Shown here piece by piece: positions 1-64,000 of a stretch of DNA of 64,000 nucleotides (positions are counted from its first letter, which is position 1; each line of letters begins with the position of its first letter). Source of the DNA: Flavobacteriaceae bacterium PS02337 (GTDB taxonomy: Bacteria > Bacteroidota > Bacteroidia > Flavobacteriales > Flavobacteriaceae); the NCBI GenBank assembly GCA_029959285.1, contig JASCOE010000003.1, forward strand, positions 372,001 to 436,000, given 5' to 3'. The translations under genes were made by a program, and so were the position numbers. The notes under the pieces are model-generated. The model was not told where the DNA came from and searched no databases. It was given only the letters and a program-made list of their open reading frames with translations.

Positions 1-1
1 G

Positions 2-2740
2 ATGTATCAATTTATAAAATATATTGTACTGTTTTTTGCAGTGTCATTAAGTTTAATTTCTTGTAAAGAAAAACAGGGAGACAAAATTAAAGTTGGATTT
101 TCGCAGGCAATGACCACTGACGACTGGCGAAAACAAATGAACAGTTCCATTAAAATTGAAGCTTCTTTAAGACCAGAAGTCGATTTAACCATTAAAGATG
201 CGAATAATAATGTCAGCAGACAAATAGAAGATATAGAGCGATTTATATCAAATAAAGTAGATGTAATAATTGTATCTCCAATTGAGTCTAAACCTTTAAC
301 TGCCGTTGTTGAAAAATCTATTCGAGCTGGAATTCCTGTTTTGGTTGTAGACCGAAAAATTGACGGCGAAAATTATACCGCATATTTAGGAGCAGATAAT
401 ATTGAAATCGGTAGAATTGCAGCGCGATATATTATTTCTCACAGCAAAGGGTCTGGTAAAATTGTAGAAATTACTGGTGCCAGCGGATCATCTCCTGCAT
501 ATGAAAGAACACTTGGTTTTAACCAAATTATCAACGAAAATAAGCGTTTTAGTATTGTTAAAACGATTCAAGGAGATTGGGAAAAAGAATCTGTGAAATC
601 GCCTTTGAAAACTATTCTTCAGCAAAATCCTGATATCGAATATGTTTTTGCTCATAACGACAGAATGGCTCTAAGTGCTTGGGAAACTGCTAAAAATTTG
701 GGTTCAGAAAAGAAAATAAAGTTTATTGGTGTTGACGCTTTGAATACGGTAAATGGCGGAATTGAACTAATAACAAGCGGCGTTCTTGACGGTTCGATTT
801 TGTATCCAACTGGTGGAAATGAAGCATTGAAATTGGCTTTGAAAATTCATAATAAAGAATCAATTTCGAAAAATAATATTCTAAATACGATTGTAATTGA
901 TAAGAATAATGCTGAAATCATCAAAAACCAAATGGATAAAGTTGATCAGCAGCAATTGGTTATCGAATCGCAGCAAGGAGCAATTAATATTCAGGAAAAA
1001 GAATATGCTTCTCAAAATAATTTGGTTCGTTTGCTGAGTTTCTTTCTTGTAATTATTTTAAGTTTAACGATTTACAGTATTTATTCTACCATTTCGATTT
1101 CTCGAAAGAAAAAACAATTGGAAAGAATCAATCAAACGGTCATTGACCAAAACGTTGAAATTCAAGAAATGGCACAAATTGCAGCCACAAGTAACGAAGC
1201 AAAATTGAGCTTTTTTACCGGACTTTCGCATGAATTTAAAACGCCGATTACTTTGATAATGAGTTACGTGGAATCTTTAATTGAAAATGAAAAAATTAAA
1301 GGAACGGCGCTTATAGATGAAGTTAAACTGATTCATAAAAACTCTAATAGATTATTGCGATTGATCAATCAATTATTAGATTTTAGAAAAATCGAAGAAC
1401 AAAAGTTTACTTTAAGAGCTTCAAATACTAAAATATACGATTTTACAAATGATGTGATGGCAAACTTTAAAGGAGAAGCTTCACGTCGAAACATTGACTT
1501 TCAATTGATTTGTAAAAATAAAAACTTAGAACTTTTTATAGATCGAGGTTTGATGGACAAAGTCTACTTCAATTTATTGTCAAATGCATTTAAATTTACT
1601 CCAGATAATGGAAAAATCAGTATTTCGATTGTGGAAAATCAAGAGAATGAAGTTAAAATTCATTTTAAAGATTCTGGAATTGGAATTCCTGAAAATGAAC
1701 TTTCCAATGTTTTTAATCCGTTTTTTAGAGCTTCCAATAATAATAAAAACAGTTCGGGAATTGGTTTGCATTTATCCAAAGAATTTGTGCTTTTGCATAA
1801 AGGTTCAATCGAATTAAAATCGAAACAAGGAAGTGAGTTTGTTGTTACTTTATTAAAAGGAAATACTCATTTGCAAACTTCAGAAATGATTCAGAAAATG
1901 GAAAATATTTCAAGTATTCCAAGTTTGGTTACAGATAATCTGGATTTAGAATCAGAATTAAAAGAATTGAATACCATTGGCGATGCAGAGAAACATTCAC
2001 TTCTAATTATTGAAGATAACAGCGATTTGGTTACGTTTTTAAAATCTAAACTTTCTAACGAATATTTAATAACCATTTCTGACGGAAGCGATGCTGTAGA
2101 TAAAGCCTTAGAAATTATTCCAGATATTATTATTTGCGATATCAATTTGGTTGACAAAGATGGTTATGAAATTAGTAAAGAACTGAAAAAAGACCTTCGT
2201 TCTTCTCATATTCCGATTATTATTTTGACGGCGCAAAGCAATAAAGAATCTGTTTTAAAAGGACTTCAAAGTGGAGTAGATCAATATTTAACCAAACCAT
2301 TCAGTCTTGCCATTTTAAAACAATCTATTTCAAGTTTACTTTTCAATAGAGAAAAACTACGTTATTACTACACCAATAATATATATCGCATTGAACCCGA
2401 ATCTAAATTTGGGAATCAGGAACAGACATTCATTACCAAAATGAATACTATAATTATGACGAATGTCGAAAATCCGAAGTTTTCTGTTGAAGAATTAGCG
2501 GAAAAACTTGGTGTTTCGAGAGTGCAATTGTATAGAAAAGTAAAAGCCATTATCGGAATTAATATCAGCGATCATATTAATAACGTCAAATTAGAAAAAG
2601 CAGCAGAGCTTTTAAAGTCAAACAACATGAATATTTCAGAGATTGCGTACTCGCTTGGGTTCTCTTCTCCCAACTATTTTTCAACCGCTTTTAAGAATAA
2701 ATTTGGAGTTTCGCCAAAAGAATACAAAACATCAAACTAA
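2..2740 (+). CDS. Hybrid two-component sensor/regulator with periplasmic sugar-binding domain (fructan locus regulator)
   Basis: One-protein signalling system that should sense a sugar in the periplasm and activate the adjoining fructan genes. A signal peptide with lipobox-like LISC (Cys21) precedes a LacI-type periplasmic binding domain (about 28-310) and a membrane helix near 344-364. The histidine kinase follows, with phospho-acceptor His410 in SHEFKTP, an N-box (NLLSNAFKF) and G-boxes (DSGIGIP, SGIGLHL). The receiver has Asp713 in ICDIN and conserved Lys in LTKPFS, and the protein ends in an AraC helix-turn-helix domain. This order is known for the Bacteroides fructose sensor BT1754. The link to fructose is inferred from that family and from the GH32/SusCD/kinase neighbours. 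The start lies at the window edge, but the signal peptide supports it. Confidence 0.92.
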   Translation: MYQFIKYIVLFFAVSLSLISCKEKQGDKIKVGFSQAMTTDDWRKQMNSSIKIEASLRPEVDLTIKDANNNVSRQIEDIERFISNKVDVIIVSPIESKPLTAVVEKSIRAGIPVLVVDRKIDGENYTAYLGADNIEIGRIAARYIISHSKGSGKIVEITGASGSSPAYERTLGFNQIINENKRFSIVKTIQGDWEKESVKSPLKTILQQNPDIEYVFAHNDRMALSAWETAKNLGSEKKIKFIGVDALNTVNGGIELITSGVLDGSILYPTGGNEALKLALKIHNKESISKNNILNTIVIDKNNAEIIKNQMDKVDQQQLVIESQQGAINIQEKEYASQNNLVRLLSFFLVIILSLTIYSIYSTISISRKKKQLERINQTVIDQNVEIQEMAQIAATSNEAKLSFFTGLSHEFKTPITLIMSYVESLIENEKIKGTALIDEVKLIHKNSNRLLRLINQLLDFRKIEEQKFTLRASNTKIYDFTNDVMANFKGEASRRNIDFQLICKNKNLELFIDRGLMDKVYFNLLSNAFKFTPDNGKISISIVENQENEVKIHFKDSGIGIPENELSNVFNPFFRASNNNKNSSGIGLHLSKEFVLLHKGSIELKSKQGSEFVVTLLKGNTHLQTSEMIQKMENISSIPSLVTDNLDLESELKELNTIGDAEKHSLLIIEDNSDLVTFLKSKLSNEYLITISDGSDAVDKALEIIPDIIICDINLVDKDGYEISKELKKDLRSSHIPIIILTAQSNKESVLKGLQSGVDQYLTKPFSLAILKQSISSLLFNREKLRYYYTNNIYRIEPESKFGNQEQTFITKMNTIIMTNVENPKFSVEELAEKLGVSRVQLYRKVKAIIGINISDHINNVKLEKAAELLKSNNMNISEIAYSLGFSSPNYFSTAFKNKFGVSPKEYKTSN

Positions 2741-2810
2741 ACCGCAGTCAAAAATGTTACATTTTAGGTATCAATTTTGAAGTTTATGTAACACAATCGA
2801 AACTACAAGG

Positions 2811-2850
2811 TTTTCGTAAATAATTTTCGTTCTTTGTAAAGCCTTGTAAA
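2811..2850 (+). promoter_or_regulatory. Pair of direct repeats upstream of the fructan operon
   Basis: TTTTCGT occurs at 2811-2817 and 2824-2830, followed by TTGTAAA at 2834-2840 and 2844-2850. Tandem half-sites about one helical turn apart are typical of AraC-domain binding sites, and the region lies between the hybrid regulator and the first transport gene. Binding is inferred. I saw no clear TAnnTTTG element between here and 2969. Confidence 0.3.
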
Positions 2851-2968
2851 TAAAGGTTTTGAATTTAAAATAGTAATAAATCAATAATTATAGAATTAAA
2901 TTGTAACATCATTAAAAATAAGTTGTTTTTTTGCAGATATCTTAGCAACAAGTTTTAATACATGTACA

Positions 2969-4327
2969 ATGAATAAGATATTGATTTGGTCTATTACTGC
3001 TGCACTGGCAGGTTTTCTTTTCGGTTTTGATACCGTAGTTATTTCTGGAGCTGATAAACAATTACAACAACTTTGGCATTCTTCTGATGCTTTTCATGGT
3101 TCAGTCGTTATGGCAATGGCATTATGGGGAACTGTAGTCGGTGCTATTTTCGGAGGAATTCCGACCAATAAAATTGGACGTAAAAAGACTTTGTTCTGGA
3201 TCGGAATCTTATATTTTATTTCAGCCGTTGGTGCCGCTTTTGCAAATAATCCTTTTGTTTTTGCTGCTTTCCGTTTTATTGGAGGTTTAGGAGTTGGTGC
3301 TTCTACAATTGCTGCTCCGGCTTATGTATCAGAAATTGCTCCTGCAGACAAACGCGGAAGATTAGTGGCTTTATATCAGTTTAATATTGTATTGGGTATT
3401 TTAATTGCTTTTATTTCAAATTACTTTTTAAAAGATATTGGCGAAAACGCTTGGAGATGGATGGTTGGTGTTCAGGTAATTCCGTCTTTTATTTACATAC
3501 TTTTTATTTTGACTATACCAGAAAGTCCAAGATGGTTATTGTCTAAAAACCGTGACGAAGAAGCCCGCAAAGTTTTACATAAAATTGACCCGTCTGCCCA
3601 TATCGCCGATCTTATCGATGATTCTCGCGAAAATGGCGTGACGAAACATGAAAATATCTTCATGAAAAAATACCGTTTTCCATTAATCTTAGCATTTTTA
3701 ATTGCCTTTTTTAATCAGTTTTCGGGGATTAATGCGTTCCTTTATTACGCGCCAAGAATTTTTGAAGAAGCAGGTTTAGGACAAAATACAGCCTTATTAA
3801 GCAGTATCGGAATTGGAGTTACCAATCTTATTTTCACCTTAATCGGTGTAGCGTTAATTGACAAATTAGGAAGAAAGTTGTTAATGTACATTGGTTCTGT
3901 TGGTTATATCATTTCACTCGGATTAGTATCGGCTTCTTTTTATTACAATTGGGGCGGTTTATCGGTTCCTATATTTCTATTCTTGTTTATTGCTTCGCAC
4001 GCTATAGGTCAAGGAGCCGTAATCTGGGTTTTCATTTCAGAAATTTTTCCGAATCACATTCGTGCATCCGGACAGGCTTTTGGAAGTTCAGTTCATTGGG
4101 TTTTGGCAGCGATAATTCCGTCATTAATTCCAATGTTGTTTTCAGAAATTGGAGCTGAAATTGTATTCCTTATTTTTACCATAATGATGGTATTGCAATT
4201 ATTATTTGTAATTTTTCTAATGCCAGAAACAAAAGGAATTTCTTTGGAAGTATTAAGTGGAACATTAACAAAAAAAAATATCAGAAAAAATGAAATCAAC
4301 GAAACAGCTGCCGCTCGCTCTTTATAG
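2969..4327 (+). CDS. MFS sugar porter, probable fructose importer
   Basis: Inner-membrane symporter of the sugar porter family, 452 residues with about 12 hydrophobic segments. Family signatures are visible: GFLFGFDTVVISG in helix 1, GRKKTL after helix 2, PESPRWLL before the central loop, a second GRK (DKLGRKLL) in the C-terminal half, and PETKG near the C-terminus. In known Bacteroides fructan loci the same gene position holds a fructose importer. That fits a pathway where GH32 enzymes release fructose in the periplasm and the PfkB kinase traps it in the cytoplasm. The last 38 bases overlap the start of the next gene, implying tight co-translation. Substrate is inferred from context. Confidence 0.9.
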   Translation: MNKILIWSITAALAGFLFGFDTVVISGADKQLQQLWHSSDAFHGSVVMAMALWGTVVGAIFGGIPTNKIGRKKTLFWIGILYFISAVGAAFANNPFVFAAFRFIGGLGVGASTIAAPAYVSEIAPADKRGRLVALYQFNIVLGILIAFISNYFLKDIGENAWRWMVGVQVIPSFIYILFILTIPESPRWLLSKNRDEEARKVLHKIDPSAHIADLIDDSRENGVTKHENIFMKKYRFPLILAFLIAFFNQFSGINAFLYYAPRIFEEAGLGQNTALLSSIGIGVTNLIFTLIGVALIDKLGRKLLMYIGSVGYIISLGLVSASFYYNWGGLSVPIFLFLFIASHAIGQGAVIWVFISEIFPNHIRASGQAFGSSVHWVLAAIIPSLIPMLFSEIGAEIVFLIFTIMMVLQLLFVIFLMPETKGISLEVLSGTLTKKNIRKNEINETAAARSL

Positions 4328-5903
4328 AGCTTTAGTATTGTCGATTGCTGGATGTATAACATTTTCAGCTTCGGCACAAACTAAGGTTTTGCCATCAAAT
4401 GCAAATGAAGAAAAGATGTATCGTCCAAATTTTCACTTTACACCAAAAAAAGGCTGGATGAATGATCCAAACGGAATGTTTTTCGCCAACGGATATTATC
4501 ATTTATTTTACCAATATTATCCAGATAAAAGTGTTTGGGGACCAATGCATTGGGGACATGCGACGAGTAGAGATTTAATAAAATGGGATGAACAGCCCAT
4601 TGCGATTTATCCTGATAAAGACAAATATATTTTTTCTGGAAGTGCTGTTGTTGATGTAAATAATACATCGGGTTTAGGAATTGGTAACAATGCACCAATT
4701 ATCGCAATTTATACTTTGCACGATATGACAAAGGAAGAAGAAGGAAAAATAGATGTGGAGCAGCAAGATATCGCTTATTCTAACGATAATGGTTTTACAT
4801 GGCAGAAATTTGAGGAAGGAAATCCTGTCGTGAAAAACCCTGGAATTAGAGATTTTCGTGATCCAAAAGTAACTTGGGATGAAACGCACAAACAATGGAT
4901 TATGGTTTTGGCAGCGCAGGACCGAGCACAGTTTTATAAATCATCAAATCTAAAAAACTGGGAATTTTTATCTGAGTTTGGAAAAAACATTGGAGCTCAC
5001 GGCGGCGTTTGGGAATGTCCGGATTTCTTTCAGATCAAAGTTGAAGGAACTAAGGAAACCAAATGGATTTTAATTCAAAACTTAAATCCTGGCGGACCAA
5101 ACGGAGGTTCTGGAGTACAATATTTTGTTGGAGATTTTGATGGAAAAACATTCAAACTTGATTCTGATTTTGCTAAAAGATTAGAAAATGAAAAAGCCGT
5201 TTGGGCAGATTACGGAAAAGATAATTACGCAGGAGTGACGTGGAATAATGTTCCAAGTGCAGACGGGCGAAGATTATTTATCGGATGGATGTCTAACTGG
5301 GAATATGCACAACAAGTTCCAACAACTTCTTGGAGAAGCAGTACCACAATTGCCCGAGAATTAAAGTTGGTAAAAAAGGGGAATTATTACAATTTAATAA
5401 GTAATCCAGTTAGAGAACTTGATTATTATATTACGGAAACTATTAGAACAAAAGCTTTAAAAGGAAAAGAGAATTATACTTTAGTTGAAAATGGAAAAGC
5501 AGATTTAACTCAAGCCATTGTAAGTTTAGAGTTGAAAAATTTAAAACCCGAAAATTACACGTTTGAGCTTTCCAATTCTGATGGAGAATCTTTAAAATTT
5601 GGATTAAATAATAAAGAAAATTATCTATTTGTTGATCGTTCAAAAGCAGGAAAAAATGATTTCTCGGACAAATTTGCGGCAACTATTAGTAAAGCTTTTT
5701 TAAATGGAAATCAAAAGGAAGCCACTTTCAAAATTATTTTAGATAAAACTTCAATTGAAATATTCTATAATAATGGCGAAAAAGTAATGACGGAAATCTT
5801 TTTCTTAGAAAAACCATTTACATCACTTTCAGTTTCTTCTAAAGAAAAAATCGAAGTCAATAATTTACTAATTCAAAAATTAGATGTTTTGAAAAGGAAT
5901 TAA
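4290..5903 (+). CDS. GH32 fructan hydrolase (first of two)
   Basis: Releases fructose from levan, inulin or sucrose-type fructans. The three GH32 motifs are intact: nucleophile Asp59 in WMNDPNG, stabiliser Asp191 in FRDP and acid/base Glu242 in WECPDF, in a five-bladed propeller followed by a beta-sandwich (about 375-537). The N-terminus is a signal peptide ending near SASAQ. Cys22 could be read as a lipobox, but its paralogue lacks the cysteine, so ordinary export is more likely. The start overlaps the transporter by 38 bases. The next in-frame Met would remove the signal peptide, so the overlap is probably real. Endo or exo action and linkage preference cannot be read from sequence. Confidence 0.93.
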   Translation: MKSTKQLPLALYRALVLSIAGCITFSASAQTKVLPSNANEEKMYRPNFHFTPKKGWMNDPNGMFFANGYYHLFYQYYPDKSVWGPMHWGHATSRDLIKWDEQPIAIYPDKDKYIFSGSAVVDVNNTSGLGIGNNAPIIAIYTLHDMTKEEEGKIDVEQQDIAYSNDNGFTWQKFEEGNPVVKNPGIRDFRDPKVTWDETHKQWIMVLAAQDRAQFYKSSNLKNWEFLSEFGKNIGAHGGVWECPDFFQIKVEGTKETKWILIQNLNPGGPNGGSGVQYFVGDFDGKTFKLDSDFAKRLENEKAVWADYGKDNYAGVTWNNVPSADGRRLFIGWMSNWEYAQQVPTTSWRSSTTIARELKLVKKGNYYNLISNPVRELDYYITETIRTKALKGKENYTLVENGKADLTQAIVSLELKNLKPENYTFELSNSDGESLKFGLNNKENYLFVDRSKAGKNDFSDKFAATISKAFLNGNQKEATFKIILDKTSIEIFYNNGEKVMTEIFFLEKPFTSLSVSSKEKIEVNNLLIQKLDVLKRN

Positions 5904-6044
5904 AAGAAACATCTAAATTATTTTCTTTTCGTTAGAAAATCATAAATCAGTCGAATAACCACTTGAAAGTGTAATGCTTTCCGACCTTTTATGCTCTTTT
6001 CTGAAAATTTACAGCTACTAATTATCAACCAAAAAAATATCAAA

Positions 6045-7652
6045 ATGAGATTAACCACATCACAATCATTTAGAATTTACAGTGCTACACTATTTCTTTT
6101 AGCAAGTACTGGTGTATCTTCTGTAATAGCACAAAACAAGCCAGTTGCAAGTATTACAGAAACAGAATTATACCGACCAAACTTTCATTTCACGCCAAAA
6201 AAAGGCTGGATGAATGATCCAAACGGAATGTTTTATGCCGACGGTTATTACCATTTATATTTTCAGCATTATCCAGAAAAAAATGTCTGGGGACCAATGC
6301 ACTGGGGACATGCAATTAGCAAAGACATGATAAAATGGGAAGAGCAGCCAATTGCCATTTATCCGGATAAAGAAAAATATATTTTTTCTGGAAGTGCCGT
6401 TGTCGATACACAAAATACTTCTGGTTTTGGAAAAGATGGTAAAGCGCCAATTGTGGCCATTTACACTTTGCACGATATGGAAAAAGGCAAAGACGGAAAA
6501 CTGGATACCGAACAGCAAGATATTGCCTATTCTACCGATGGCGGATTTACCTATAAGAAGTTTGACGCAGGAAATCCTGTTGTAAAAAATCCTGGAATTC
6601 GTGATTTTCGTGATCCAAAAGTTTCTTGGGACGAAGCTCGTAAACAATGGATAATGGTTGTCGCTGCTTCAGACCGAGATCATTTTTATGGTTCTAAAGA
6701 TTTAAAAAACTGGCAGTTTTTATCAGAATTTGGAAGAGATCTTGGAGCGCACGAAAGTGTTTGGGAATGTCCAGATTTCTTTCAAATTAAAGTTGAAGGA
6801 ACCAATGAAAAGAAATGGGTTTTATTGCAAAGTTTAGGTCAGGGAGCGGCAAACGGAGGTTCTGGAACACAATATTATGTGGGAGATTTTGATGGAAAAC
6901 AATTTACTGTAGATGCTAATTTTGAACAAAGAATAAAAAGAGAAAAAGCCGTTTGGATAGATTACGGAAAAGACAATTATGCTGGCGTAACATGGAATAA
7001 TATTCCAACTTCTAACGGGCGACGATTGTTTATTGGCTGGATGGTAAGTTTGGATTATGGCGGAAGTGTGCCAACAAATGCTTGGAGAAGCAGTATGACA
7101 ACGCCGCGTGAAATGCAATTAGTCAAAAAAGGAAATGATTACAGTTTAATTAGCAATCCGGTTAAGGAAATTAATAAATATGTTTCAAAAACTATTCAAA
7201 ACAAAACTTTAAAAGGAAAAGAGAAACTGGAACTTTTTAAAGCTGAAAAAATAGATTTAAGACAAGCCATTATCAGTTTTGACTTAAAAAACTTAAAGCA
7301 AGATACCTACAGTTTTACACTTTCAAATTCAATCGGCGAATCTTTAACTTTCGGATTAAATAACGCAGAAAACTACTTATTTGTAGATCGTACAAAAGCA
7401 GGGAAAATTGACTTTTCTGAAAAATTTGCTTCGATTGTGCATAAAGCAAAATTAGAAAAGAATCAAAAAGAGGCGACTTTTAAAGTGGTTCTCGACAAAA
7501 CTTCAATAGAAATATTTTACAACAATGGCGAAAAAGTAATGACCGAAATCTTTTTCCTAAACCAGCCATTTAACTCGATTTCAGCTTCTTCAAACCAAGG
7601 AATTGAAATTTCTAATCTTGTATTTAACCAACTATCTATAAACCAAAACTAA
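6045..7652 (+). CDS. GH32 fructan hydrolase (second of two)
   Basis: Paralogue of the preceding gene along its whole length, implying tandem duplication. From the chosen start it has 535 residues, a signal peptide ending near SVIAQ, nucleophile Asp58 (WMNDPNG), stabiliser Asp190 (FRDP) and acid/base Glu241 (WECPDF). An upstream ATG at 5991 would add 18 residues ahead of a normal signal peptide, so I prefer 6045. Loops around the acid/base differ from the first copy (HESVWEC against HGGVWEC, and QGAANGG against GGPNGG). That allows different linkage or chain-length preferences, but direction is unknown. It ends 6 bases before susC, so it is probably in one operon. Confidence 0.93.
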   Translation: MRLTTSQSFRIYSATLFLLASTGVSSVIAQNKPVASITETELYRPNFHFTPKKGWMNDPNGMFYADGYYHLYFQHYPEKNVWGPMHWGHAISKDMIKWEEQPIAIYPDKEKYIFSGSAVVDTQNTSGFGKDGKAPIVAIYTLHDMEKGKDGKLDTEQQDIAYSTDGGFTYKKFDAGNPVVKNPGIRDFRDPKVSWDEARKQWIMVVAASDRDHFYGSKDLKNWQFLSEFGRDLGAHESVWECPDFFQIKVEGTNEKKWVLLQSLGQGAANGGSGTQYYVGDFDGKQFTVDANFEQRIKREKAVWIDYGKDNYAGVTWNNIPTSNGRRLFIGWMVSLDYGGSVPTNAWRSSMTTPREMQLVKKGNDYSLISNPVKEINKYVSKTIQNKTLKGKEKLELFKAEKIDLRQAIISFDLKNLKQDTYSFTLSNSIGESLTFGLNNAENYLFVDRTKAGKIDFSEKFASIVHKAKLEKNQKEATFKVVLDKTSIEIFYNNGEKVMTEIFFLNQPFNSISASSNQGIEISNLVFNQLSINQN

Positions 7653-7658
7653 TACTTT

Positions 7659-10600
7659 ATGAAAAGTAAAATTATTTATTTTCTATTTTTCTTTTTTCCA
7701 GCGCTGCTCATGTCGGCTCAGGAAATCGAAATAAAAGGAACGGTAATTTCCTCAGATGACGGAATGCCTCTTCCTGGCGCGACTGTAACTATTGCTGGAA
7801 CAAACACTAGTGCGGCTACCGATTTTGACGGAATTTTTTCTTTCCAAAATATAGCTTCAAATGCTACTATTGTAGTTTCTTTTATTGGATATGCTCCGCA
7901 GTCAATTCCTGTAAATGGACAAAAAACGTTCAATATAACTTTAAAAGTTGATAACAATCAATTGAATGAAGTTGTTGTAACAGGTTATTCAAAACAAAAG
8001 AAAACAGATATTACGGGAGCGGTTGCTGTTGTAAGTATGAAAGAAGTGATGAAACAACCTGAACCCAACCCAATTAAAGCTTTGCAAGGAAGAATTGCGG
8101 GAGTAAAAGTTTCTTCCGATGGTTCGCCAAGTGGTGCAAATACTAAAGTGGTAATTCGCGGAGTGGGAACATTAAACAATACAGATCCGCTTTATGTAAT
8201 TGATGGAATGCCGACGAAATCAGGATTGCATGAATTAAATCCGAATGACATAGAATCGATTCAGGTTTTAAAAGATGCTTCATCTGCGAGTATTTACGGT
8301 TCTAGAGCTTCAAACGGAGTGATTATCGTGACCACCAAAAAAGGAAAAGAAGGTAAAATGAGAATTAATTTCAGCACTTATACTTCGCTTTCAAGCTATT
8401 CTAATAAATTGGATGTAATGAATGCCAATCAATTTGGGCAAGCGTTGTGGCAGGCGAATATTAATGATGGTTTAGATCCGAACAGCAATAATGTTCGTTA
8501 TCAGTTTGATTGGGCGAATGTGAATGGTAAAGCGCAATTAAACAGAGTCATTATTCCAGAATATTTAGATGCAGAAAAAACGTTGAAATCTGCAGATACC
8601 AATTGGTACGATGCGGTTTCTCAAACTGGAGTAGCACAATCTTATGATTTGTCTGTTTCAAATGGTTCAGATAAAGGAAGCTACGTTTTCTCGTTGGGTT
8701 ATTATGGAAATGAAGGTGTAGTAAAAACAACCGATTTTGAGAGAATTTCTGCTAGAATGAATGGTTCTTATAAATATTTTGATGGAAGATTGGTTATTGG
8801 AGAAAACTTCACATTAAACCGTACCAATGAAGTTACAGATCCAGGCGTTTTAGATCCAGCGCTTCGTGCACTTCCAATTATTCCGATTCGTACTGTTGAC
8901 GGAATAGGCTGGGGCGGACCAGTTGGCGGAATGAATGACAGACAAAATCCTGTTCGTCTTTTAGAATATAATAAAGACAACAAATACGATTATTTGCGTC
9001 TTTTTGGAAACGCTTATGCTGATTTAGAAATCATTAAAAATCTTCATATAAAAACCAGTTTCGGAATGGATTATGGATTTTATAAAAAACGTACTTTACA
9101 AAGAAGCTACAAATCGGGTTATTTGCAAAACGACCAGACTTCTGTTACCATTGACCAATCTGTAAGCGATAAATGGACGTGGACAAACACAGCAATTTAT
9201 AGTTTGAATTTTGGGAAAAGCAATTTGAATTTGATGGCTGGAACCGAAATGTATAAAGATACTTACGATACAACGACTTTGCGTAAAAACGATTTCTTGA
9301 TAGAAACGCCAGATTATATGTATCCAGATGCAGGAACTGGAGAATCTTTCACAAGCGGAACTTCAACTGTTTATTCTTTGCTTTCTTATTTCGGAAAAGC
9401 AGATTACGAATTTGATAATCGTTATTTACTTTCGGCTACAATTCGTCGTGACGGTTCTTCAAGATTTGGTAAAAACAATCAGTTTGGTACTTTTCCAGCA
9501 GTTTCTGGAGGATGGAGAATCAGCAACGAGAATTTTATAAAAGATAAAATCACAGCTATTTCCGATTTAAAATTAAGAGCAGGTTGGGGACAAACGGGTA
9601 ATCAGGAAATTAGTAACACGGCAGTTTATTCACTTTATCTGGCAACTTATGCAGGCGGAAGTCCGACTTGGGCAACTTCTTACGGAACAGCCTACGATAT
9701 TGCAGGAAACGGAAACGGTTTGCTTCCGTCAGGTTTTATCGCGACACAGTCAGGAAACGATGACTTAAAATGGGAAACAACAACGCAGACAAACGTTGGT
9801 TTAGACTTCGGATTCTTCAAACAAAAATTATCAGGATCGATTGATTATTACATCAAAAAAACAGAAGATATTTTGGTTCTTCCAGCTTATTTAGGAGTTA
9901 TTGGAGAAGGAGGAAACCGTTGGGTAAACGGTGCGTCTATGGAAAATAAAGGTTGGGAATTTTCTTTAGGATACCAAGATGAAACTTCATTTGGATTGAA
10001 ATATGATGTTTCGGCAAATATTTCGGCAAACAAAAACAAGATTACGCAATTGCCAGATGAGGTTAAAAATAATTACGGCGGCGACGGATTAAACGATAAT
10101 ATCTTAGGTCGTCCAATTAATTCGATGTACGGATATGTAACAGACGGTTTATTTACAACGCAAGATCAGGTTACTAATTCGCCAATTCAGGAAGGAAAAG
10201 GTTTAGGAAGAATTCGTTACAAAGATCTTAATGGAGATGGACAAATCACAGATAAAGATCGTACTTGGATCGGGAATCCAAATCCTGGATTTCAATATGG
10301 AATCAACTTGAATTTATCGTATAAAAACTTTGATTTCACAACCTTTTGGGAAGGAACAGGAAATGTAGATGTCATTAACAATACGAAATATCAAACCGAT
10401 TTTTGGAGTGTTGATGATGTTGGATCAAATAAAGGAACACGATTGTTGAATGCTTGGTCAGTTGATAATCCAAATTCGACAATTCCAGCTTTAACAACGG
10501 TAGACAGAAATGCAGAAAACAGATTTTCAACTTATTATGTTGAAAACGGAAGTTATCTTAAACTTAGAGTTTTACAATTGGGTTACAATCTGCCAAAAGA

Positions 10601-10763
10601 TTTGTTGAAGAAAATGAATATGGAAAGTTTCAGATTGTATATCAGCGGACAAAATTTATTGATTTTAGATGCTAAAAACTTTACTGGAGTTGATCCAGAA
10701 AATGCTGGATTTGGATATCCACAGCCAACCACTTTTACTGCTGGGCTTAATTTTACTTTATAA
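7659..10763 (+). CDS. SusC-type TonB-dependent outer-membrane transporter (fructan locus)
   Basis: Outer-membrane barrel that imports fructo-oligosaccharides together with the SusD lipoprotein encoded next. It has a signal peptide ending near LLMSAQ, a carboxypeptidase-regulatory-like domain (about 22-100), a TonB box region (LNEVVVTGY, 102-110), a plug domain with the family motif YVIDGMP, and a long beta-barrel ending in an aromatic/leucine C-terminus (AGLNFTL). Its 1034 residues are normal for SusC. Fructan specificity comes from its two GH32 neighbours and the fructose-type sensor. Confidence 0.95.
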   Translation: MKSKIIYFLFFFFPALLMSAQEIEIKGTVISSDDGMPLPGATVTIAGTNTSAATDFDGIFSFQNIASNATIVVSFIGYAPQSIPVNGQKTFNITLKVDNNQLNEVVVTGYSKQKKTDITGAVAVVSMKEVMKQPEPNPIKALQGRIAGVKVSSDGSPSGANTKVVIRGVGTLNNTDPLYVIDGMPTKSGLHELNPNDIESIQVLKDASSASIYGSRASNGVIIVTTKKGKEGKMRINFSTYTSLSSYSNKLDVMNANQFGQALWQANINDGLDPNSNNVRYQFDWANVNGKAQLNRVIIPEYLDAEKTLKSADTNWYDAVSQTGVAQSYDLSVSNGSDKGSYVFSLGYYGNEGVVKTTDFERISARMNGSYKYFDGRLVIGENFTLNRTNEVTDPGVLDPALRALPIIPIRTVDGIGWGGPVGGMNDRQNPVRLLEYNKDNKYDYLRLFGNAYADLEIIKNLHIKTSFGMDYGFYKKRTLQRSYKSGYLQNDQTSVTIDQSVSDKWTWTNTAIYSLNFGKSNLNLMAGTEMYKDTYDTTTLRKNDFLIETPDYMYPDAGTGESFTSGTSTVYSLLSYFGKADYEFDNRYLLSATIRRDGSSRFGKNNQFGTFPAVSGGWRISNENFIKDKITAISDLKLRAGWGQTGNQEISNTAVYSLYLATYAGGSPTWATSYGTAYDIAGNGNGLLPSGFIATQSGNDDLKWETTTQTNVGLDFGFFKQKLSGSIDYYIKKTEDILVLPAYLGVIGEGGNRWVNGASMENKGWEFSLGYQDETSFGLKYDVSANISANKNKITQLPDEVKNNYGGDGLNDNILGRPINSMYGYVTDGLFTTQDQVTNSPIQEGKGLGRIRYKDLNGDGQITDKDRTWIGNPNPGFQYGINLNLSYKNFDFTTFWEGTGNVDVINNTKYQTDFWSVDDVGSNKGTRLLNAWSVDNPNSTIPALTTVDRNAENRFSTYYVENGSYLKLRVLQLGYNLPKDLLKKMNMESFRLYISGQNLLILDAKNFTGVDPENAGFGYPQPTTFTAGLNFTL

Positions 10764-10779
10764 TCAAAGATTTAGAAAA

Positions 10780-12471
10780 ATGAAAAAAATACTATATATA
10801 ACAGGGTTTTTAGTGATGGCTTTATTCGCTTCCTGTTCCGATTTTTTAGAAAATAATCCTCGAGGCGTTTTATCAGAAGACGATATTGTAACGCCCGAAA
10901 CGATTGAAGGTTTTATGAATGCCGCTTATGCGCAGTTAGGAAACGATCATTACGATTCGCCTTATAGTTTGTGGCCTTTTGGTAATGTTCGTTCAGACGA
11001 TGCCTACAAAGGCGGAAGTGGCACAAATGATATTCAGGTTTTTCACTTTTTTGAAGTTTCCAATAACATTCGACCAGATTTTGGAGAACTAGATACTTTT
11101 TGGTACAACAGTTATGTTGGAGTTGGAAGAGCTAATAAAGCTTTGAAAGCTTTGGAACAAATCTCAGAAGCCGATTTTCCGTTGAAAAAAACACGTATTG
11201 CAGAAATGCGTTTTTTAAGAGGACATTTTTATTTTATGCTGAAAATCATGTTTAGAAATGTGCCTTATATTACAGAAGATATTCCGGTTGAAGAGTACAA
11301 AACGATTTCAAACGTAGCGCTTTCAAACGAAGAACTTTGGAATAAAATTGCAGAAGATTTTCAGGCTGCAGCCGATGTTTTACCAGAAACACAACCGCAA
11401 GTGGGGCGTGCGACTCAAAAAGCAGCGAATGCGTATTTAGCCAAAACGCGTTTGTATCAAGCGTATACACAGGATGATAATTTTAAAGTTACAGGAACCA
11501 ATGCAGCACATTTAGAGCAAGTAATTGCTGCGACAGATAAAGTGATTGGAAAAGCAACTTTGGAACCTGATTTTGCGAATAATTTTTTACCAGGAAGTTA
11601 CGAAAATGGTCAAGAATCGATCTTCTCTATTCAGTTTTCTGATAATGACGGAACGCTTTACGGAAGATTAAATTTCTCAGATGTGCTTTCAACTCCACAA
11701 GGTTTAGGATGTTGCGATTTTCATAAACCAAGTCAAAACTTAGTAAATGCTTTTAAAACAGGAGCAAATGGACTTCCGCAGTTTGATACCTACAACAATC
11801 AAGATTTTGATTATAAAAACAGAAATGCCAATACGGTCGATCCAAGATTGTATCATACGGTTGCAATGCCTGGTTTGCCTTATAAATATGATCCAGAATA
11901 TGTATATGTTGAAGCTTGGGTTCGTTCTCCAGGAACATACGGATATTTTGCTTCTTTAAAAGAAAACGTTGCGCCAAGCTGTAGTTGTTTTGTCAATATT
12001 GATCCGTTTTATGGAAATTCAAAAAATAGAATTCAAATTCGTTACGCCGACGTGATTTTAATGCGTGCCGAAGCTTTAATTGAATTAGGAAGACAAGCTG
12101 AAGCTTTGCCATTAATTAATGAAATCAGAAAAAGAGCCGCTCAAAGTACAGGAAGACTTCCGTATGCCAATAACTTTAAAGTTGATCTTTATGTTGACGG
12201 AACGAATTGCAACTGGACACAAGATTTTGCCCGTAAAGCAATGCGTTGGGAACGCAGATTAGAATTGGCAATGGAAGGAAGCCGCTTTTTTGATCTTGTT
12301 CGTTGGGGTGTTACAGATCAGGTTTTGAATCAGTTTTATACTGGAGAAAAAACAAAACGAACGTATTATCAAGATGCCTTTTTTGATGCGCAGAAAGAAG
12401 AATATTGCCCTATTCCTTTAAAACAAATCAATTTTAGCCAAGGAGTTTACAAACAAAATCCGGGTTATTAA
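10780..12471 (+). CDS. SusD-type surface glycan-binding lipoprotein (fructan locus)
   Basis: Cell-surface lipoprotein that caps the SusC barrel and captures oligosaccharides. A lipoprotein signal peptide ends at Cys19 (FASC-SDFLENNP), followed by TPR-like helices and the usual C-terminal RagB/SusD region with RWERRLELAMEGSRFFDLVRW. The reading frame stays open upstream to 10669 inside susC, but the ATG at 10780 gives a canonical lipoprotein start (563 residues) 16 bases after the susC stop. This locus has no SusE/SusF gene, unlike the other two here. Confidence 0.94.
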   Translation: MKKILYITGFLVMALFASCSDFLENNPRGVLSEDDIVTPETIEGFMNAAYAQLGNDHYDSPYSLWPFGNVRSDDAYKGGSGTNDIQVFHFFEVSNNIRPDFGELDTFWYNSYVGVGRANKALKALEQISEADFPLKKTRIAEMRFLRGHFYFMLKIMFRNVPYITEDIPVEEYKTISNVALSNEELWNKIAEDFQAAADVLPETQPQVGRATQKAANAYLAKTRLYQAYTQDDNFKVTGTNAAHLEQVIAATDKVIGKATLEPDFANNFLPGSYENGQESIFSIQFSDNDGTLYGRLNFSDVLSTPQGLGCCDFHKPSQNLVNAFKTGANGLPQFDTYNNQDFDYKNRNANTVDPRLYHTVAMPGLPYKYDPEYVYVEAWVRSPGTYGYFASLKENVAPSCSCFVNIDPFYGNSKNRIQIRYADVILMRAEALIELGRQAEALPLINEIRKRAAQSTGRLPYANNFKVDLYVDGTNCNWTQDFARKAMRWERRLELAMEGSRFFDLVRWGVTDQVLNQFYTGEKTKRTYYQDAFFDAQKEEYCPIPLKQINFSQGVYKQNPGY

Positions 12472-12526
12472 TAGTGCAAAAGAAATTTTATGTAGAAAAT
12501 ACCATTTGGTTGTAAGTAGTAATTGA

Positions 12527-12566
12527 TTCAAGGGCAAGCTGTATTTTAAGCTGCCCTTGAATTTTT
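12527..12566 (+). terminator. Terminator-like hairpin between susD and the sugar kinase
   Basis: The arms TTCAAGGGCAAGCT (12527-12540) and AGCTGCCCTTGAA (12549-12561) pair with one bulged base, and five T follow. It resembles an intrinsic terminator, yet it sits only 12 bases before the kinase ATG, leaving no room for a conventional promoter after it. It may act as a leaky terminator or an mRNA-stabilising stem. Confidence 0.7.
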
Positions 12567-12578
12567 AATATTAAAAAA

Positions 12579-13496
12579 ATGATTAAAAATAATAGTTTGA
12601 AGGCGGTGTGTTTTGGTGAGGTTTTATGGGATGTTTTCCCAACGCACAAGAAAATTGGTGGAGCGCCATTGAATGTTGCATTGCGCATGAACGCTTTAGG
12701 TGTAACTACATCGATGATAAGCCGAATTGGGAATGATGAAGCCGGAAATGAAATTCTTTCTTTTTTAAAAGAGAAAAATGTTAGTTCAGAGTTTATTCAA
12801 AAAGATGAGAACTATAAAACAGGAGTTGTAAATGTAATGATTAACGAAAAAGGAAATGCTTCTTACGATATCATGTATCCTTCTTCTTGGGACAAAGTAA
12901 TGCTTATTGATACTATTATTCGAGAGGTTTCTGAATCTGACGCTTTTATTTTTGGAAGTTTAATCTGCAGAGATGAAATCTCAAGATCAACTTTAATGAC
13001 TTTGCTTGAAAAAGCTAAATTCAAAGTTTTAGATGCCAATTTAAGAGCTCCGTATTATACAACTGAAGTACTTTTAGAATTAATGTCAAAAGCGGACTTT
13101 ATAAAACTTAATGATGAAGAATTATGGGAAGTAAGCCGAAACTTAAAATCGCCTTATAATTCTTTTGAACAGAATATTAAATTTATAGCAGAAAAAACGA
13201 AAACCAGTAAAATCTGTATTACAAAAGGAGCATTTGGTGCCGTTTTATACTACGAAGGAAAATATTATTACAATAGTGGGTACTTCATTCAAGTGGTTGA
13301 TACGGTTGGAGCGGGAGATTCTTTTTTAGCCACATTAATTTCAAGATTATTAAAAGGTAAATCTCCTCAAAAATCATTGAATTATGCTTGCGCTGTTGGA
13401 GCTTTAGTGGCTGGACAAGAAGGAGCAAACCCTAAATTATCAAATGATGAAATTAAAAAGTATATGATGCTTGAAAAAGAAAATACGGTTCAGTAA
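12579..13496 (+). CDS. PfkB-family carbohydrate kinase, probable fructokinase
   Basis: Cytoplasmic kinase expected to phosphorylate incoming fructose, the last step encoded by the fructan locus. The 305 residues include the N-terminal GGAPLNVA glycine pair that closes over the sugar and the C-terminal signature DTVGAGDSF with catalytic base Asp247 and the anion hole. It lacks a signal peptide. Known Bacteroides fructan loci carry a fructokinase in the same setting, and its length and motifs match that family better than ribokinase or phosphofructokinase. The leader is A-rich with no Shine-Dalgarno site, and a hairpin lies directly upstream. Confidence 0.9.
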   Translation: MIKNNSLKAVCFGEVLWDVFPTHKKIGGAPLNVALRMNALGVTTSMISRIGNDEAGNEILSFLKEKNVSSEFIQKDENYKTGVVNVMINEKGNASYDIMYPSSWDKVMLIDTIIREVSESDAFIFGSLICRDEISRSTLMTLLEKAKFKVLDANLRAPYYTTEVLLELMSKADFIKLNDEELWEVSRNLKSPYNSFEQNIKFIAEKTKTSKICITKGAFGAVLYYEGKYYYNSGYFIQVVDTVGAGDSFLATLISRLLKGKSPQKSLNYACAVGALVAGQEGANPKLSNDEIKKYMMLEKENTVQ

Positions 13497-13818
13497 TCTA
13501 CGATTAGATTTTTTCAATTTAGCGCAATTTTAAAAGAAAATGCAAAGTAATAATGGCTAAATGAAACAATTTGTACTAAAAATGAGACATGTTGGCTCAA
13601 TCGATTTAGTATATTTGTTTCAAGCCATTTTTTAATTTTAAAATGAATCGTTTCAAAATTCTGTCATACGATTATAAAATTGCTTTAAAAATGGATTCAC
13701 ATATTATACAGAAACAACCATTTAAAAATCCATATTTACGGTTCTTGACAAGTTAAAAACCGATTCCTGATTGTTTACAAATTACATTGCTTTTGAACTA
13801 TCTAAAAAACTAAAATAT
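13497..13818 (+). other. Intergenic region ahead of the redox operon, with a candidate promoter
   Basis: This 322-base AT-rich stretch holds a perfect TAnnTTTG element, TATATTTG at 13610-13617. A TTG lies at 13592-13594, but the 15-base spacing is shorter than the usual 17-23. It probably drives the operon beginning at 13819 independently of the fructan operon. Nothing else is convincing here; a 37-codon reading frame at 13643-13756 has no recognisable features. Confidence 0.45.
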
Positions 13819-15246
13819 ATGTCAGACTATGATTATTCTAGAAGAAAATTTTTAACCAATACTTTATTAGCATCAGCCGCTGCTGCCGTAGTTCCTGGGC
13901 TATTATTTTCAAATGAATTAAAAATACCTAGAGGAACTGCAGATAAAGTAAATCTTGCCTGTGTCGGAATAGGGAATCGCGGAGCAGATATAATTCGTGA
14001 ACTATACAATACAGGATTAGCAAATATTGTTGCACTCTGTGATGTTGATATGGAAGCGCCTCAAACTTTAGAAATATTAAAGCAATTTCCTAATGTGCCT
14101 CGATTTAAAGATTTCAGACAGATGTTTGATAAAATGGGAAATCAGATAGAAGCAGTTTGCATTGGTACTCCCGATTTTTCTCATTTTCCGATTACAATGA
14201 TGGCAATCAATCTTGGCATACATGTTTATGTAGAAAAGCCAATGGCACGTACTTTTAATGAAGTCGAACTGATGATGAAAGCGGCAAAAAAACATCCGAA
14301 AGTTGTAACCCAAATGGGAAATCAAGGACATTCTGAGGCTAATTATTTTCAGTTTAAAGCTTGGACAGATGCAGGAATTATAAAAGATGTAACTGCTATT
14401 ACTGCTCACATGAATTCGCCTAGACGCTGGCACGGTTGGGATCCTAAAATTAAATCGTTTCCACCAGCTGAACCTATACCAAGTACATTAGATTGGAATA
14501 TTTGGCAAATGCAAACCTATGGACATCAATTTAATAAAGAATTTGTAAACGGTCAATGGCGATGCTGGTTTGATTTTGGAATGGGAGCATTGGGAGATTG
14601 GGGAGCGCATATTTTGGATACAGCTCATCAGTTTTTAGATCTTGGACTTCCTTATGAAGTTGATCCAATAAAATTAGATGGACATAATGATTTTTTCTTT
14701 CCAATGTCGACAACGCTATCATTTAAATTTCCGAAAAGAGATACTAAACCGCCTGTTGAAATAAAATGGTACGATGGTGTTGATAATCTTCCGCCCATAC
14801 CTTCAGGTTATGGAGAACAAGGATTAGATCCGAATATACCACCGCCAAGCAATGGTGCTGTTTTACCAGCTAAATTGAATCCAGGTAAAATTATCTATAG
14901 TAAAGATTTGACTTTTAAAGGAGGTTCGCACGGAAGTACTTTGTCAATTATTCCCGAAGAGAAAGCAAAAGAAATGGCTTCACGCTTGCCTTTTGTTCCT
15001 GAAAGCACATCCAATCATTTTGCTAATTTTCTAAAAGCATGTAAAGGAGAAGAAAAAACACGTTCGCCTTTTGAAATTGCTGGACCTTTAAGCCAAGTTT
15101 TTTGCCTTGGAGTTTTAGCGCAATGGACTGGTGAAAAGATTGTTTTTGATAGAAAAAATAAAATAATCACCAGCAGTAAAAATGCGAATGAACTTCTTGT
15201 CGGACCGCCGCCGCGTAAAGAATGGGAGCAATTTTATAAAGTGTAA
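13819..15246 (+). CDS. Tat-exported Gfo/Idh/MocA oxidoreductase (first)
   Basis: NAD(P)-dependent sugar dehydrogenase fold predicted to act in the periplasm. A twin-arginine signal (YSRRKFLTN then an alanine-rich stretch) precedes the Rossmann motif GIGNRGADI and the family lysine motif EKPMA (Lys140). The C-terminal domain carries the GDWGAHILDTAHQ segment usual near the active site. The start at 13819 gives a normal Tat signal and 475 residues; an upstream TTG at 13771 would only add an unlikely extension. Such proteins in Bacteroidota include glycoside 3-dehydrogenases acting with DUF1080 hydrolases, and a DUF1080 gene closes this operon. The substrate is not known. Confidence 0.85.
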   Translation: MSDYDYSRRKFLTNTLLASAAAAVVPGLLFSNELKIPRGTADKVNLACVGIGNRGADIIRELYNTGLANIVALCDVDMEAPQTLEILKQFPNVPRFKDFRQMFDKMGNQIEAVCIGTPDFSHFPITMMAINLGIHVYVEKPMARTFNEVELMMKAAKKHPKVVTQMGNQGHSEANYFQFKAWTDAGIIKDVTAITAHMNSPRRWHGWDPKIKSFPPAEPIPSTLDWNIWQMQTYGHQFNKEFVNGQWRCWFDFGMGALGDWGAHILDTAHQFLDLGLPYEVDPIKLDGHNDFFFPMSTTLSFKFPKRDTKPPVEIKWYDGVDNLPPIPSGYGEQGLDPNIPPPSNGAVLPAKLNPGKIIYSKDLTFKGGSHGSTLSIIPEEKAKEMASRLPFVPESTSNHFANFLKACKGEEKTRSPFEIAGPLSQVFCLGVLAQWTGEKIVFDRKNKIITSSKNANELLVGPPPRKEWEQFYKV

Positions 15247-15291
15247 TTTTTTTGTAACACTTGAATAAAAAATCAAATTAATTATTTACTG

Positions 15292-16311
15292 GTGACAAAT
15301 ATTCTATTAAATAAATCATTGATCTTAATTGTTTTTCTAGTCAGCTTGACCTCATTTTGTCCTGATGAATGGAATAGATACACTATTACTGGTAAAGCTC
15401 AAGGTACAACCTATAGTATTGTATATTATGGAAAAGACAGTATCGTAACAAAGAAATTGATTGATGAAAAATTAATTGAGTTAGACAGTTCGCTTTCATT
15501 ATACAAAAGCTATTCAAAAATAAATCAGTTTAATAATTCAGAAAAAGGTATCGTATTAGATGATCATTTACTTGCGGTCGTTAAAAAATCAATAATCGTA
15601 AATAAAGAAACTAAAGGACTTTTTGATATAACAGTTTTTCCTTTAGTAGAAGCTTGGGGTTTTGGCATTGCGAAAACAAAAAGCATTCCAGATAATTCTG
15701 TAATACTTTCACTTCTAAACTGCGTAAATACCGAATTATTAGAATTGAAAGGAAATTATCTTTCTAAGAAAAAGCCATGCGTAAAAATGGATCTCGATGG
15801 TATAGCCCAAGGTTATAGTGTTGACATTCTAGCAGATTTACTAGAAAAATATCACATCAATAATTATGTTGTAGAATTAGGAGGCGAAATAAGGGTAAAG
15901 GGAACGAAACAGCCTTCTAGAGAAAAAATGAAAATTGGAATTGAATCGCCTTCAGAAGATGAATTTGATCTTCAGCCATTTAATGAAATTATCAATTTAA
16001 ATAAAGGAGCTGTCACAACATCTGGAAGCTATAGAAAATATTATGAAAGTAATGGACATAAGATTACACACATTATCAATCCAAAGACTGGTTATCCGCA
16101 AAATAACGAGCTTATTAGTGTGACGGTATTTGCAGAAGATGCTATAACTGCTGATGCTTACGATAATGCGCTCATGCTGATGGGACTTGAAAAAGCGCTT
16201 GATTTTGTAGAAAAAAGAAAAAATATTGCTGCTTATTTTATTTATAGAAATAATTCTGGAACAGTTTCTAGAAAAGCGAGCAGTGCTTTTTTAAAATTAA
16301 AAAATGACTAA
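15292..16311 (+). CDS. apbE: ApbE, FAD:protein FMN transferase
   Basis: Attaches FMN covalently to a Thr or Ser of exported redox proteins, using FAD and Mg. An N-terminal hydrophobic segment targets it across the membrane; Cys near residue 23 may be a lipid site, but the lipobox is poor. Family motifs are in order: KMDLDGIAQGYSVD, GGEIRVKG, TTSGSYRKYY, HIINPKTGYP and DAITADAYDNALMLMG. The start is GTG at 15292, 45 bases after the preceding gene, and I see no better ATG. The gene is sandwiched between two Tat-exported oxidoreductases, which suggests its acceptor is encoded here. The next protein carries a candidate acceptor motif. Confidence 0.92.
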   Translation: MTNILLNKSLILIVFLVSLTSFCPDEWNRYTITGKAQGTTYSIVYYGKDSIVTKKLIDEKLIELDSSLSLYKSYSKINQFNNSEKGIVLDDHLLAVVKKSIIVNKETKGLFDITVFPLVEAWGFGIAKTKSIPDNSVILSLLNCVNTELLELKGNYLSKKKPCVKMDLDGIAQGYSVDILADLLEKYHINNYVVELGGEIRVKGTKQPSREKMKIGIESPSEDEFDLQPFNEIINLNKGAVTTSGSYRKYYESNGHKITHIINPKTGYPQNNELISVTVFAEDAITADAYDNALMLMGLEKALDFVEKRKNIAAYFIYRNNSGTVSRKASSAFLKLKND

Positions 16312-16329
16312 CTATTATTAATAAACCAC

Positions 16330-17544
16330 ATGAAACGCAGACATTTTATACGCCAGACAGGCTTATTTACAACAGGCTTACTACTGCATCAGCAGATTTT
16401 ACAGGCAGCAGTTTTAAATGGGAAAAAAAAGAATATTTCTGTTGCTGTTATCGGATGTGGAGACAGAGGAAACGGATTAAGTTTTGTTCTTAAAGAGATG
16501 CCTGATGATTTTACGCTAAAGACAGTCTGTGATGTTTTGCCATTTAGACTCGATCAGGCAAAAAATATAAACAAAACAAGTAATTTAAATTACGAATCTG
16601 ATTACCGTAAAGTCTTGGATGACAAAAAAATAGATGCAGTAATTATTGCCGTGCCATTATATCTTCATTACGAAATTGCATCAGCTGCAATTAAAGCAGG
16701 AAAACATGTCTATCTCGAAAAAACAATGACTTATGATGCAGATCAGGCGCTTGCTTTGGTTAATTTAATGAAACAGCATCCAAAACAAGTACTGCAAGTT
16801 GGGCATCAATACAGATACACGCCACTTTATTTTAAAGTAAAAGAGATGATTGACAAAGGTTACCTAGGCAAGGTTATACAAATTGATTGTCGTTGGGATC
16901 GTAATGCGAGTTGGCGAAGACCAGTTCCTTCAGGCTGTACTGACAGGCAGATAAACTGGCGCATGTATAAAGAATATTCGGGAGGTTTACCAGCTGAATT
17001 GCTATCTCATCAGGTTGATTTTATTAACTGGGCATTCAATACGCATCCAGACGAAATACTTGGAACTGGTGGAATTGATTATTATAAAGATGGAAGAGAA
17101 ACTTTTGACAACGTTCAAACTATTCTGCGATACAGCAAAGAAGGTATGATTGGAAATTTTGGCGCAACTTGCAGTAATGCAAAAGACGATTATTTATTTA
17201 AGATAAAAGGAACAAAAGGTACTATCCAATTATTGGTAGATGAGGGTGTTTTCTTTCCCGAAAAAAATACAAGAAAAGAACTTGAAGTTGTTGATGGTGT
17301 TACGGGCGCCACAAAAATTGAATGGAATAACGATGGAGGAATTCCAATTTTGAAAGAGAAATCGAAAGACGGAAGCTGGTACGCGCTTCAGGAATTTTAT
17401 AAAACGATTAATGAAGGAAGTTTACCAGCATCAAATGTTTTTACAGGCGCTACTACCGCTTTCTGTGTACATTTAATGAATAAATCACTATATGAAGATT
17501 CCATTCAAAAATGGAAACCTGAATTTAATCTTACTAATATCTAA
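16330..17544 (+). CDS. Tat-exported Gfo/Idh/MocA oxidoreductase (second), with flavinylation-like motif
   Basis: Predicted periplasmic NAD(P)-binding sugar dehydrogenase of 404 residues. It begins with a Tat-type signal (MKRRHFIRQTG), then GCGDRGNG in the Rossmann fold, EKTM with Lys131, and the ELLSHQVDFINW active-site helix. Near the C-terminus residues 322-328 read DGVTGAT, which fits the Dxx(s/t)GAT consensus where ApbE attaches FMN; Thr328 would be the acceptor. A second, weaker copy (NVFTGAT) follows about 50 residues later. I know of no flavinylated member of this family, so flavinylation is inference from motif and from apbE directly upstream (18-base gap). The motif could be coincidental. 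Confidence 0.85.
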   Translation: MKRRHFIRQTGLFTTGLLLHQQILQAAVLNGKKKNISVAVIGCGDRGNGLSFVLKEMPDDFTLKTVCDVLPFRLDQAKNINKTSNLNYESDYRKVLDDKKIDAVIIAVPLYLHYEIASAAIKAGKHVYLEKTMTYDADQALALVNLMKQHPKQVLQVGHQYRYTPLYFKVKEMIDKGYLGKVIQIDCRWDRNASWRRPVPSGCTDRQINWRMYKEYSGGLPAELLSHQVDFINWAFNTHPDEILGTGGIDYYKDGRETFDNVQTILRYSKEGMIGNFGATCSNAKDDYLFKIKGTKGTIQLLVDEGVFFPEKNTRKELEVVDGVTGATKIEWNNDGGIPILKEKSKDGSWYALQEFYKTINEGSLPASNVFTGATTAFCVHLMNKSLYEDSIQKWKPEFNLTNI

Positions 17545-17555
17545 ACCAACATAGA

Positions 17556-18923
17556 ATGAAAAAAATTGCAACAATCATTTTTTTATTTACAGGAATAATT
17601 TGCAATGCGCAGTCGGGTAATTGGCAGTCATTGTTTGACGGAAAAACACTAAATGGATGGAAACAGCTCACAGGTTCAGCTTCTTATAGCGTAGAAAACG
17701 GAATGATCGTTGGAACTACAGTCGATAAATCGCCAAATTCTTTTCTGGCATCTGATAAACGTATAACGGGAGATTTTGTATTGGAAATGGAAACCATGAT
17801 GACAGATACAATTACTAATTCTGGTGTACAGTTTAAAAGTAATTTTGACCCAAAAGCCAATGACGGAAAAGGAAAAGTATATGGTTATCAATATGATGTA
17901 GATCCGACTTCAAGAAAATGGAGCGGCGGAATTTATGATGAAGGAAGAAGAGAATGGCTTTATCCTGTATCAAACAATCCAAAAGGTCAAATACTTTTTA
18001 CTCCAAACGTTTTTCACAAAGTCCGCATAGAATGTATTGGTCAGAAGGTAAAAACATGGCTTGACGATCAGCCAGTTTCTTTTTTAGTTGATTCCTTGTC
18101 GGCAAACGAAGGAATTATTGCACTTCAAGTTCATGCTATCGGCAAACCTCAAGATGCAGGAGTTAAAATTTATTGGAAGAATATCAGACTTCAAACAAAA
18201 AATATAAAAGAACTTCCTTTTCCAAAAGGAGTTTATGTGGCGGGTCTAATTCCAAATAAATTAACGCCATACGAGCAAGAGAATGGTTGGAAGTTATTGT
18301 TTGATGGAAAAACCACAAACGGATGGATTGGCGCTCATAAAAATACTTTTCCCGAAAAAGGCTGGAGATTAAAAGATGGCATCTTGCAAGTTATGGCATC
18401 AAATGGTGATGAATCTACTAACGGAGGAGATATTGTAACTCAAAAGGAATTTGCAGCATTTGATTTATCATTTGATTTTAAACTAACTGACGGAGCCAAT
18501 AGCGGTATAAAATATTTTGTAACATTAAATGAGCAGAGTAAAGGTTCTGCAATAGGTTTAGAATATCAATTACTTGACGATGATCTTCATCCAGACGCAA
18601 AATTGGGTAGAGATGGCAATCGTACACTTGGTTCTCTTTATGATTTAATTAAAGCAAAAAAAATAAAACGCTTTTTCCGTAAACCTGGAAATTGGAATAC
18701 AGGAAGAGTAATTGTATATCCTAATAATCATGTTGAACATTATCTAAATGGTGTAAAAGTATTAGAATATGAAAGAGGTTCACAAGCCTTTCGTGATTTG
18801 GTTGCGCAAAGTAAATACAAAATCTGGCCAGATTTTGGAGAAGCACCAAAAGGACATATTTTAATACAAGATCATGGTAACGAAGTAAGTTTTAGAAGTA
18901 TTAAAATCAAAGAATTAAAATAA
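17556..18923 (+). CDS. Tandem DUF1080 (3-keto-glycoside hydrolase-like) protein
   Basis: Exported protein with two DUF1080 domains, concanavalin-like beta-sandwiches. After a signal peptide ending near ICNAQ come domain 1 (about 22-212, opening WQSLFDGKTLNGWK) and domain 2 (about 240-455, opening WKLLFDGKTTNGWI). The shared FDGKTxNGW opening marks the repeat. The family has been renamed after members that hydrolyse 3-keto-glycosides made by Gfo/Idh/MocA dehydrogenases, which matches the two such genes upstream. The start is 11 bases after the previous gene and a terminator follows, so it is last in a four-gene operon. Which domain is catalytic cannot be told from sequence. Confidence 0.85.
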   Translation: MKKIATIIFLFTGIICNAQSGNWQSLFDGKTLNGWKQLTGSASYSVENGMIVGTTVDKSPNSFLASDKRITGDFVLEMETMMTDTITNSGVQFKSNFDPKANDGKGKVYGYQYDVDPTSRKWSGGIYDEGRREWLYPVSNNPKGQILFTPNVFHKVRIECIGQKVKTWLDDQPVSFLVDSLSANEGIIALQVHAIGKPQDAGVKIYWKNIRLQTKNIKELPFPKGVYVAGLIPNKLTPYEQENGWKLLFDGKTTNGWIGAHKNTFPEKGWRLKDGILQVMASNGDESTNGGDIVTQKEFAAFDLSFDFKLTDGANSGIKYFVTLNEQSKGSAIGLEYQLLDDDLHPDAKLGRDGNRTLGSLYDLIKAKKIKRFFRKPGNWNTGRVIVYPNNHVEHYLNGVKVLEYERGSQAFRDLVAQSKYKIWPDFGEAPKGHILIQDHGNEVSFRSIKIKELK

Positions 18924-18938
18924 TATAGCTAGAAAAAC

Positions 18939-18975
18939 AAAAAAAGCAGATCTGATTTCAGACTGCTTTTTTTTT
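18939..18975. terminator. Bidirectional intrinsic terminator
   Basis: AAAAAAAGCAGATCTGA pairs with TCAGACTGCTTTTTTT with one bulged base and a two-base loop. A-tracts and T-tracts on both sides let it serve the operon ending at 18923 and the convergent gene ending at 18994. Confidence 0.88.
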
Positions 18976-18993
18976 GTTGTTTAAATAAGTCGA

Positions 18994-20544
18994 TCAACTT
19001 AATTTTTCTTCGTTTGGATGATTCTGAAGATAATTGATAAAGGTTACGGGAGAAACTCCAGTAATTTTTTTGAATGTAATGGTAAATCGACTGTGCGATG
19101 CAAAACCTGCCTCCTCAGCGAGAAAACTTATTTTATATTTTAAATAACTAGCATCATTTTTTAATCGGTCAACAATGTAATTTATTCGTAATTCATTTAT
19201 ATAACTGGCAAAATCTTTAGATTTATGTTTATTAATTACATACGAAAGATAGCGATGATTTATATTGAGCTCTGCCGCTACTGAATTTAATGACAGGTTT
19301 TTATTCAGATAAAAATGAGACTTTTCTATTTCTTTAATTTTTATTAAAATATTATTTTCTGTTGCTTCAGAAATATATTCTTTTTCTAAATCCTTTTTTG
19401 GCTGTATTTTAATTTCTGTTATAGAGCTTCGTTTGCTATTTTTAATAAAAACCCTGATTTTTTTATGATCTTGTTTTCTTTTGTAAAAGTAAAAAGCAAT
19501 TGTAACCAATATAAAGAATATGCAAATACCGATAATAACAAATTTGTTTCTTTGGTATTGAGATTCACTTTTAAGATGTTTTTTTTCCATAGATTGAATC
19601 AAATCATCTGACATCTCTTTTCTGTTATCTTTTTCGGCTTGTATTAATTTCAAATTCTTTTCATTATAAAAAACATACTTTTTGGTATCCGTTTTTTTAT
19701 AAAAGTCCATTAAAGAGCTATATACTTCCTGTTTTAAAGCAGAATAGTCTGAGCTTTCTGCAATTTGTTCTGCTTTTTTATAGTTAAGAGTTGCCAGCTT
19801 TCGATTATTTATGGAAGCGTAAACATTTGCAATTCCATTATAAAAAAAACCTTGTAAAGGGCTATCATATAAAAGAGAGGCTTTAAGTTCTTTTAATCCT
19901 CTTTCATAATGAAATAAAGCCGAATCAGCCTTTTTTAATGATAGATAATTTTGGGCAATAAGTTCGTCGTTAATGGCTATTTGATAATTTTTGTCGGTGG
20001 TAGAAGTTGCTTTTTCAAAATACTGAATCCCTTTTTTAAGATTAGAAATTCCTTTTTGATAATTAGAATCATACATATCATAATATGCCATTTCCTGAGA
20101 TAAATTTCCCTGAAAACGGTATCTCTCGTTTTTATTCTCAATCTTTTTACTTACTTCAATCGCTTTCTGTAAATAGATTTTTCCGAGGTTGTAAATTTCA
20201 TTTTCGCGATACAGCGATGCTAAAAATCCGTAGACTTTACTTTGTGCGACATAATCTTTGTCTAAAGAAGCTAAACTGTCTGCTTGTTTTAATGCAAAAA
20301 TAGCTTCCTTATGAACGCCGTATTGATATAAAATTTGGGCTTTCAGCATTCGTGATTTTACTCTATCTGCATTATTTTCGGCAATTTTATATAAAAGATC
20401 AGTGTTGCTTAATGCTTTTTTAGGATTTGTACCCAATAAAACCTGATAAGTTTCTAGATAGATTTTTTCGAAGGATTTCTGCGAATAGGCAAATTGCTGC
20501 GATATTATAAATGTGATAAGAAGCGTAATAGATTTCAAGTGCAT
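18994..20544 (-). CDS. Membrane-anchored TPR-AraC transcriptional regulator
   Basis: Sensor-like regulator of 516 residues common in Flavobacteria. A signal peptide (ending near FAYSQ) is followed by tetratricopeptide helices (about 25-320), one transmembrane helix near 333-353 flanked by KRKQ, and a cytoplasmic AraC helix-turn-helix domain (about 405-510, with LSLNSVAAELNINHRYLS and the second helix pair through FTITFKKITGVSP). It has no kinase domain. Ligand and targets are unknown. It converges on the redox operon, making that operon a possible target, but no binding site is evident. Confidence 0.88.
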   Translation of the reverse strand: MHLKSITLLITFIISQQFAYSQKSFEKIYLETYQVLLGTNPKKALSNTDLLYKIAENNADRVKSRMLKAQILYQYGVHKEAIFALKQADSLASLDKDYVAQSKVYGFLASLYRENEIYNLGKIYLQKAIEVSKKIENKNERYRFQGNLSQEMAYYDMYDSNYQKGISNLKKGIQYFEKATSTTDKNYQIAINDELIAQNYLSLKKADSALFHYERGLKELKASLLYDSPLQGFFYNGIANVYASINNRKLATLNYKKAEQIAESSDYSALKQEVYSSLMDFYKKTDTKKYVFYNEKNLKLIQAEKDNRKEMSDDLIQSMEKKHLKSESQYQRNKFVIIGICIFFILVTIAFYFYKRKQDHKKIRVFIKNSKRSSITEIKIQPKKDLEKEYISEATENNILIKIKEIEKSHFYLNKNLSLNSVAAELNINHRYLSYVINKHKSKDFASYINELRINYIVDRLKNDASYLKYKISFLAEEAGFASHSRFTITFKKITGVSPVTFINYLQNHPNEEKLS

Positions 20545-20979
20545 GTAAAATAATTTAAATTAAAGCCTTTTGTGTTATTTTCTGGCTTGTTTAAAATGGT
20601 TTAGTATCATTTAGAATTTAGAGTTGGTAAGCTATCGAATATTTTTTGCAATTCTACTACTTAAATAATTTTATAACAATTTTAAATTATAAGTTTTAAA
20701 TAATTCAATAGCATACTTTGCTAAACTCAATTTTTCCTCCAAAGCGGTATTTTTCTAATTAAAAACGAGTTTTTTATATGTGATTGATTTTTAATTTATT
20801 AATTCTTTTTTTTGAGTGAATATTTTATCTATTGCTTAATATGAAAAGAGTTTAAAAAATTTCACTTGTTCAAAATAGTAGCTTCGCATTCGAAATTTAA
20901 TAGTTAAAATTTTATTTTAAATGATCAACACAGACAATGTTCAAAATGAAAATTGAAGTGCGCTCATCTGCTTTTATCT
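20545..20979. other. Divergent intergenic region
   Basis: This very AT-rich 435-base stretch lies between a minus-strand regulator and a plus-strand gene and must hold both promoters. I found no TAnnTTTG match on either strand and no strong palindrome. Confidence 0.4.
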
Positions 20980-21474
20980 ATGGAACAAAATATACAACAG
21001 CTAAAAAGAAAATATACTAAAACGGTATTATTGCTAATCGAAATACAAAATGATTATTTCTACAAAGGAAAAATGGAACTTACAGGAAGTTATGAAGCCG
21101 CTTATAATGCTAAAAAAGCTTTAGAAACTTTTAGAAAGAAAAGAAAACCAATTATTCATATACAGCATATAGCGTTAAACAAAAATGCATCACATTTTAT
21201 AGCTGGAACTTTTGGAGCTGAAATATTTGAAGATGTTGCACCAAATCAAGAAGAAAAAATATTTGTAAAAAATAATTCGAACAGTTTTGTAGAAACAGGT
21301 TTATTTGAATATTTAAAAGAAAATGGAATTGGACATTTAACAATTGCAGGAATGAAAGAAAACATGCATGCAGATGCAACTGTAAGCACCGCAAAGGATT
21401 TGGGTTTTAAGATAGAATTAATTGAAAATAATTTCACCTCAAAAAAAAGTGATAATCAAAAATATAAATTTTAA
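20980..21474 (+). CDS. Isochorismatase-fold protein with altered catalytic residues
   Basis: Small cytoplasmic protein (164 residues from the chosen ATG; a TTG at 20953 would add nine). The fold is recognisable: a first strand TVLLLIEIQNDYF, KIFVKNNSNSF supplying the usual lysine, and GHLTIAGMKENMHADATVSTAKDLG corresponding to the helix that normally bears the nucleophile. Family members use Asp-Lys-Cys, from DxQND and MCVDAT. Here the Asp is Glu and the Cys position is His (MHADAT), so hydrolase activity is doubtful. It has no operon partner. It could be a ligand-binding or signalling relative, or a decaying gene. Confidence 0.7.
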   Translation: MEQNIQQLKRKYTKTVLLLIEIQNDYFYKGKMELTGSYEAAYNAKKALETFRKKRKPIIHIQHIALNKNASHFIAGTFGAEIFEDVAPNQEEKIFVKNNSNSFVETGLFEYLKENGIGHLTIAGMKENMHADATVSTAKDLGFKIELIENNFTSKKSDNQKYKF

Positions 21475-21551
21475 ATTATCACTTTTCAATTGCAAATCAA
21501 ACTATTATATAGTTCGCTTATAAGTCTGGTATCAAAACCATATTAAATATT

Positions 21552-24500
21552 TTATTCTTTAGATGTTGTTTTTCCGTTGTTAACAAACTCTGATGGAGAC
21601 ATAGAAAAACTTTTTTGGAAATTTCTGCTAAAACTCGATTGCGAATTATAACCTACAATTTCGGCAATTTCATAAACTTTATATTTTCCAGAAAGCAGTA
21701 ATTCTGCAGCTTTCTTTAAACGTGCGTTATTAATCAATTCGTTTGGACTTAAATTCGTAATGTCTTTTATTTTACGATACAAAGTAGAACGGCTCATGTG
21801 CAAAATATCTGCCAAAGATTCGACACTTAGATTCGTATCTGCCATATTTTGATTTATAATGTCATCTAATTTTTTAATAAATTCCTCGTCGATTTTATTA
21901 TGCGCAATTGTTTTTAAATGTGACAAAGGAGAACTTGCATAATGCTCCATTAAGTGTCTTCGATTAGATAATAAATTAGTGATTTGAGCCAAAATAAAAT
22001 CCATTGAAAATGGTTTAGCGATATACGCATCTGCACCCGATTCTAAACCTTGAATTCTGGATTGCACAGCGGTTAAAGCCGTTAAAAGTATAACAGGAAT
22101 ATGACTTGTTTCAAGGTTAGATTTTATGCGATCGCACAACTCAATTCCGTCCATAATTGGCATCGTAATATCGCTTATTACAATGTGTATGGTTTCATTA
22201 TGAATTACTTTCAAAGCTTCTTCACCATTTGCAGCTTTAAAAATTTTGTATTCTTTTCCGAGTTCTTTGCTCATAAAATTGAGTAGTTCCAAATTGTCTT
22301 CAACAACAAGAATTTGTGTACGGATATTTTTGGCTGTAACTTCATTTTCCAATTCTTCGTTGGTTTCTTTTAAAACGTCTGAATTGTCTTTATACAAATG
22401 AAATTCACTTTGTTGACGAAGTGGCAATTTCAAAACAAACGTATTCATAGCATCATCTAAAAACTGCAATTTTAAAGTTCCATTATGAAGTTCTGTTAAT
22501 GAATGTGCCAACGATAACCCGATTCCTGTTCCTGTTTGTGTTTCAGAACCTAAGATTCTAAAGAAAGGTTCGAAGATTTTATTTTTAAGACTTTTCGGAA
22601 TTAAATTTCCATCATTTTTTACGATAAATTCCAAAGAATTTTCATCTCTAAACAAGGTAATAATAACTTCACTTTTGGCATATTTTATGGCATTGCTTAT
22701 CAAATTGCTTAGAATTTTTCGAATAGCTTCTTCATCAACAAAAGCGTAGACATTTTTTTCGCCCAATTCTAATTTTAAATTGATGTTTCGTTCTTCAATT
22801 AGCGGTGTAAATTGTAATTGCAATTGTTTTACTAATACCGAAATATTGGTTTCAACAAAAGTCAAACCTAAACCTTCCATTTCTGTTTTTCTAAAATCTA
22901 AAAGTTCATTCACTAAATTTAAAAGGCGAGAAGTATTTTTCTCCATTAAAGATAAATTCGGAATAATATCAGGAGATTCGTAACTTCTTTTTAATAAACT
23001 CTCTAACGGACTTTTAATCAAAGTTAAAGGCGTTCTAATTTCATGCGCAACATTGGTAAAAAATTCAATTTTAGCGTGATAAATTTCTTTTTCTTTCTCA
23101 TTATTAAGCGTTGCAATTTTTCGGTCATTTTCTTTGATATTCATATGATGATATCGACGCAAAAGCCAATAAAGACAACCGGAAATTAGCAAGAAATAAA
23201 GAAAAAAAGCATAATTGCTTGCCCAAAACGGAGGTAAAATAGTAATGGCAACAACAGCTTCTTTACTCCAAATTCCGCCCGCACTTAACGATTTTACTCT
23301 AAATTTATAATCGCCAGACGGCAGTTCGGTAAAAAAGACTTTATTGTTTTTATTCAGATAAACCCAATCGTCGCTAATGCCGTCCAATTTGTACCAATAT
23401 TGCGTTAGTTCTGGAGCGGTATAACTTAGCGCAGCAAAATCAATATTAAAATTGGATTGATCATTTTTTAAGGTAATTTTTTTGATGTAAGAAACAGATT
23501 CGTCAAGCGGAGAACCTTCATCATTTACGATAACATCTTGATTATTAATCTGAAGTCCAGTAATATAAATCGGCGGATTGTATTTGTATGAATTGAAATT
23601 TTTAGCATTAAAACTAATCATTCCGTTAAGATTTCCGAAATACATATCTCCGTTAGAATCCTGAAAAGCAGAGCTATAATTAAATTGATCACTCAACAAA
23701 CCATTTGCAGTCGTAAAAATTTTAACAGCTTTGGTTTTATAATTAAACTTCACCAATCCTTTTGAAGTCGTAATACATAAATTTCCGTTTTCATCTTGCA
23801 AAATAGAATAAATTACATTACTCGAAAATCCGTCTTTGGTCGTAAATTTTTTAAATTCTCTTTTTTTAACGTCCAATAAATTCAAGCCATTTTCGGTCGC
23901 AATCCACAAATTGTTTTGTTTGTCTTGAAAAATAGACGTGATAAAATCATTGCTGATACTTTTATCATCTTTAAAATCATGTCTGTAAACCGCTTTTTCT
24001 TTGGTTTTCGGGTTATAATAAAAAAGCCCATCGCGATAAGATCCTGCCCAAAAATTGCCGTCTTTGTCTTTAAACATGCAAGTAAAATGCGTGCTTTCAG
24101 AAAAATCGGTAGAAATGGTAAAACTATCGGTTTTATCATCATATAAATAAATGCCGACAGAAGTGATTACAAACAATTTCTTTTCGGGAGTTTCATAAAA
24201 AGAAACAATAAAATCGCTTTTAAAACTGCTTGTAGTATGATCGTAATGTTTAATAATTTTGCCCGAATTAGCATCCATAACGTCTAATCCGTGTTCAAAA
24301 GTTCCAAGCCAAACTTTATTTCCTCTTGGTAAAACGCCATGAATATTGTAAAAAGAAAGTCCTGATTTTGTGCCGTCTGGCTGAAAATTGACGAACTTTT
24401 TAGTCTGTAAATTAAATTTATTAACGCCCGCATCTTCAGTCCCAATCCATAAATTTCCTGCGTTGTCTTTATGAATTTCACGGACGGCACTTCCAACAAT

Positions 24501-25514
24501 GGCATTTTCACTTTTTCGCGGAAAATATTTCTTAAACTGATCGTATTGTTTCTGATGGTAATTTACACCACCAAAATAAGTTCCTATCCAAATACCGTTT
24601 TCTTTGTCAATTGTAATGCAATACGCTGCATTGTCTGAAATGGCATAAGGATCGCTCGGACTTTTACGCAAATTTCGAACGCTTTTTGATTGTAAATTAT
24701 AAATATAAACACCAGATTCGCTGGCAATCCATAAATCATTTTTGTTTCTTTTAAACTGACGCACAAAAACTGGTTTTTCAATTCCGGTCATAAATGGAGT
24801 GGTTTTTCCGCTCGAAACATCATATTTATAAATGCCGTGATCGCGAGTTCCGATTAAAATAGAATTGTTGTCTAAAGCGTAAATAGCCGAAATCGAAAAA
24901 GTGCTATTAGGCATTTGAACCGTAATTTTATCAAAACTTTGAGTAGCTTCAGAATAATGATATAAATCATCGTAAGAAGAAACCCAAATTCCGCCTTTAT
25001 TATCGCAAGCAATCGAGGTAGCGTAGAAAGAATTTCGTCCGTCAAACATTCTAGTTTCTTTCGTGTCAACATTATATTTAATTAATGTTCCGATAGAAAT
25101 AAACCATAAATTATTTTTGAAATCATTATCAATATCATTGATACGGTTATTAATTGCTTCATTGATGAAAGTAAATTTTTCGAGTTTTTTATCATATGAA
25201 TACAAACCTTTATCGGTTCCGACCCAAATGTAATTTTTGAATTCGTGCAGCGATTGAATGTAATTTATTCCCAAGGAGGTTTTAGGATCTTTTCCGCTTC
25301 GAAATGTTTTAAAATGATAGCCATCAAAACGATTCAAACCATCTTTAGTGCCAAACCATAAAAAACCATCTTTATCCTGAAGTGATGCCAAAACGGTATT
25401 ATTAGACATACCATTTTCTACTTTATAATGTTTGAAATAATATTCCTGGCTAAAAATTGTAGTTGAAAAAAACAAAAGATAAACGATTGTTCCAATTTTG
25501 AAAAATCTTTGCAT
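21552..25514 (-). CDS. Hybrid two-component regulator with reg_prop beta-propeller sensor (HTCS)
   Basis: Large sensor-regulator of 1320 residues expected to bind an oligosaccharide in the periplasm and switch on the adjacent locus. After a signal peptide come two seven-bladed propellers' worth of reg_prop repeats (recurring WxGT and GLWxGT-like motifs, about 30-670), a Y_Y_Y domain (about 690-760, YWYKLDGISDDW) and a transmembrane helix near 767-785. The kinase has His824 in AHEIRTPL and G-boxes through TGTGIGLSL. The receiver has Asp1115 in VISDITMP and Lys in YIAKPFS, followed by an AraC domain. It is divergent from the GH43 gene at 25913. A roughly 100-bp element in that gap recurs before susC at 33215, so those are likely targets. 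Confidence 0.93.
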   Translation of the reverse strand: MQRFFKIGTIVYLLFFSTTIFSQEYYFKHYKVENGMSNNTVLASLQDKDGFLWFGTKDGLNRFDGYHFKTFRSGKDPKTSLGINYIQSLHEFKNYIWVGTDKGLYSYDKKLEKFTFINEAINNRINDIDNDFKNNLWFISIGTLIKYNVDTKETRMFDGRNSFYATSIACDNKGGIWVSSYDDLYHYSEATQSFDKITVQMPNSTFSISAIYALDNNSILIGTRDHGIYKYDVSSGKTTPFMTGIEKPVFVRQFKRNKNDLWIASESGVYIYNLQSKSVRNLRKSPSDPYAISDNAAYCITIDKENGIWIGTYFGGVNYHQKQYDQFKKYFPRKSENAIVGSAVREIHKDNAGNLWIGTEDAGVNKFNLQTKKFVNFQPDGTKSGLSFYNIHGVLPRGNKVWLGTFEHGLDVMDANSGKIIKHYDHTTSSFKSDFIVSFYETPEKKLFVITSVGIYLYDDKTDSFTISTDFSESTHFTCMFKDKDGNFWAGSYRDGLFYYNPKTKEKAVYRHDFKDDKSISNDFITSIFQDKQNNLWIATENGLNLLDVKKREFKKFTTKDGFSSNVIYSILQDENGNLCITTSKGLVKFNYKTKAVKIFTTANGLLSDQFNYSSAFQDSNGDMYFGNLNGMISFNAKNFNSYKYNPPIYITGLQINNQDVIVNDEGSPLDESVSYIKKITLKNDQSNFNIDFAALSYTAPELTQYWYKLDGISDDWVYLNKNNKVFFTELPSGDYKFRVKSLSAGGIWSKEAVVAITILPPFWASNYAFFLYFLLISGCLYWLLRRYHHMNIKENDRKIATLNNEKEKEIYHAKIEFFTNVAHEIRTPLTLIKSPLESLLKRSYESPDIIPNLSLMEKNTSRLLNLVNELLDFRKTEMEGLGLTFVETNISVLVKQLQLQFTPLIEERNINLKLELGEKNVYAFVDEEAIRKILSNLISNAIKYAKSEVIITLFRDENSLEFIVKNDGNLIPKSLKNKIFEPFFRILGSETQTGTGIGLSLAHSLTELHNGTLKLQFLDDAMNTFVLKLPLRQQSEFHLYKDNSDVLKETNEELENEVTAKNIRTQILVVEDNLELLNFMSKELGKEYKIFKAANGEEALKVIHNETIHIVISDITMPIMDGIELCDRIKSNLETSHIPVILLTALTAVQSRIQGLESGADAYIAKPFSMDFILAQITNLLSNRRHLMEHYASSPLSHLKTIAHNKIDEEFIKKLDDIINQNMADTNLSVESLADILHMSRSTLYRKIKDITNLSPNELINNARLKKAAELLLSGKYKVYEIAEIVGYNSQSSFSRNFQKSFSMSPSEFVNNGKTTSKE

Positions 25515-25912
25515 GATAAAGGTTTTAATAAAATTTTTATAAAAATGGCTTGGCGACTTGTGTCATGAGCATGCATTTTGATTTGTGAGCTGTATTTTCA
25601 ATACTTTCAAGAGATAATTTGAACCATTTGAACACAATTGTGGCACGAAATGGGATTAAAATTCTATTGTCATATCCTATTTTGGTCGAAAATTAAAATG
25701 ATATTTTTTTAATAGATAATTTATTGTATTGATAAAAAATTATAAAAATGTTTTGATAGAATTCAAAATATAGACCGATACAGCGATTGCAATATTACTT
25801 ATATTTTTAAAAATACAAATGAAATTTTAAAAAGTTATTTTTTTAATGCCATCGAATTAATCAAACCAAAAACCAAAATAAACTGGACACAAATTGTCGT
25901 AAACCAAAATCT
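25515..25912. other. Divergent intergenic region, HTCS to GH43
   Basis: 398 AT-rich bases holding the shared upstream element (25626-25726) and presumably promoters for both directions. A TATATTTT near 25800 is one base off the -7 consensus, and nothing on the minus strand matches clearly. Confidence 0.45.
25626..25726 (+). promoter_or_regulatory. Shared HTCS-locus upstream element, copy 1
   Basis: Starts ATTTGAACACAA, continues AAATGGGATTAAAAT and TTTGGTC, and ends in a T-tract with AGATAA. The same blocks occur in the same order and almost the same spacing at 32957-33055 upstream of susC. This copy begins 287 bases before the GH43 start. Such conservation between two non-coding regions of one locus suggests a regulator site, most simply the divergent HTCS. 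Confidence 0.7.
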
Positions 25913-26962
25913 ATGAACCAAAAAAATTACAGAATAAAACAGCTATTAGTTATCATTTTATTTTTTGTTGGAAATACTATTTTATTCGCACAAAAAACAT
26001 TTACAAACCCCATTTTAGATTACGGTCCAGATCCGTACAGCACTTTTTACAATGGCTATTATTACTACACACATACGATGCAAGATCGTTTGGTGCTTTT
26101 TAAAACCAAAAATTTAGCTGATTTAAAAAACGCCGAAAAGAAAACGATTTGGATTGCACCAAAAAACACCGATTACGCTGCTGAAATTTGGGCGCCAGAA
26201 TTTCATTTTATTGATGGAAAATGGTACGCTTATTTTGCGGCAGATAACGGCTCTAACCAAACGCACAGAATGTATGTTTTAGAAAATAACTCAAAAGATC
26301 CGATGAAAGGCGAATGGATTTTTAAAGGAAAAATCGCCGCGAAGACAGATAAATGGGCAATTGACGGAAATATTTTTTCGTATAAAAAACAATTGTACAT
26401 GATTTGGTCAGGTTGGGAAGGAGACACTAACGGACAACAAAATATTTATATAGCCAAAATGAAAAGTCCAACTCAAATTGACGGAGATCGAGTTCGAATT
26501 TCTAGTCCGACAAATCCGTGGGAATTATTTGGCGCTTTGCATGATGATGTAAATCCAGCGCAGGTAAATGTAAATGAAGGTCCGCAATTTCTTTCGCACA
26601 ACGGAAAAGTATTTATCGTTTTTTCTGCAAGCGGATGCTGGACAGATAATTACAGCTTAGGTTTGCTGACTTTTACTGGAAAAGATAATTTATTAGATGC
26701 TTCAGCTTGGGTAAAATCAGATCAGCCCATTTTACAGCAATCTGACAAAAATAAAGTATATGCGCCAGGGCATAATTCGTTTTTTAAATCGCCAAACGAC
26801 AAAGAAGATTGGATTTTATATCATGGAAATTCAAATCCGGGTGAAGGCTGCGGCGAAAAAAGATCTCCAAGAATGCAAAAACTACAATGGGATAAAAATG
26901 GAAATCCAGTAATTGGAACGCCAGAAGCTGCGGGAGTTCCGTTAAAAATTCCTTCCATCTAA
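25913..26962 (+). CDS. GH43 glycoside hydrolase, arabinofuranosidase-like
   Basis: Five-bladed propeller enzyme of 349 residues with a signal peptide (ending near ILFAQ), so probably periplasmic. The GH43 triad is visible: base Asp40 in GPDPY, pKa modulator Asp151 in WAIDGNIF and acid Glu222 in VNEGPQF. Overall pattern resembles GH43 members that remove terminal arabinofuranose (exo-1,5-arabinofuranosidase-like), but GH43 also holds xylosidases and galactofuranosidases, so the sugar is uncertain. It has its own copy of the locus element upstream and is separated from the next gene by a LacI-type operator, so it is probably a single-gene unit under the HTCS. Confidence 0.85.
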   Translation: MNQKNYRIKQLLVIILFFVGNTILFAQKTFTNPILDYGPDPYSTFYNGYYYYTHTMQDRLVLFKTKNLADLKNAEKKTIWIAPKNTDYAAEIWAPEFHFIDGKWYAYFAADNGSNQTHRMYVLENNSKDPMKGEWIFKGKIAAKTDKWAIDGNIFSYKKQLYMIWSGWEGDTNGQQNIYIAKMKSPTQIDGDRVRISSPTNPWELFGALHDDVNPAQVNVNEGPQFLSHNGKVFIVFSASGCWTDNYSLGLLTFTGKDNLLDASAWVKSDQPILQQSDKNKVYAPGHNSFFKSPNDKEDWILYHGNSNPGEGCGEKRSPRMQKLQWDKNGNPVIGTPEAAGVPLKIPSI

Positions 26963-27013
26963 GAAACACTTTCAAAGTTAAAATCACAAAATAAATCAAC
27001 ATTTTTACAAATA

Positions 27014-27037
27014 TACTAAATCGTTTTAGTAGTTTTG
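27014..27037 (+). promoter_or_regulatory. LacI-type operator overlapping a -7 element (copy 1)
   Basis: TACTAAATCGTTTTAGTA at 27014-27031 is a palindrome with one mismatch, and TAGTTTTG at 27030-27037 fits TAnnTTTG. The same arrangement occurs at 45200 and 48752. It would place the GH31-GH92-GH43 unit under the LacI regulator encoded at 47284. Confidence 0.75.
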
Positions 27038-27090
27038 TTAGTGTTGATTTATAATAGTTTAATAACATTTCAATTTACTAACTAACCACA

Positions 27091-29256
27091 ATGAATTTTA
27101 AAACCACCTTATTTTCCGTTCTCTTTATTTCACTTTCTTCCACCGTTATTGTTGCTCAAGAAGTTGCTTTACAAAAAACTTCATTGGTGGGAAATGGAAT
27201 TGTTGAATTTATTCCGAAAGGATTTGATCAAAGTAAAACGCCTTCATTAATACTTTCTTCAGAACCAAAATCAAAAGGAAAAGTACCCGCAAATTGGACT
27301 TTAATTCCAAAATTTTCATTTAAAAATAATAAAGCAAGTGCTGTTCTAAAACTTCAAGGAAACGTCAGTCTTTATGGAGGCGGAGAAGTTACTGGTCCGC
27401 TTTTGCGCAACGGACAAGCTATTAAATTATGGAATACCGATACAGGAGCATACAGCGTTGAAGGCGGAAAAAGATTGTATCAAACACATCCGTGGGTTAT
27501 GGGCGTTCGCGAAGACGGTTCTGCATTCGGAATTATTTTCGACAGTACTTGGAAAGCCGAATTAATTACCAATTCAGACGAGATTGTTTACAATTCTGAA
27601 GGCGCTTTGTTTAGAGTTTACATTATTGATAGAAATTCTCCGCAAGAAGTGATAAAAGGACTTTCTGAACTTACAGGAACAATCAAATTGCCTCCGCGTT
27701 GGGCTTTAGGATATCATCAATGCCGATTTTCTTATGACAGCGAAAAACGCGTTATGGAAATTGCAGACACTTTTCGAGAAAAGAAAATTCCCTGCGATGT
27801 AATCTGGATGGATATTGATTATATGCAAGGATATCGCGTTTTTACATTTGATAGTATTCGATTTTCAAATCCTAAAAGATTAAATGACAATCTGCATCAA
27901 AAAGGTTTTCGTGCTGTATATATGATTGATCCTGGAGTAAAAGTAGATAAAGATTACAGCGTTTATCAATCGGGTTCGAAAGATAATGTTTGGGTTATGA
28001 AAAATAATGGGGAAGAATATCACGGTAAAGTTTGGCCGGGAGATTGTGCTTTTCCTGATTTTACAAATCCCGAAGCGAGAAATTGGTGGGGCAAACTTTA
28101 CAAAGATTTCTTGAACACAGGAATTGATGGCGTTTGGAATGACATGAATGAACCTGCCGTAAACGATAATGATTTTCCAGAAGACAAACGTCTTGGAACA
28201 ATGCCTTACGATACACCGCATAAGGGCGGAGGAAATTTACCGAAAGGTTCGCATTTGCTTTATCACAACGCTTACGGACGTTTAATGGTTGAAGCATCTT
28301 ACAACGGAATTTTAAAAACAAATCCAGAAAAAAGACCTTTTCTTCTTACTAGATCCAATTTATTGGGAGGACAGCGTTATGCAGCAACTTGGACAGGAGA
28401 TAATTTCGCAGGTTGGGATCATTTGAAACTTTCTGTTCCAATGTCACTTACTTTAGGATTATCTGGACAGCCTTTTAATGGGCCAGATATTGGAGGTTTC
28501 TTAGGAAATACAGATGGCGATTTATGGGCAAATTGGTTGAGTTTTGGTGCTTTTATGCCTTTCGCTCGCGGACATGCTTGCGCGGGAACAAATGATAAAG
28601 AACCTTGGGCTTACGGATCAGAAATCGAGAAAACTTCTCGTATCGCCTTAGAACGTCGTTATCGTTTGTTGCCTTATTTATACACGCTTTTTTATGAATC
28701 GTCTAAAACTGGACTTCCAGTAATGGCTCCAGTATTTTTTGCAGATGGAAAAGATGCACGTTTAAGAGCCGAAGAGCAAGCTTTTTTATTAGGAGAAAAT
28801 CTGTTGGTTGTTCCTGCTTTTGCAAAAGATCCGAAACTGCCTTCTGGAATTTGGGAAGAATTAAACTTGATCGAAGGCGAAAAGCAAGATAAATATCAGG
28901 CAAAGCTGAAAATAAAAGGCGGTTCTATTATTCCAGCTGGAAAGATTATTCAAAATGCAGGAGAAAATTCTTTTGATCCGTTGAGTCTTTTTGTTTGTCT
29001 TAATGAAAAAAATACAGCAAAAGGAGAATTGTATTTAGACGCTGGCGAAGGTTTTGGATTTGAAAAAGGAGATTACACTTTAATCACTTTTTCTGCTGAA
29101 AAAAAGAATGATAAAGTTCTGGTGAAAGTGGCAAAAGTAGAAGGGAAGAGAAAAAGCAATGAAATTCAAAAAATCAATGTGAGTTTACTGTTTGAAGGCA
29201 AAACATATATTGCTTCAGGTACTCTAAAAGATGGAATTACAATCTCATTAAAATAA
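27091..29256 (+). CDS. GH31 alpha-glucosidase-like enzyme
   Basis: Exported retaining alpha-glycosidase of 721 residues. After the signal peptide (ending IVAQ) there is an N-terminal beta-sandwich (about 25-195), a TIM barrel with nucleophile Asp351 in VWNDMNEP and acid/base Asp437 in WTGDNFAGW, and C-terminal beta domains. The WNDMNEP and TGDN forms are those of classical alpha-glucosidases of the family, so alpha-glucose or a related alpha-hexose is the likely target. It heads a three-gene unit (GH31-GH92-GH43) with gaps of 6 and 11 bases behind a LacI-type operator. Exact linkage is unknown. Confidence 0.9.
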   Translation: MNFKTTLFSVLFISLSSTVIVAQEVALQKTSLVGNGIVEFIPKGFDQSKTPSLILSSEPKSKGKVPANWTLIPKFSFKNNKASAVLKLQGNVSLYGGGEVTGPLLRNGQAIKLWNTDTGAYSVEGGKRLYQTHPWVMGVREDGSAFGIIFDSTWKAELITNSDEIVYNSEGALFRVYIIDRNSPQEVIKGLSELTGTIKLPPRWALGYHQCRFSYDSEKRVMEIADTFREKKIPCDVIWMDIDYMQGYRVFTFDSIRFSNPKRLNDNLHQKGFRAVYMIDPGVKVDKDYSVYQSGSKDNVWVMKNNGEEYHGKVWPGDCAFPDFTNPEARNWWGKLYKDFLNTGIDGVWNDMNEPAVNDNDFPEDKRLGTMPYDTPHKGGGNLPKGSHLLYHNAYGRLMVEASYNGILKTNPEKRPFLLTRSNLLGGQRYAATWTGDNFAGWDHLKLSVPMSLTLGLSGQPFNGPDIGGFLGNTDGDLWANWLSFGAFMPFARGHACAGTNDKEPWAYGSEIEKTSRIALERRYRLLPYLYTLFYESSKTGLPVMAPVFFADGKDARLRAEEQAFLLGENLLVVPAFAKDPKLPSGIWEELNLIEGEKQDKYQAKLKIKGGSIIPAGKIIQNAGENSFDPLSLFVCLNEKNTAKGELYLDAGEGFGFEKGDYTLITFSAEKKNDKVLVKVAKVEGKRKSNEIQKINVSLLFEGKTYIASGTLKDGITISLK

Positions 29257-29262
29257 TTGATA

Positions 29263-31614
29263 ATGAAAAAAATATTTGTAAAATACGGTTTTATAGCGCT
29301 TATTTCTTTGATTAGTAATCCAGCTTTGAGTCAACAATCTGCAAAAAAGTTGTCAGATTACGTAAATCCGAATATTGGAACGGCGCATAGCCGCTGGTTT
29401 TTTTATACGCCAGCCGCAATGCCTTTTGGATTAGCAAAACTTGGACCTTCAACCAACGGTCATTTAGGAAATAAAGACGGTTGGGAAGCCACAGGTTATG
29501 ATGATCGAGATACTTCTATTGAAGGTTTTGCCTGTTTGCATGAATTTCAAGTTGGCGGAATTGTTCTTGCTCCATCGGTTGGAAAATTACAGACAAATCC
29601 AGGAAGTCTTGAAAATCCTGACGAAGGATATCGATCTCGATTTGATCGAAAAGACGAATATGCTACCTCTGGATATTATTCGGTTTTACTTAAAGATTAT
29701 AAAATAAAGGCAGAACTTACAGCAACAAAAAGAGTGGGTTTTCAACGCTATACTTTTCCAAAATCTTCGCAGTCTAATATTATTTTTGACATTGGAAACA
29801 GACAAGGAGAAAGTGGAGCAGTTAAAGATTCTAAAGTTACGATTACTAAAGACGGAAGAATTGAAGGTTATGTAATCACCATTCCAGAATATGTAAAGAA
29901 ATACCAAACGGGTGCTGAAGTAGCAATGTATTTTTCGGCCGTTTTAGATAAAAAAGCAGCAAGTTTTGGAGTATTCAATAAAAAAGAGACTAAAGCGGGA
30001 GAAAAAGAAATTTCTGGAGCGGGAGCGGGAGTTTATTTCATTTTTGATACTAAAGAAAATGAAAAGATTACTGTGAAAATCGGATTGTCTTACACTTCGA
30101 TTGCTAATGCCAGATTAAATCTTGATACAGAAGCCAAAAATCTAAATTTTGATGCAGCTAAAAAACAAAACCAAACGGTTTGGAATGATTATTTGGGAAG
30201 AATAACAGTTGAAGGCAAAAATGAAAATGATAAAATTAAATTCTATACGGGTTTATATCACGCTCTTTTAGGTCGAGGATTAGGAAGCGATGTAAACGGC
30301 GCTTATCCGATGAATAATGGAAAAGTTGGTCAAATTCCGCTTGACGGAAAAGGAAAACCTCAGTATAATTATTATAATACAGACGCTATTTGGGGCGGTT
30401 TTTGGAATCTAACGCAACTTTGGGCTTTGGCTTATCCTGAATATTATGCAGATTGGGTTCAAGGGCAATTGCTTGTTTATAAAGATGCTGGCTGGCTTGG
30501 CGACGGAATTGCAAATAGTAAATATGTTTCTGGAGTTGGAACCAATTTTACTGGACTTGGAATTGCATCAGCGTACAATTCTGGCATTCGAAATTTTGAT
30601 GTTGAAAAAGGATATGAAGCGGCTTTAAAAAACGAATTGGAATGGAAAGACCGAATTGAAGGCGCAGGAAAAATGGATGTAAAACAATTTGTAGAGTTGG
30701 GTTATTCTCCGTTTTTAGATAATATGGAATTTAAAACCAATACAGAAGGTTCTGGTTTTTCGGCTTCACATACTTTAGAATATTCTTATAGCGCTTATGC
30801 TGTGGCCCAGTTTGCAAAAGCATTAGGGAAAACTAAAGATTATGAAAAACTCATCAAACTGGCAGACGGCTGGAAATTGCTTTACGATAAAGAAACCGCT
30901 TTTATAAGACCAAAATATGCTAACGGAAAATTTATTCAAAATTTTAATCCGTCTGAACCTTGGCGCGGATTTCAGGAAGGAAATGCTTGGCAATATACAT
31001 TTTATGTGCCTCATAATGTTCCAGAATTGGTAGCGACTCTAGGAAAAGATACTTTCAACGAACGTTTGAATGAAATTTTTACAAAATCTCAAAAAAATGT
31101 ATTTGGCGGCGGAACTAAAATCGATGCTTTCGCTGGATTATCGGGATTTTATAATCATGGTAATCAGCCGAACTTGCACATTTCTTGGCTTTTTAATTTT
31201 TCTGGAAAACCTTACTTAACGCAAAAATGGGTACACGCCATTTGTGACGAATTTTACGGAACAGAAGGAATTCACGGTTACGGATATGGTCAAGACGAAG
31301 ATCAAGGACAATTGGGAGCTTGGTATGTAATGTCTTCCATAGGTTTATTTGATGTGAAAGGTTTGACCGATATTAATCCGTCATTTCAAATCGGAAGTCC
31401 GTTGTTTGATAAAGTTACCATCAAACAATCTGATAAAACAAAAACTTTTGTTATTGATGTGAAAAACAATTCTAAAAGCAATATTTATCTTCAAGAAGTA
31501 AAACTAAATGAAAATAATTTAAAGGAACTTTCAATCGACTTGGATGCTATCAGAAACGGAGGAATTTTAAAAATGAAAGTAGACGCACAACCTTCAAATA
31601 ACTGGTCTAATTAA
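29263..31614 (+). CDS. GH92 alpha-mannosidase-like protein, divergent HGNQ form
   Basis: GH92 enzymes are calcium-dependent exo-acting alpha-mannosidases with an N-terminal beta-sandwich and an (alpha/alpha)6 barrel. This 783-residue protein has a signal peptide (PALSQ), NPNIGT at the start of the mature part, and GQDEDQGQLGAWYVMSSIGLF (Asp678-Asp680) matching the metal/base segment. Its acid position reads HGNQ (Gln635) instead of HGNE. Several family blocks are unusual (GFACLHEF instead of GFSHTHLSG), so it belongs to a divergent branch. The ATG at 29263 is preferred over TTG at 29257. Substrate unknown; possibly an alpha-mannosyl linkage or phosphodiester. Confidence 0.82.
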   Translation: MKKIFVKYGFIALISLISNPALSQQSAKKLSDYVNPNIGTAHSRWFFYTPAAMPFGLAKLGPSTNGHLGNKDGWEATGYDDRDTSIEGFACLHEFQVGGIVLAPSVGKLQTNPGSLENPDEGYRSRFDRKDEYATSGYYSVLLKDYKIKAELTATKRVGFQRYTFPKSSQSNIIFDIGNRQGESGAVKDSKVTITKDGRIEGYVITIPEYVKKYQTGAEVAMYFSAVLDKKAASFGVFNKKETKAGEKEISGAGAGVYFIFDTKENEKITVKIGLSYTSIANARLNLDTEAKNLNFDAAKKQNQTVWNDYLGRITVEGKNENDKIKFYTGLYHALLGRGLGSDVNGAYPMNNGKVGQIPLDGKGKPQYNYYNTDAIWGGFWNLTQLWALAYPEYYADWVQGQLLVYKDAGWLGDGIANSKYVSGVGTNFTGLGIASAYNSGIRNFDVEKGYEAALKNELEWKDRIEGAGKMDVKQFVELGYSPFLDNMEFKTNTEGSGFSASHTLEYSYSAYAVAQFAKALGKTKDYEKLIKLADGWKLLYDKETAFIRPKYANGKFIQNFNPSEPWRGFQEGNAWQYTFYVPHNVPELVATLGKDTFNERLNEIFTKSQKNVFGGGTKIDAFAGLSGFYNHGNQPNLHISWLFNFSGKPYLTQKWVHAICDEFYGTEGIHGYGYGQDEDQGQLGAWYVMSSIGLFDVKGLTDINPSFQIGSPLFDKVTIKQSDKTKTFVIDVKNNSKSNIYLQEVKLNENNLKELSIDLDAIRNGGILKMKVDAQPSNNWSN

Positions 31615-31625
31615 TTGATTTTAGT

Positions 31626-32609
31626 ATGAAAAATATATTCTATTTTCTTGTTGTTATTTTGTGTTCAAAAAGCTTTGCTCAATCGAAAGATTTGAATCAA
31701 ACCAAAAATAATAATCCAATATTTAAAGGTTGGTATGCCGATCCAGAAGCCATTATTTTTGATAAAACGTATTGGGTTTATCCCACTTTTTCTGCTCCTT
31801 ATGAGAAACAAGTTTTTTTCGATGCTTTTTCTTCAAAGGATTTAGTCCATTGGACAAAGCATTCCAAAATTTTAGATAGTTCAGCAGTAAAATGGGCAAA
31901 AAAAGCAATTTGGGCGCCATCGATCATTAAACATAAAAACAAATATTTTTTGTTTTTTGGTGCAAATGATATTCAAAACGATAATGAAGTTGGCGGAATT
32001 GGATTTGCTGTCGCTTCAAAACCCGAAGGTCCGTACAAAGATTATTTAGGAAAACCATTAGTCGATAAATTCTACAACGGCGCTCAGCCAATCGATCAAT
32101 TTGTTTTTAAAGATAAAGACGGTAAATGTTATTTAATTTATGGCGGATGGAAACATTGCAATATTGCAAAACTAAAACCAGATTTTACAGGCTTTGTTCC
32201 TTTTGAAGATAAAACGGTTTTCAAGGAAATCACGCCAGAAAATTATGTAGAAGGTCCTTTCATGTTTATAAAAAACAATAAATATTATTTTATGTGGTCA
32301 GAAGGCGGTTGGACTGGTCCTGATTATTGTGTGGCTTACGCAATTGCAGATTCGCCAATGGGACCTTTTAAAAGAATCGGAAAAATATTAGAACAAGATC
32401 CTAAAATTGCTGTTGGAGCCGGACATCACTCTATAATAAAAATACCCAATTCTGAAAAATATTACATTGTGTATCACAGAAGACCGCTTACTGAAACGCA
32501 TGCAAATTCGAGAGAAACTTGTATGGAAGAAATGCACTTTGATGAAAACGGTTTTATAAAACCTATAACGATTACGAATGAAGGCGTAAAAGCACAATTC
32601 ATTAAATAA
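31626..32609 (+). CDS. GH43 glycoside hydrolase
   Basis: Compact single-domain enzyme of 327 residues with a signal peptide (KSFAQ). The active-site carboxylates are Asp39 in WYADPEA, Asp157 in PIDQF and Glu209 in YVEGPF, and GAGHHS supplies the usual later histidine. Arabinofuranosidase, xylosidase or galactofuranosidase activity are all possible. It ends the GH31-GH92-GH43 unit, and a large inverted repeat follows about 12 bases after the stop. Confidence 0.85.
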   Translation: MKNIFYFLVVILCSKSFAQSKDLNQTKNNNPIFKGWYADPEAIIFDKTYWVYPTFSAPYEKQVFFDAFSSKDLVHWTKHSKILDSSAVKWAKKAIWAPSIIKHKNKYFLFFGANDIQNDNEVGGIGFAVASKPEGPYKDYLGKPLVDKFYNGAQPIDQFVFKDKDGKCYLIYGGWKHCNIAKLKPDFTGFVPFEDKTVFKEITPENYVEGPFMFIKNNKYYFMWSEGGWTGPDYCVAYAIADSPMGPFKRIGKILEQDPKIAVGAGHHSIIKIPNSEKYYIVYHRRPLTETHANSRETCMEEMHFDENGFIKPITITNEGVKAQFIK

Positions 32610-32620
32610 AACAAAAGATA

Positions 32621-32717
32621 TAGTTGTAAAACGTAAAGATGTAATTATTGCTTTTCATACTTATAATTTTTACCTGGAAATAATTCAAAAGCAAAACATC
32701 TTTACTGTTTGCAACTA
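32621..32717. repeat. Long imperfect inverted repeat
   Basis: Left arm 32621-32655 and right arm 32687-32717 pair through TAGTTG, GTAAAGATGT and TTGCTTTT with a few mismatches and indels, around a 31-base loop. It is far longer than an ordinary terminator. It may be a terminator/stability structure or a remnant of a small repetitive element. Confidence 0.65.
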
Positions 32718-32956
32718 ACTTCTCTTTTTAATAATTCCATTTCAAATTTAATTTAAACTCCAAGCAATAATCTATTGATTTTATTGCTGTGTCTTTTTGT
32801 GAATTGATGCGAAGTGTATGCATTAAACTTAAATGCCGATTTTAAAATTATTCTCTAAAAGTCTTTTTCAAATACAATTTTTTCATTTGTCTCTCATTTC
32901 GCTTTCAATTTGATTCATATTGCTTGTTTCCAGTGTTTTCGGGTACTGAATGAATG

Positions 32957-33055
32957 ATTTGAACACAACTTTGAAACAAAATGGGATTAAAATAATGTTA
33001 GCATTAGCCTAATTTGGTCAAAAAATAAAAAGATTTTTTTAAGAGATAAATTGAG
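32957..33055 (+). promoter_or_regulatory. Shared HTCS-locus upstream element, copy 2
   Basis: Carries the same ordered blocks as 25626-25726 (ATTTGAACACAA, AAATGGGATTAAAAT, TTTGGTC, T-tract, AGATAA). It begins 258 bases before the susC start, a distance comparable to copy 1. Confidence 0.7.
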
Positions 33056-33214
33056 GTATCTGTAAAAAAAAGGCATGATATTTTAGAATGTCCTAAAAAG
33101 TAGTGCAATTCGTACCCAAACGATATTTGCATGAAAAATGAAACTTAAATGAAATAATAGAAAGATCTGTTTTATTTAAAACTAACTAATAACCAAACCA
33201 AAAAGTAAACCAAA

Positions 33215-36200
33215 ATGAAAATTAAAACGACGTGGAAAATGTCATCCGATCATTTGAGCTTATTTGCCTGGAGTAAATTAAAGCTAAATGAAATTGGATT
33301 GATTTGCTTATTTTTTTTAATGCTCTGCGCAGGCACAACTAACGCCCAAACAGGCAATTCAAAAGATCTAATAAAGATAACGGGAACGGTTGTCGATTCA
33401 AAAGGACTCTCAATGCCAAGTGCAACGGTAATGGAAAAAGGAACAAAAAATGCGGTTTCAACAGACTTTGACGGAAGTTATACAATTACCGTTTCTTCTC
33501 AACAAGCCATTCTTGTTTTTAAGTACATCGGAATGAAAGAGGTTGAAATGCCTGTAAACAATTCAAAAAAAATTAATGTAACCCTGCAAGATGAAACAAG
33601 CGATCTTCAAGCTGTTGTAGTTGTAGGTTACGGAACTCAGAAAAAAGCATCGGTTGTGGGAGCAATTGCTACGATTAAACCTTCTCTTTTGCAAGTCGGA
33701 ACGGCTCGTACTTTAGGAAACAATCTTGCGGGACAAGTTACAGGTATTATGGCGGTGCAAAGATCTGGAGAACCAGGTTACGATCAATCTGATATCAAGA
33801 TTCGTGGAATTTCTACTTTCAAAGGAGGAACAAATCCGCTGGTATTGGTAGACGGAATTGAAAGAAACTTAAACGATCTGGATCCTTCAGAAATTGAATC
33901 TTTCTCTGTTTTAAAAGATGCGGCTGCAAGTGCGGTTTATGGAGTAAGAGGAGCAAACGGAGTAATTTTAATTAATACAAAAAGAGGTTTTGTCGGAACG
34001 CCTACAATTCAGGTTAGAACAGAATATTCTATTCAACAGCCTACGAAATTGCCTGAGTTTATAAAAGCAGCTCCTTATATGACGCTTTTAAATCAATTGG
34101 CTGCGGAGCAAGGAAGGCCACAATTGTATTCTGATGATCGTATTGCAAAAACTGCAAGCAACTACGATCCAGATTTATATCCAGACGTAAATTGGATCGA
34201 TGCCATAACGAAAAAATTTGCTTTTACTTCAAGAACTAATTTGAATGTTGCAGGAGGATCTGAAATTTTGAGATATGCTTTAACGGCTTCTTATTATAGT
34301 GAAAACGGTATTTTGGCAGCAGATCCAAATCAAACCTATGATTCTGAAACGAGATTAAATAGAGCGAATGTGCGTACCAATGTAGATGTAAACGTATCTA
34401 AAACAACTTTATTGAGAGTAAATATTGGGGGATTTTTACAAAATATCAATAAAGCAAATACAAGTACAGACTTTTTATTTGGTACTGCATTCGAAACTAC
34501 TCCTTTTGTGCATCCTGCAATTTATTCTGATGGAAAAATTCCGAGAGTTTTTGCAAGAGAAAATCCTTGGGCTGTTGGTACACAGCAAGGTTATTACAGA
34601 CAAGGAGGCAGTAAAATAGAAAGTCTTGTTTCTTTAGAACAAGATTTAAAAGGAATTACTCCGGGATTGAAAGCGAAATTTACGTATTCATTTGACTCTT
34701 ATTCAGAAAATAGAATTACTCGCGGAAAATCACCTGATTATTACAATGTTGCAACGCAAAGAGATTTAGATGGAAGTTTAATTCACGGAACTGTTCAGGC
34801 TTTTGGTCAGGAATATTTAGGATATAAAACGGATGCTGCATTTGGAAACAGACGTATTTATCTGGAAGCGAATACAACGTACAACCGCGCTTTTGGTAAA
34901 CATGATTTAAGCGGACTTTTATTATACAATCAAGATAGTTATAACGATGGAACGGCGCCGCAAGCTTTTAAACATCAAGGTTTAGCGGGTAGAACTTCTT
35001 ATACATTTGATAGAAAATATGTTGGAGAATTTAACTTTGGATACAACGGATCTGAAAATTTCGCAAAAGGAAACCGTTACGGATTTTTTCCTTCTGTAGC
35101 GATGGGTTGGATTGCATCTGAAGAAAAATTCATGGAACCTTATAAAGATGTTTTCAATAAACTGAAAATTCGCGGTTCTTACGGATTAGTTGGAAATGAT
35201 AATATTGGAGGAAATAGAAGGTTTGCTTACTTAACTACAATTAGTGATAATAACAATTCTGATTATTGGTTCGGAACAGGGCAAGGCGTAAAATTTGAAG
35301 GAATTGAAGAAGGACAAATCGGTGTAAATGATTTGACTTGGGAAAAAGTGGCTAAAGCAGATATTGGTATCGAATTAGGATTATTCAATATGATGGATTT
35401 GACTGTAGATGTGTTTCAAGAAAAAAGAAAAGACATTTTTGTAGAAAGAAATACAGTTCCAACACAAGCAGGATTTATTAATGCACCTTGGGCCAATTTC
35501 GGAAAAATGGAAAATAAAGGTCTTGAGATTGGATTTAACTTCAATAAACAAATCAATGCCGATTTCTTTATGAGCTGGCGTTTCAACTTTACTTATGTAG
35601 AAAATAAAGTAACAGAAAGAGACGAAGCCGCGGCTGTAAAAGGAACGTATCGTTCTGGAACAGGTATTCAAAATAATACTTTATGGGGTTATATCGCAAA
35701 AGGATTATATACAGATGAAGATTTTGCTTCAACAGGCGTACTAGCGCCAGGATTGCCTGTGCCAACTTTTGGAACGTCACTTAGACCTGGAGATATTAAA
35801 TATGAAGATAGAAATGGCGACGGAATCATCAGCGGTTTAGATGAAGGTTTCATTGGAGGAACAACAGATCCGCAAATTGTATATGGTTTTGGAAGTAATT
35901 TAAAATACAAACAATTCGATTTTAGCTTTTTCTTTCAAGGAATTGGAAAATCAGAAAGAATTATTGGAGGTTCTAATTTTATTCCAGGAAGCGGTACAGG
36001 AACTTTAGGGAATATTTATTCGAATTATGAAGACCGCTGGACAGAACAAAATCCGAGTCAAGATGTGTTTTGGCCAAGGTTGAGTTATGGACCAAATGCG
36101 AATAATGCAGTAGCTTCTACTTGGTGGAAAAAAGACATGAGTTTTGGCCGTATGAAAACAATGGAAATTGGATATTCTCTAACCAAAACAATGGCAGAAA

Positions 36201-36355
36201 GGCTTTATTTGCAAGGTTTGAGAATTTATATCAGCGGAAACAACTTGTGGTATGTATCTAATTTCAAACTATGGGATCCAGAGTTGGATACAGGAAATGG
36301 TTTGAAGTATCCATCAACAAAATCAGTTCTTTTTGGATTGTCAATTGGACTATAA
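33215..36355 (+). CDS. SusC-type TonB-dependent outer-membrane transporter (HTCS locus)
   Basis: Outer-membrane importer of 1046 residues paired with the SusD gene 17 bases downstream. It has an unusually long charged N-terminus before its signal helix (cleavage near TTNAQ, residue 45), a carboxypeptidase-regulatory-like domain (about 54-128), TonB-box region LQAVVVVGYG (131-140), a plug with LVLVDGIERN, and a barrel ending in GLSIGL. Expression is probably controlled by the HTCS at 21552 through the element at 32957. The imported glycan is not identified. Confidence 0.95.
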   Translation: MKIKTTWKMSSDHLSLFAWSKLKLNEIGLICLFFLMLCAGTTNAQTGNSKDLIKITGTVVDSKGLSMPSATVMEKGTKNAVSTDFDGSYTITVSSQQAILVFKYIGMKEVEMPVNNSKKINVTLQDETSDLQAVVVVGYGTQKKASVVGAIATIKPSLLQVGTARTLGNNLAGQVTGIMAVQRSGEPGYDQSDIKIRGISTFKGGTNPLVLVDGIERNLNDLDPSEIESFSVLKDAAASAVYGVRGANGVILINTKRGFVGTPTIQVRTEYSIQQPTKLPEFIKAAPYMTLLNQLAAEQGRPQLYSDDRIAKTASNYDPDLYPDVNWIDAITKKFAFTSRTNLNVAGGSEILRYALTASYYSENGILAADPNQTYDSETRLNRANVRTNVDVNVSKTTLLRVNIGGFLQNINKANTSTDFLFGTAFETTPFVHPAIYSDGKIPRVFARENPWAVGTQQGYYRQGGSKIESLVSLEQDLKGITPGLKAKFTYSFDSYSENRITRGKSPDYYNVATQRDLDGSLIHGTVQAFGQEYLGYKTDAAFGNRRIYLEANTTYNRAFGKHDLSGLLLYNQDSYNDGTAPQAFKHQGLAGRTSYTFDRKYVGEFNFGYNGSENFAKGNRYGFFPSVAMGWIASEEKFMEPYKDVFNKLKIRGSYGLVGNDNIGGNRRFAYLTTISDNNNSDYWFGTGQGVKFEGIEEGQIGVNDLTWEKVAKADIGIELGLFNMMDLTVDVFQEKRKDIFVERNTVPTQAGFINAPWANFGKMENKGLEIGFNFNKQINADFFMSWRFNFTYVENKVTERDEAAAVKGTYRSGTGIQNNTLWGYIAKGLYTDEDFASTGVLAPGLPVPTFGTSLRPGDIKYEDRNGDGIISGLDEGFIGGTTDPQIVYGFGSNLKYKQFDFSFFFQGIGKSERIIGGSNFIPGSGTGTLGNIYSNYEDRWTEQNPSQDVFWPRLSYGPNANNAVASTWWKKDMSFGRMKTMEIGYSLTKTMAERLYLQGLRIYISGNNLWYVSNFKLWDPELDTGNGLKYPSTKSVLFGLSIGL

Positions 36356-36372
36356 TTTAAAAATCAATTAAA

Positions 36373-38265
36373 ATGAAAAATATATACATTAGAACAATAT
36401 TCCTTTTTTTAGGATTATTATTATCCTCTTCGTGTTCTGATTATCTGGATAAAGAGAGTGATACCGAACTTACTTTAGACGGTGTTTTTGAAAGTAAAAC
36501 GAAAACTGAAAACTGGCTGGCAGGTTGTTATTCTAGAATACCAGATCCGACTTGGGGCTACACGCGCAGTATTGGATGGGAAATTTTTGGAGACGATATG
36601 ACTCCTTCAGAAAGATGGCGTCAATACGATTGGCAAGTAATTCCGTTTATTTTAGGAGACTGGTCAGTTGGTTCTCAATGGAGTCCGAGTTATTGGAATA
36701 GTCTTCCGCAAAGAATTAGAGAATGTAATTTATTAATCAAAAACATTAAACCTCTCCCAACTCAAAATTTAAATGAAGATGAGGTGCGATTAATGATTGC
36801 TGAATGTCGTTTTCTAAAAGCGTATTATTATTCAATATTACTAAATACATACGGACCCATTCCTTTTAGTCCAGATGAAATTACACCTGTAAATTACAAT
36901 CTTTCTGACTTGCAAGTTGGTCAGACTCCATACGACGAAATTGTAACATGGATTGACAAAGAACTTAGAGAAGTAGAAACAATTTTACCAACATCATATT
37001 CTGATGGAAGAAAGTTTGGTCGTGCAACATCTATTATGTGTAAAGCGGTTAGAGCTAGAATGTTGCTTTTTGCAGCAAGTCCGTTGGTAAATGGAAATCC
37101 AGATTATGCAGGTCATGCAACTAAAGATGGCAAAGTATTATTTAATCCTTCTTACGATGCAAACAAATGGAGAATTGCTGCAGATGCTAGTAAAGATTTG
37201 ATTTTAAGCGCAGAAGCTGCGGGGCATAAATTATATACAGAAATGAATTCGGCAGGAAAAATCGATCCGTTTTTATCATGTCAAAACTTGCATCTTTTAG
37301 AAGCAAGTAAAGGAAATACAGAAGTCTTATTTGCTCGAGTAAATGTAGAATCGGGAGAATATGACAGACATACAGCGCCAGGTGGAGCTGGTGGAGCAGG
37401 AGGATACGGCGTAACACAATCTTTAGTAGACGCTTTTTTTACAGCAAATGGACTTCCGATAACCGATTCAAATTCAGGATATATAGAAGGAGGATACTCT
37501 GTTAATGATGGATATTGGACAAACGGCGTAACCAAATTTAATGAAGTGAAAAGTCCAGGACTTGTAACGATGGCAGGAACTTACAATATGTATTGCAACC
37601 GCGAACCAAGGTTTTATTTAGCAGTAAATTTTAACAATGCATGGTATACTGACGGAGACAATGCAGGGAAAGATAAAGGAAGAAAATTAGAATTTTTTAA
37701 CGGCGCAAGAGATAACAATAATACACACGATGCACCTCAAAATGGCTATTTAGCAAGAAAAAGGACAGATCCGACAAGAAATCCGACGATTAATTATTTT
37801 GCTCCTCGTCACGGAATTTTATACCGATTAGGAGAAGCCTATTTAAATTATGCAGAAGCACTTAATGAAACAGATCCTGGAAATCCTGAAATCTTACTTT
37901 ACTTAAATAGAATTAGAGAAAGAGCAGGCGTAAGACCGTATACAATGGGCGGAACTGATGCGCAAAATATTCATGTTGATAATGATCAGGAAAGTCTAAG
38001 AAAAGTAATCAGAATGGAAAGACGTGTTGAACTTTGTACAGAAGGAATTCGCTATCACGATTTAAGAAGATGGAAACTGGCAGAAACTGTTCTGAATGGA
38101 CCTTTTTATGGAATGAATTTCAACGGAAAAACGGCTGCTGAATTCTACAAAAGAACGGCATATCAAACGAGAGTGTATAGAAAATCATTCTATTGGTTTC
38201 CGATCTATCTAGCAGAAATTGAAAAAAATCCAAATTTAATTCAAGCTCCTTTCTGGGACAAATAA
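36373..38265 (+). CDS. SusD-type surface glycan-binding lipoprotein (HTCS locus)
   Basis: Partner of the preceding SusC. A lipoprotein signal ends at Cys21 (SSSC-SDYLDKESD), and the mature protein has the RagB/SusD helical fold with FLKAYYYSILLNTYGPIP and the C-terminal signature RMERRVELCTEGIRYHDLRRW. At 630 residues it is at the long end for the family. It is in an operon with SusC and the SusE-like gene 17 bases further on. Confidence 0.94.
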   Translation: MKNIYIRTIFLFLGLLLSSSCSDYLDKESDTELTLDGVFESKTKTENWLAGCYSRIPDPTWGYTRSIGWEIFGDDMTPSERWRQYDWQVIPFILGDWSVGSQWSPSYWNSLPQRIRECNLLIKNIKPLPTQNLNEDEVRLMIAECRFLKAYYYSILLNTYGPIPFSPDEITPVNYNLSDLQVGQTPYDEIVTWIDKELREVETILPTSYSDGRKFGRATSIMCKAVRARMLLFAASPLVNGNPDYAGHATKDGKVLFNPSYDANKWRIAADASKDLILSAEAAGHKLYTEMNSAGKIDPFLSCQNLHLLEASKGNTEVLFARVNVESGEYDRHTAPGGAGGAGGYGVTQSLVDAFFTANGLPITDSNSGYIEGGYSVNDGYWTNGVTKFNEVKSPGLVTMAGTYNMYCNREPRFYLAVNFNNAWYTDGDNAGKDKGRKLEFFNGARDNNNTHDAPQNGYLARKRTDPTRNPTINYFAPRHGILYRLGEAYLNYAEALNETDPGNPEILLYLNRIRERAGVRPYTMGGTDAQNIHVDNDQESLRKVIRMERRVELCTEGIRYHDLRRWKLAETVLNGPFYGMNFNGKTAAEFYKRTAYQTRVYRKSFYWFPIYLAEIEKNPNLIQAPFWDK

Positions 38266-38282
38266 CTAAAAATCAGAACAAA

Positions 38283-39446
38283 ATGAAAAATATAAAAAAT
38301 ATTATCTCATTTCTAATAATGAGTTTGGTTTTGGTCTCTTGTACAGACAACGGACTTGAAAATGCAGATTGGCTTAAAGAACCAAATTTTGCCAATCCGA
38401 TGACTTTGACGCTTTCGAGCAAAGAATTGATTTTGACTAAAGAAAAGGAAAGTGAAAATGCCATAACGTTTACTTGGACAAAAGGAAATGATAGAGGAGA
38501 AGGAACAACTTTAACGTACTTTTTCCGAATGGATATTGTAGGAAATAATTTTGGAGAAGGCGCTGCGCCCGGAACCAGCACTACAATTACAGAAGAACTT
38601 CCAGAAGGTGTTTTTACGAAATCGTATACTAATGCACAATTAAATTCTTTGTTATTGAAGAATTTCAAGCGTCCTGGTGGAGTGATTACAAATCTTGAAG
38701 TGCAAATAATTGCTCAAGTTAATAATAGCAAACAATATCAGTTGCCAGAAGTTTCGACTTCTAGTTTTGCCGTTACAAGTTACAGTCCAGGACCATTGCC
38801 GTTATTTATGGTTGGAGATGCAATAAGCGGCGGTTGGGATTATAATGCTGGAAAAAGTTTGCCTGAGAAAACCGAGAGAACGATTTATAATTTCATAGGA
38901 GATTTTTCAATCGGTTCATTTAAAGTTATTGAAAAAGCGGGTAGCGAATTACCTTCTTACGATCCAATTGCTGGAAACAAAATCGTGTACAACGAAACAA
39001 CTCCAAAAAATAATGATAATGTCTTTAAAGTGGCAGAAGCAGGACGTCATTCATTCTACTTAGATATCGATCAAAAAATCTATGCTTTCGGATATGTTCC
39101 TTACGAAAATGTCTACATGGTTGGAAATGCGATAAATGGAATCGGTTGGGATATTGGAAGAGCGAGACCAATGGTTTGGGATCCTAAAAATCCTGAAGTA
39201 TTTACCTATAAAGGACAATTTGATGCGGGAGAATTTAAACTTCCTTTAGAATTAGGAAACTGGAACGGTAAAAACTTAATGCCACCATCAAACGGAACGG
39301 TACTAAAAGGAAATGGTGCTGACAATACTGTAATGCAGTTAATGCCAAATGGAAATCCAGATAATAAATGGATTATTGAAACTGCTGGACAATATGAATT
39401 GACTGTCAATCCAGCGAAAATGACTATCGTGATAAAAAAACTATAA
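38283..39446 (+). CDS. SusE/SusF-like surface glycan-binding lipoprotein
   Basis: Lipoprotein with Cys20 in LVSC-TDN, an N-terminal SusE domain (about 35-165, FTWTKGND) and two C-terminal starch-binding-like modules, each opening with a MVGDAI/MVGNAI strand (about 175-275 and 277-387). Such proteins hold glycan at the surface and have no catalytic role. The specificity of the modules is unknown; the two modules seem to be internal repeats. Confidence 0.85.
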   Translation: MKNIKNIISFLIMSLVLVSCTDNGLENADWLKEPNFANPMTLTLSSKELILTKEKESENAITFTWTKGNDRGEGTTLTYFFRMDIVGNNFGEGAAPGTSTTITEELPEGVFTKSYTNAQLNSLLLKNFKRPGGVITNLEVQIIAQVNNSKQYQLPEVSTSSFAVTSYSPGPLPLFMVGDAISGGWDYNAGKSLPEKTERTIYNFIGDFSIGSFKVIEKAGSELPSYDPIAGNKIVYNETTPKNNDNVFKVAEAGRHSFYLDIDQKIYAFGYVPYENVYMVGNAINGIGWDIGRARPMVWDPKNPEVFTYKGQFDAGEFKLPLELGNWNGKNLMPPSNGTVLKGNGADNTVMQLMPNGNPDNKWIIETAGQYELTVNPAKMTIVIKKL

Positions 39447-39469
39447 CAATTTAGAATAAAGAAGACAAG

Positions 39470-39497
39470 ACTTTTCAATCATTGCGTATTGGAAAGT
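39470..39497 (+). terminator. Weak hairpin after the SusE-like gene
   Basis: ACTTTTCAAT pairs with ATTGGAAAGT (one wobble pair) around an 8-base loop, with only TTT following. It may be a partial terminator separating SusCDE from the downstream enzymes. Confidence 0.4.
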
Positions 39498-39564
39498 TTT
39501 GGATTCTTTTAAATTTTTATAGAAAGAAAATAGATTTTTAGAATGTTTTATAAAAAGAAAAGTT

Positions 39565-41691
39565 ATGATACAATTTAAAATAAAAAGTTTCGGTCTTGCT
39601 GATAAAATAAGACTGCATTTTGCATTATTACTGCTATTTATAAGTTTTGCCAATTCTGTTCAAGCGCAAACGAGCGGAAATCCTTTGTTTACAGGTGCTG
39701 ATCCTGAAATTCATTACTTTAACAACAAATATTATATTTATACGACTGCCATTTACGGAACACAATTTCATGCCTATTCGTCAACTAATTTAACCAATTG
39801 GATAGATGAAGGACTTATTTTTGATCTTTTTCCAGATAGTCCTTGGTCGCAATATAACGGTTGGGCGCCAGCAGTAGTTTTTAGAAACAACAAATATTAT
39901 TTCTATTACACCGCCGAAACCAAAATTGGTGTTGCAGTTGGAAATACACCAATCGGACCTTTTACAGATATTGGAGCACCGCTTATCGCAACAGATCCTT
40001 ACACCGATGATATTATCGACGCCAATGTTTTTGTTGATGATGACGGACAAGCCTATATTTATTACGGAGGTTCAGGCAAAAGCAGAATGGTGGTTCGTAA
40101 ACTAAATGCAGATATGGTTTCTCTAGCAACTGGTCCAACAGATATTACGCCTCAAAATTATACAGAAGGGCCATATATGGTAAAGCGAAAAGGAATTTAT
40201 TATATGATGTATTCTAACGGCGCTTGGTACAATGACACATACAATGTTCAATATTCAACTTCTAATTCACCTATGGGGCCTTGGACTTACAGGGGAAAAG
40301 TCTTAAGTTCAAATACAGAAGACAAAGGTCCAGGGCATCATGGGGTTTTAAAAATGGGAAATTGCGATGAATATTACATCGTTTACCATCGATACGAAAA
40401 TGGCACATCAGGAGATAGAAAAATTGCAATCGACAGAATGTATTTCAATTCAAATGATTTGATTGAACCTGTTAATATGACCAATTATGGAGTTCCAGCA
40501 AGAGTGCCAGATCAATCTTGTCCAACACAAAGTATTGTTTCGGGTGGAATTTATAAATTAACGCATAAAGGAACAACACAATGTCTAGATGTTTATAATA
40601 ATGGTAGCCAGTCGGGAACAAACGTACAGCAAAGCACAGACAACGGAAACGATGCTCAACGTTGGGTCGTTACACTTGAAGCGGATGGATTTTACAAACT
40701 GACACATAAAGGAACAAATCAATGTTTAGATGTTGTAAATAATAGCAATGCGCAAGGTGCTAATGTTCAGCAAGCGACAGATAACAATAGCGACGCACAA
40801 CGCTGGAAAATCGAATTAATGTCTGACGGTTATTGCAAATTGACACACAAAGGAACAACTCAGGTTTTGGATGTCGATAACAACAGCAGTCAATCGGGAG
40901 CTAATGTACAGCAATGGTCTGATTTGGGTACCGATGCTCAAAGATGGAAAATGGATTTGATTGAAGTTCCAATTGTTTCTGGAGGTATTTACAGATTGAC
41001 ACACAAAGGAACCAATCAAAGTTTAGATGTAAAAGACGCAAGCACACAGCAAGGCGCAAACGTACAGCAATATACCAAAAATGAAACTGATGCACAACGC
41101 TGGATCATTACCAAAGAATCTGATGGTTTCTATAAATTGACACATCGAGGAACAACTCAAGTTTTAGATGTTGACAATAACAGCAGTCAGCCAGGAGCAA
41201 ATGTGCAGCAATGGAGCGATTTAGGAACCGATGCACAACGCTGGAAAATTGAATTAATGAGCGACGGTTATTTTAAACTGACTCACAAAAACACGAATCA
41301 ATGTTTAGACGTGGTAAATAATCTTGCGGAACCTGGAACAAACGTACATCAATATACAGATAATGGAAACGATGCGCAACGCTGGAAATTAGATTTAATA
41401 AAACTTTCAGGAACTTTAGGAACGAACAAAGTTTCAAATTCTCAAATTGAACCTCAAAATGAGACATTAAATGCCATCAGTATTTATCCAAATCCTGTAA
41501 AAAATACGCTTTTCTTTAGTTCAGATATGAAAGATATTCAAGTTAGTGTTTTCAATCAAACTGGAAGTTTAGTCATAAAACAGGTAATTAAAGAAAATAG
41601 TTTAGATGTTTCAAATTTAACGACAGGAGTTTATTTGATTGTTTTTGAAAAAGACGGAACAAAAATTACCAAACAATTTATAAAAAAATAA
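39565..41691 (+). CDS. T9SS-secreted GH43 enzyme with two ricin-type lectin domains
   Basis: Multidomain protein of 708 residues exported through the type IX system. Signal peptide (VQAQ) is followed by a GH43 propeller (about 38-320) with Asp46 in GADPEI, Asp152 in IIDANVF and Glu201 in YTEGPYM. Six ricin B-type repeats (about 326-612), each with LTHKGTxQxLDV and DAQRW, make two beta-trefoils. The last 75 residues are a type A sorting domain (SIYPNPVKN to TKQFIKK), so it is probably surface-bound or released, unlike its neighbours. The lectins should hold it on the glycan; target sugar is unknown. Confidence 0.92.
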   Translation: MIQFKIKSFGLADKIRLHFALLLLFISFANSVQAQTSGNPLFTGADPEIHYFNNKYYIYTTAIYGTQFHAYSSTNLTNWIDEGLIFDLFPDSPWSQYNGWAPAVVFRNNKYYFYYTAETKIGVAVGNTPIGPFTDIGAPLIATDPYTDDIIDANVFVDDDGQAYIYYGGSGKSRMVVRKLNADMVSLATGPTDITPQNYTEGPYMVKRKGIYYMMYSNGAWYNDTYNVQYSTSNSPMGPWTYRGKVLSSNTEDKGPGHHGVLKMGNCDEYYIVYHRYENGTSGDRKIAIDRMYFNSNDLIEPVNMTNYGVPARVPDQSCPTQSIVSGGIYKLTHKGTTQCLDVYNNGSQSGTNVQQSTDNGNDAQRWVVTLEADGFYKLTHKGTNQCLDVVNNSNAQGANVQQATDNNSDAQRWKIELMSDGYCKLTHKGTTQVLDVDNNSSQSGANVQQWSDLGTDAQRWKMDLIEVPIVSGGIYRLTHKGTNQSLDVKDASTQQGANVQQYTKNETDAQRWIITKESDGFYKLTHRGTTQVLDVDNNSSQPGANVQQWSDLGTDAQRWKIELMSDGYFKLTHKNTNQCLDVVNNLAEPGTNVHQYTDNGNDAQRWKLDLIKLSGTLGTNKVSNSQIEPQNETLNAISIYPNPVKNTLFFSSDMKDIQVSVFNQTGSLVIKQVIKENSLDVSNLTTGVYLIVFEKDGTKITKQFIKK
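40540..41400 (+). repeat. Six tandem ricin-lectin repeats in coding sequence
   Basis: Each unit is about 47 codons and encodes LTHKGTxQxLDV, NVQQ and DAQRW. Repeats 3 and 5 are the most alike in protein (both TTQVLDVDNNSSQ and WSDLGTDAQRW) but differ at many synonymous bases, so the likeness is old or selected. Confidence 0.85.
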
Positions 41692-41707
41692 AACCAGAAT
41701 AAATAGT

Positions 41708-41764
41708 AAATACTTCAAATCATCTTCTAAAAGTGATAGCTTTATGAAATGATTTGAAATATTT
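41708..41764. repeat. Perfect-type hairpin between GH43-lectin and GH31 genes
   Basis: AAATACTTCAAATCAT at 41708-41723 pairs with ATGATTTGAAATATTT at 41749-41764 with one mismatch, and the 25-base loop can form a smaller stem (AAAG with CTTT). No strong T-tract follows. It may be a processing or stability element, or an operator. Confidence 0.5.
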
Positions 41765-41790
41765 ATTTAAGATTAATTTTAAAATAAAAT

Positions 41791-44700
41791 ATGAAAACAA
41801 AACAATTTTTAGTTGCAATTTTGAGTCTTGCCTCGGCGGTTTTGGGAGCTCAGGAATACAAACCTGAAGCAAATCCCAAAGCAGTTGTAGTGTCAGGAAA
41901 TGCAAGATTTACAGTGCTTTCGCCGCGCGTAATCCGTATGGAATGGAGTTCAGATGGAAAATTTACAGACAATGCTTCACTTACTTTTGTGAACAGAAAT
42001 CTTCCCGTTCCGTCCTTTACCAAAAAAGAAAGTAAAGGTGAGCTTCAAATTGTAACTGATGTTGTAAAATTGAAATACAAAACAGGTTCTGGTAGTTTTA
42101 GCGACAAAAATTTAAGCGTTGATTTCGTTGTAAATGGTAAAGCCACAACGTGGAAACCAGGTTTAGCAAATACTAAAAATCTTTTAGGAACTACACGTAC
42201 TTTAGATGGAGTCGATGGGCCAGCCAAAGAACTAGAAAAAGGAATTATTTCTCGTGATGGATGGTATTTAATTGACGACAGCGAACGCCCGCTTTTTGAT
42301 AATTCAGAATGGCCTTGGGTTATGGCGCGTCCGGGAGAAAAACCGCAGGATTTATATCTTTTTGCATATGATTCTGATTATAAAACAGCTTTAAAAGATT
42401 ATACCGATATTGCGGGTAAAATTGCTATGCCGCCGCGTTTTGCTTTTGGTGCTTGGTGGTCGCGATACAGAGAATATTCAGATACAGAATTCCGAGATCT
42501 TGTCGGCGAATTTAAAATGCACGATGTTCCGCTGGATGTTTTTGTAATCGATATGGACTGGCACGTAAAATCGCTTCCTGAATTTTTCAAAAACGGACAA
42601 AGACAAAGAGATCAAGCCGGAGAAGATTCTGGATGGACGGGTTTTACATGGAATAAAAATTTGTTTCCTTCGCCAGAAAAATTCTTAAAATGGACAGACG
42701 AACAGCATCTTAAAACTTGTTTGAATCTGCATCCTGCTTCTGGAATTCAGCCTTTTGAAGAAGTTTATCCAGAAATGGCAAAAGCAATGGGAATTGATCC
42801 GTCGACTAAAAAATATGTTCCTTTTGATATTACCGATAAAAAATTCGCAGAAAATTATATGAATCTGGTATTGCGTCCAATAGAAAAAATGGGCGTAGAT
42901 TTCTGGTGGTTAGATTGGCAACAATGGGGAAATACCAAGATTCCAGGCGTTAATCCGACGATTTATTTGAATTATGTGCATTATAGTGATATGGAACGCC
43001 AGAATAAAGTGCGTCCACTAATTTTCCACCGTTGGGGCGGACTTGGAAATCACAGATATCAAATCGGATTTTCGGGAGATACACACGTTTCTTGGGAATC
43101 CTTAAATTACCAGCCTTATTTTACTTCAAGTGCTGCAAACGTAGGTTTTGGTTATTGGAGTCACGATATTGGAGGACATCAAGGCGATGCGGGAACTCCA
43201 GAACTTTACACAAGATGGATTCAATGGGGCGTTTTCAGTCCGATATTTAGAACGCACGCCACAGCAGCGCCACAGCACGAAAGACGTATTTGGGCTTATC
43301 CGTTAGATAATTTCTTAATTATGAGAGAAGCGTATCAAATGAGATATGCTTTAGTTCCGTATTTATACAACGAAGCTCGAAATACGTATGAAACGGGAGT
43401 TTCAACAGTTCATCCGATGTATTACGATTATCCAAAAGATGAAAATTCATATTCAATTCCAAACCAATATATGTTTGGGCGCGATATGATTGTGCATCCC
43501 ATCACCAAACCAATTGATAAAGGAAGTGTCTTTTTATCGCATGAAACTTGGCTTCCAGAAGGAAAATGGTACGAATGCAGTACAGGAAGCATCATAAACG
43601 GCGGAAAGAAAATTACAATGCCTTTTACTTTAGGAGATATTCCAGTTTTTGTAAAAGAAGGCGCGATTATTCCGATGCAGCCAAAAGTAGAAAGAACAGA
43701 TGAGAAACCTTTGAACCCATTAATTTTGGCTTTTTATCCAGGTAAAAAAGGATCTCTAAAGTTATATGAAGACGAAGGAAATAACAATAATTTCAAGAAA
43801 GATGCTTTCAGTTTTACAACAGTCACTTCTGAGCAAACAGGAAACAAAACCAATATTGTGATTGGAGCTGCAGAAGGTTCGTTTCCAGGAATGCTGACTG
43901 CAAGAGGTTATGAACTGCGTTTTCCATCTTCATTTCCTCCAACTTCTGTGTCGGTAAACGGAAAAAATATTCCATATATCGAAGAAGCCAAAGTGGGAAG
44001 CTGGTCTTATGCTGGAAATGATTTCGAAACCCGTATTTATTTACAAGAATCTCCAACGAATACAAAAGTTACTGTTGAGGTTCAATTTCCAGATTACGAT
44101 CAGCAATTGCTTTCTGGTAAAAAAGGGCAAATTAAATACATGAAAAATTTCGAAGCATTTCGTTTGTTAAATGATTGGAATGATGGATTATACAGTCCTT
44201 TCGAAATCATGTCACTTTCTCAATTTGGTCAAAACATTGAATATAATATTACCGATATTAAAAAACAAATCGACGGATTTTCTAATCGTTGGAACAGCGC
44301 TTTGTTAACGATTCAATCTATTAGTGAAACCAATAAAGCTTACAAACCGTATTACGAATTTCTGAAAATCTACGGAAAAATTGCTGAAAGACCTGAATTT
44401 GTGAATGATGAAGCAATGCATTCAGATACAAAAGCAAAAGTAGAATTTGTTTCAAAAGGAACAGATAAAATATATTACACAACAGACGGTTCGGTTCCAA
44501 CTTCAAAATCGCAACTTTACACCAAAGCATTTGAAGTTACAGCTCCAGCACGTGTCAATGCGATTGCAGTTCCAGCGGGCGAAGGTTCTCAAAGTTCTGT
44601 CATTTCTAAAATATTCTACAACAAAAAGACAGGTTTAAATTATAGTTTATACAAAGGAAAATGGAGTAAAATTCCAGATTTCAGTAAACTAACCCCAATT

Positions 44701-45036
44701 GAAAAAGGATTTGCTCCCGATTTTGATTTGAATAAAATTAAACACGATTCTAATAATTATGGTTTAGTTTACAACGGATTTATAAACATTCCAGAAGATG
44801 GAAAATATACTTTTTATATCGCTTCAGATGATGGAAGTAAACTTTATATCGATAACAAATTGCTTATTGACAATGACGGATTGCATGGTTTTGATGAAAA
44901 GAAATCGGAAATAACTTTGAAAAAAGGATTGCTTCCAATTCGTTTAGAATATTTTCAGGAAAGTTATGGAGAGGGACTTTCTGTTGAATTTTCGTCGGAA
45001 AAAATGGCTAAAACCAGTTTGTTTCCGTCGATATAG
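41791..45036 (+). CDS. Large GH31 enzyme with chitobiase-like and PA14 domains
   Basis: Exported 1081-residue retaining alpha-glycosidase. Signal peptide (VLGAQ), N-terminal galactose-mutarotase-like sandwich, then a TIM barrel with nucleophile Asp375 in WWLDWQQWG and acid/base Asp430 in GFSGDTHVSW. The proximal and distal beta domains follow. A chitobiase C-terminal-like Ig module lies at about 885-945 (IYYTTDGSVPTS) and a PA14 module at about 985-1075 (YTFYIASDDGSKLYID). WLDWQQW differs from WNDMNEP of the other GH31 here, so this belongs to a different subfamily. PA14 probably binds glycan. It ends the HTCS locus, before a strong terminator. Confidence 0.9.
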   Translation: MKTKQFLVAILSLASAVLGAQEYKPEANPKAVVVSGNARFTVLSPRVIRMEWSSDGKFTDNASLTFVNRNLPVPSFTKKESKGELQIVTDVVKLKYKTGSGSFSDKNLSVDFVVNGKATTWKPGLANTKNLLGTTRTLDGVDGPAKELEKGIISRDGWYLIDDSERPLFDNSEWPWVMARPGEKPQDLYLFAYDSDYKTALKDYTDIAGKIAMPPRFAFGAWWSRYREYSDTEFRDLVGEFKMHDVPLDVFVIDMDWHVKSLPEFFKNGQRQRDQAGEDSGWTGFTWNKNLFPSPEKFLKWTDEQHLKTCLNLHPASGIQPFEEVYPEMAKAMGIDPSTKKYVPFDITDKKFAENYMNLVLRPIEKMGVDFWWLDWQQWGNTKIPGVNPTIYLNYVHYSDMERQNKVRPLIFHRWGGLGNHRYQIGFSGDTHVSWESLNYQPYFTSSAANVGFGYWSHDIGGHQGDAGTPELYTRWIQWGVFSPIFRTHATAAPQHERRIWAYPLDNFLIMREAYQMRYALVPYLYNEARNTYETGVSTVHPMYYDYPKDENSYSIPNQYMFGRDMIVHPITKPIDKGSVFLSHETWLPEGKWYECSTGSIINGGKKITMPFTLGDIPVFVKEGAIIPMQPKVERTDEKPLNPLILAFYPGKKGSLKLYEDEGNNNNFKKDAFSFTTVTSEQTGNKTNIVIGAAEGSFPGMLTARGYELRFPSSFPPTSVSVNGKNIPYIEEAKVGSWSYAGNDFETRIYLQESPTNTKVTVEVQFPDYDQQLLSGKKGQIKYMKNFEAFRLLNDWNDGLYSPFEIMSLSQFGQNIEYNITDIKKQIDGFSNRWNSALLTIQSISETNKAYKPYYEFLKIYGKIAERPEFVNDEAMHSDTKAKVEFVSKGTDKIYYTTDGSVPTSKSQLYTKAFEVTAPARVNAIAVPAGEGSQSSVISKIFYNKKTGLNYSLYKGKWSKIPDFSKLTPIEKGFAPDFDLNKIKHDSNNYGLVYNGFINIPEDGKYTFYIASDDGSKLYIDNKLLIDNDGLHGFDEKKSEITLKKGLLPIRLEYFQESYGEGLSVEFSSEKMAKTSLFPSI

Positions 45037-45062
45037 TTTTGAGTTTTTTTTACATGTGGTTA

Positions 45063-45095
45063 AAAAGGATGAGTATTTTGCTCATCCTTTTTTTA
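45063..45095 (+). terminator. Intrinsic terminator after the large GH31 gene
   Basis: AAAAAGGATGAG pairs perfectly with CTCATCCTTTTT around a TATTTTG loop, followed by more T. Confidence 0.92.
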
Positions 45096-45195
45096 TTTAT
45101 TGCTTTTTTTAAATGAGAAAAAAAATCTTTTCATTTCTATTATAATTGATGGTTTTGAAATGTTTCATTAAAGATGAAAAAAAAATATACTTTAT

Positions 45196-45225
45196 TTGGT
45201 ATACTAAAACGTTTTAGTATATTTG
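45196..45225 (+). promoter_or_regulatory. LacI-type operator inside a complete promoter (copy 2)
   Basis: TTG at 45196-45198 and TATATTTG at 45218-45225 are separated by 19 bases, a textbook Bacteroidota promoter. A perfect 22-base palindrome (45200-45221, core ACTAAAACGTTTTAGT) fills the spacer and reaches into the -7 element, so a bound repressor would block RNA polymerase. Confidence 0.85.
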
Positions 45226-45385
45226 TCAATCTTTCTTGCTATTTTGAATAAATCAGATAAATTTAAATACATAATTATTAATCAAAAAAATAATAATTAC
45301 TTATTTAATGATATTCGGATTTAATTAAGACAAAATAGGATAATTAGTAAATGATAGATTTCGACCAATTAAGCTAAAATTGCAC

Positions 45386-46072
45386 ATGAAGACCAAAGCT
45401 TTACTTTATTACTTTTTACTTTTTTTTACTTTAAATATTGCCTACAGTCAAGATTGGGCAAACCTGAATCGTTACAAAGAAGAGAATGCAAAAGTTCCTG
45501 TTTTAAACGCAAAAGACCACAGTCGTGTAGTTTTTATGGGAAATTCTATTACCGAAGGCTGGTTAAACAAAAGACCAGATTTCTTTCATTCAAAAAAATA
45601 TATCAACAGAGGAATTAGCGGACAAACAACGCCGCAAATGTTGTTGCGTTTTCGACAAGATGTAATCGCATTAAAACCAGCTCTAGTTGTAATTCTTGCA
45701 GGCATAAATGACATTGCCGAAAATACTGGACCATATTCTGTTGAAGCAACATCGGGAAATATATTTTCGATGTGCGAGCTGGCAAAACAAAATGGAATAA
45801 AAGTTATTGTTTGTTCTGTTTTGCCGGCATCAGAATTTCTATGGAAAAAAGGAATGGAACCAGCTCCAAAAGTTGTTGCATTAAACAAAATTATTAAATC
45901 GTATGCCGATCAAAATAAGCTTTTATATGTAGATTATTATTCGGCTATGGTGAATGAAGAAATGGGTTTAAAATCCGAATTGTGTACAGATGGCGTGCAT
46001 CCGAATGAAGCAGGATATGCTGTGATGGAGCCAATTTTGGAAAAAATGATTACAAAGGCTCTTAAAAAATAA
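45386..46072 (+). CDS. SGNH/GDSL-type hydrolase, possible carbohydrate esterase
   Basis: Exported 228-residue esterase-fold protein. Signal peptide (IAYSQ), nucleophile Ser54 in GNSITEG, block II glycine in NRGISGQ, block III Asn in AGINDIA, and Asp202/His205 in DGVHPNEAGY complete the catalytic set. GNSI instead of GDSI is a known variant. In such a locus it could remove acetyl groups from the glycan. A TTG at 45380 could add two residues, but the ATG is preferred. It is the first gene after the operator-promoter. Confidence 0.87.
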   Translation: MKTKALLYYFLLFFTLNIAYSQDWANLNRYKEENAKVPVLNAKDHSRVVFMGNSITEGWLNKRPDFFHSKKYINRGISGQTTPQMLLRFRQDVIALKPALVVILAGINDIAENTGPYSVEATSGNIFSMCELAKQNGIKVIVCSVLPASEFLWKKGMEPAPKVVALNKIIKSYADQNKLLYVDYYSAMVNEEMGLKSELCTDGVHPNEAGYAVMEPILEKMITKALKK

Positions 46073-46192
46073 ATAGACTTCATTCTTAAGTTTTAAATTA
46101 AATGGAGAGATTTTTTAATTCTTCAGAATGATTTCATGTAAATAGTATTGTTTTTTGACAATAAAGTATCAAATGCCAAAAAACTTTCTTTT

Positions 46193-46200
46193 TAGGTTTG
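46193..46200 (+). promoter_or_regulatory. Candidate -7 element upstream of ROK kinase
   Basis: TAGGTTTG fits TAnnTTTG in the 207-base gap before the ROK gene, but no TTG lies at the right distance. A secondary promoter is possible. Confidence 0.35.
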
Positions 46201-46279
46201 AAATGTTATTTATAAAGAGCTGATCAGAAGTAAAATAATTAATTGAATTGATTTTCAAAAACAATTAAAACGAATAAAA

Positions 46280-47221
46280 ATGTCAATAACAATAGGTGTA
46301 GATATAGGCGGAAGCCACATAAGCAGTGCGGCCATAAATGGTAATGACTTTGTAATAATTCCTCAAACATATTTTAGCGGACCCGTAGATAGTAAAGCTT
46401 CTAAAGAAGTGATTATCAAAAAATGGGCAGAAATAATTAACCAAACCATTCAAGCTGTTCAGCAAACTTCTGAGTATGTTGAAAACGATAAAATTGGAAT
46501 CGCTTTTTCTATGCCAGGTCCTTTTCAGTATGAATCGGGAATTGCAATGTTTGAAGGAAATGACAAATACGAAGCATTGTATAATGTTTCTATTTCTCAA
46601 GAACTTATAAAATATTTGAGCACGAAGAATGTAAGTTTCAGATTTCTTAATGATGCCAGCTGTTTTGGAGTTGGAGGTTGTCTTAAAGAAAATGCGGTAG
46701 ATGTAGAAAAAGTAATTGCAATTACGTTAGGAACTGGTTTTGGAGCTGCTTTTTTAGATTATAAATTGCCAATCACTCAAGGAGAAAATGTTCCTCACAA
46801 TGGCTGTTTGTGGGATAAACCTTTTCAAGATAGTATTGCAGATAATTATTTTTCTACCAGATGGTTTTTAAATGAATATGAAAAAAGTACGGGCAAGAAA
46901 CTGACTGACGGCGTAAAAGAAATTGCTTCGATTGAAGATTTTTCGACAGCTAAAATTTTTGATGATTTCGCGAATAATTTAACCGATTTCTTAGCGCCAT
47001 TTATTATTAAGTTTGATGCTGATCTGCTTATTTTAGGCGGAAATATAGCAAAATCACATCGATTGTTTTTGTCTAAGGTGCAAGAAAATTTAAAAAAGCA
47101 AAACATCGATTTAGCCATTTCTATTGTAGAAAATACCGAACAAACGAGCATTTTAGGTTCAAGTTATTTGTACAATGAAGTTTTTTGGGAACGCATTAAG
47201 GCAGAACTTCCGTATTTCTAA
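46280..47221 (+). CDS. ROK-family sugar kinase
   Basis: Cytoplasmic hexose kinase fold of 313 residues. The N-terminal phosphate motif GVDIGGSH (Asp8), the catalytic Asp125 in FLNDASCFGVGG and the second ATP motif TLGTGFGAAFL are present. The zinc-binding CxCGxxGCxE segment of many ROK kinases is absent; the region reads HNGCLWDKPF. It lies between the SGNH gene and the LacI regulator and could phosphorylate the monosaccharide released by this locus, perhaps mannose or glucose. It could also be a ROK enzyme for an amino sugar. Confidence 0.85.
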   Translation: MSITIGVDIGGSHISSAAINGNDFVIIPQTYFSGPVDSKASKEVIIKKWAEIINQTIQAVQQTSEYVENDKIGIAFSMPGPFQYESGIAMFEGNDKYEALYNVSISQELIKYLSTKNVSFRFLNDASCFGVGGCLKENAVDVEKVIAITLGTGFGAAFLDYKLPITQGENVPHNGCLWDKPFQDSIADNYFSTRWFLNEYEKSTGKKLTDGVKEIASIEDFSTAKIFDDFANNLTDFLAPFIIKFDADLLILGGNIAKSHRLFLSKVQENLKKQNIDLAISIVENTEQTSILGSSYLYNEVFWERIKAELPYF

Positions 47222-47236
47222 TAAGTAATACTTTAC

Positions 47237-47244
47237 TATATTTG
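47237..47244 (+). promoter_or_regulatory. Candidate -7 element of the LacI gene
   Basis: TATATTTG, a perfect TAnnTTTG match, lies 40 bases before the ATG. No palindromic operator surrounds it, so the regulator may be made independently of its targets. Confidence 0.5.
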
Positions 47245-47283
47245 AAAAAAAAATTGTGGATTTAAAACAAAAAGAATCTAAAA

Positions 47284-48315
47284 ATGAAGAAAAAACCTGT
47301 TTCGATTAGAAATATAGCCGACGAATTGAAGATATCTGTAACAACAGTATCTTTTGTATTGAACGGAAAGGCAAAAGAAAAGCATATTTCTAAGGAACTT
47401 ACGAAAAAGGTTTTAGATTACGCAAAGCTCATTAACTATAGACCCAATCAAATTGCACAAAGTCTTAGAACGGGAAAATCAAAGCTATTGGTTTTTATGG
47501 TTGAAGATATTTCGAATAATTTCTTCTCTCAGCTTGCACGTATTTTTGAAGATATTGCATACGAAAAAGGATATAAAGTTATTTTTTGCAGCAACGAAAA
47601 TGATGATGAAAAAGCCAATGAGCTAATTACATTATTTAATTTTCGCCAAGTTGACGGATTTATTATTGTTCCGTCTCCAGGAATAAAAGACACGATCGAA
47701 AATTTGATAAAAGACAATATTCCAGTTATTTTATTGGATAGATTTTATGAAGGATTAGATTGTAATACCGTTGTTATTGATAATGAACAAGCTTCTTTTG
47801 ACGCCACACAACATCTTATAGATAATAAGTTTAAAAATATCTGTTTTATTAGTACGGCTTCAGATCAAAGTCAGATGTATGGGCGTTTGCACGGATATGA
47901 AAAAGCGGTGGAAGTAAACGGTTTACAGCCGCATGTTCTTCAAATTCCTTTTAATGAAATTATAAAAGGAAAAGGGAAGGAGTATATTAAAAAGTTCTTC
48001 GAAGAAAATAAAGATTTAGATGCTGTTTTCTTTTCTACCAACTATCTTGCACAAAGCGGGTTAGAAGTTTTGAAAGAAACCAATCAGAACTTAATTAAAG
48101 ATTTAGGATTGATTGCTTTTGACGACAACGATATGTTTAAAATCTACGATCCGACCATTACATCTGTTGCACAGCCTTTAGTAGAAATCAGTACCAAATT
48201 GATGGAAGTAATGTTGCCACTTTTAAAGAAAAAAGATGTTGCAGAAACACATCAGAAAATTGTTTTAAAAACAGAACTAATTATTAGAGAATCTTCATTA
48301 GCAAAAAAGAAATAA
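47284..48315 (+). CDS. LacI-family transcriptional repressor
   Basis: DNA-binding sugar-responsive regulator of 343 residues. The N-terminal helix-turn-helix (SIRNIADELKISVTTVSFVLNG) and hinge helix region (RPNQIAQSLRTGKS) precede a periplasmic-binding-protein-like effector domain (about 62-340). Three near-identical palindromes in this window (27014, 45200, 48752) have the TTTTAGT-type CG-centred symmetry expected of LacI operators, and this is the only LacI-family repressor gene present. They are therefore its likely targets. The effector is unknown; a sugar released from alpha-mannan is a reasonable guess. A terminator follows. Confidence 0.93.
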   Translation: MKKKPVSIRNIADELKISVTTVSFVLNGKAKEKHISKELTKKVLDYAKLINYRPNQIAQSLRTGKSKLLVFMVEDISNNFFSQLARIFEDIAYEKGYKVIFCSNENDDEKANELITLFNFRQVDGFIIVPSPGIKDTIENLIKDNIPVILLDRFYEGLDCNTVVIDNEQASFDATQHLIDNKFKNICFISTASDQSQMYGRLHGYEKAVEVNGLQPHVLQIPFNEIIKGKGKEYIKKFFEENKDLDAVFFSTNYLAQSGLEVLKETNQNLIKDLGLIAFDDNDMFKIYDPTITSVAQPLVEISTKLMEVMLPLLKKKDVAETHQKIVLKTELIIRESSLAKKK

Positions 48316-48338
48316 TTTAAGATTTTACTATTTTCAAC

Positions 48339-48382
48339 AAACCTGAAAGTCATTCTTAGAATTGATTTTCAGGTTTTTTTTT
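48339..48382 (+). terminator. Intrinsic terminator after the LacI gene
   Basis: AACCTGAAAGTCA pairs with TGATTTTCAGGTT (one G-T pair) with an inner ATTC/GAAT stem and a nine-T tail. Confidence 0.92.
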
Positions 48383-48751
48383 ATTTGAAAAGTAAATTTA
48401 TTAAGTATGATTTTCTCTTTTTTCTTTTGTCTTCCATCTTAAAAAAAAGCACATATTTATCTTGTTTCTTGCTTCTAAAATCTTCCCAAAAAAATCTCTC
48501 GAAAATTTGTCTTTCATAGGCTAATTATCGACTCTCATCTTTTATCCGATGTCTTTTGTCTTTTTTAGATGTTAAATGAGCTAAAATACTTGCAGCTTTC
48601 ATTTTAACTTTAATTTAAGTCTTTGATTTTCTTCTCGTTTTACAACGTTTTCGTTCTGTTTCATTGAATTATATTTATAATATTATCTTAAATAAATGAA
48701 TTTCTTTAAAAATTAACATTAAAATTATATTTAGTAAAAAATATTTTTTTT

Positions 48752-48775
48752 TACTAAAACGTTTTAGTATGTTTG
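48752..48775 (+). promoter_or_regulatory. LacI-type operator overlapping a -7 element (copy 3)
   Basis: TACTAAAACGTTTTAGTA (48752-48769) is a perfect palindrome identical in its core to the site at 45200, and TATGTTTG (48768-48775) fits the -7 consensus. No TTG is found at the usual distance. Confidence 0.82.
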
Positions 48776-48950
48776 TTATGAGTTAATAAGTCATTATAGT
48801 CATTTTAGTTTTTTTAACGATTAAGAATTCCGGAACCATTTAATCAATCGAAAAAACTGTTGCCTATTTTACTATTTAAGTTGGTTCCTCTCCAAACCTT
48901 CTTTCATTTTTATTATTGATTCAATTATTGCTAACTAACCAAAATATTTC

Positions 48951-51900
48951 ATGATGAAACATTCGAATTGCAGAATGAAAAGGATGCTCCGTGTGCATTT
49001 TTTTCTCACAATTGCTTTGCTTTTCTGCGGGTATAACCACGTTGCCGCGCAGAACCAGAAAACTCAAGTTTCCGGGGTTATAACTTCTCTTTCAGACAAC
49101 CTGTCTCTCCCAGGTGCAACTGTTATCGATGTAAGTGATCCTAGGAATGCGGTCAACGCAGATTTTGACGGACACTACACCATTGCACTTAAAAATGGAA
49201 GTACGACTTTAAGATTTACAATGATTGGATACAAACCAGTCGACATAAAGGTTAATAATAAAAGTGTTATTAATGTGGCTATGGACTTAGATGTTTCAGC
49301 TTTAGATGAAGTTGTAGTTGTAGGTTATGGTACACAAAAAAGAAAAAAAGTAGTTGGAGCTATCGACCAAGTTAATAATGAGGCTTTTAATGGTAGACCA
49401 AACGTAAATGCAACTTTAGCATTACAAGGAAAAGCACCAAGTTTAACGATTCAACAAACAAATTCTGAGCCTGGTGCTGGACTTAATCTTAATATTAGAG
49501 GTGTCAGTACATTAGGGAATAACAGTCCGCTGATTGTTATTGATGGAATTGTTGGAGGAGATATAAATGCTTTAAATCCAGCAGATATAGAAAGTGTTTC
49601 GGTTTTAAAAGATGCTGGAAGTGCTGCTATTTACGGATCGAGAGCAAGTAATGGAGTTGTTTTAATTACTACAAAAAGAGGAAGCAAAGGAGCTCCGATG
49701 ACTATTCAATATAGCAGTCTTGTAGGTTTCAATACGCCAAAATTCTTTACAAAACCGGTTCACGGTTACGAAAACGCGATGTTGAGAAACGAAGCTGCTT
49801 TTAATTCTGGAGAATCAACGGCAGTTTTTACAGCAGCTAAAATTGCAGAATTGAAAGCTAAAGGAGATACAGAATGGTTTGCTGAAGAAATTGTAAAACC
49901 TGCATTGCAGTTAAATCAAAATCTATCATTTTCTGGAGGAAGCGAAAATTCAACTTACTTGGTTTCATTAGGATATTTAGATCAAGAAAGTAATTTCGTT
50001 GGACCACAAAAAGGTATGGAACGTTACAATTTTAGAATCAACCTTACTAATGAATTTGGTAAATTTAAATTGACTTCTACATTAGCATATTCTAAACAAA
50101 AAATTACAGATCATTCTTCTAGCACAAGTACCTTAATGGTAGATGCTTTCAGGGTTCCATTGTATTATACTCAGAAAGATAAAGACGGTAATTTTTTAAC
50201 AAATGACGTTTTACAGCAATTTAACTCATTAGGTATTTTAGAAAAAGGAGGTTTTAGAAAATATGATAACGATGATATTTTTGGAGCTTTTAATGCCGAA
50301 TACAAATTAACAAGCAACTTTAAAGCAAAAGGAGTTTTTGGAGGACGTTTGTGGTCAGGTAATATGTATGGCAGAACTATGCAGGTTAATTTTGCTCCGC
50401 AAGGTGTTTATGGTGCAGATCGCGACACGAACGAAGAAAATCAAAAAAGTCTTGATTTGAATATGCAATTCATGTTAGAATACACAAAGTCTTTCGGAAA
50501 TCATAACGTAAGTGCTTTGGTGGGAGTTTCTAACGAAAGCCGTTCAGAAAGAAGATCAGCTTTATATACAAAATTTAATGATCCAGATTTAGGAACGCCA
50601 ACAAGTGAAACGGTAATCGGGAAAAACTCATTTACGTCTAACGGAACAGATCCTAATGGTAATCCAGCTTCTTCAACAAGCAGTTTAAATTCGTTGTTCG
50701 GTCGTGCAGGTTATGATTATAAAGATAAATATTTCGCAGAATTTAGTTTTAGATATGATGGTTCATCAAAATTTAGAGACGAAGTAAGATGGGGATTCTT
50801 TCCGTCGGTAACTGTTGGTTACGGACTTACAAAAGAGGATTTTATGGAAAGCTACAGAGATAATGTTGGAAACATTAAATTAAGATCTTCTTACGGAGTT
50901 TTAGGAAATCAAAACGTTGGAAACTATCAATATCAAACGACTTATTTTACTTTCCAAAACGCTTACGGATTTAATAATAACGTACAAAGCGGAACAGGTT
51001 TTAACTTTGCAAATCCTGATATTCAATGGGAAAAAGCAGCAACTTTTAACGTAGGAGTTGATGCCGATTTCTTTAAAGGTGCTTTGAGTTTCTCATTTGA
51101 TTTCTTCGATAAAGTAACTTCAGACATTTTAGTTCCGCCGCAAGTTCCGGGAGTTTACGGAACAGATCTTCCTGACTTTAACTCTGGAAAAGTTGGAAAT
51201 AGAGGTTGGGAATTGACTGCAACTTATCGTCATAAAGGTAAAGCGGTAAATCAAAGTTTTACTGTAAATTTTGGAGATTCAAAAAATAAAGTACTTGAAT
51301 TTAACGGACAAGAAAGATTAACAGGAGTAGAAGAACTTCAAGTTATTCTTCGCGAAGGATTGCCTTTTAATTCTTATGTTGGTTTAAAAAGAGACGGATA
51401 TTTCCAAAATGCTGAAGAAATTCAAGGAGCAGCAGTTCCAGAAGGAATTACAGTTCAGCCTGGTGATAACAGATATGTTGACGTGAATAAAGATGGTAAA
51501 ATTGATGACAATGACAAGTTTGTTTTCGGAAATCCATTTCCACGTTACACTTTCGGAGCTACATACAACATCGATTATAAAAATTTTGATTTAAGTCTTT
51601 TCATTCAAGGAGTTGGAAAAAGAACGATGATGATTAGAGGTGAATTGGTAGAACCATTTCACTATAACTACGGTATGACAATGTACACGCATCAATTGGA
51701 TTATTGGACACCACAAAATCCAGATGCAAGATATCCTCGTCTAGCTAATAACGGAACACAATCAAATACAAATAACTTCAGAAGAGGTTCAGATATGTAT
51801 TTATACGATGGTGCTTACGCAAGACTTAAGAACGTACAAATTGGTTACTCTTTATCAGATGAAGTTGCTAAGAAATTGGGAATGAGTAAATTGAGAATGT

Positions 51901-52058
51901 ATGTTTCAGGACAAAACTTACTGACATTATCTAAAGTAAAATTTGTTGATCCAGAACTTTCTGAGTTCAATAATAGCATGTCAACCAATGGAGCAAACAG
52001 CGGTAGAGCTTATCCATCGCAAGTATATTACGGAATGGGTATAGATGTTAGCTTTTAA
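48951..52058 (+). CDS. SusC-type TonB-dependent outer-membrane transporter (alpha-mannan locus)
   Basis: Outer-membrane barrel of 1035 residues with signal peptide (VAAQ, residue 34), carboxypeptidase-regulatory-like domain (about 38-115), TonB-box region LDEVVVVGYG (118-127), plug motif LIVIDGIVGG and a barrel ending YGMGIDVSF. It should import alpha-manno-oligosaccharides, judged by the GH76, GH92 and GH125 genes in the same operon. A LacI-type operator lies about 180 bases upstream. Start is ATG at 48951; the adjacent ATG at 48954 is equally possible. Confidence 0.95.
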   Translation: MMKHSNCRMKRMLRVHFFLTIALLFCGYNHVAAQNQKTQVSGVITSLSDNLSLPGATVIDVSDPRNAVNADFDGHYTIALKNGSTTLRFTMIGYKPVDIKVNNKSVINVAMDLDVSALDEVVVVGYGTQKRKKVVGAIDQVNNEAFNGRPNVNATLALQGKAPSLTIQQTNSEPGAGLNLNIRGVSTLGNNSPLIVIDGIVGGDINALNPADIESVSVLKDAGSAAIYGSRASNGVVLITTKRGSKGAPMTIQYSSLVGFNTPKFFTKPVHGYENAMLRNEAAFNSGESTAVFTAAKIAELKAKGDTEWFAEEIVKPALQLNQNLSFSGGSENSTYLVSLGYLDQESNFVGPQKGMERYNFRINLTNEFGKFKLTSTLAYSKQKITDHSSSTSTLMVDAFRVPLYYTQKDKDGNFLTNDVLQQFNSLGILEKGGFRKYDNDDIFGAFNAEYKLTSNFKAKGVFGGRLWSGNMYGRTMQVNFAPQGVYGADRDTNEENQKSLDLNMQFMLEYTKSFGNHNVSALVGVSNESRSERRSALYTKFNDPDLGTPTSETVIGKNSFTSNGTDPNGNPASSTSSLNSLFGRAGYDYKDKYFAEFSFRYDGSSKFRDEVRWGFFPSVTVGYGLTKEDFMESYRDNVGNIKLRSSYGVLGNQNVGNYQYQTTYFTFQNAYGFNNNVQSGTGFNFANPDIQWEKAATFNVGVDADFFKGALSFSFDFFDKVTSDILVPPQVPGVYGTDLPDFNSGKVGNRGWELTATYRHKGKAVNQSFTVNFGDSKNKVLEFNGQERLTGVEELQVILREGLPFNSYVGLKRDGYFQNAEEIQGAAVPEGITVQPGDNRYVDVNKDGKIDDNDKFVFGNPFPRYTFGATYNIDYKNFDLSLFIQGVGKRTMMIRGELVEPFHYNYGMTMYTHQLDYWTPQNPDARYPRLANNGTQSNTNNFRRGSDMYLYDGAYARLKNVQIGYSLSDEVAKKLGMSKLRMYVSGQNLLTLSKVKFVDPELSEFNNSMSTNGANSGRAYPSQVYYGMGIDVSF

Positions 52059-52070
52059 AAAAGAAATAAA

Positions 52071-53696
52071 ATGAAAAATATACTTAAACAAATAAAATTC
52101 ATACCAGTAGTAGCACTTTTACTATTGACGAGTTGTGAAGATCTTGATCAAGTACCTGAAAACCAATTTACAGATACAACATATTGGACAAGTGTAGAGA
52201 AAGCGCAGACTTTTTTAAATACGGCTTATTCGCAAATGCAAAACAGTCAGTATTTCTTTTACAATGAAGCACTTTCAGATAACGCTTATAACGGTAGAGG
52301 AGACAACGCTGGTGCGGCTTCAATCGGTGCCGGATTATACGATCCTTCATTGGGAAGAATTAAAGACGAATGGAAAAATAGATATGCAGGAATTAAAACG
52401 TGTAATCTTATTTTAGAAAATATCGATCGCGTTCCAAATGCAGATCCAACTGCTATTGCTAGAATGAAAGCGGAAACACGCTTTTTAAGAGCATTTCAGC
52501 ATTTTCAATTGACAACTTGGTTTGGCGATATTCCGCTTATACAGAAAGATCCTTCTTTAGAAGAAGCTTCATCTTTAACTAGAACTTCGCACGCAGAAGT
52601 AATTAAATTTATTTTAAGCGAATTGGATGCAATCATTCCAGCTTTGCCAAAAAATACGCAGTTGGCAGAAGCTGATAGAGGAAAAATTACCGTTGGTGCA
52701 GCTGCCGCATTAAAAGCTAGAGTTCTTTTGTATGAAGGAGATTGGGCTGGAGTTGCACAAGCAACAGATCAAATTATAGCAGGTACTTACGGTCAGTACA
52801 GTCTTTTTTCATCTTATGAAGGATTGTTTCTTCCACAAAATGAATACAATAGCGAAGATATATTGAGCATACAATATGTTCCTCAATTTAGAATGTGGGG
52901 CGAATTTTTTGATATGGCGCCACTTTCAGCAGGAGCAAGATTAAATGCTTTAGCTCCAACTCAAGAATTGGTAGATAGCTATTTAATGATGAATGGAAAG
53001 AAAATCAACGAAGCCGGTTCTGGTTATAATGAAAACAATCCGTATGTAAATAGAGATCCAAGATTAACAGGAACTGTAGTTTACGATCAATATGTTTGGA
53101 AAGAAGCGGACGGTTCTTCTCACGTAATTTACATTAAACCAGGTTCTTCACCAGGAAATGCTACAGACGAATTTGTACAAGGTTCATCTGCGACACCAAC
53201 GGGTTATTACACACGTAAGTATTATGATCCACAGCATATAACATCTTTAAATTCAGGTTTAAACTTAATGTTATGCCGCTATGCCGATATATTGTTAATG
53301 AACGCAGAAGCTAAAAACGAGTTGAACCAAATGACAAGTGCAGTTTGGGACCAAACTGTTAGAGCCGTTAGAGTTCGTGCAGGTTTTACAGACGGAGCTG
53401 CTTTAGGATTTAATAGCGCACTTGGACAAGCAGGACTTAGAGAAGTAATTAGAAATGAGCGTCGTACAGAATTTGGAATGGAAGGTTTAAGAATCTTCGA
53501 TATCAGAAGATGGAAAATAGCTGAAACTGTTTTAAACGGTTATGCACACGGAGCAAAATTCGGAGTGTCTTCTGTAGACAACGGTTATTTAAGAGTCAAT
53601 TTAAGAACTTTTGATCCTGGTAAACATTATTTATGGCCAATACCAAGAGATGAGCGTTTGATTAACAGTAATTTATCTCAAAATCCAAACTGGTAA
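52071..53696 (+). CDS. SusD-type surface glycan-binding lipoprotein (alpha-mannan locus)
   Basis: Lipoprotein of 541 residues with Cys22 in LTSC-EDLDQVPEN. It has the RagB/SusD helical fold and the C-terminal RNERRTEFGMEGLRIFDIRRW segment. It lies 12 bases after susC and acts as the lid of that transporter. Specificity for mannan is inferred from neighbours. Confidence 0.94.
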   Translation: MKNILKQIKFIPVVALLLLTSCEDLDQVPENQFTDTTYWTSVEKAQTFLNTAYSQMQNSQYFFYNEALSDNAYNGRGDNAGAASIGAGLYDPSLGRIKDEWKNRYAGIKTCNLILENIDRVPNADPTAIARMKAETRFLRAFQHFQLTTWFGDIPLIQKDPSLEEASSLTRTSHAEVIKFILSELDAIIPALPKNTQLAEADRGKITVGAAAALKARVLLYEGDWAGVAQATDQIIAGTYGQYSLFSSYEGLFLPQNEYNSEDILSIQYVPQFRMWGEFFDMAPLSAGARLNALAPTQELVDSYLMMNGKKINEAGSGYNENNPYVNRDPRLTGTVVYDQYVWKEADGSSHVIYIKPGSSPGNATDEFVQGSSATPTGYYTRKYYDPQHITSLNSGLNLMLCRYADILLMNAEAKNELNQMTSAVWDQTVRAVRVRAGFTDGAALGFNSALGQAGLREVIRNERRTEFGMEGLRIFDIRRWKIAETVLNGYAHGAKFGVSSVDNGYLRVNLRTFDPGKHYLWPIPRDERLINSNLSQNPNW

Positions 53697-53722
53697 AACT
53701 AACTAACCTAATAAATAAAATC

Positions 53723-54847
53723 ATGAAAAATATATATTCAAAACTAGTATTAATACTATGCGCAGTATTTCTTGTAAGCTGTGATAATGACGAATTGAGT
53801 CATACAAATGTAAGTGCGGTAAATGCTCTTTATTCGCCTGCAAATAATAAATTTTTTGATTTGAATGCTCAAAGTGCTGCCGTTTTCGAATGGGAAGGCG
53901 CTAAAGCAGAAGATAATGGTGTGGTACTTTATGATGTTGTTTTTGATAAAGAAGGTGGCGATTTTTCTAAACCAATTTACACCATTCCATCTGATGGTAA
54001 CGGATTTCAAAAAACACTTAATCTTTCTTTTTCAGAATTAAATAAAATTGCTGGATTAGCGGGAATTCCGTCAGAAACAGTTGGAAAATTAAAATGGACT
54101 GTTTATTCTTCTAAAGGAATAAATGTGCAAAAATCAACAGTTTCAGGTACTATTGAAATTCTAACAGCAAGTGGTTTCCCAACTCCAGATCAGTTGTTTA
54201 TTACTGGAACAGGTTCAGAAACTGGAGAAACTCTTGCAAGTGCTCAGGCTTTCAAAAAGTTAGGTACAACAAAATTTGAAATTTATACAAAATTAAGTGC
54301 TGGTACTTACAAGTTTATTACTAGAAAAAATGGTACTCCAGAAGTTTTCTCAATCGCTGATGGTAAATTAAAACAAGACGGAGAAACAACTTTTACAGGA
54401 GCAAGTAAAGTGTATAAAATTGTTGTTGACTTTAGTAACGGAGGAACAACTTTCACAGAAATCAAAAAAATCGAATTATGGTTCCCACCGCTTAGCCAAT
54501 ATTTATTTGAATACACTTATTCTGGCGGAGGAATCTGGAAAGCTGCTAACAAAGCCATCAGTTTCAAACAAGAATCTTGGGGTAGAGATGAGCGTTACAA
54601 ATTTAAATTCACTGTTGTAAATGGCGCGACTACATCTGAAGAATGGTACGGAAGTATCAACGGAGATAACAGCAGACCTGATGGTGCAAATGTTGCCGCT
54701 TCATACTGGTACATGGTTCCTGTAACAAGCGATTTCTGGAACAACTGTTTCAAATTTGCTTCGGCAATTGACAACAAAAATGTAAATGCAGAAATCAATT
54801 TCAGTGCAACTGCACCAGCTTACACTCACAGTTTTACAGCTTTATAA
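53723..54847 (+). CDS. SusE/SusF-like surface lipoprotein (alpha-mannan locus)
   Basis: Lipoprotein with Cys20 in LVSC-DND. An N-terminal SusE-type Ig domain (about 30-150) leads into beta-rich modules, one starting QLFITGTGSETGE (about 165-255) and another from about 258 to the end, with many aromatic residues (WYGSING, SYWYMVP) that could stack on sugars. Non-catalytic surface binding is expected. It ends just before a hairpin. Confidence 0.82.
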   Translation: MKNIYSKLVLILCAVFLVSCDNDELSHTNVSAVNALYSPANNKFFDLNAQSAAVFEWEGAKAEDNGVVLYDVVFDKEGGDFSKPIYTIPSDGNGFQKTLNLSFSELNKIAGLAGIPSETVGKLKWTVYSSKGINVQKSTVSGTIEILTASGFPTPDQLFITGTGSETGETLASAQAFKKLGTTKFEIYTKLSAGTYKFITRKNGTPEVFSIADGKLKQDGETTFTGASKVYKIVVDFSNGGTTFTEIKKIELWFPPLSQYLFEYTYSGGGIWKAANKAISFKQESWGRDERYKFKFTVVNGATTSEEWYGSINGDNSRPDGANVAASYWYMVPVTSDFWNNCFKFASAIDNKNVNAEINFSATAPAYTHSFTAL

Positions 54848-54856
54848 ATAACCCAT

Positions 54857-54893
54857 AACGTCTCTTGAAAAGAGATTTTTGAGAGACGTTTTA
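54857..54893 (+). terminator. Hairpin between the SusE-like and GH76 genes
   Basis: AACGTCTCT pairs with AGAGACGTT around a 16-base loop, followed by TTAT. It lies 16 bases before the GH76 ATG, so it is more likely an attenuator or processing stem than a full stop. Confidence 0.6.
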
Positions 54894-54908
54894 TTAAATG
54901 AATATATT

Positions 54909-56093
54909 ATGAAAAAATTATTTTCAAAGCGCTATAGTTTTATGTTACTAAGCGTAATAGGATTGGGGTTATTGACTGTTTCTTGTGATGATGATCCGAT
55001 TCCGTTGCGTGACCCAAGCGGGAATGTTGGAACCGAATTTAAATACACTTGGGCTCAGACAGCCGATTCTTTGCAAACGTCTACTTATAATAATTATTTA
55101 GGCGCAAACGGAACTTTTATAGAAAACAATACCGGAAAAAGCACTTTTAATTATTGGCCAAATGCACACGTTTTGGATGTTTTGGTGGATGGTTTTTTAA
55201 GAACTGGAAATGAAAATTACAAAACCAGAATGAAAGCTTTGGTACAAGGAATCAAAATTAAAAACGGAAACAATACTTATAATAATGTTTTTAATGATGA
55301 TATGCTTTGGCTGGCAAATTCTTGCCTTCGTGCGTATGATGCAACAAAAGATCAAGAATATAAAGATGTTGCTGATTATTTATGGGGAAGAATAAAATTA
55401 AGCTGGAGTGATGTTTTTGGTGGTGGAATTACTTGGAAACAAGATACACCAAGACAAAAAAATGCAGTTTCAAATGGTCCAGCAGTAATTCTAGCCATGA
55501 GATTGTATGAAATTGATAAAAAAGCCGATGATTTAGATTGGGCAAAAAAAATCTATGCATGGCAAAAAAGCAATTTAGTTGATCCAGTTTCTGGAGCTGT
55601 TTGGGATAATATTTCAGAAACAAACGGTGTAATTACAACCAACAAAGACTGGGTTTTTACATACAATATGGGAACTTGGATTGGCGCTGGATTAAGATTA
55701 TACAAAGCAACAAACGATCAAACCTATCTTGATGATGCCGTAAAATCGGGAAGAACCGTTTTAACGAGTCCAAAATTACTTTCTGAAGGATTATTACGTG
55801 ATGAAGGACAAGGAGACGGAGGATTATTTAAAGGTATTTTGATACGTTATTTCGTAGAACTTACAGAACATCCAACAATCAATTCAACAGATAAAGAAAA
55901 ATTTGCAACATTTTTAAAGTTTAATGCGCAGACATTTTACAAAAAAGGAATCTTAAGACCAGCAATGTTTTCTGGAAGCAATTGGAAAGTTGCGCCAGCA
56001 GCTGGAGCAAACACAGATCTTACAACCCAATTGAGCGGGGTTATGTTAATAGAAGCAGCTGCCAAGCTGGATAAAGATGGTTATTTTAAGTAA
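54909..56093 (+). CDS. GH76 endo-alpha-1,6-mannanase, lipoprotein
   Basis: Cuts the alpha-1,6-mannan backbone of fungal mannan. From ATG at 54909 the protein has 394 residues and a lipoprotein signal with Cys26 (TVSC-DDDP), suggesting a surface location. The (alpha/alpha)6 domain has the family's paired catalytic aspartates Asp130-Asp131 in VFNDDMLWLANS. A TTG at 54879 would add ten residues overlapping a hairpin and is unlikely. Its placement after SusCDE fits a surface enzyme producing oligosaccharides for import. Confidence 0.9.
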   Translation: MKKLFSKRYSFMLLSVIGLGLLTVSCDDDPIPLRDPSGNVGTEFKYTWAQTADSLQTSTYNNYLGANGTFIENNTGKSTFNYWPNAHVLDVLVDGFLRTGNENYKTRMKALVQGIKIKNGNNTYNNVFNDDMLWLANSCLRAYDATKDQEYKDVADYLWGRIKLSWSDVFGGGITWKQDTPRQKNAVSNGPAVILAMRLYEIDKKADDLDWAKKIYAWQKSNLVDPVSGAVWDNISETNGVITTNKDWVFTYNMGTWIGAGLRLYKATNDQTYLDDAVKSGRTVLTSPKLLSEGLLRDEGQGDGGLFKGILIRYFVELTEHPTINSTDKEKFATFLKFNAQTFYKKGILRPAMFSGSNWKVAPAAGANTDLTTQLSGVMLIEAAAKLDKDGYFK

Positions 56094-56129
56094 TTAGTTT
56101 AAGTAGTATTTGTTAGTAATTTTTGTAAC

Positions 56130-56160
56130 ACCTGAAGGTTATAAAAAGCCTTCAGGTTTT
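56130..56160 (+). terminator. Hairpin after GH76
   Basis: ACCTGAAGG pairs with CCTTCAGGT around a short loop, followed by TTTT. It probably ends or reduces the SusC-GH76 transcript before the exo-enzyme genes. Confidence 0.8.
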
Positions 56161-56193
56161 ATATTATTTAATTCAAACCTCAAGAAAATCATA

Positions 56194-58002
56194 ATGAAGC
56201 ATAAAATCAGCATAATACTTTTTCTCTTTTTGGGATTCAATTGCATCGCGCAATGGAAACCGCAAGGAGATAAAATAAAAACAAAATGGGCAGAACAAGT
56301 AGATCCTAAAAATACGCTTCCAGAATATCCAAGACCAATAATGGAAAGAAGCCAATGGAAAAATCTTAATGGTTTATGGAACTACGCAATACAACCCGCG
56401 GGACAAACTGCGCCAAAAGGATACGACGGAAAAATACTTGTTCCTTTTGCTGTAGAATCAAGCCTTTCGGGTGTAATGAAAACGGTTGGCTCAGAAAAAG
56501 AACTTTGGTACGAAACGAATTTTACTGTAGATAATTCGTGGAAAAACAAAGATATTCTATTGCATTTTGGTGCCGTAGATTGGAAAACAGAAGTTTATAT
56601 TAATGATATAAAAATCGGTACACATACAGGAGGTTTTGTTCCTTTTACATTTAATATAACGCCTTATTTAAATGGCAAATCTCAAAAATTAGTTGTAAAA
56701 GTTTGGGATCCTACAAATGATGGAACGCAGCCAAGAGGAAAACAAGTCAAAAATCCAGAAAGTATCTGGTATACGCCAGTAACTGGAATTTGGCAAACCG
56801 TTTGGTTAGAACCAGTAAGCAAAAAACATTTTACCAATTTAAGAACAACACCAGATATTGACCGCAATACGATAAACATAAAAGCCGAAGTTGAAGATGC
56901 TGAAGAAGGAGATCTTGTAGAAATAACGGTTTTAGATGGCTCAAATACAATTGCATCAGAAAAAGCTGTGGCAGGAGAATCTTTGGATATTGTGGTAAAT
57001 AATCCAAAATTATGGTCGCCAGATAGTCCATTTTTATATGATGTGAAAGTAAAACTAATCAGCGATGGAAAAGTAGCAGACGAAGTAAAAAGTTATTTCG
57101 CCATGCGTAAAATTTCTTCAAAAAGAGATAAAAACGGTATTGTTAGAATTCAATTAAACAATAAAGATTGTTTTCAATTTGGACCTTTAGATCAAGGCTG
57201 GTGGCCTGACGGATTGTATACAGCACCAACTGACGAAGCTTTAAAATATGATTTGGTTAGAACAAAAGAATTGGGTTTCAATATGATTCGCAAACACGTA
57301 AAAGTAGAACCAGAAAGATGGTATACGCATTGCGATAAAATGGGAATTATGGTTTGGCAAGATATGCCGAGCGGAGATGAAGGTCCGATTTGGCAAATGC
57401 ACAAATATTTTGAAGGAACAGAATTGAAAAGAACAGCTCAATCTGAGGAAACTTATAAGAAAGAATGGAGAGAAATTATGGATCATTTGTATTCGTATCC
57501 AAGTATTGTGGTTTGGGTTCCGTTCAACGAAGCTTGGGGACAATTCAAAACGGTTGAAATTACAGAATGGACTAAAAATCACGATCCAAGCCGATTGGTT
57601 AATTCGTCAAGCGGAGGAAATCATTTTCAGACGGGAGATATGTTAGACATTCACCATTATCCTGGACCAGAATTGAAGTTGTACGATGCTCGCAGAATTA
57701 CAGTTTTAGGCGAATACGGCGGAATTGGTTTTCCTGTTACGGGACATCTTTGGCAAGCCGATAAAAATTGGGGTTATACGCAATTTAAAAATACAGACGA
57801 AACAACGGCAAAGTATAGAGAATATGCAGACCAATTAGTTACACAAGCTAAAGTTGGTTTTTCTGCCGCAGTTTACACGCAAACAACCGATGTTGAAGGT
57901 GAAGTAAATGGCTTTATGACGTACGATCGAAAAGTGGATAAAATGAATTTTTCGGAAGTAAATAAAATCAACAAAGAAGTAATTAATTCGATTAATAAGT
58001 AA
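56194..58002 (+). CDS. GH2 beta-glycosidase
   Basis: Exported enzyme of 602 residues of the beta-galactosidase/beta-mannosidase/beta-glucuronidase family. Signal peptide (NCIAQ), sugar-binding jelly-roll (about 45-215), Ig-like domain (about 220-320), and TIM barrel with acid/base Glu446 in VPFNEAWG and nucleophile Glu507 in LGEYGG. The frame is open from 56110, but ATG at 56194 gives a proper signal peptide. The other enzymes of the operon act on alpha-mannose, so a beta-linked decoration or core (for example beta-mannose) is implied; the sugar cannot be assigned. Confidence 0.88.
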   Translation: MKHKISIILFLFLGFNCIAQWKPQGDKIKTKWAEQVDPKNTLPEYPRPIMERSQWKNLNGLWNYAIQPAGQTAPKGYDGKILVPFAVESSLSGVMKTVGSEKELWYETNFTVDNSWKNKDILLHFGAVDWKTEVYINDIKIGTHTGGFVPFTFNITPYLNGKSQKLVVKVWDPTNDGTQPRGKQVKNPESIWYTPVTGIWQTVWLEPVSKKHFTNLRTTPDIDRNTINIKAEVEDAEEGDLVEITVLDGSNTIASEKAVAGESLDIVVNNPKLWSPDSPFLYDVKVKLISDGKVADEVKSYFAMRKISSKRDKNGIVRIQLNNKDCFQFGPLDQGWWPDGLYTAPTDEALKYDLVRTKELGFNMIRKHVKVEPERWYTHCDKMGIMVWQDMPSGDEGPIWQMHKYFEGTELKRTAQSEETYKKEWREIMDHLYSYPSIVVWVPFNEAWGQFKTVEITEWTKNHDPSRLVNSSSGGNHFQTGDMLDIHHYPGPELKLYDARRITVLGEYGGIGFPVTGHLWQADKNWGYTQFKNTDETTAKYREYADQLVTQAKVGFSAAVYTQTTDVEGEVNGFMTYDRKVDKMNFSEVNKINKEVINSINK

Positions 58003-58009
58003 AATTGTG

Positions 58010-60301
58010 ATGAAAATTAAAAACTCCATTGTCTTCGCGCTTTTCACTTTCACTTTTGTAAGTGCACAAAATACGCAGGTTATTACGCCACAACAACCTA
58101 TTGATTGGGTAAATCCTTTAATTGGTTCTGACTCTGATTACGGAATTTCAAACGGAAATACCTATCCAGCCATCGCAATGCCATGGGGAATGAATTTCTG
58201 GACGCCTCAAACCGGAAATATGGGTGACGGCTGGGCTTACACATACAAATCAAACCGAATAAAAGGTTTCAAACAAACCCATCAGCCATCTCCTTGGATG
58301 AATGATTACGGGCAGTTTTCGATTATGCCAGTTACAGGCGATTTGAAATTTAAAGAAGAAGAAAGACAAAGCTGGTTTTCGCATAAAGCTGAAACTGTTA
58401 CGCCATATTATTATAGCGTTTATTTGGCAGATCATAATGTTACAACCGAAATTACGCCGACAGAAAGAGCGGCAAGATTTAGATTTACTTTTCCAGAAAC
58501 CGACAAAGCATATATCGTAATTGATGCTTTTGATAAAGGCTCATATGTGAAAATTATTCCATCTGAAAGAAAAATTATAGGTTACACTACAAAAAATAGC
58601 GGAGGAGTTCCAGAGAATTTTAAAAACTATTTCATCATCATTTTTGATAAAGATTTTCAGCTGAATTCTACTTTCAACGGAGATGTTTTAGGAAATGCTT
58701 TAGAAATGAAAGCCGATCATGCGGGCGCTGTAATTGGTTTTAAAACAAAAAATGGCGAAAAAGTAAATGCTCAAGTGGCATCTTCTTTTATCAGTTATGA
58801 ACAAGCGGAATTAAACTTAAAAGAAATCGGAACCAATACTTTCGATCAGCTTAAGGAAAAAGGAAAAAACATTTGGAATAAAGAATTAGGAAGAATAAAA
58901 GTAGACGGAGGAACGCCAGATCAATTCGGAACTTTTTATTCTTGTTTGTATAGATCGTTACTTTTTCCGAGAAAATTTTATGAGTACGACAAAAACAATA
59001 AAGTAGTGCATTACAGTCCGTACAACGGAAAAATCCTTTCAGGATATATGTTTGTAGATACTGGTTTTTGGGACACTTTTAGAGCATTGTATCCTTTTCT
59101 AAATTTAATGTATCCAGAATTGAATACGCAAATGCAAGAAGGTTTGTCAAATGCTTTTAATGAAAGTGGATGGCTTCCAGAATGGTCAAGTCCAGGTTTG
59201 CGTGATATTATGGTTGGAAATAATTCGGCATCGATCGTTTCTGAAGCATATTTAAAAAGCGGAAAAGTAAAAAGCTACGATATAGAAAATTTATACAAAG
59301 CCTTGATTCACGGCGCGAATAATGCAGGTCCGATGAAAGCGGTTGGTCGTGCGGCGGCTGATTCTTATAATGCTTTAGGATATGTTCCAAATGATGAAGT
59401 GAATGAAAGCGCTGCCAGAACTTTAGAATATGCGTATGACGATTTTGCGATTTATCAATTAGCGAAAGCTTTAAAGAAACCGCAATCAGAAATTGATTTG
59501 TACAAAAAGAGAAGTTTAAACTATAAAAATCTTTTTGATCCGAAATACAATTTGATGCATCCAAAAAATAAAGATGGAAAATTTATGGAGCCTTTCGATC
59601 CTTTTCAATGGTTTAACGGATTTACAGAAGGAAACAGCTGGCATTATTCGTGGTCTGTTTTTCACGATTTGCAAGGTTTGGTTGATTTAATGGGCGGAAA
59701 AAATGTATTTATTTCTCAATTGGATAAAGTTTTCTCTTCGCCTCCAGTTTTTGCCACAAAAGATTTTAAAGGCGGTGTCATTCACGAAATGAGAGAAATG
59801 CAGATTGCCAATATGGGACAATATGCGCATGGAAATCAGCCGATTCAACACATGATTTATTTGTATAATTATGCAGGAGAACCTTGGAAAGCACAATATT
59901 GGGTAAGAGAAACCATGAATAGAATGTACCACGCAACGCCAGATGGTTATTGTGGAGATGAAGATAACGGACAAACTTCGGCTTGGTATGTTTTCTCTTC
60001 TTTAGGATTTTACCCTGTAACTCCCGCTTCAGATCAATATGTAATTGGTGCGCCATTATTTAAAAAAGTGACAATTGAATTGGAAAATGGTAAAAATATA
60101 ACCATCAATGCTTCACAAAATAGCGATCAAAATCGATATATTAGAGGGTTGAAAATCAATGGTAAAGCTTACGCGAAAAATTGGCTGAGCCATTCAGAAT
60201 TAATGAAAGGCGCGACATTAGATTTTGATATGTCATCGACATCAAACACTAAAAGAGGAATCAATAAAGAAGATTTTCCATACTCTTTATCAAACGAATA
60301 A
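58010..60301 (+). CDS. GH92 alpha-mannosidase family enzyme, HGNQ form
   Basis: Exported 763-residue member with signal peptide (FVSAQ), WVNPLIGSDSDYG at the start of the beta-sandwich, barrel motifs typical of the family, and GDEDNGQTSAWYVFSSLGFYP with metal/base residues Asp650 and Asp652. The acid position is Gln610 in AHGNQP rather than Glu. In published GH92 work the HGNQ form is linked to cleavage of mannose-1-phosphodiesters, as on fungal phosphomannan, where acid help is not needed. GTG at 58007 is an alternative start. It lies 7 bases after the GH2 gene. Confidence 0.9.
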   Translation: MKIKNSIVFALFTFTFVSAQNTQVITPQQPIDWVNPLIGSDSDYGISNGNTYPAIAMPWGMNFWTPQTGNMGDGWAYTYKSNRIKGFKQTHQPSPWMNDYGQFSIMPVTGDLKFKEEERQSWFSHKAETVTPYYYSVYLADHNVTTEITPTERAARFRFTFPETDKAYIVIDAFDKGSYVKIIPSERKIIGYTTKNSGGVPENFKNYFIIIFDKDFQLNSTFNGDVLGNALEMKADHAGAVIGFKTKNGEKVNAQVASSFISYEQAELNLKEIGTNTFDQLKEKGKNIWNKELGRIKVDGGTPDQFGTFYSCLYRSLLFPRKFYEYDKNNKVVHYSPYNGKILSGYMFVDTGFWDTFRALYPFLNLMYPELNTQMQEGLSNAFNESGWLPEWSSPGLRDIMVGNNSASIVSEAYLKSGKVKSYDIENLYKALIHGANNAGPMKAVGRAAADSYNALGYVPNDEVNESAARTLEYAYDDFAIYQLAKALKKPQSEIDLYKKRSLNYKNLFDPKYNLMHPKNKDGKFMEPFDPFQWFNGFTEGNSWHYSWSVFHDLQGLVDLMGGKNVFISQLDKVFSSPPVFATKDFKGGVIHEMREMQIANMGQYAHGNQPIQHMIYLYNYAGEPWKAQYWVRETMNRMYHATPDGYCGDEDNGQTSAWYVFSSLGFYPVTPASDQYVIGAPLFKKVTIELENGKNITINASQNSDQNRYIRGLKINGKAYAKNWLSHSELMKGATLDFDMSSTSNTKRGINKEDFPYSLSNE

Positions 60302-60353
60302 AAGAAAAAGAATAAAAGAAGGTTTTTGCCTTCACAATTTAAAATATAGTATT

Positions 60354-61787
60354 ATGCAAAGAAGAAAATTTATCCAAAACACCGTTTTATTTAGCAGTTT
60401 AGCACTTATTGATCCTCTAGAAATAATTGCTGGAACAAAAGCCGCTGTTAAAGATTTTCCAATTGTCAGAGTTCCCAAAAACAAAAGAAATTTTGAAAGT
60501 GAGTTTATTGAAAAAACAATTGCTGAATTTCAAAAAAATGTAAAAGATAAAGAGTTAGGATGGTTGTTTAACAACTGTTTTCCAAATACTTTGGATACAA
60601 CTGTAACCTATTCACAAAAAAATGGACGTCCAGATACGTATGTTATTACAGGCGATATTGATGCAATGTGGTTAAGAGACAGTTCGGCACAAGTTTGGCC
60701 GTATATGGCTTTTGCAGGAAAAGATGAAAAATTAAAAAATCTGATTGCTGGTGTGATCAACAGACAAACAGAATACATTTTGAAAGATCCGTATGCAAAT
60801 GCATTTTACAACGATCCAAACAAAAAAGGCGAGTGGACGAGTGATCATACAGACATGAAACCTGGTGTTCACGAAAGAAAATATGAAATCGATTCTCTTT
60901 GCTACCCAATCAGATTGGCTTACAATTATTGGAAAAACACCAAAGACGTTTCACCATTTGATGAAAATTGGGTAAAAGCGATCAAAACAACTTTAAAGGT
61001 TTTTAGAGATCAGCAGCAAAAAGATGGTAAAAATCCATACACTTTCCAGAGAACAACACAATTTGCAACAGATACAAGACCTTTAAAAGGTTACGGATAT
61101 CCTGTAAAACCAGTTGGTTTAGTTTGTTCTGCGTTTAGACCAAGTGACGATGCGACTGTTTTTTCGTTCTTAATTCCTTCCAATTTTTTCATTGTAGCCA
61201 GTATGAATCAGGCGGCAGAAATGTTAGAAGCGATTAAAAAAGATACTGCAACGGCAAAAGAATTAAAGGCTTTAGCAGATGAAGTTTCAAAAGCGATTAA
61301 AGAACATGCCATTGTAAAACACCCAAAACACGGAGACATTTACGCATTTGAAGTAGACGGATTTGGTGGTCATTTATTGATGGATGATTCGAATGTTCCG
61401 AGTTTATTGAGCCTTCCGTATTTAGATGCTATTGACGTTAAAGATCCGATTTATCAAAATACTAGAAAATTTGTTCTTTCAGAAGATAATCCGTTTTTCT
61501 TTAAAGGAAAAGTGGCGGAAGGAGTTGGCGGTCCGCACGTTGGTATGGATATGATTTGGCCAATGTCATTGGTTATGAGAGCGTACACTACTTCAGATGC
61601 AAACGAAATTAAAGATTGTATTAGAATGTTAAAAGCTTCTCACGGAGATACCGGATTTATGCACGAATCTTTCCACAAAGACGATGCTAAGAATTTTACC
61701 AGATCTTGGTTTGCTTGGACAAACACATTATTTGGAGAGCTTTTGTGGGATACTTATAAAACCAATCCCAAGCTGCTTGAGTTATAA
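60354..61787 (+). CDS. GH125 exo-alpha-1,6-mannosidase
   Basis: Metal-independent inverting exo-enzyme that removes alpha-1,6-linked mannose. From ATG at 60354 it has 477 residues and a Tat-like N-terminus (MQRRKFIQNTV). Family motifs: GDIDAMWLRDSSAQVWPY, KYEIDSLCYPIRLAYNYW with Asp180 as probable acid, and GFMHESFH with Glu438 as probable base, followed by RSWFAWTNTLFGE. The upstream frame to 60225 overlaps the GH92 gene and is not needed. With GH76 and GH92 it completes an alpha-mannan degradation set. Confidence 0.92.
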   Translation: MQRRKFIQNTVLFSSLALIDPLEIIAGTKAAVKDFPIVRVPKNKRNFESEFIEKTIAEFQKNVKDKELGWLFNNCFPNTLDTTVTYSQKNGRPDTYVITGDIDAMWLRDSSAQVWPYMAFAGKDEKLKNLIAGVINRQTEYILKDPYANAFYNDPNKKGEWTSDHTDMKPGVHERKYEIDSLCYPIRLAYNYWKNTKDVSPFDENWVKAIKTTLKVFRDQQQKDGKNPYTFQRTTQFATDTRPLKGYGYPVKPVGLVCSAFRPSDDATVFSFLIPSNFFIVASMNQAAEMLEAIKKDTATAKELKALADEVSKAIKEHAIVKHPKHGDIYAFEVDGFGGHLLMDDSNVPSLLSLPYLDAIDVKDPIYQNTRKFVLSEDNPFFFKGKVAEGVGGPHVGMDMIWPMSLVMRAYTTSDANEIKDCIRMLKASHGDTGFMHESFHKDDAKNFTRSWFAWTNTLFGELLWDTYKTNPKLLEL

Positions 61788-61816
61788 CTTGTAACTGATT
61801 TTAATTTTTTTAAATT

Positions 61817-63994
61817 ATGAAATTAAGAAAGAAAATAATACTCGCGACATTAACAATGTCTATGGCGAGCCTGACAACTATTGCTCAAAAATCAGGCGGA
61901 GGTCTTGCAAAAGGAAAATATACAGCTTTGGTTAATCCGTTTATTGGAACAGCGCCTTTGTTGGACACCAAAATTATTGGTTATACGCCTCCAAAAGATA
62001 TGCGCGTTTGGGCAGGTTTGGTTTTTCCGGGTTCTTCGGTTCCAAATGCAATGGTGCAATTAAGTCCAATGACCAAATACAGATCTGGAGCGGGTTATGA
62101 ATATGAAGATACCGAAATTTTAGGTTTCACACATACCAACAAAGGACATTGGAATTTATGTCACATTCCGTTATTGCCAGTTTCAGAAGGCGCTTCATTT
62201 CCTTATAAATCGTCATTCAGCCACAATCAAGAAAAGGCAAGTCCAGCGTATTACGAAGTATTTTTAAAAGATTATAATGTTCAAGTAAAACTGACTTCAA
62301 CTTTGCGTTGCGGAATTCACGAATATACTTTCAAAAATAACAAAGGAAGAAAAGTACTTTTTGATTTAGGAAAAGCAAACAATCACGTAGACGATTGGCA
62401 GATTAAACAAGAAGGTGCAAATGCCGTAAGCGGTTTTCAAAGAACTGGCGGTGAGAAAATATATTTTTATGCCACTTTCAGCAGTCCAATTGATAAATTA
62501 TATACTAAAGATATCGCAAAAAGCGGCGGTTATACTTTGGTAAATATCAAAGACGGCGATACTAAACCTGTTACTGTAAAAATCGCTTTATCGTTTGTAA
62601 GTGTCGAAAATGCAGCTGAAAATTTAAAAGTAGAAGCTGGAGATAAAACCTTCGCAAAAGTTTTTGAAGAAGGAAGTTCAGAATGGGAAAAACTTCTTTC
62701 TAAAATTCAGGTAAAAGGCGGAACTGAACAGCAAAATGTAATGTTTTACAGCATGTTGTACAGATCATTTTTATGGCCAGCTTTACGAAGCGACGTAAAC
62801 GGACAATTTACTGACGAGGCTGGAAAAGTTCGCAAAGAAAATTATCGTTATTACACACTTCCTTCATTATGGGATGATTACAGAAATAAATTGGTTTTAT
62901 TGAGTATTTTTTCTCCAGAAGTTACAGCAGATGTAATCAGTTCTATTATTAATGAGGGAGAAATTAAAGGTTTTATTCCAACATTTTTTCACGGCGATCA
63001 CGCGGCATCTTTTATTGCAGGTTCTTATATGCGCGGAATTCGAAATTACGATGTTAAAAAAGCGTATGAATTATTATTAAATAACGCTTACAAAGAAGGC
63101 GGAACAAGACCTCACATAGCCGAATATATTGCAAAAGGATATGTTCCCGAACAAGATATCAAGGATCCTAAAGTAGAAACTGTAGCAAATGCAGCAGTTA
63201 CTAAAACTTTAGAATATGCTTATGACGATCATGCGCTTGCGCTGTTGGCGAAAGAATTAAACGACACCGAACATTATAATGATTTGACGAAACGTGCTAA
63301 AAATTACGCCAATGTTTTTGATAAAGAATCGACTTTTATGCGAGGAAGATTGGCAAACGGCAAATGGATTACGCCTTTCAATCCTGAATTTCCTTATTAT
63401 GAATACATGTACAGAGAAGCAAATGCGTGGCAACTTTCGTTTTTCGTTCCGCATGATATGCCAGGATTAGTAAAATTGTATGGAGGCGACAAGTCTTTTG
63501 AAGCCAAACTAGATGAGTTTTTCACAAAACCTTGGAATCCGAAATATATTGCTTGGAATATTTCTGGTTTTATTGGACAGTATTGTCATGGAAATCAGCC
63601 CGATCATGAAGCGCCGTTTTCGTATTATTTTATAAATAAACCTGAAAAATCGCAAAAAGTAATCGACGAAATTTTAGACACTATGTACGGCATCGGTCCA
63701 GAAAAACTGGCAATGAGCGGAATGGATGATGCGGGAGAAATGTCTTCGTGGTATGTTTTTGGAGCTTTAGGATTATATCCGTTATCGCCAGCAGATCCTG
63801 AATATATTGTGACAGTTCCTCTTTTTAAAGAAGTTTCGTGGACAACTCCGCAAGGAAAAAAAGTAACGATAAAAAATCCTAACGGGAAAAGGAATTTAGA
63901 AGCTATTAAAGTAAATGGTTCTAAAATCAATAGTTATTTTATTTCTCACGATTTATTTAAAAATGGTGGCGAAATTCAGCTTCAAACAAAATAA
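61817..63994 (+). CDS. GH92 alpha-mannosidase family enzyme, second HGNQ form
   Basis: Exported 725-residue protein with signal peptide (TTIAQ), LVNPFIGT start motif and GFTHTNKGHWNL in place of the more usual GFSHTHLSG. The acid position is Gln594 in CHGNQPDHEAPF. The metal/base loop reads SGMDDAGEMSSWYVFGALGLYP (Asp637-Asp638) with Glu where Gln is common. It is complete, ending 6 bases before the window edge. A distinct substrate from the other GH92 in the operon is likely. The operon may continue beyond the window. Confidence 0.88.
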   Translation: MKLRKKIILATLTMSMASLTTIAQKSGGGLAKGKYTALVNPFIGTAPLLDTKIIGYTPPKDMRVWAGLVFPGSSVPNAMVQLSPMTKYRSGAGYEYEDTEILGFTHTNKGHWNLCHIPLLPVSEGASFPYKSSFSHNQEKASPAYYEVFLKDYNVQVKLTSTLRCGIHEYTFKNNKGRKVLFDLGKANNHVDDWQIKQEGANAVSGFQRTGGEKIYFYATFSSPIDKLYTKDIAKSGGYTLVNIKDGDTKPVTVKIALSFVSVENAAENLKVEAGDKTFAKVFEEGSSEWEKLLSKIQVKGGTEQQNVMFYSMLYRSFLWPALRSDVNGQFTDEAGKVRKENYRYYTLPSLWDDYRNKLVLLSIFSPEVTADVISSIINEGEIKGFIPTFFHGDHAASFIAGSYMRGIRNYDVKKAYELLLNNAYKEGGTRPHIAEYIAKGYVPEQDIKDPKVETVANAAVTKTLEYAYDDHALALLAKELNDTEHYNDLTKRAKNYANVFDKESTFMRGRLANGKWITPFNPEFPYYEYMYREANAWQLSFFVPHDMPGLVKLYGGDKSFEAKLDEFFTKPWNPKYIAWNISGFIGQYCHGNQPDHEAPFSYYFINKPEKSQKVIDEILDTMYGIGPEKLAMSGMDDAGEMSSWYVFGALGLYPLSPADPEYIVTVPLFKEVSWTTPQGKKVTIKNPNGKRNLEAIKVNGSKINSYFISHDLFKNGGEIQLQTK

Positions 63995-64000
63995 TTTAAT

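Follow-up and report, generated by a model that had tools for sequence, protein, structure and literature searches.

The FAD:protein FMN transferase ApbE acts outside the cytosol. Its known target is a seven-residue motif, D-x-x-[S/T]-G-A-[S/T], and these seven residues are enough for labelling according to the accessible text of PMC12052999. Substrates reported in the available portions of PMC8238504, PMC11334425 and PMC12052999 are NqrB and NqrC, Rnf subunits, fumarate and urocanate reductases, NosR, PceC, and proteins of the DUF2271, DUF3570, Flavodoxin_4 and FMN_red families. No report of a flavinylated Gfo protein was found among open-licence papers of the ApbE and flavinylation literature, and the words 'Gfo' and 'sugar' are absent from the texts of PMC8238504 and PMC11334425, so far as these are accessible. 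A Rossmann-fold, NAD-type dehydrogenase as an ApbE substrate would be new.

Gene organization and the encoded proteins

The window (the whole stretch of DNA analysed, 64,000 nucleotides of Flavobacteriaceae bacterium PS02337) carries at 15292-17544 two plus-strand genes, apbE followed by gfo2, with 18 bases between them. The sequence-only reading had placed the string DGVTGAT at residues 322-328 of the oxidoreductase and apbE directly upstream, and both were found again. The pair belongs to a sugar operon on the plus strand (10669-18923) that encodes, in order, SusD (PF07980), a PfkB kinase, Gfo1, ApbE, Gfo2 and a DUF1080 protein. The features of the module are as follows.

13771..15246, + strand: gfo1, second Gfo/Idh/MocA protein with a twin-arginine leader (PF01408, PF19051; NCBIfam BT_2158_fam 268 bits, cut-off 750)
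15292..16311, + strand: apbE, FAD:protein FMN transferase, the proposed modifying enzyme (PF02424, 263 bits)
16330..17544, + strand: gfo2, Gfo/Idh/MocA oxidoreductase with a twin-arginine leader, the proposed flavinylated protein (PF01408, PF22725, PF02894)
17293..17313, + strand: codons of DGVTGAT, residues 322-328 of Gfo2, proposed flavinylation site with acceptor Thr328
17434..17454, + strand: codons of NVFTGAT, residues 369-375 of Gfo2, rejected as a site
17556..18923, + strand: DUF1080 protein of the 3-keto-disaccharide hydrolase family, probably a partner in the pathway (PF06439 in two stretches, 263 bits)

On the 5' side of the operon a sugar transporter and a SusC-like receptor were identified by reading, as were two tandem, similar GH32-like genes (4290-7652) 5' of the SusC/SusD-like pair. 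Together with the PfkB kinase, the two GH32-like genes point to sucrose or fructan as the sugar handled in this host; among the neighbour clusters listed, a sucrose/fructan-type neighbour is not conserved beside the Gfo2 module in most relatives. Within the 80 named loci, which are the best 80 of 213 relatives, gfo2 has apbE no more than four genes away in 48, DUF1080 in 61 and a second Gfo gene in 49.

ApbE has a GTG start codon and 339 aa. Its residues S244, H260 and D288 align with conserved positions of the solved ApbE 6nxi, the active-site triad of the enzyme being Ser/His/Asp (PMC12052999, accessible text), and by sequence the protein has both the ApbE domain and the active-site residues of an FAD:protein FMN transferase. 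Gfo2 (404 aa) has the N-terminal Rossmann domain and the alpha/beta C-terminal domain of Gfo/Idh/MocA oxidoreductases; a Pfam search at E 0.001 returned only Gfo domains and no FMN_bind domain. K131, H227 and D230 are each present in 128 of 128 aligned Gfo2 rows, with the lysine motif reading EKT, not EKP; K131 and H227 we take to be the catalytic Lys of the EKP-type motif and the His of the C-terminal domain in this family. The protein start, MKRRHFIRQTG..., resembles a twin-arginine leader as judged by eye, and across 110 homologues each of its residues R3, R4 and F6 shows conservation of 97% or more. The closest named relatives, among the matches listed, come from Flavobacterium and one Flavobacteriaceae isolate (94-96% identity).

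Conservation and setting of the DGVTGAT loop

Conservation was scored over 128 Gfo2 rows at about 38-96% identity to the window protein, 126 of them distinct since L010 = L219 and L012 = L220 are identical proteins that were both kept; L119 and L128 were left out as duplicates. The rows comprise the 80 named loci (the best 80 of 213 relatives in one scan) and others from wider samples, namely 29 listed loci of a family sample (50 of 299 genomes matched), a phylum sample, L208 and a genus sample. The motif lies at the same column throughout and D322, G323, V324 and A327 are invariant (128/128). Residue 325 is Thr in 81 rows, Ser in 39 and Ala in 8, residue 326 is Gly in 126 of 128, and residue 328 is Thr in 117 and Ser in 11 (Thr 115 and Ser 11 when counted over distinct proteins). 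The strings are DGVTGAT (71), DGVSGAT (37), DGVTGAS (9), DGVAGAT (8) and DGVSSAT, DGVTSAS and DGVSGAS (1 each), such that the D-x-x-[S/T]-G-A-[S/T] consensus is complete in 118 rows, while 10 deviate through Ala at the fourth place (8) or Ser at the fifth (2). Mean conservation over the seven motif columns is 93% vs 67% for residues 32-401, and of the three columns on each side five stand at 31-65%, residue 321 (95%) being the exception. Among the other ORFs of the fetched loci (1337 ORFs, 505,512 aa), 8 contain D..[ST]GA[ST], in one case as an NqrB site; against this background a motif fixed in D, A and a hydroxyl acceptor in 128 of 128 rows goes well beyond chance, despite the earlier caution that so short a string could arise in that way.

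In the AlphaFold model the motif loop is the sole interior segment of Gfo2 with pLDDT below 50 (model positions 293-303, corresponding to residues 320-330), and residues 320-330 have no secondary structure. Because the motif sits in this unpacked loop, its conservation is not explained by packing and, the loop being predicted to be unstructured, burial of Thr328 is not indicated by the model. The weaker second motif that had been pointed out, NVFTGAT, was rejected as a site: its last residue, 375, is Thr in only 45 of 110 homologues, and it sits at the beginning of a well-ordered helix in the AlphaFold model.

ApbE groups and the acceptor residue

The proposal that the motif would be conserved only beside apbE fails, since D322 is present in all 128 rows and apbE is near in 48 of the 80 named loci (the best 80 of 213). 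Taken to the letter, the earlier condition on a motif equally common in members without apbE would refute flavinylation; ApbE is able to act in trans, however, which makes adjacency too coarse a test. With the Pfam model an ApbE was detected somewhere in 49 of 49 genomes tested and, with the window ApbE as query, in 62 of 62 (a set that takes in four Flavobacterium without a Gfo2 match) and 31 of 31. Across 395 Bacteroidota genomes the Gfo2 profile (E 1e-50) matches 45 and ApbE is present in 260; lists compared by reading place ApbE in 45 of 45 genomes with a Gfo2-profile match vs 215 of the 350 others. Relatedness being ignored, Fisher p values for this co-occurrence are 1.6e-9 for the 45 genomes and 7e-4 for the 17 genomes of the motif-bearing subfamily alone.

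In the ApbE tree, type I enzymes, whether linked to Gfo2 or not (support 100/98), and NQR-type enzymes (98/94) are joined as sisters (100/100), and ApbE adjoining DUF2271 proteins form a separate group (100/99). The window ApbE is type I. NQR-type ApbE was examined in eight contexts, of which L199, L201, L214 and L229 are nqr operons whereas L200, L202, L203 and L213 have other surroundings. A GAT string is found in NqrB of L201 and L229 and in NqrC of L199, L214 and L229, so that the partners ending in Thr read VDGFSGAT and VDAYTGAT for NqrB and VDALAGAT (twice) and VDAISGAT for NqrC. Off-consensus strings that still end in Thr were seen in L199 NqrB (VDAISGET, 1285-2508) and L201 NqrC (VDGISGGT, 3023-3748), and no such site string was found in L214 NqrB (10941-12215); these departures from consensus in some NqrB and NqrC bear on how strict the flavinylation motif is. 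In genome G032, NqrC with VDALAGAT (L214) co-occurs with Gfo2 carrying DGVAGAT (L126), both with Ala at the fourth place. ApbE scoring at least 500 bits occurs in 4 of 180 Flavobacterium genomes, directly adjoining Gfo2 each time; the next-best ApbE score 288 bits, and most of these lower-scoring enzymes lie outside the tree. A simple history would be duplication of an NQR-type ApbE, with one copy transferred to a place beside Gfo2 as its dedicated enzyme.

In several Pedobacter genomes (L176-L178, L217, L218) type I apbE was seen in another cluster, beside a motif-free Gfo protein of ~440 aa, a finding that counts against flavinylation of Gfo2. That cluster also encodes a protein of ~320 aa (FGE-sulfatase domain, scanned in L176); after apbE, L176-L178 and L217 have one of ~310 aa (AP_endonuc_2, scanned in L177).

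The identity of residue 328 tracks the ApbE group of the genome and not adjacency of apbE. All 117 rows with Thr328 come from genomes with the NQR/type I group, that is, with an ApbE scoring at least 146 bits against the window ApbE or one directly linked to Gfo2. In all 11 genomes with Ser328, an ApbE has as neighbours a PepSY-type protein and a DUF2271 protein with [TS]GAS at its end (L204, L206, L207, L209, L210, L182 and L224-L228). The DUF2271 proteins were recognised by their similarity to that of L211, which Pfam confirmed; the PepSY neighbour was scored in L224-L228 and assigned by eye in the other loci. Nine of the 11 are without the NQR/type I group; the two with both groups are G312, which has a second, TGAT-bearing Gfo2 near type I apbE (L208), and G752, which has an nqr operon (L229). 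Some Thr328 genomes, that of the window included (L211), also have a DUF2271-type ApbE, and the presence of this type therefore does not force Ser. DUF3570 partners of ApbE read TSAS and SSAS. It was also seen that the Gfo2 string of L037 (genome G306), DGVTSAS, resembles DHYTSAS of an apbE-adjoining DUF3570 protein in the same genome (L232).

The line between ApbE types, 140 bits, was set after the scores were seen; rows with adjacent apbE (all at least 229 bits) were scored as Thr-type directly, and within the subfamily at 38-45% identity most genomes were typed by score alone, with eight ApbE and that of G752 placed in the tree. L222, at first sight a further Ser case, was dropped before tree building as it represents the same genome as L018 (G876 and G302 agree in their ApbE coordinates). 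The tree shows 6 changes of acceptor and 5 changes in whether NQR/type I ApbE is present, and of 6 independent pairs 4 to 5 are concordant and none opposed; the median sign-test p of 0.0625 is the lowest attainable with so few independent events. A Fisher test of acceptor against ApbE group gives 2.7e-13 on 129 rows including L222, a value that ignores relatedness and is not relied on. The hydroxyl at residue 328 is read as the target of whichever ApbE the genome holds. The earlier suggestion of flavinylation at this residue thus gains from the covariation of acceptor and ApbE group, and loses adjacency as its test.

Proposed mechanism, rival readings and known systems

The reading that best joins these computed observations (the motif and its conservation, the unpacked loop, the gene module and the acceptor/ApbE covariation) is that Gfo2 is an exported dehydrogenase of the NAD(P)-dependent Gfo/Idh/MocA family that receives FMN from ApbE on residue 328, a reading to which we assign a probability of about 0.72. 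Covalent FMN on residue 328 is likely, judged from the sequence comparisons, whereas function as a periplasmic sugar dehydrogenase with an NADH-to-FMN exit is plausible at about even odds, as is oxidation of a glycoside at C3, suggested by the DUF1080 neighbour. Tat export implies folding in the cytosol together with the cofactor. Gfo2 would fold there with its nicotinamide cofactor and exit in folded form by the Tat route, after which a periplasmic ApbE would attach FMN through a phosphoester bond to Thr328 (Ser in some relatives) in an exposed loop. Its reaction would be the oxidation of a glycoside, probably at position C3. Hydride on tightly held NADH would go first to the tethered FMN and from there to a respiratory acceptor; the FMN, carried on a flexible loop, could reach the bound NADH and then the respiratory partner. 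Cleavage of the 3-keto product would fall to the DUF1080 protein, whose family has been proposed to split 3-keto sugars (PMC9007349, accessible portion). Among the neighbour clusters listed for the named loci, no conserved electron-transfer partner was found beside Gfo2.

It is unlikely that the operon ApbE instead serves another protein, or flavin handling only, and that DGVTGAT is a structural or substrate loop which happens to resemble the consensus. This would fit with ApbE-like proteins that can be FAD pyrophosphatases (PMC4767422, in the part available) and with more distant Gfo proteins. All 13 distant Gfo loci first returned (L134-L146; 28-37% identity) have apbE close by (seen in 11 of them, and for L134 and L144 by way of L147 and L157), and none of their Gfo proteins contains D..[ST]GA[ST]; the idea that the motif follows apbE-Gfo pairing consequently fails outside the motif-bearing subfamily. 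In the variable insert that matches the position of DGVTGAT in Gfo2, other fixed strings are found in distant Gfo proteins, most of them next to apbE: nine have IPIGGA[ST]W (L147, L152-L159) and 13 have IAL[LV]ANAT (L161-L163, L165, L187-L191, L193-L196), while both GGA[ST] and ANAT strings are absent from L148-L151, L164, L197 and L198, with no comparable string at all in L148-L150. These strings are no more than leads: either they may represent off-consensus, degenerate ApbE sites, or the pairing of apbE with Gfo has another cause. Against a structural or substrate loop in Gfo2 itself stand the unpacked state of the loop in the AlphaFold model, the match between the conserved residues and those that ApbE reads, and the Thr/Ser choice at 328 following ApbE group, which a structural role leaves unexplained; moreover, no other conserved [ST]GA[ST] protein lies near Gfo2 among the neighbour clusters listed.

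Flavinylated Gfo2 could also run in the opposite direction, as a reductase or electron acceptor in which electrons pass from the respiratory chain through FMN to a sugar or keto-sugar. The direction of electron flow is not readable from sequence, and in the fumarate and urocanate reductases known to be modified by ApbE electrons flow inward (PMC8238504, as far as accessible); this arrangement is nevertheless quite unlikely, because DUF1080 is near in 61 of the 80 named loci (best 80 of 213) and the 3-keto-sugar substrates proposed for its family need prior oxidation (PMC9007349, accessible portion), and because the best solved match of Gfo2 is levoglucosan dehydrogenase.

Some related clusters with such Gfo/apbE pairs encode candidate redox proteins. 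In L162 (3374-5425) and L165 (8121-10136) the pair has a neighbour that combines 4Fe-4S with two CCG domains, a protein also recognised by eye in L187-L191, and L164 (5053-6897) has a cytochrome c3/c7-like protein beside the pair; these hint at possible electron partners. Large D[AT]VSGAT proteins were seen less than about 10 kb from apbE in L165 (193-3492), L187 (7679-10900) and L188 (12355-14979), and the similar large protein of L162 has no D[AT]VSGAT string.

If the flavinylated-dehydrogenase reading is correct, the tethered FMN would solve an open problem of exported NAD-dependent dehydrogenases, whose nicotinamide cofactor must somehow be re-oxidised in the periplasm although exchange with the cytosol is closed to it. 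Gfo2 would also represent a class of ApbE substrate that is widespread and does not belong to the flavin-binding folds. This suggests a new route for taking electrons from sugars outside the cytoplasm. Thanks to the Thr/Ser switch, a single pair of proteins would also allow a direct test of substrate preference among ApbE paralogues. A wider and more tentative extension, which we think rather doubtful, is that many Tat-exported Gfo/Idh/MocA proteins of Bacteroidota are NAD plus covalent FMN enzymes feeding periplasmic sugar electrons to respiration, that the non-canonical subfamilies use IPIGGA[ST]W or IAL[LV]ANAT acceptors with their own ApbE lineages, and that ApbE groups differ in Thr/Ser preference, with substrates changing their acceptor whenever a different group becomes the available one.

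Of the known systems, NqrC/NqrB and FMN_bind-type substrates share with Gfo2 the same seven-residue site and the same ApbE group, and NqrB VDGFSGAT and NqrC VDALAGAT of related genomes are nearly the Gfo2 string VDGV[STA]GAT; NqrC and RnfG, however, have the FMN_bind domain, whereas the host fold in Gfo2 is the Rossmann fold of Gfo/Idh/MocA. Levoglucosan dehydrogenase and glucose-fructose oxidoreductase have 16-24% identity to Gfo2, and we know of no covalent FMN in either. The glycoside 3-dehydrogenases of the BT2158/BT2159 type are Gfo proteins with a DUF1080 partner, as here, and Gfo1 reaches the 268 bits to BT_2158_fam given above, but Gfo2 is far below the NCBIfam cut-offs (BT_2158_fam 72 vs 750 bits, BT_2159_fam 35 vs 650 bits). 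DUF2271 and DUF3570 proteins were found as ApbE substrates by the same logic and shown to be so by co-expression (PMC8238504, accessible text); their acceptor is a Ser, matching the Gfo2 proteins that have Ser328, although their families are unrelated to Gfo2 and their ApbE falls here in a separate group. In Flavodoxin_4 and FMN_red proteins, as in Gfo2, the motif occupies an insert or a tail of what is already a redox enzyme, encoded near apbE, a case predicted with AlphaFold and then shown (PMC11334425, accessible text), but those folds already bind flavin whereas the Gfo fold binds NAD(P).
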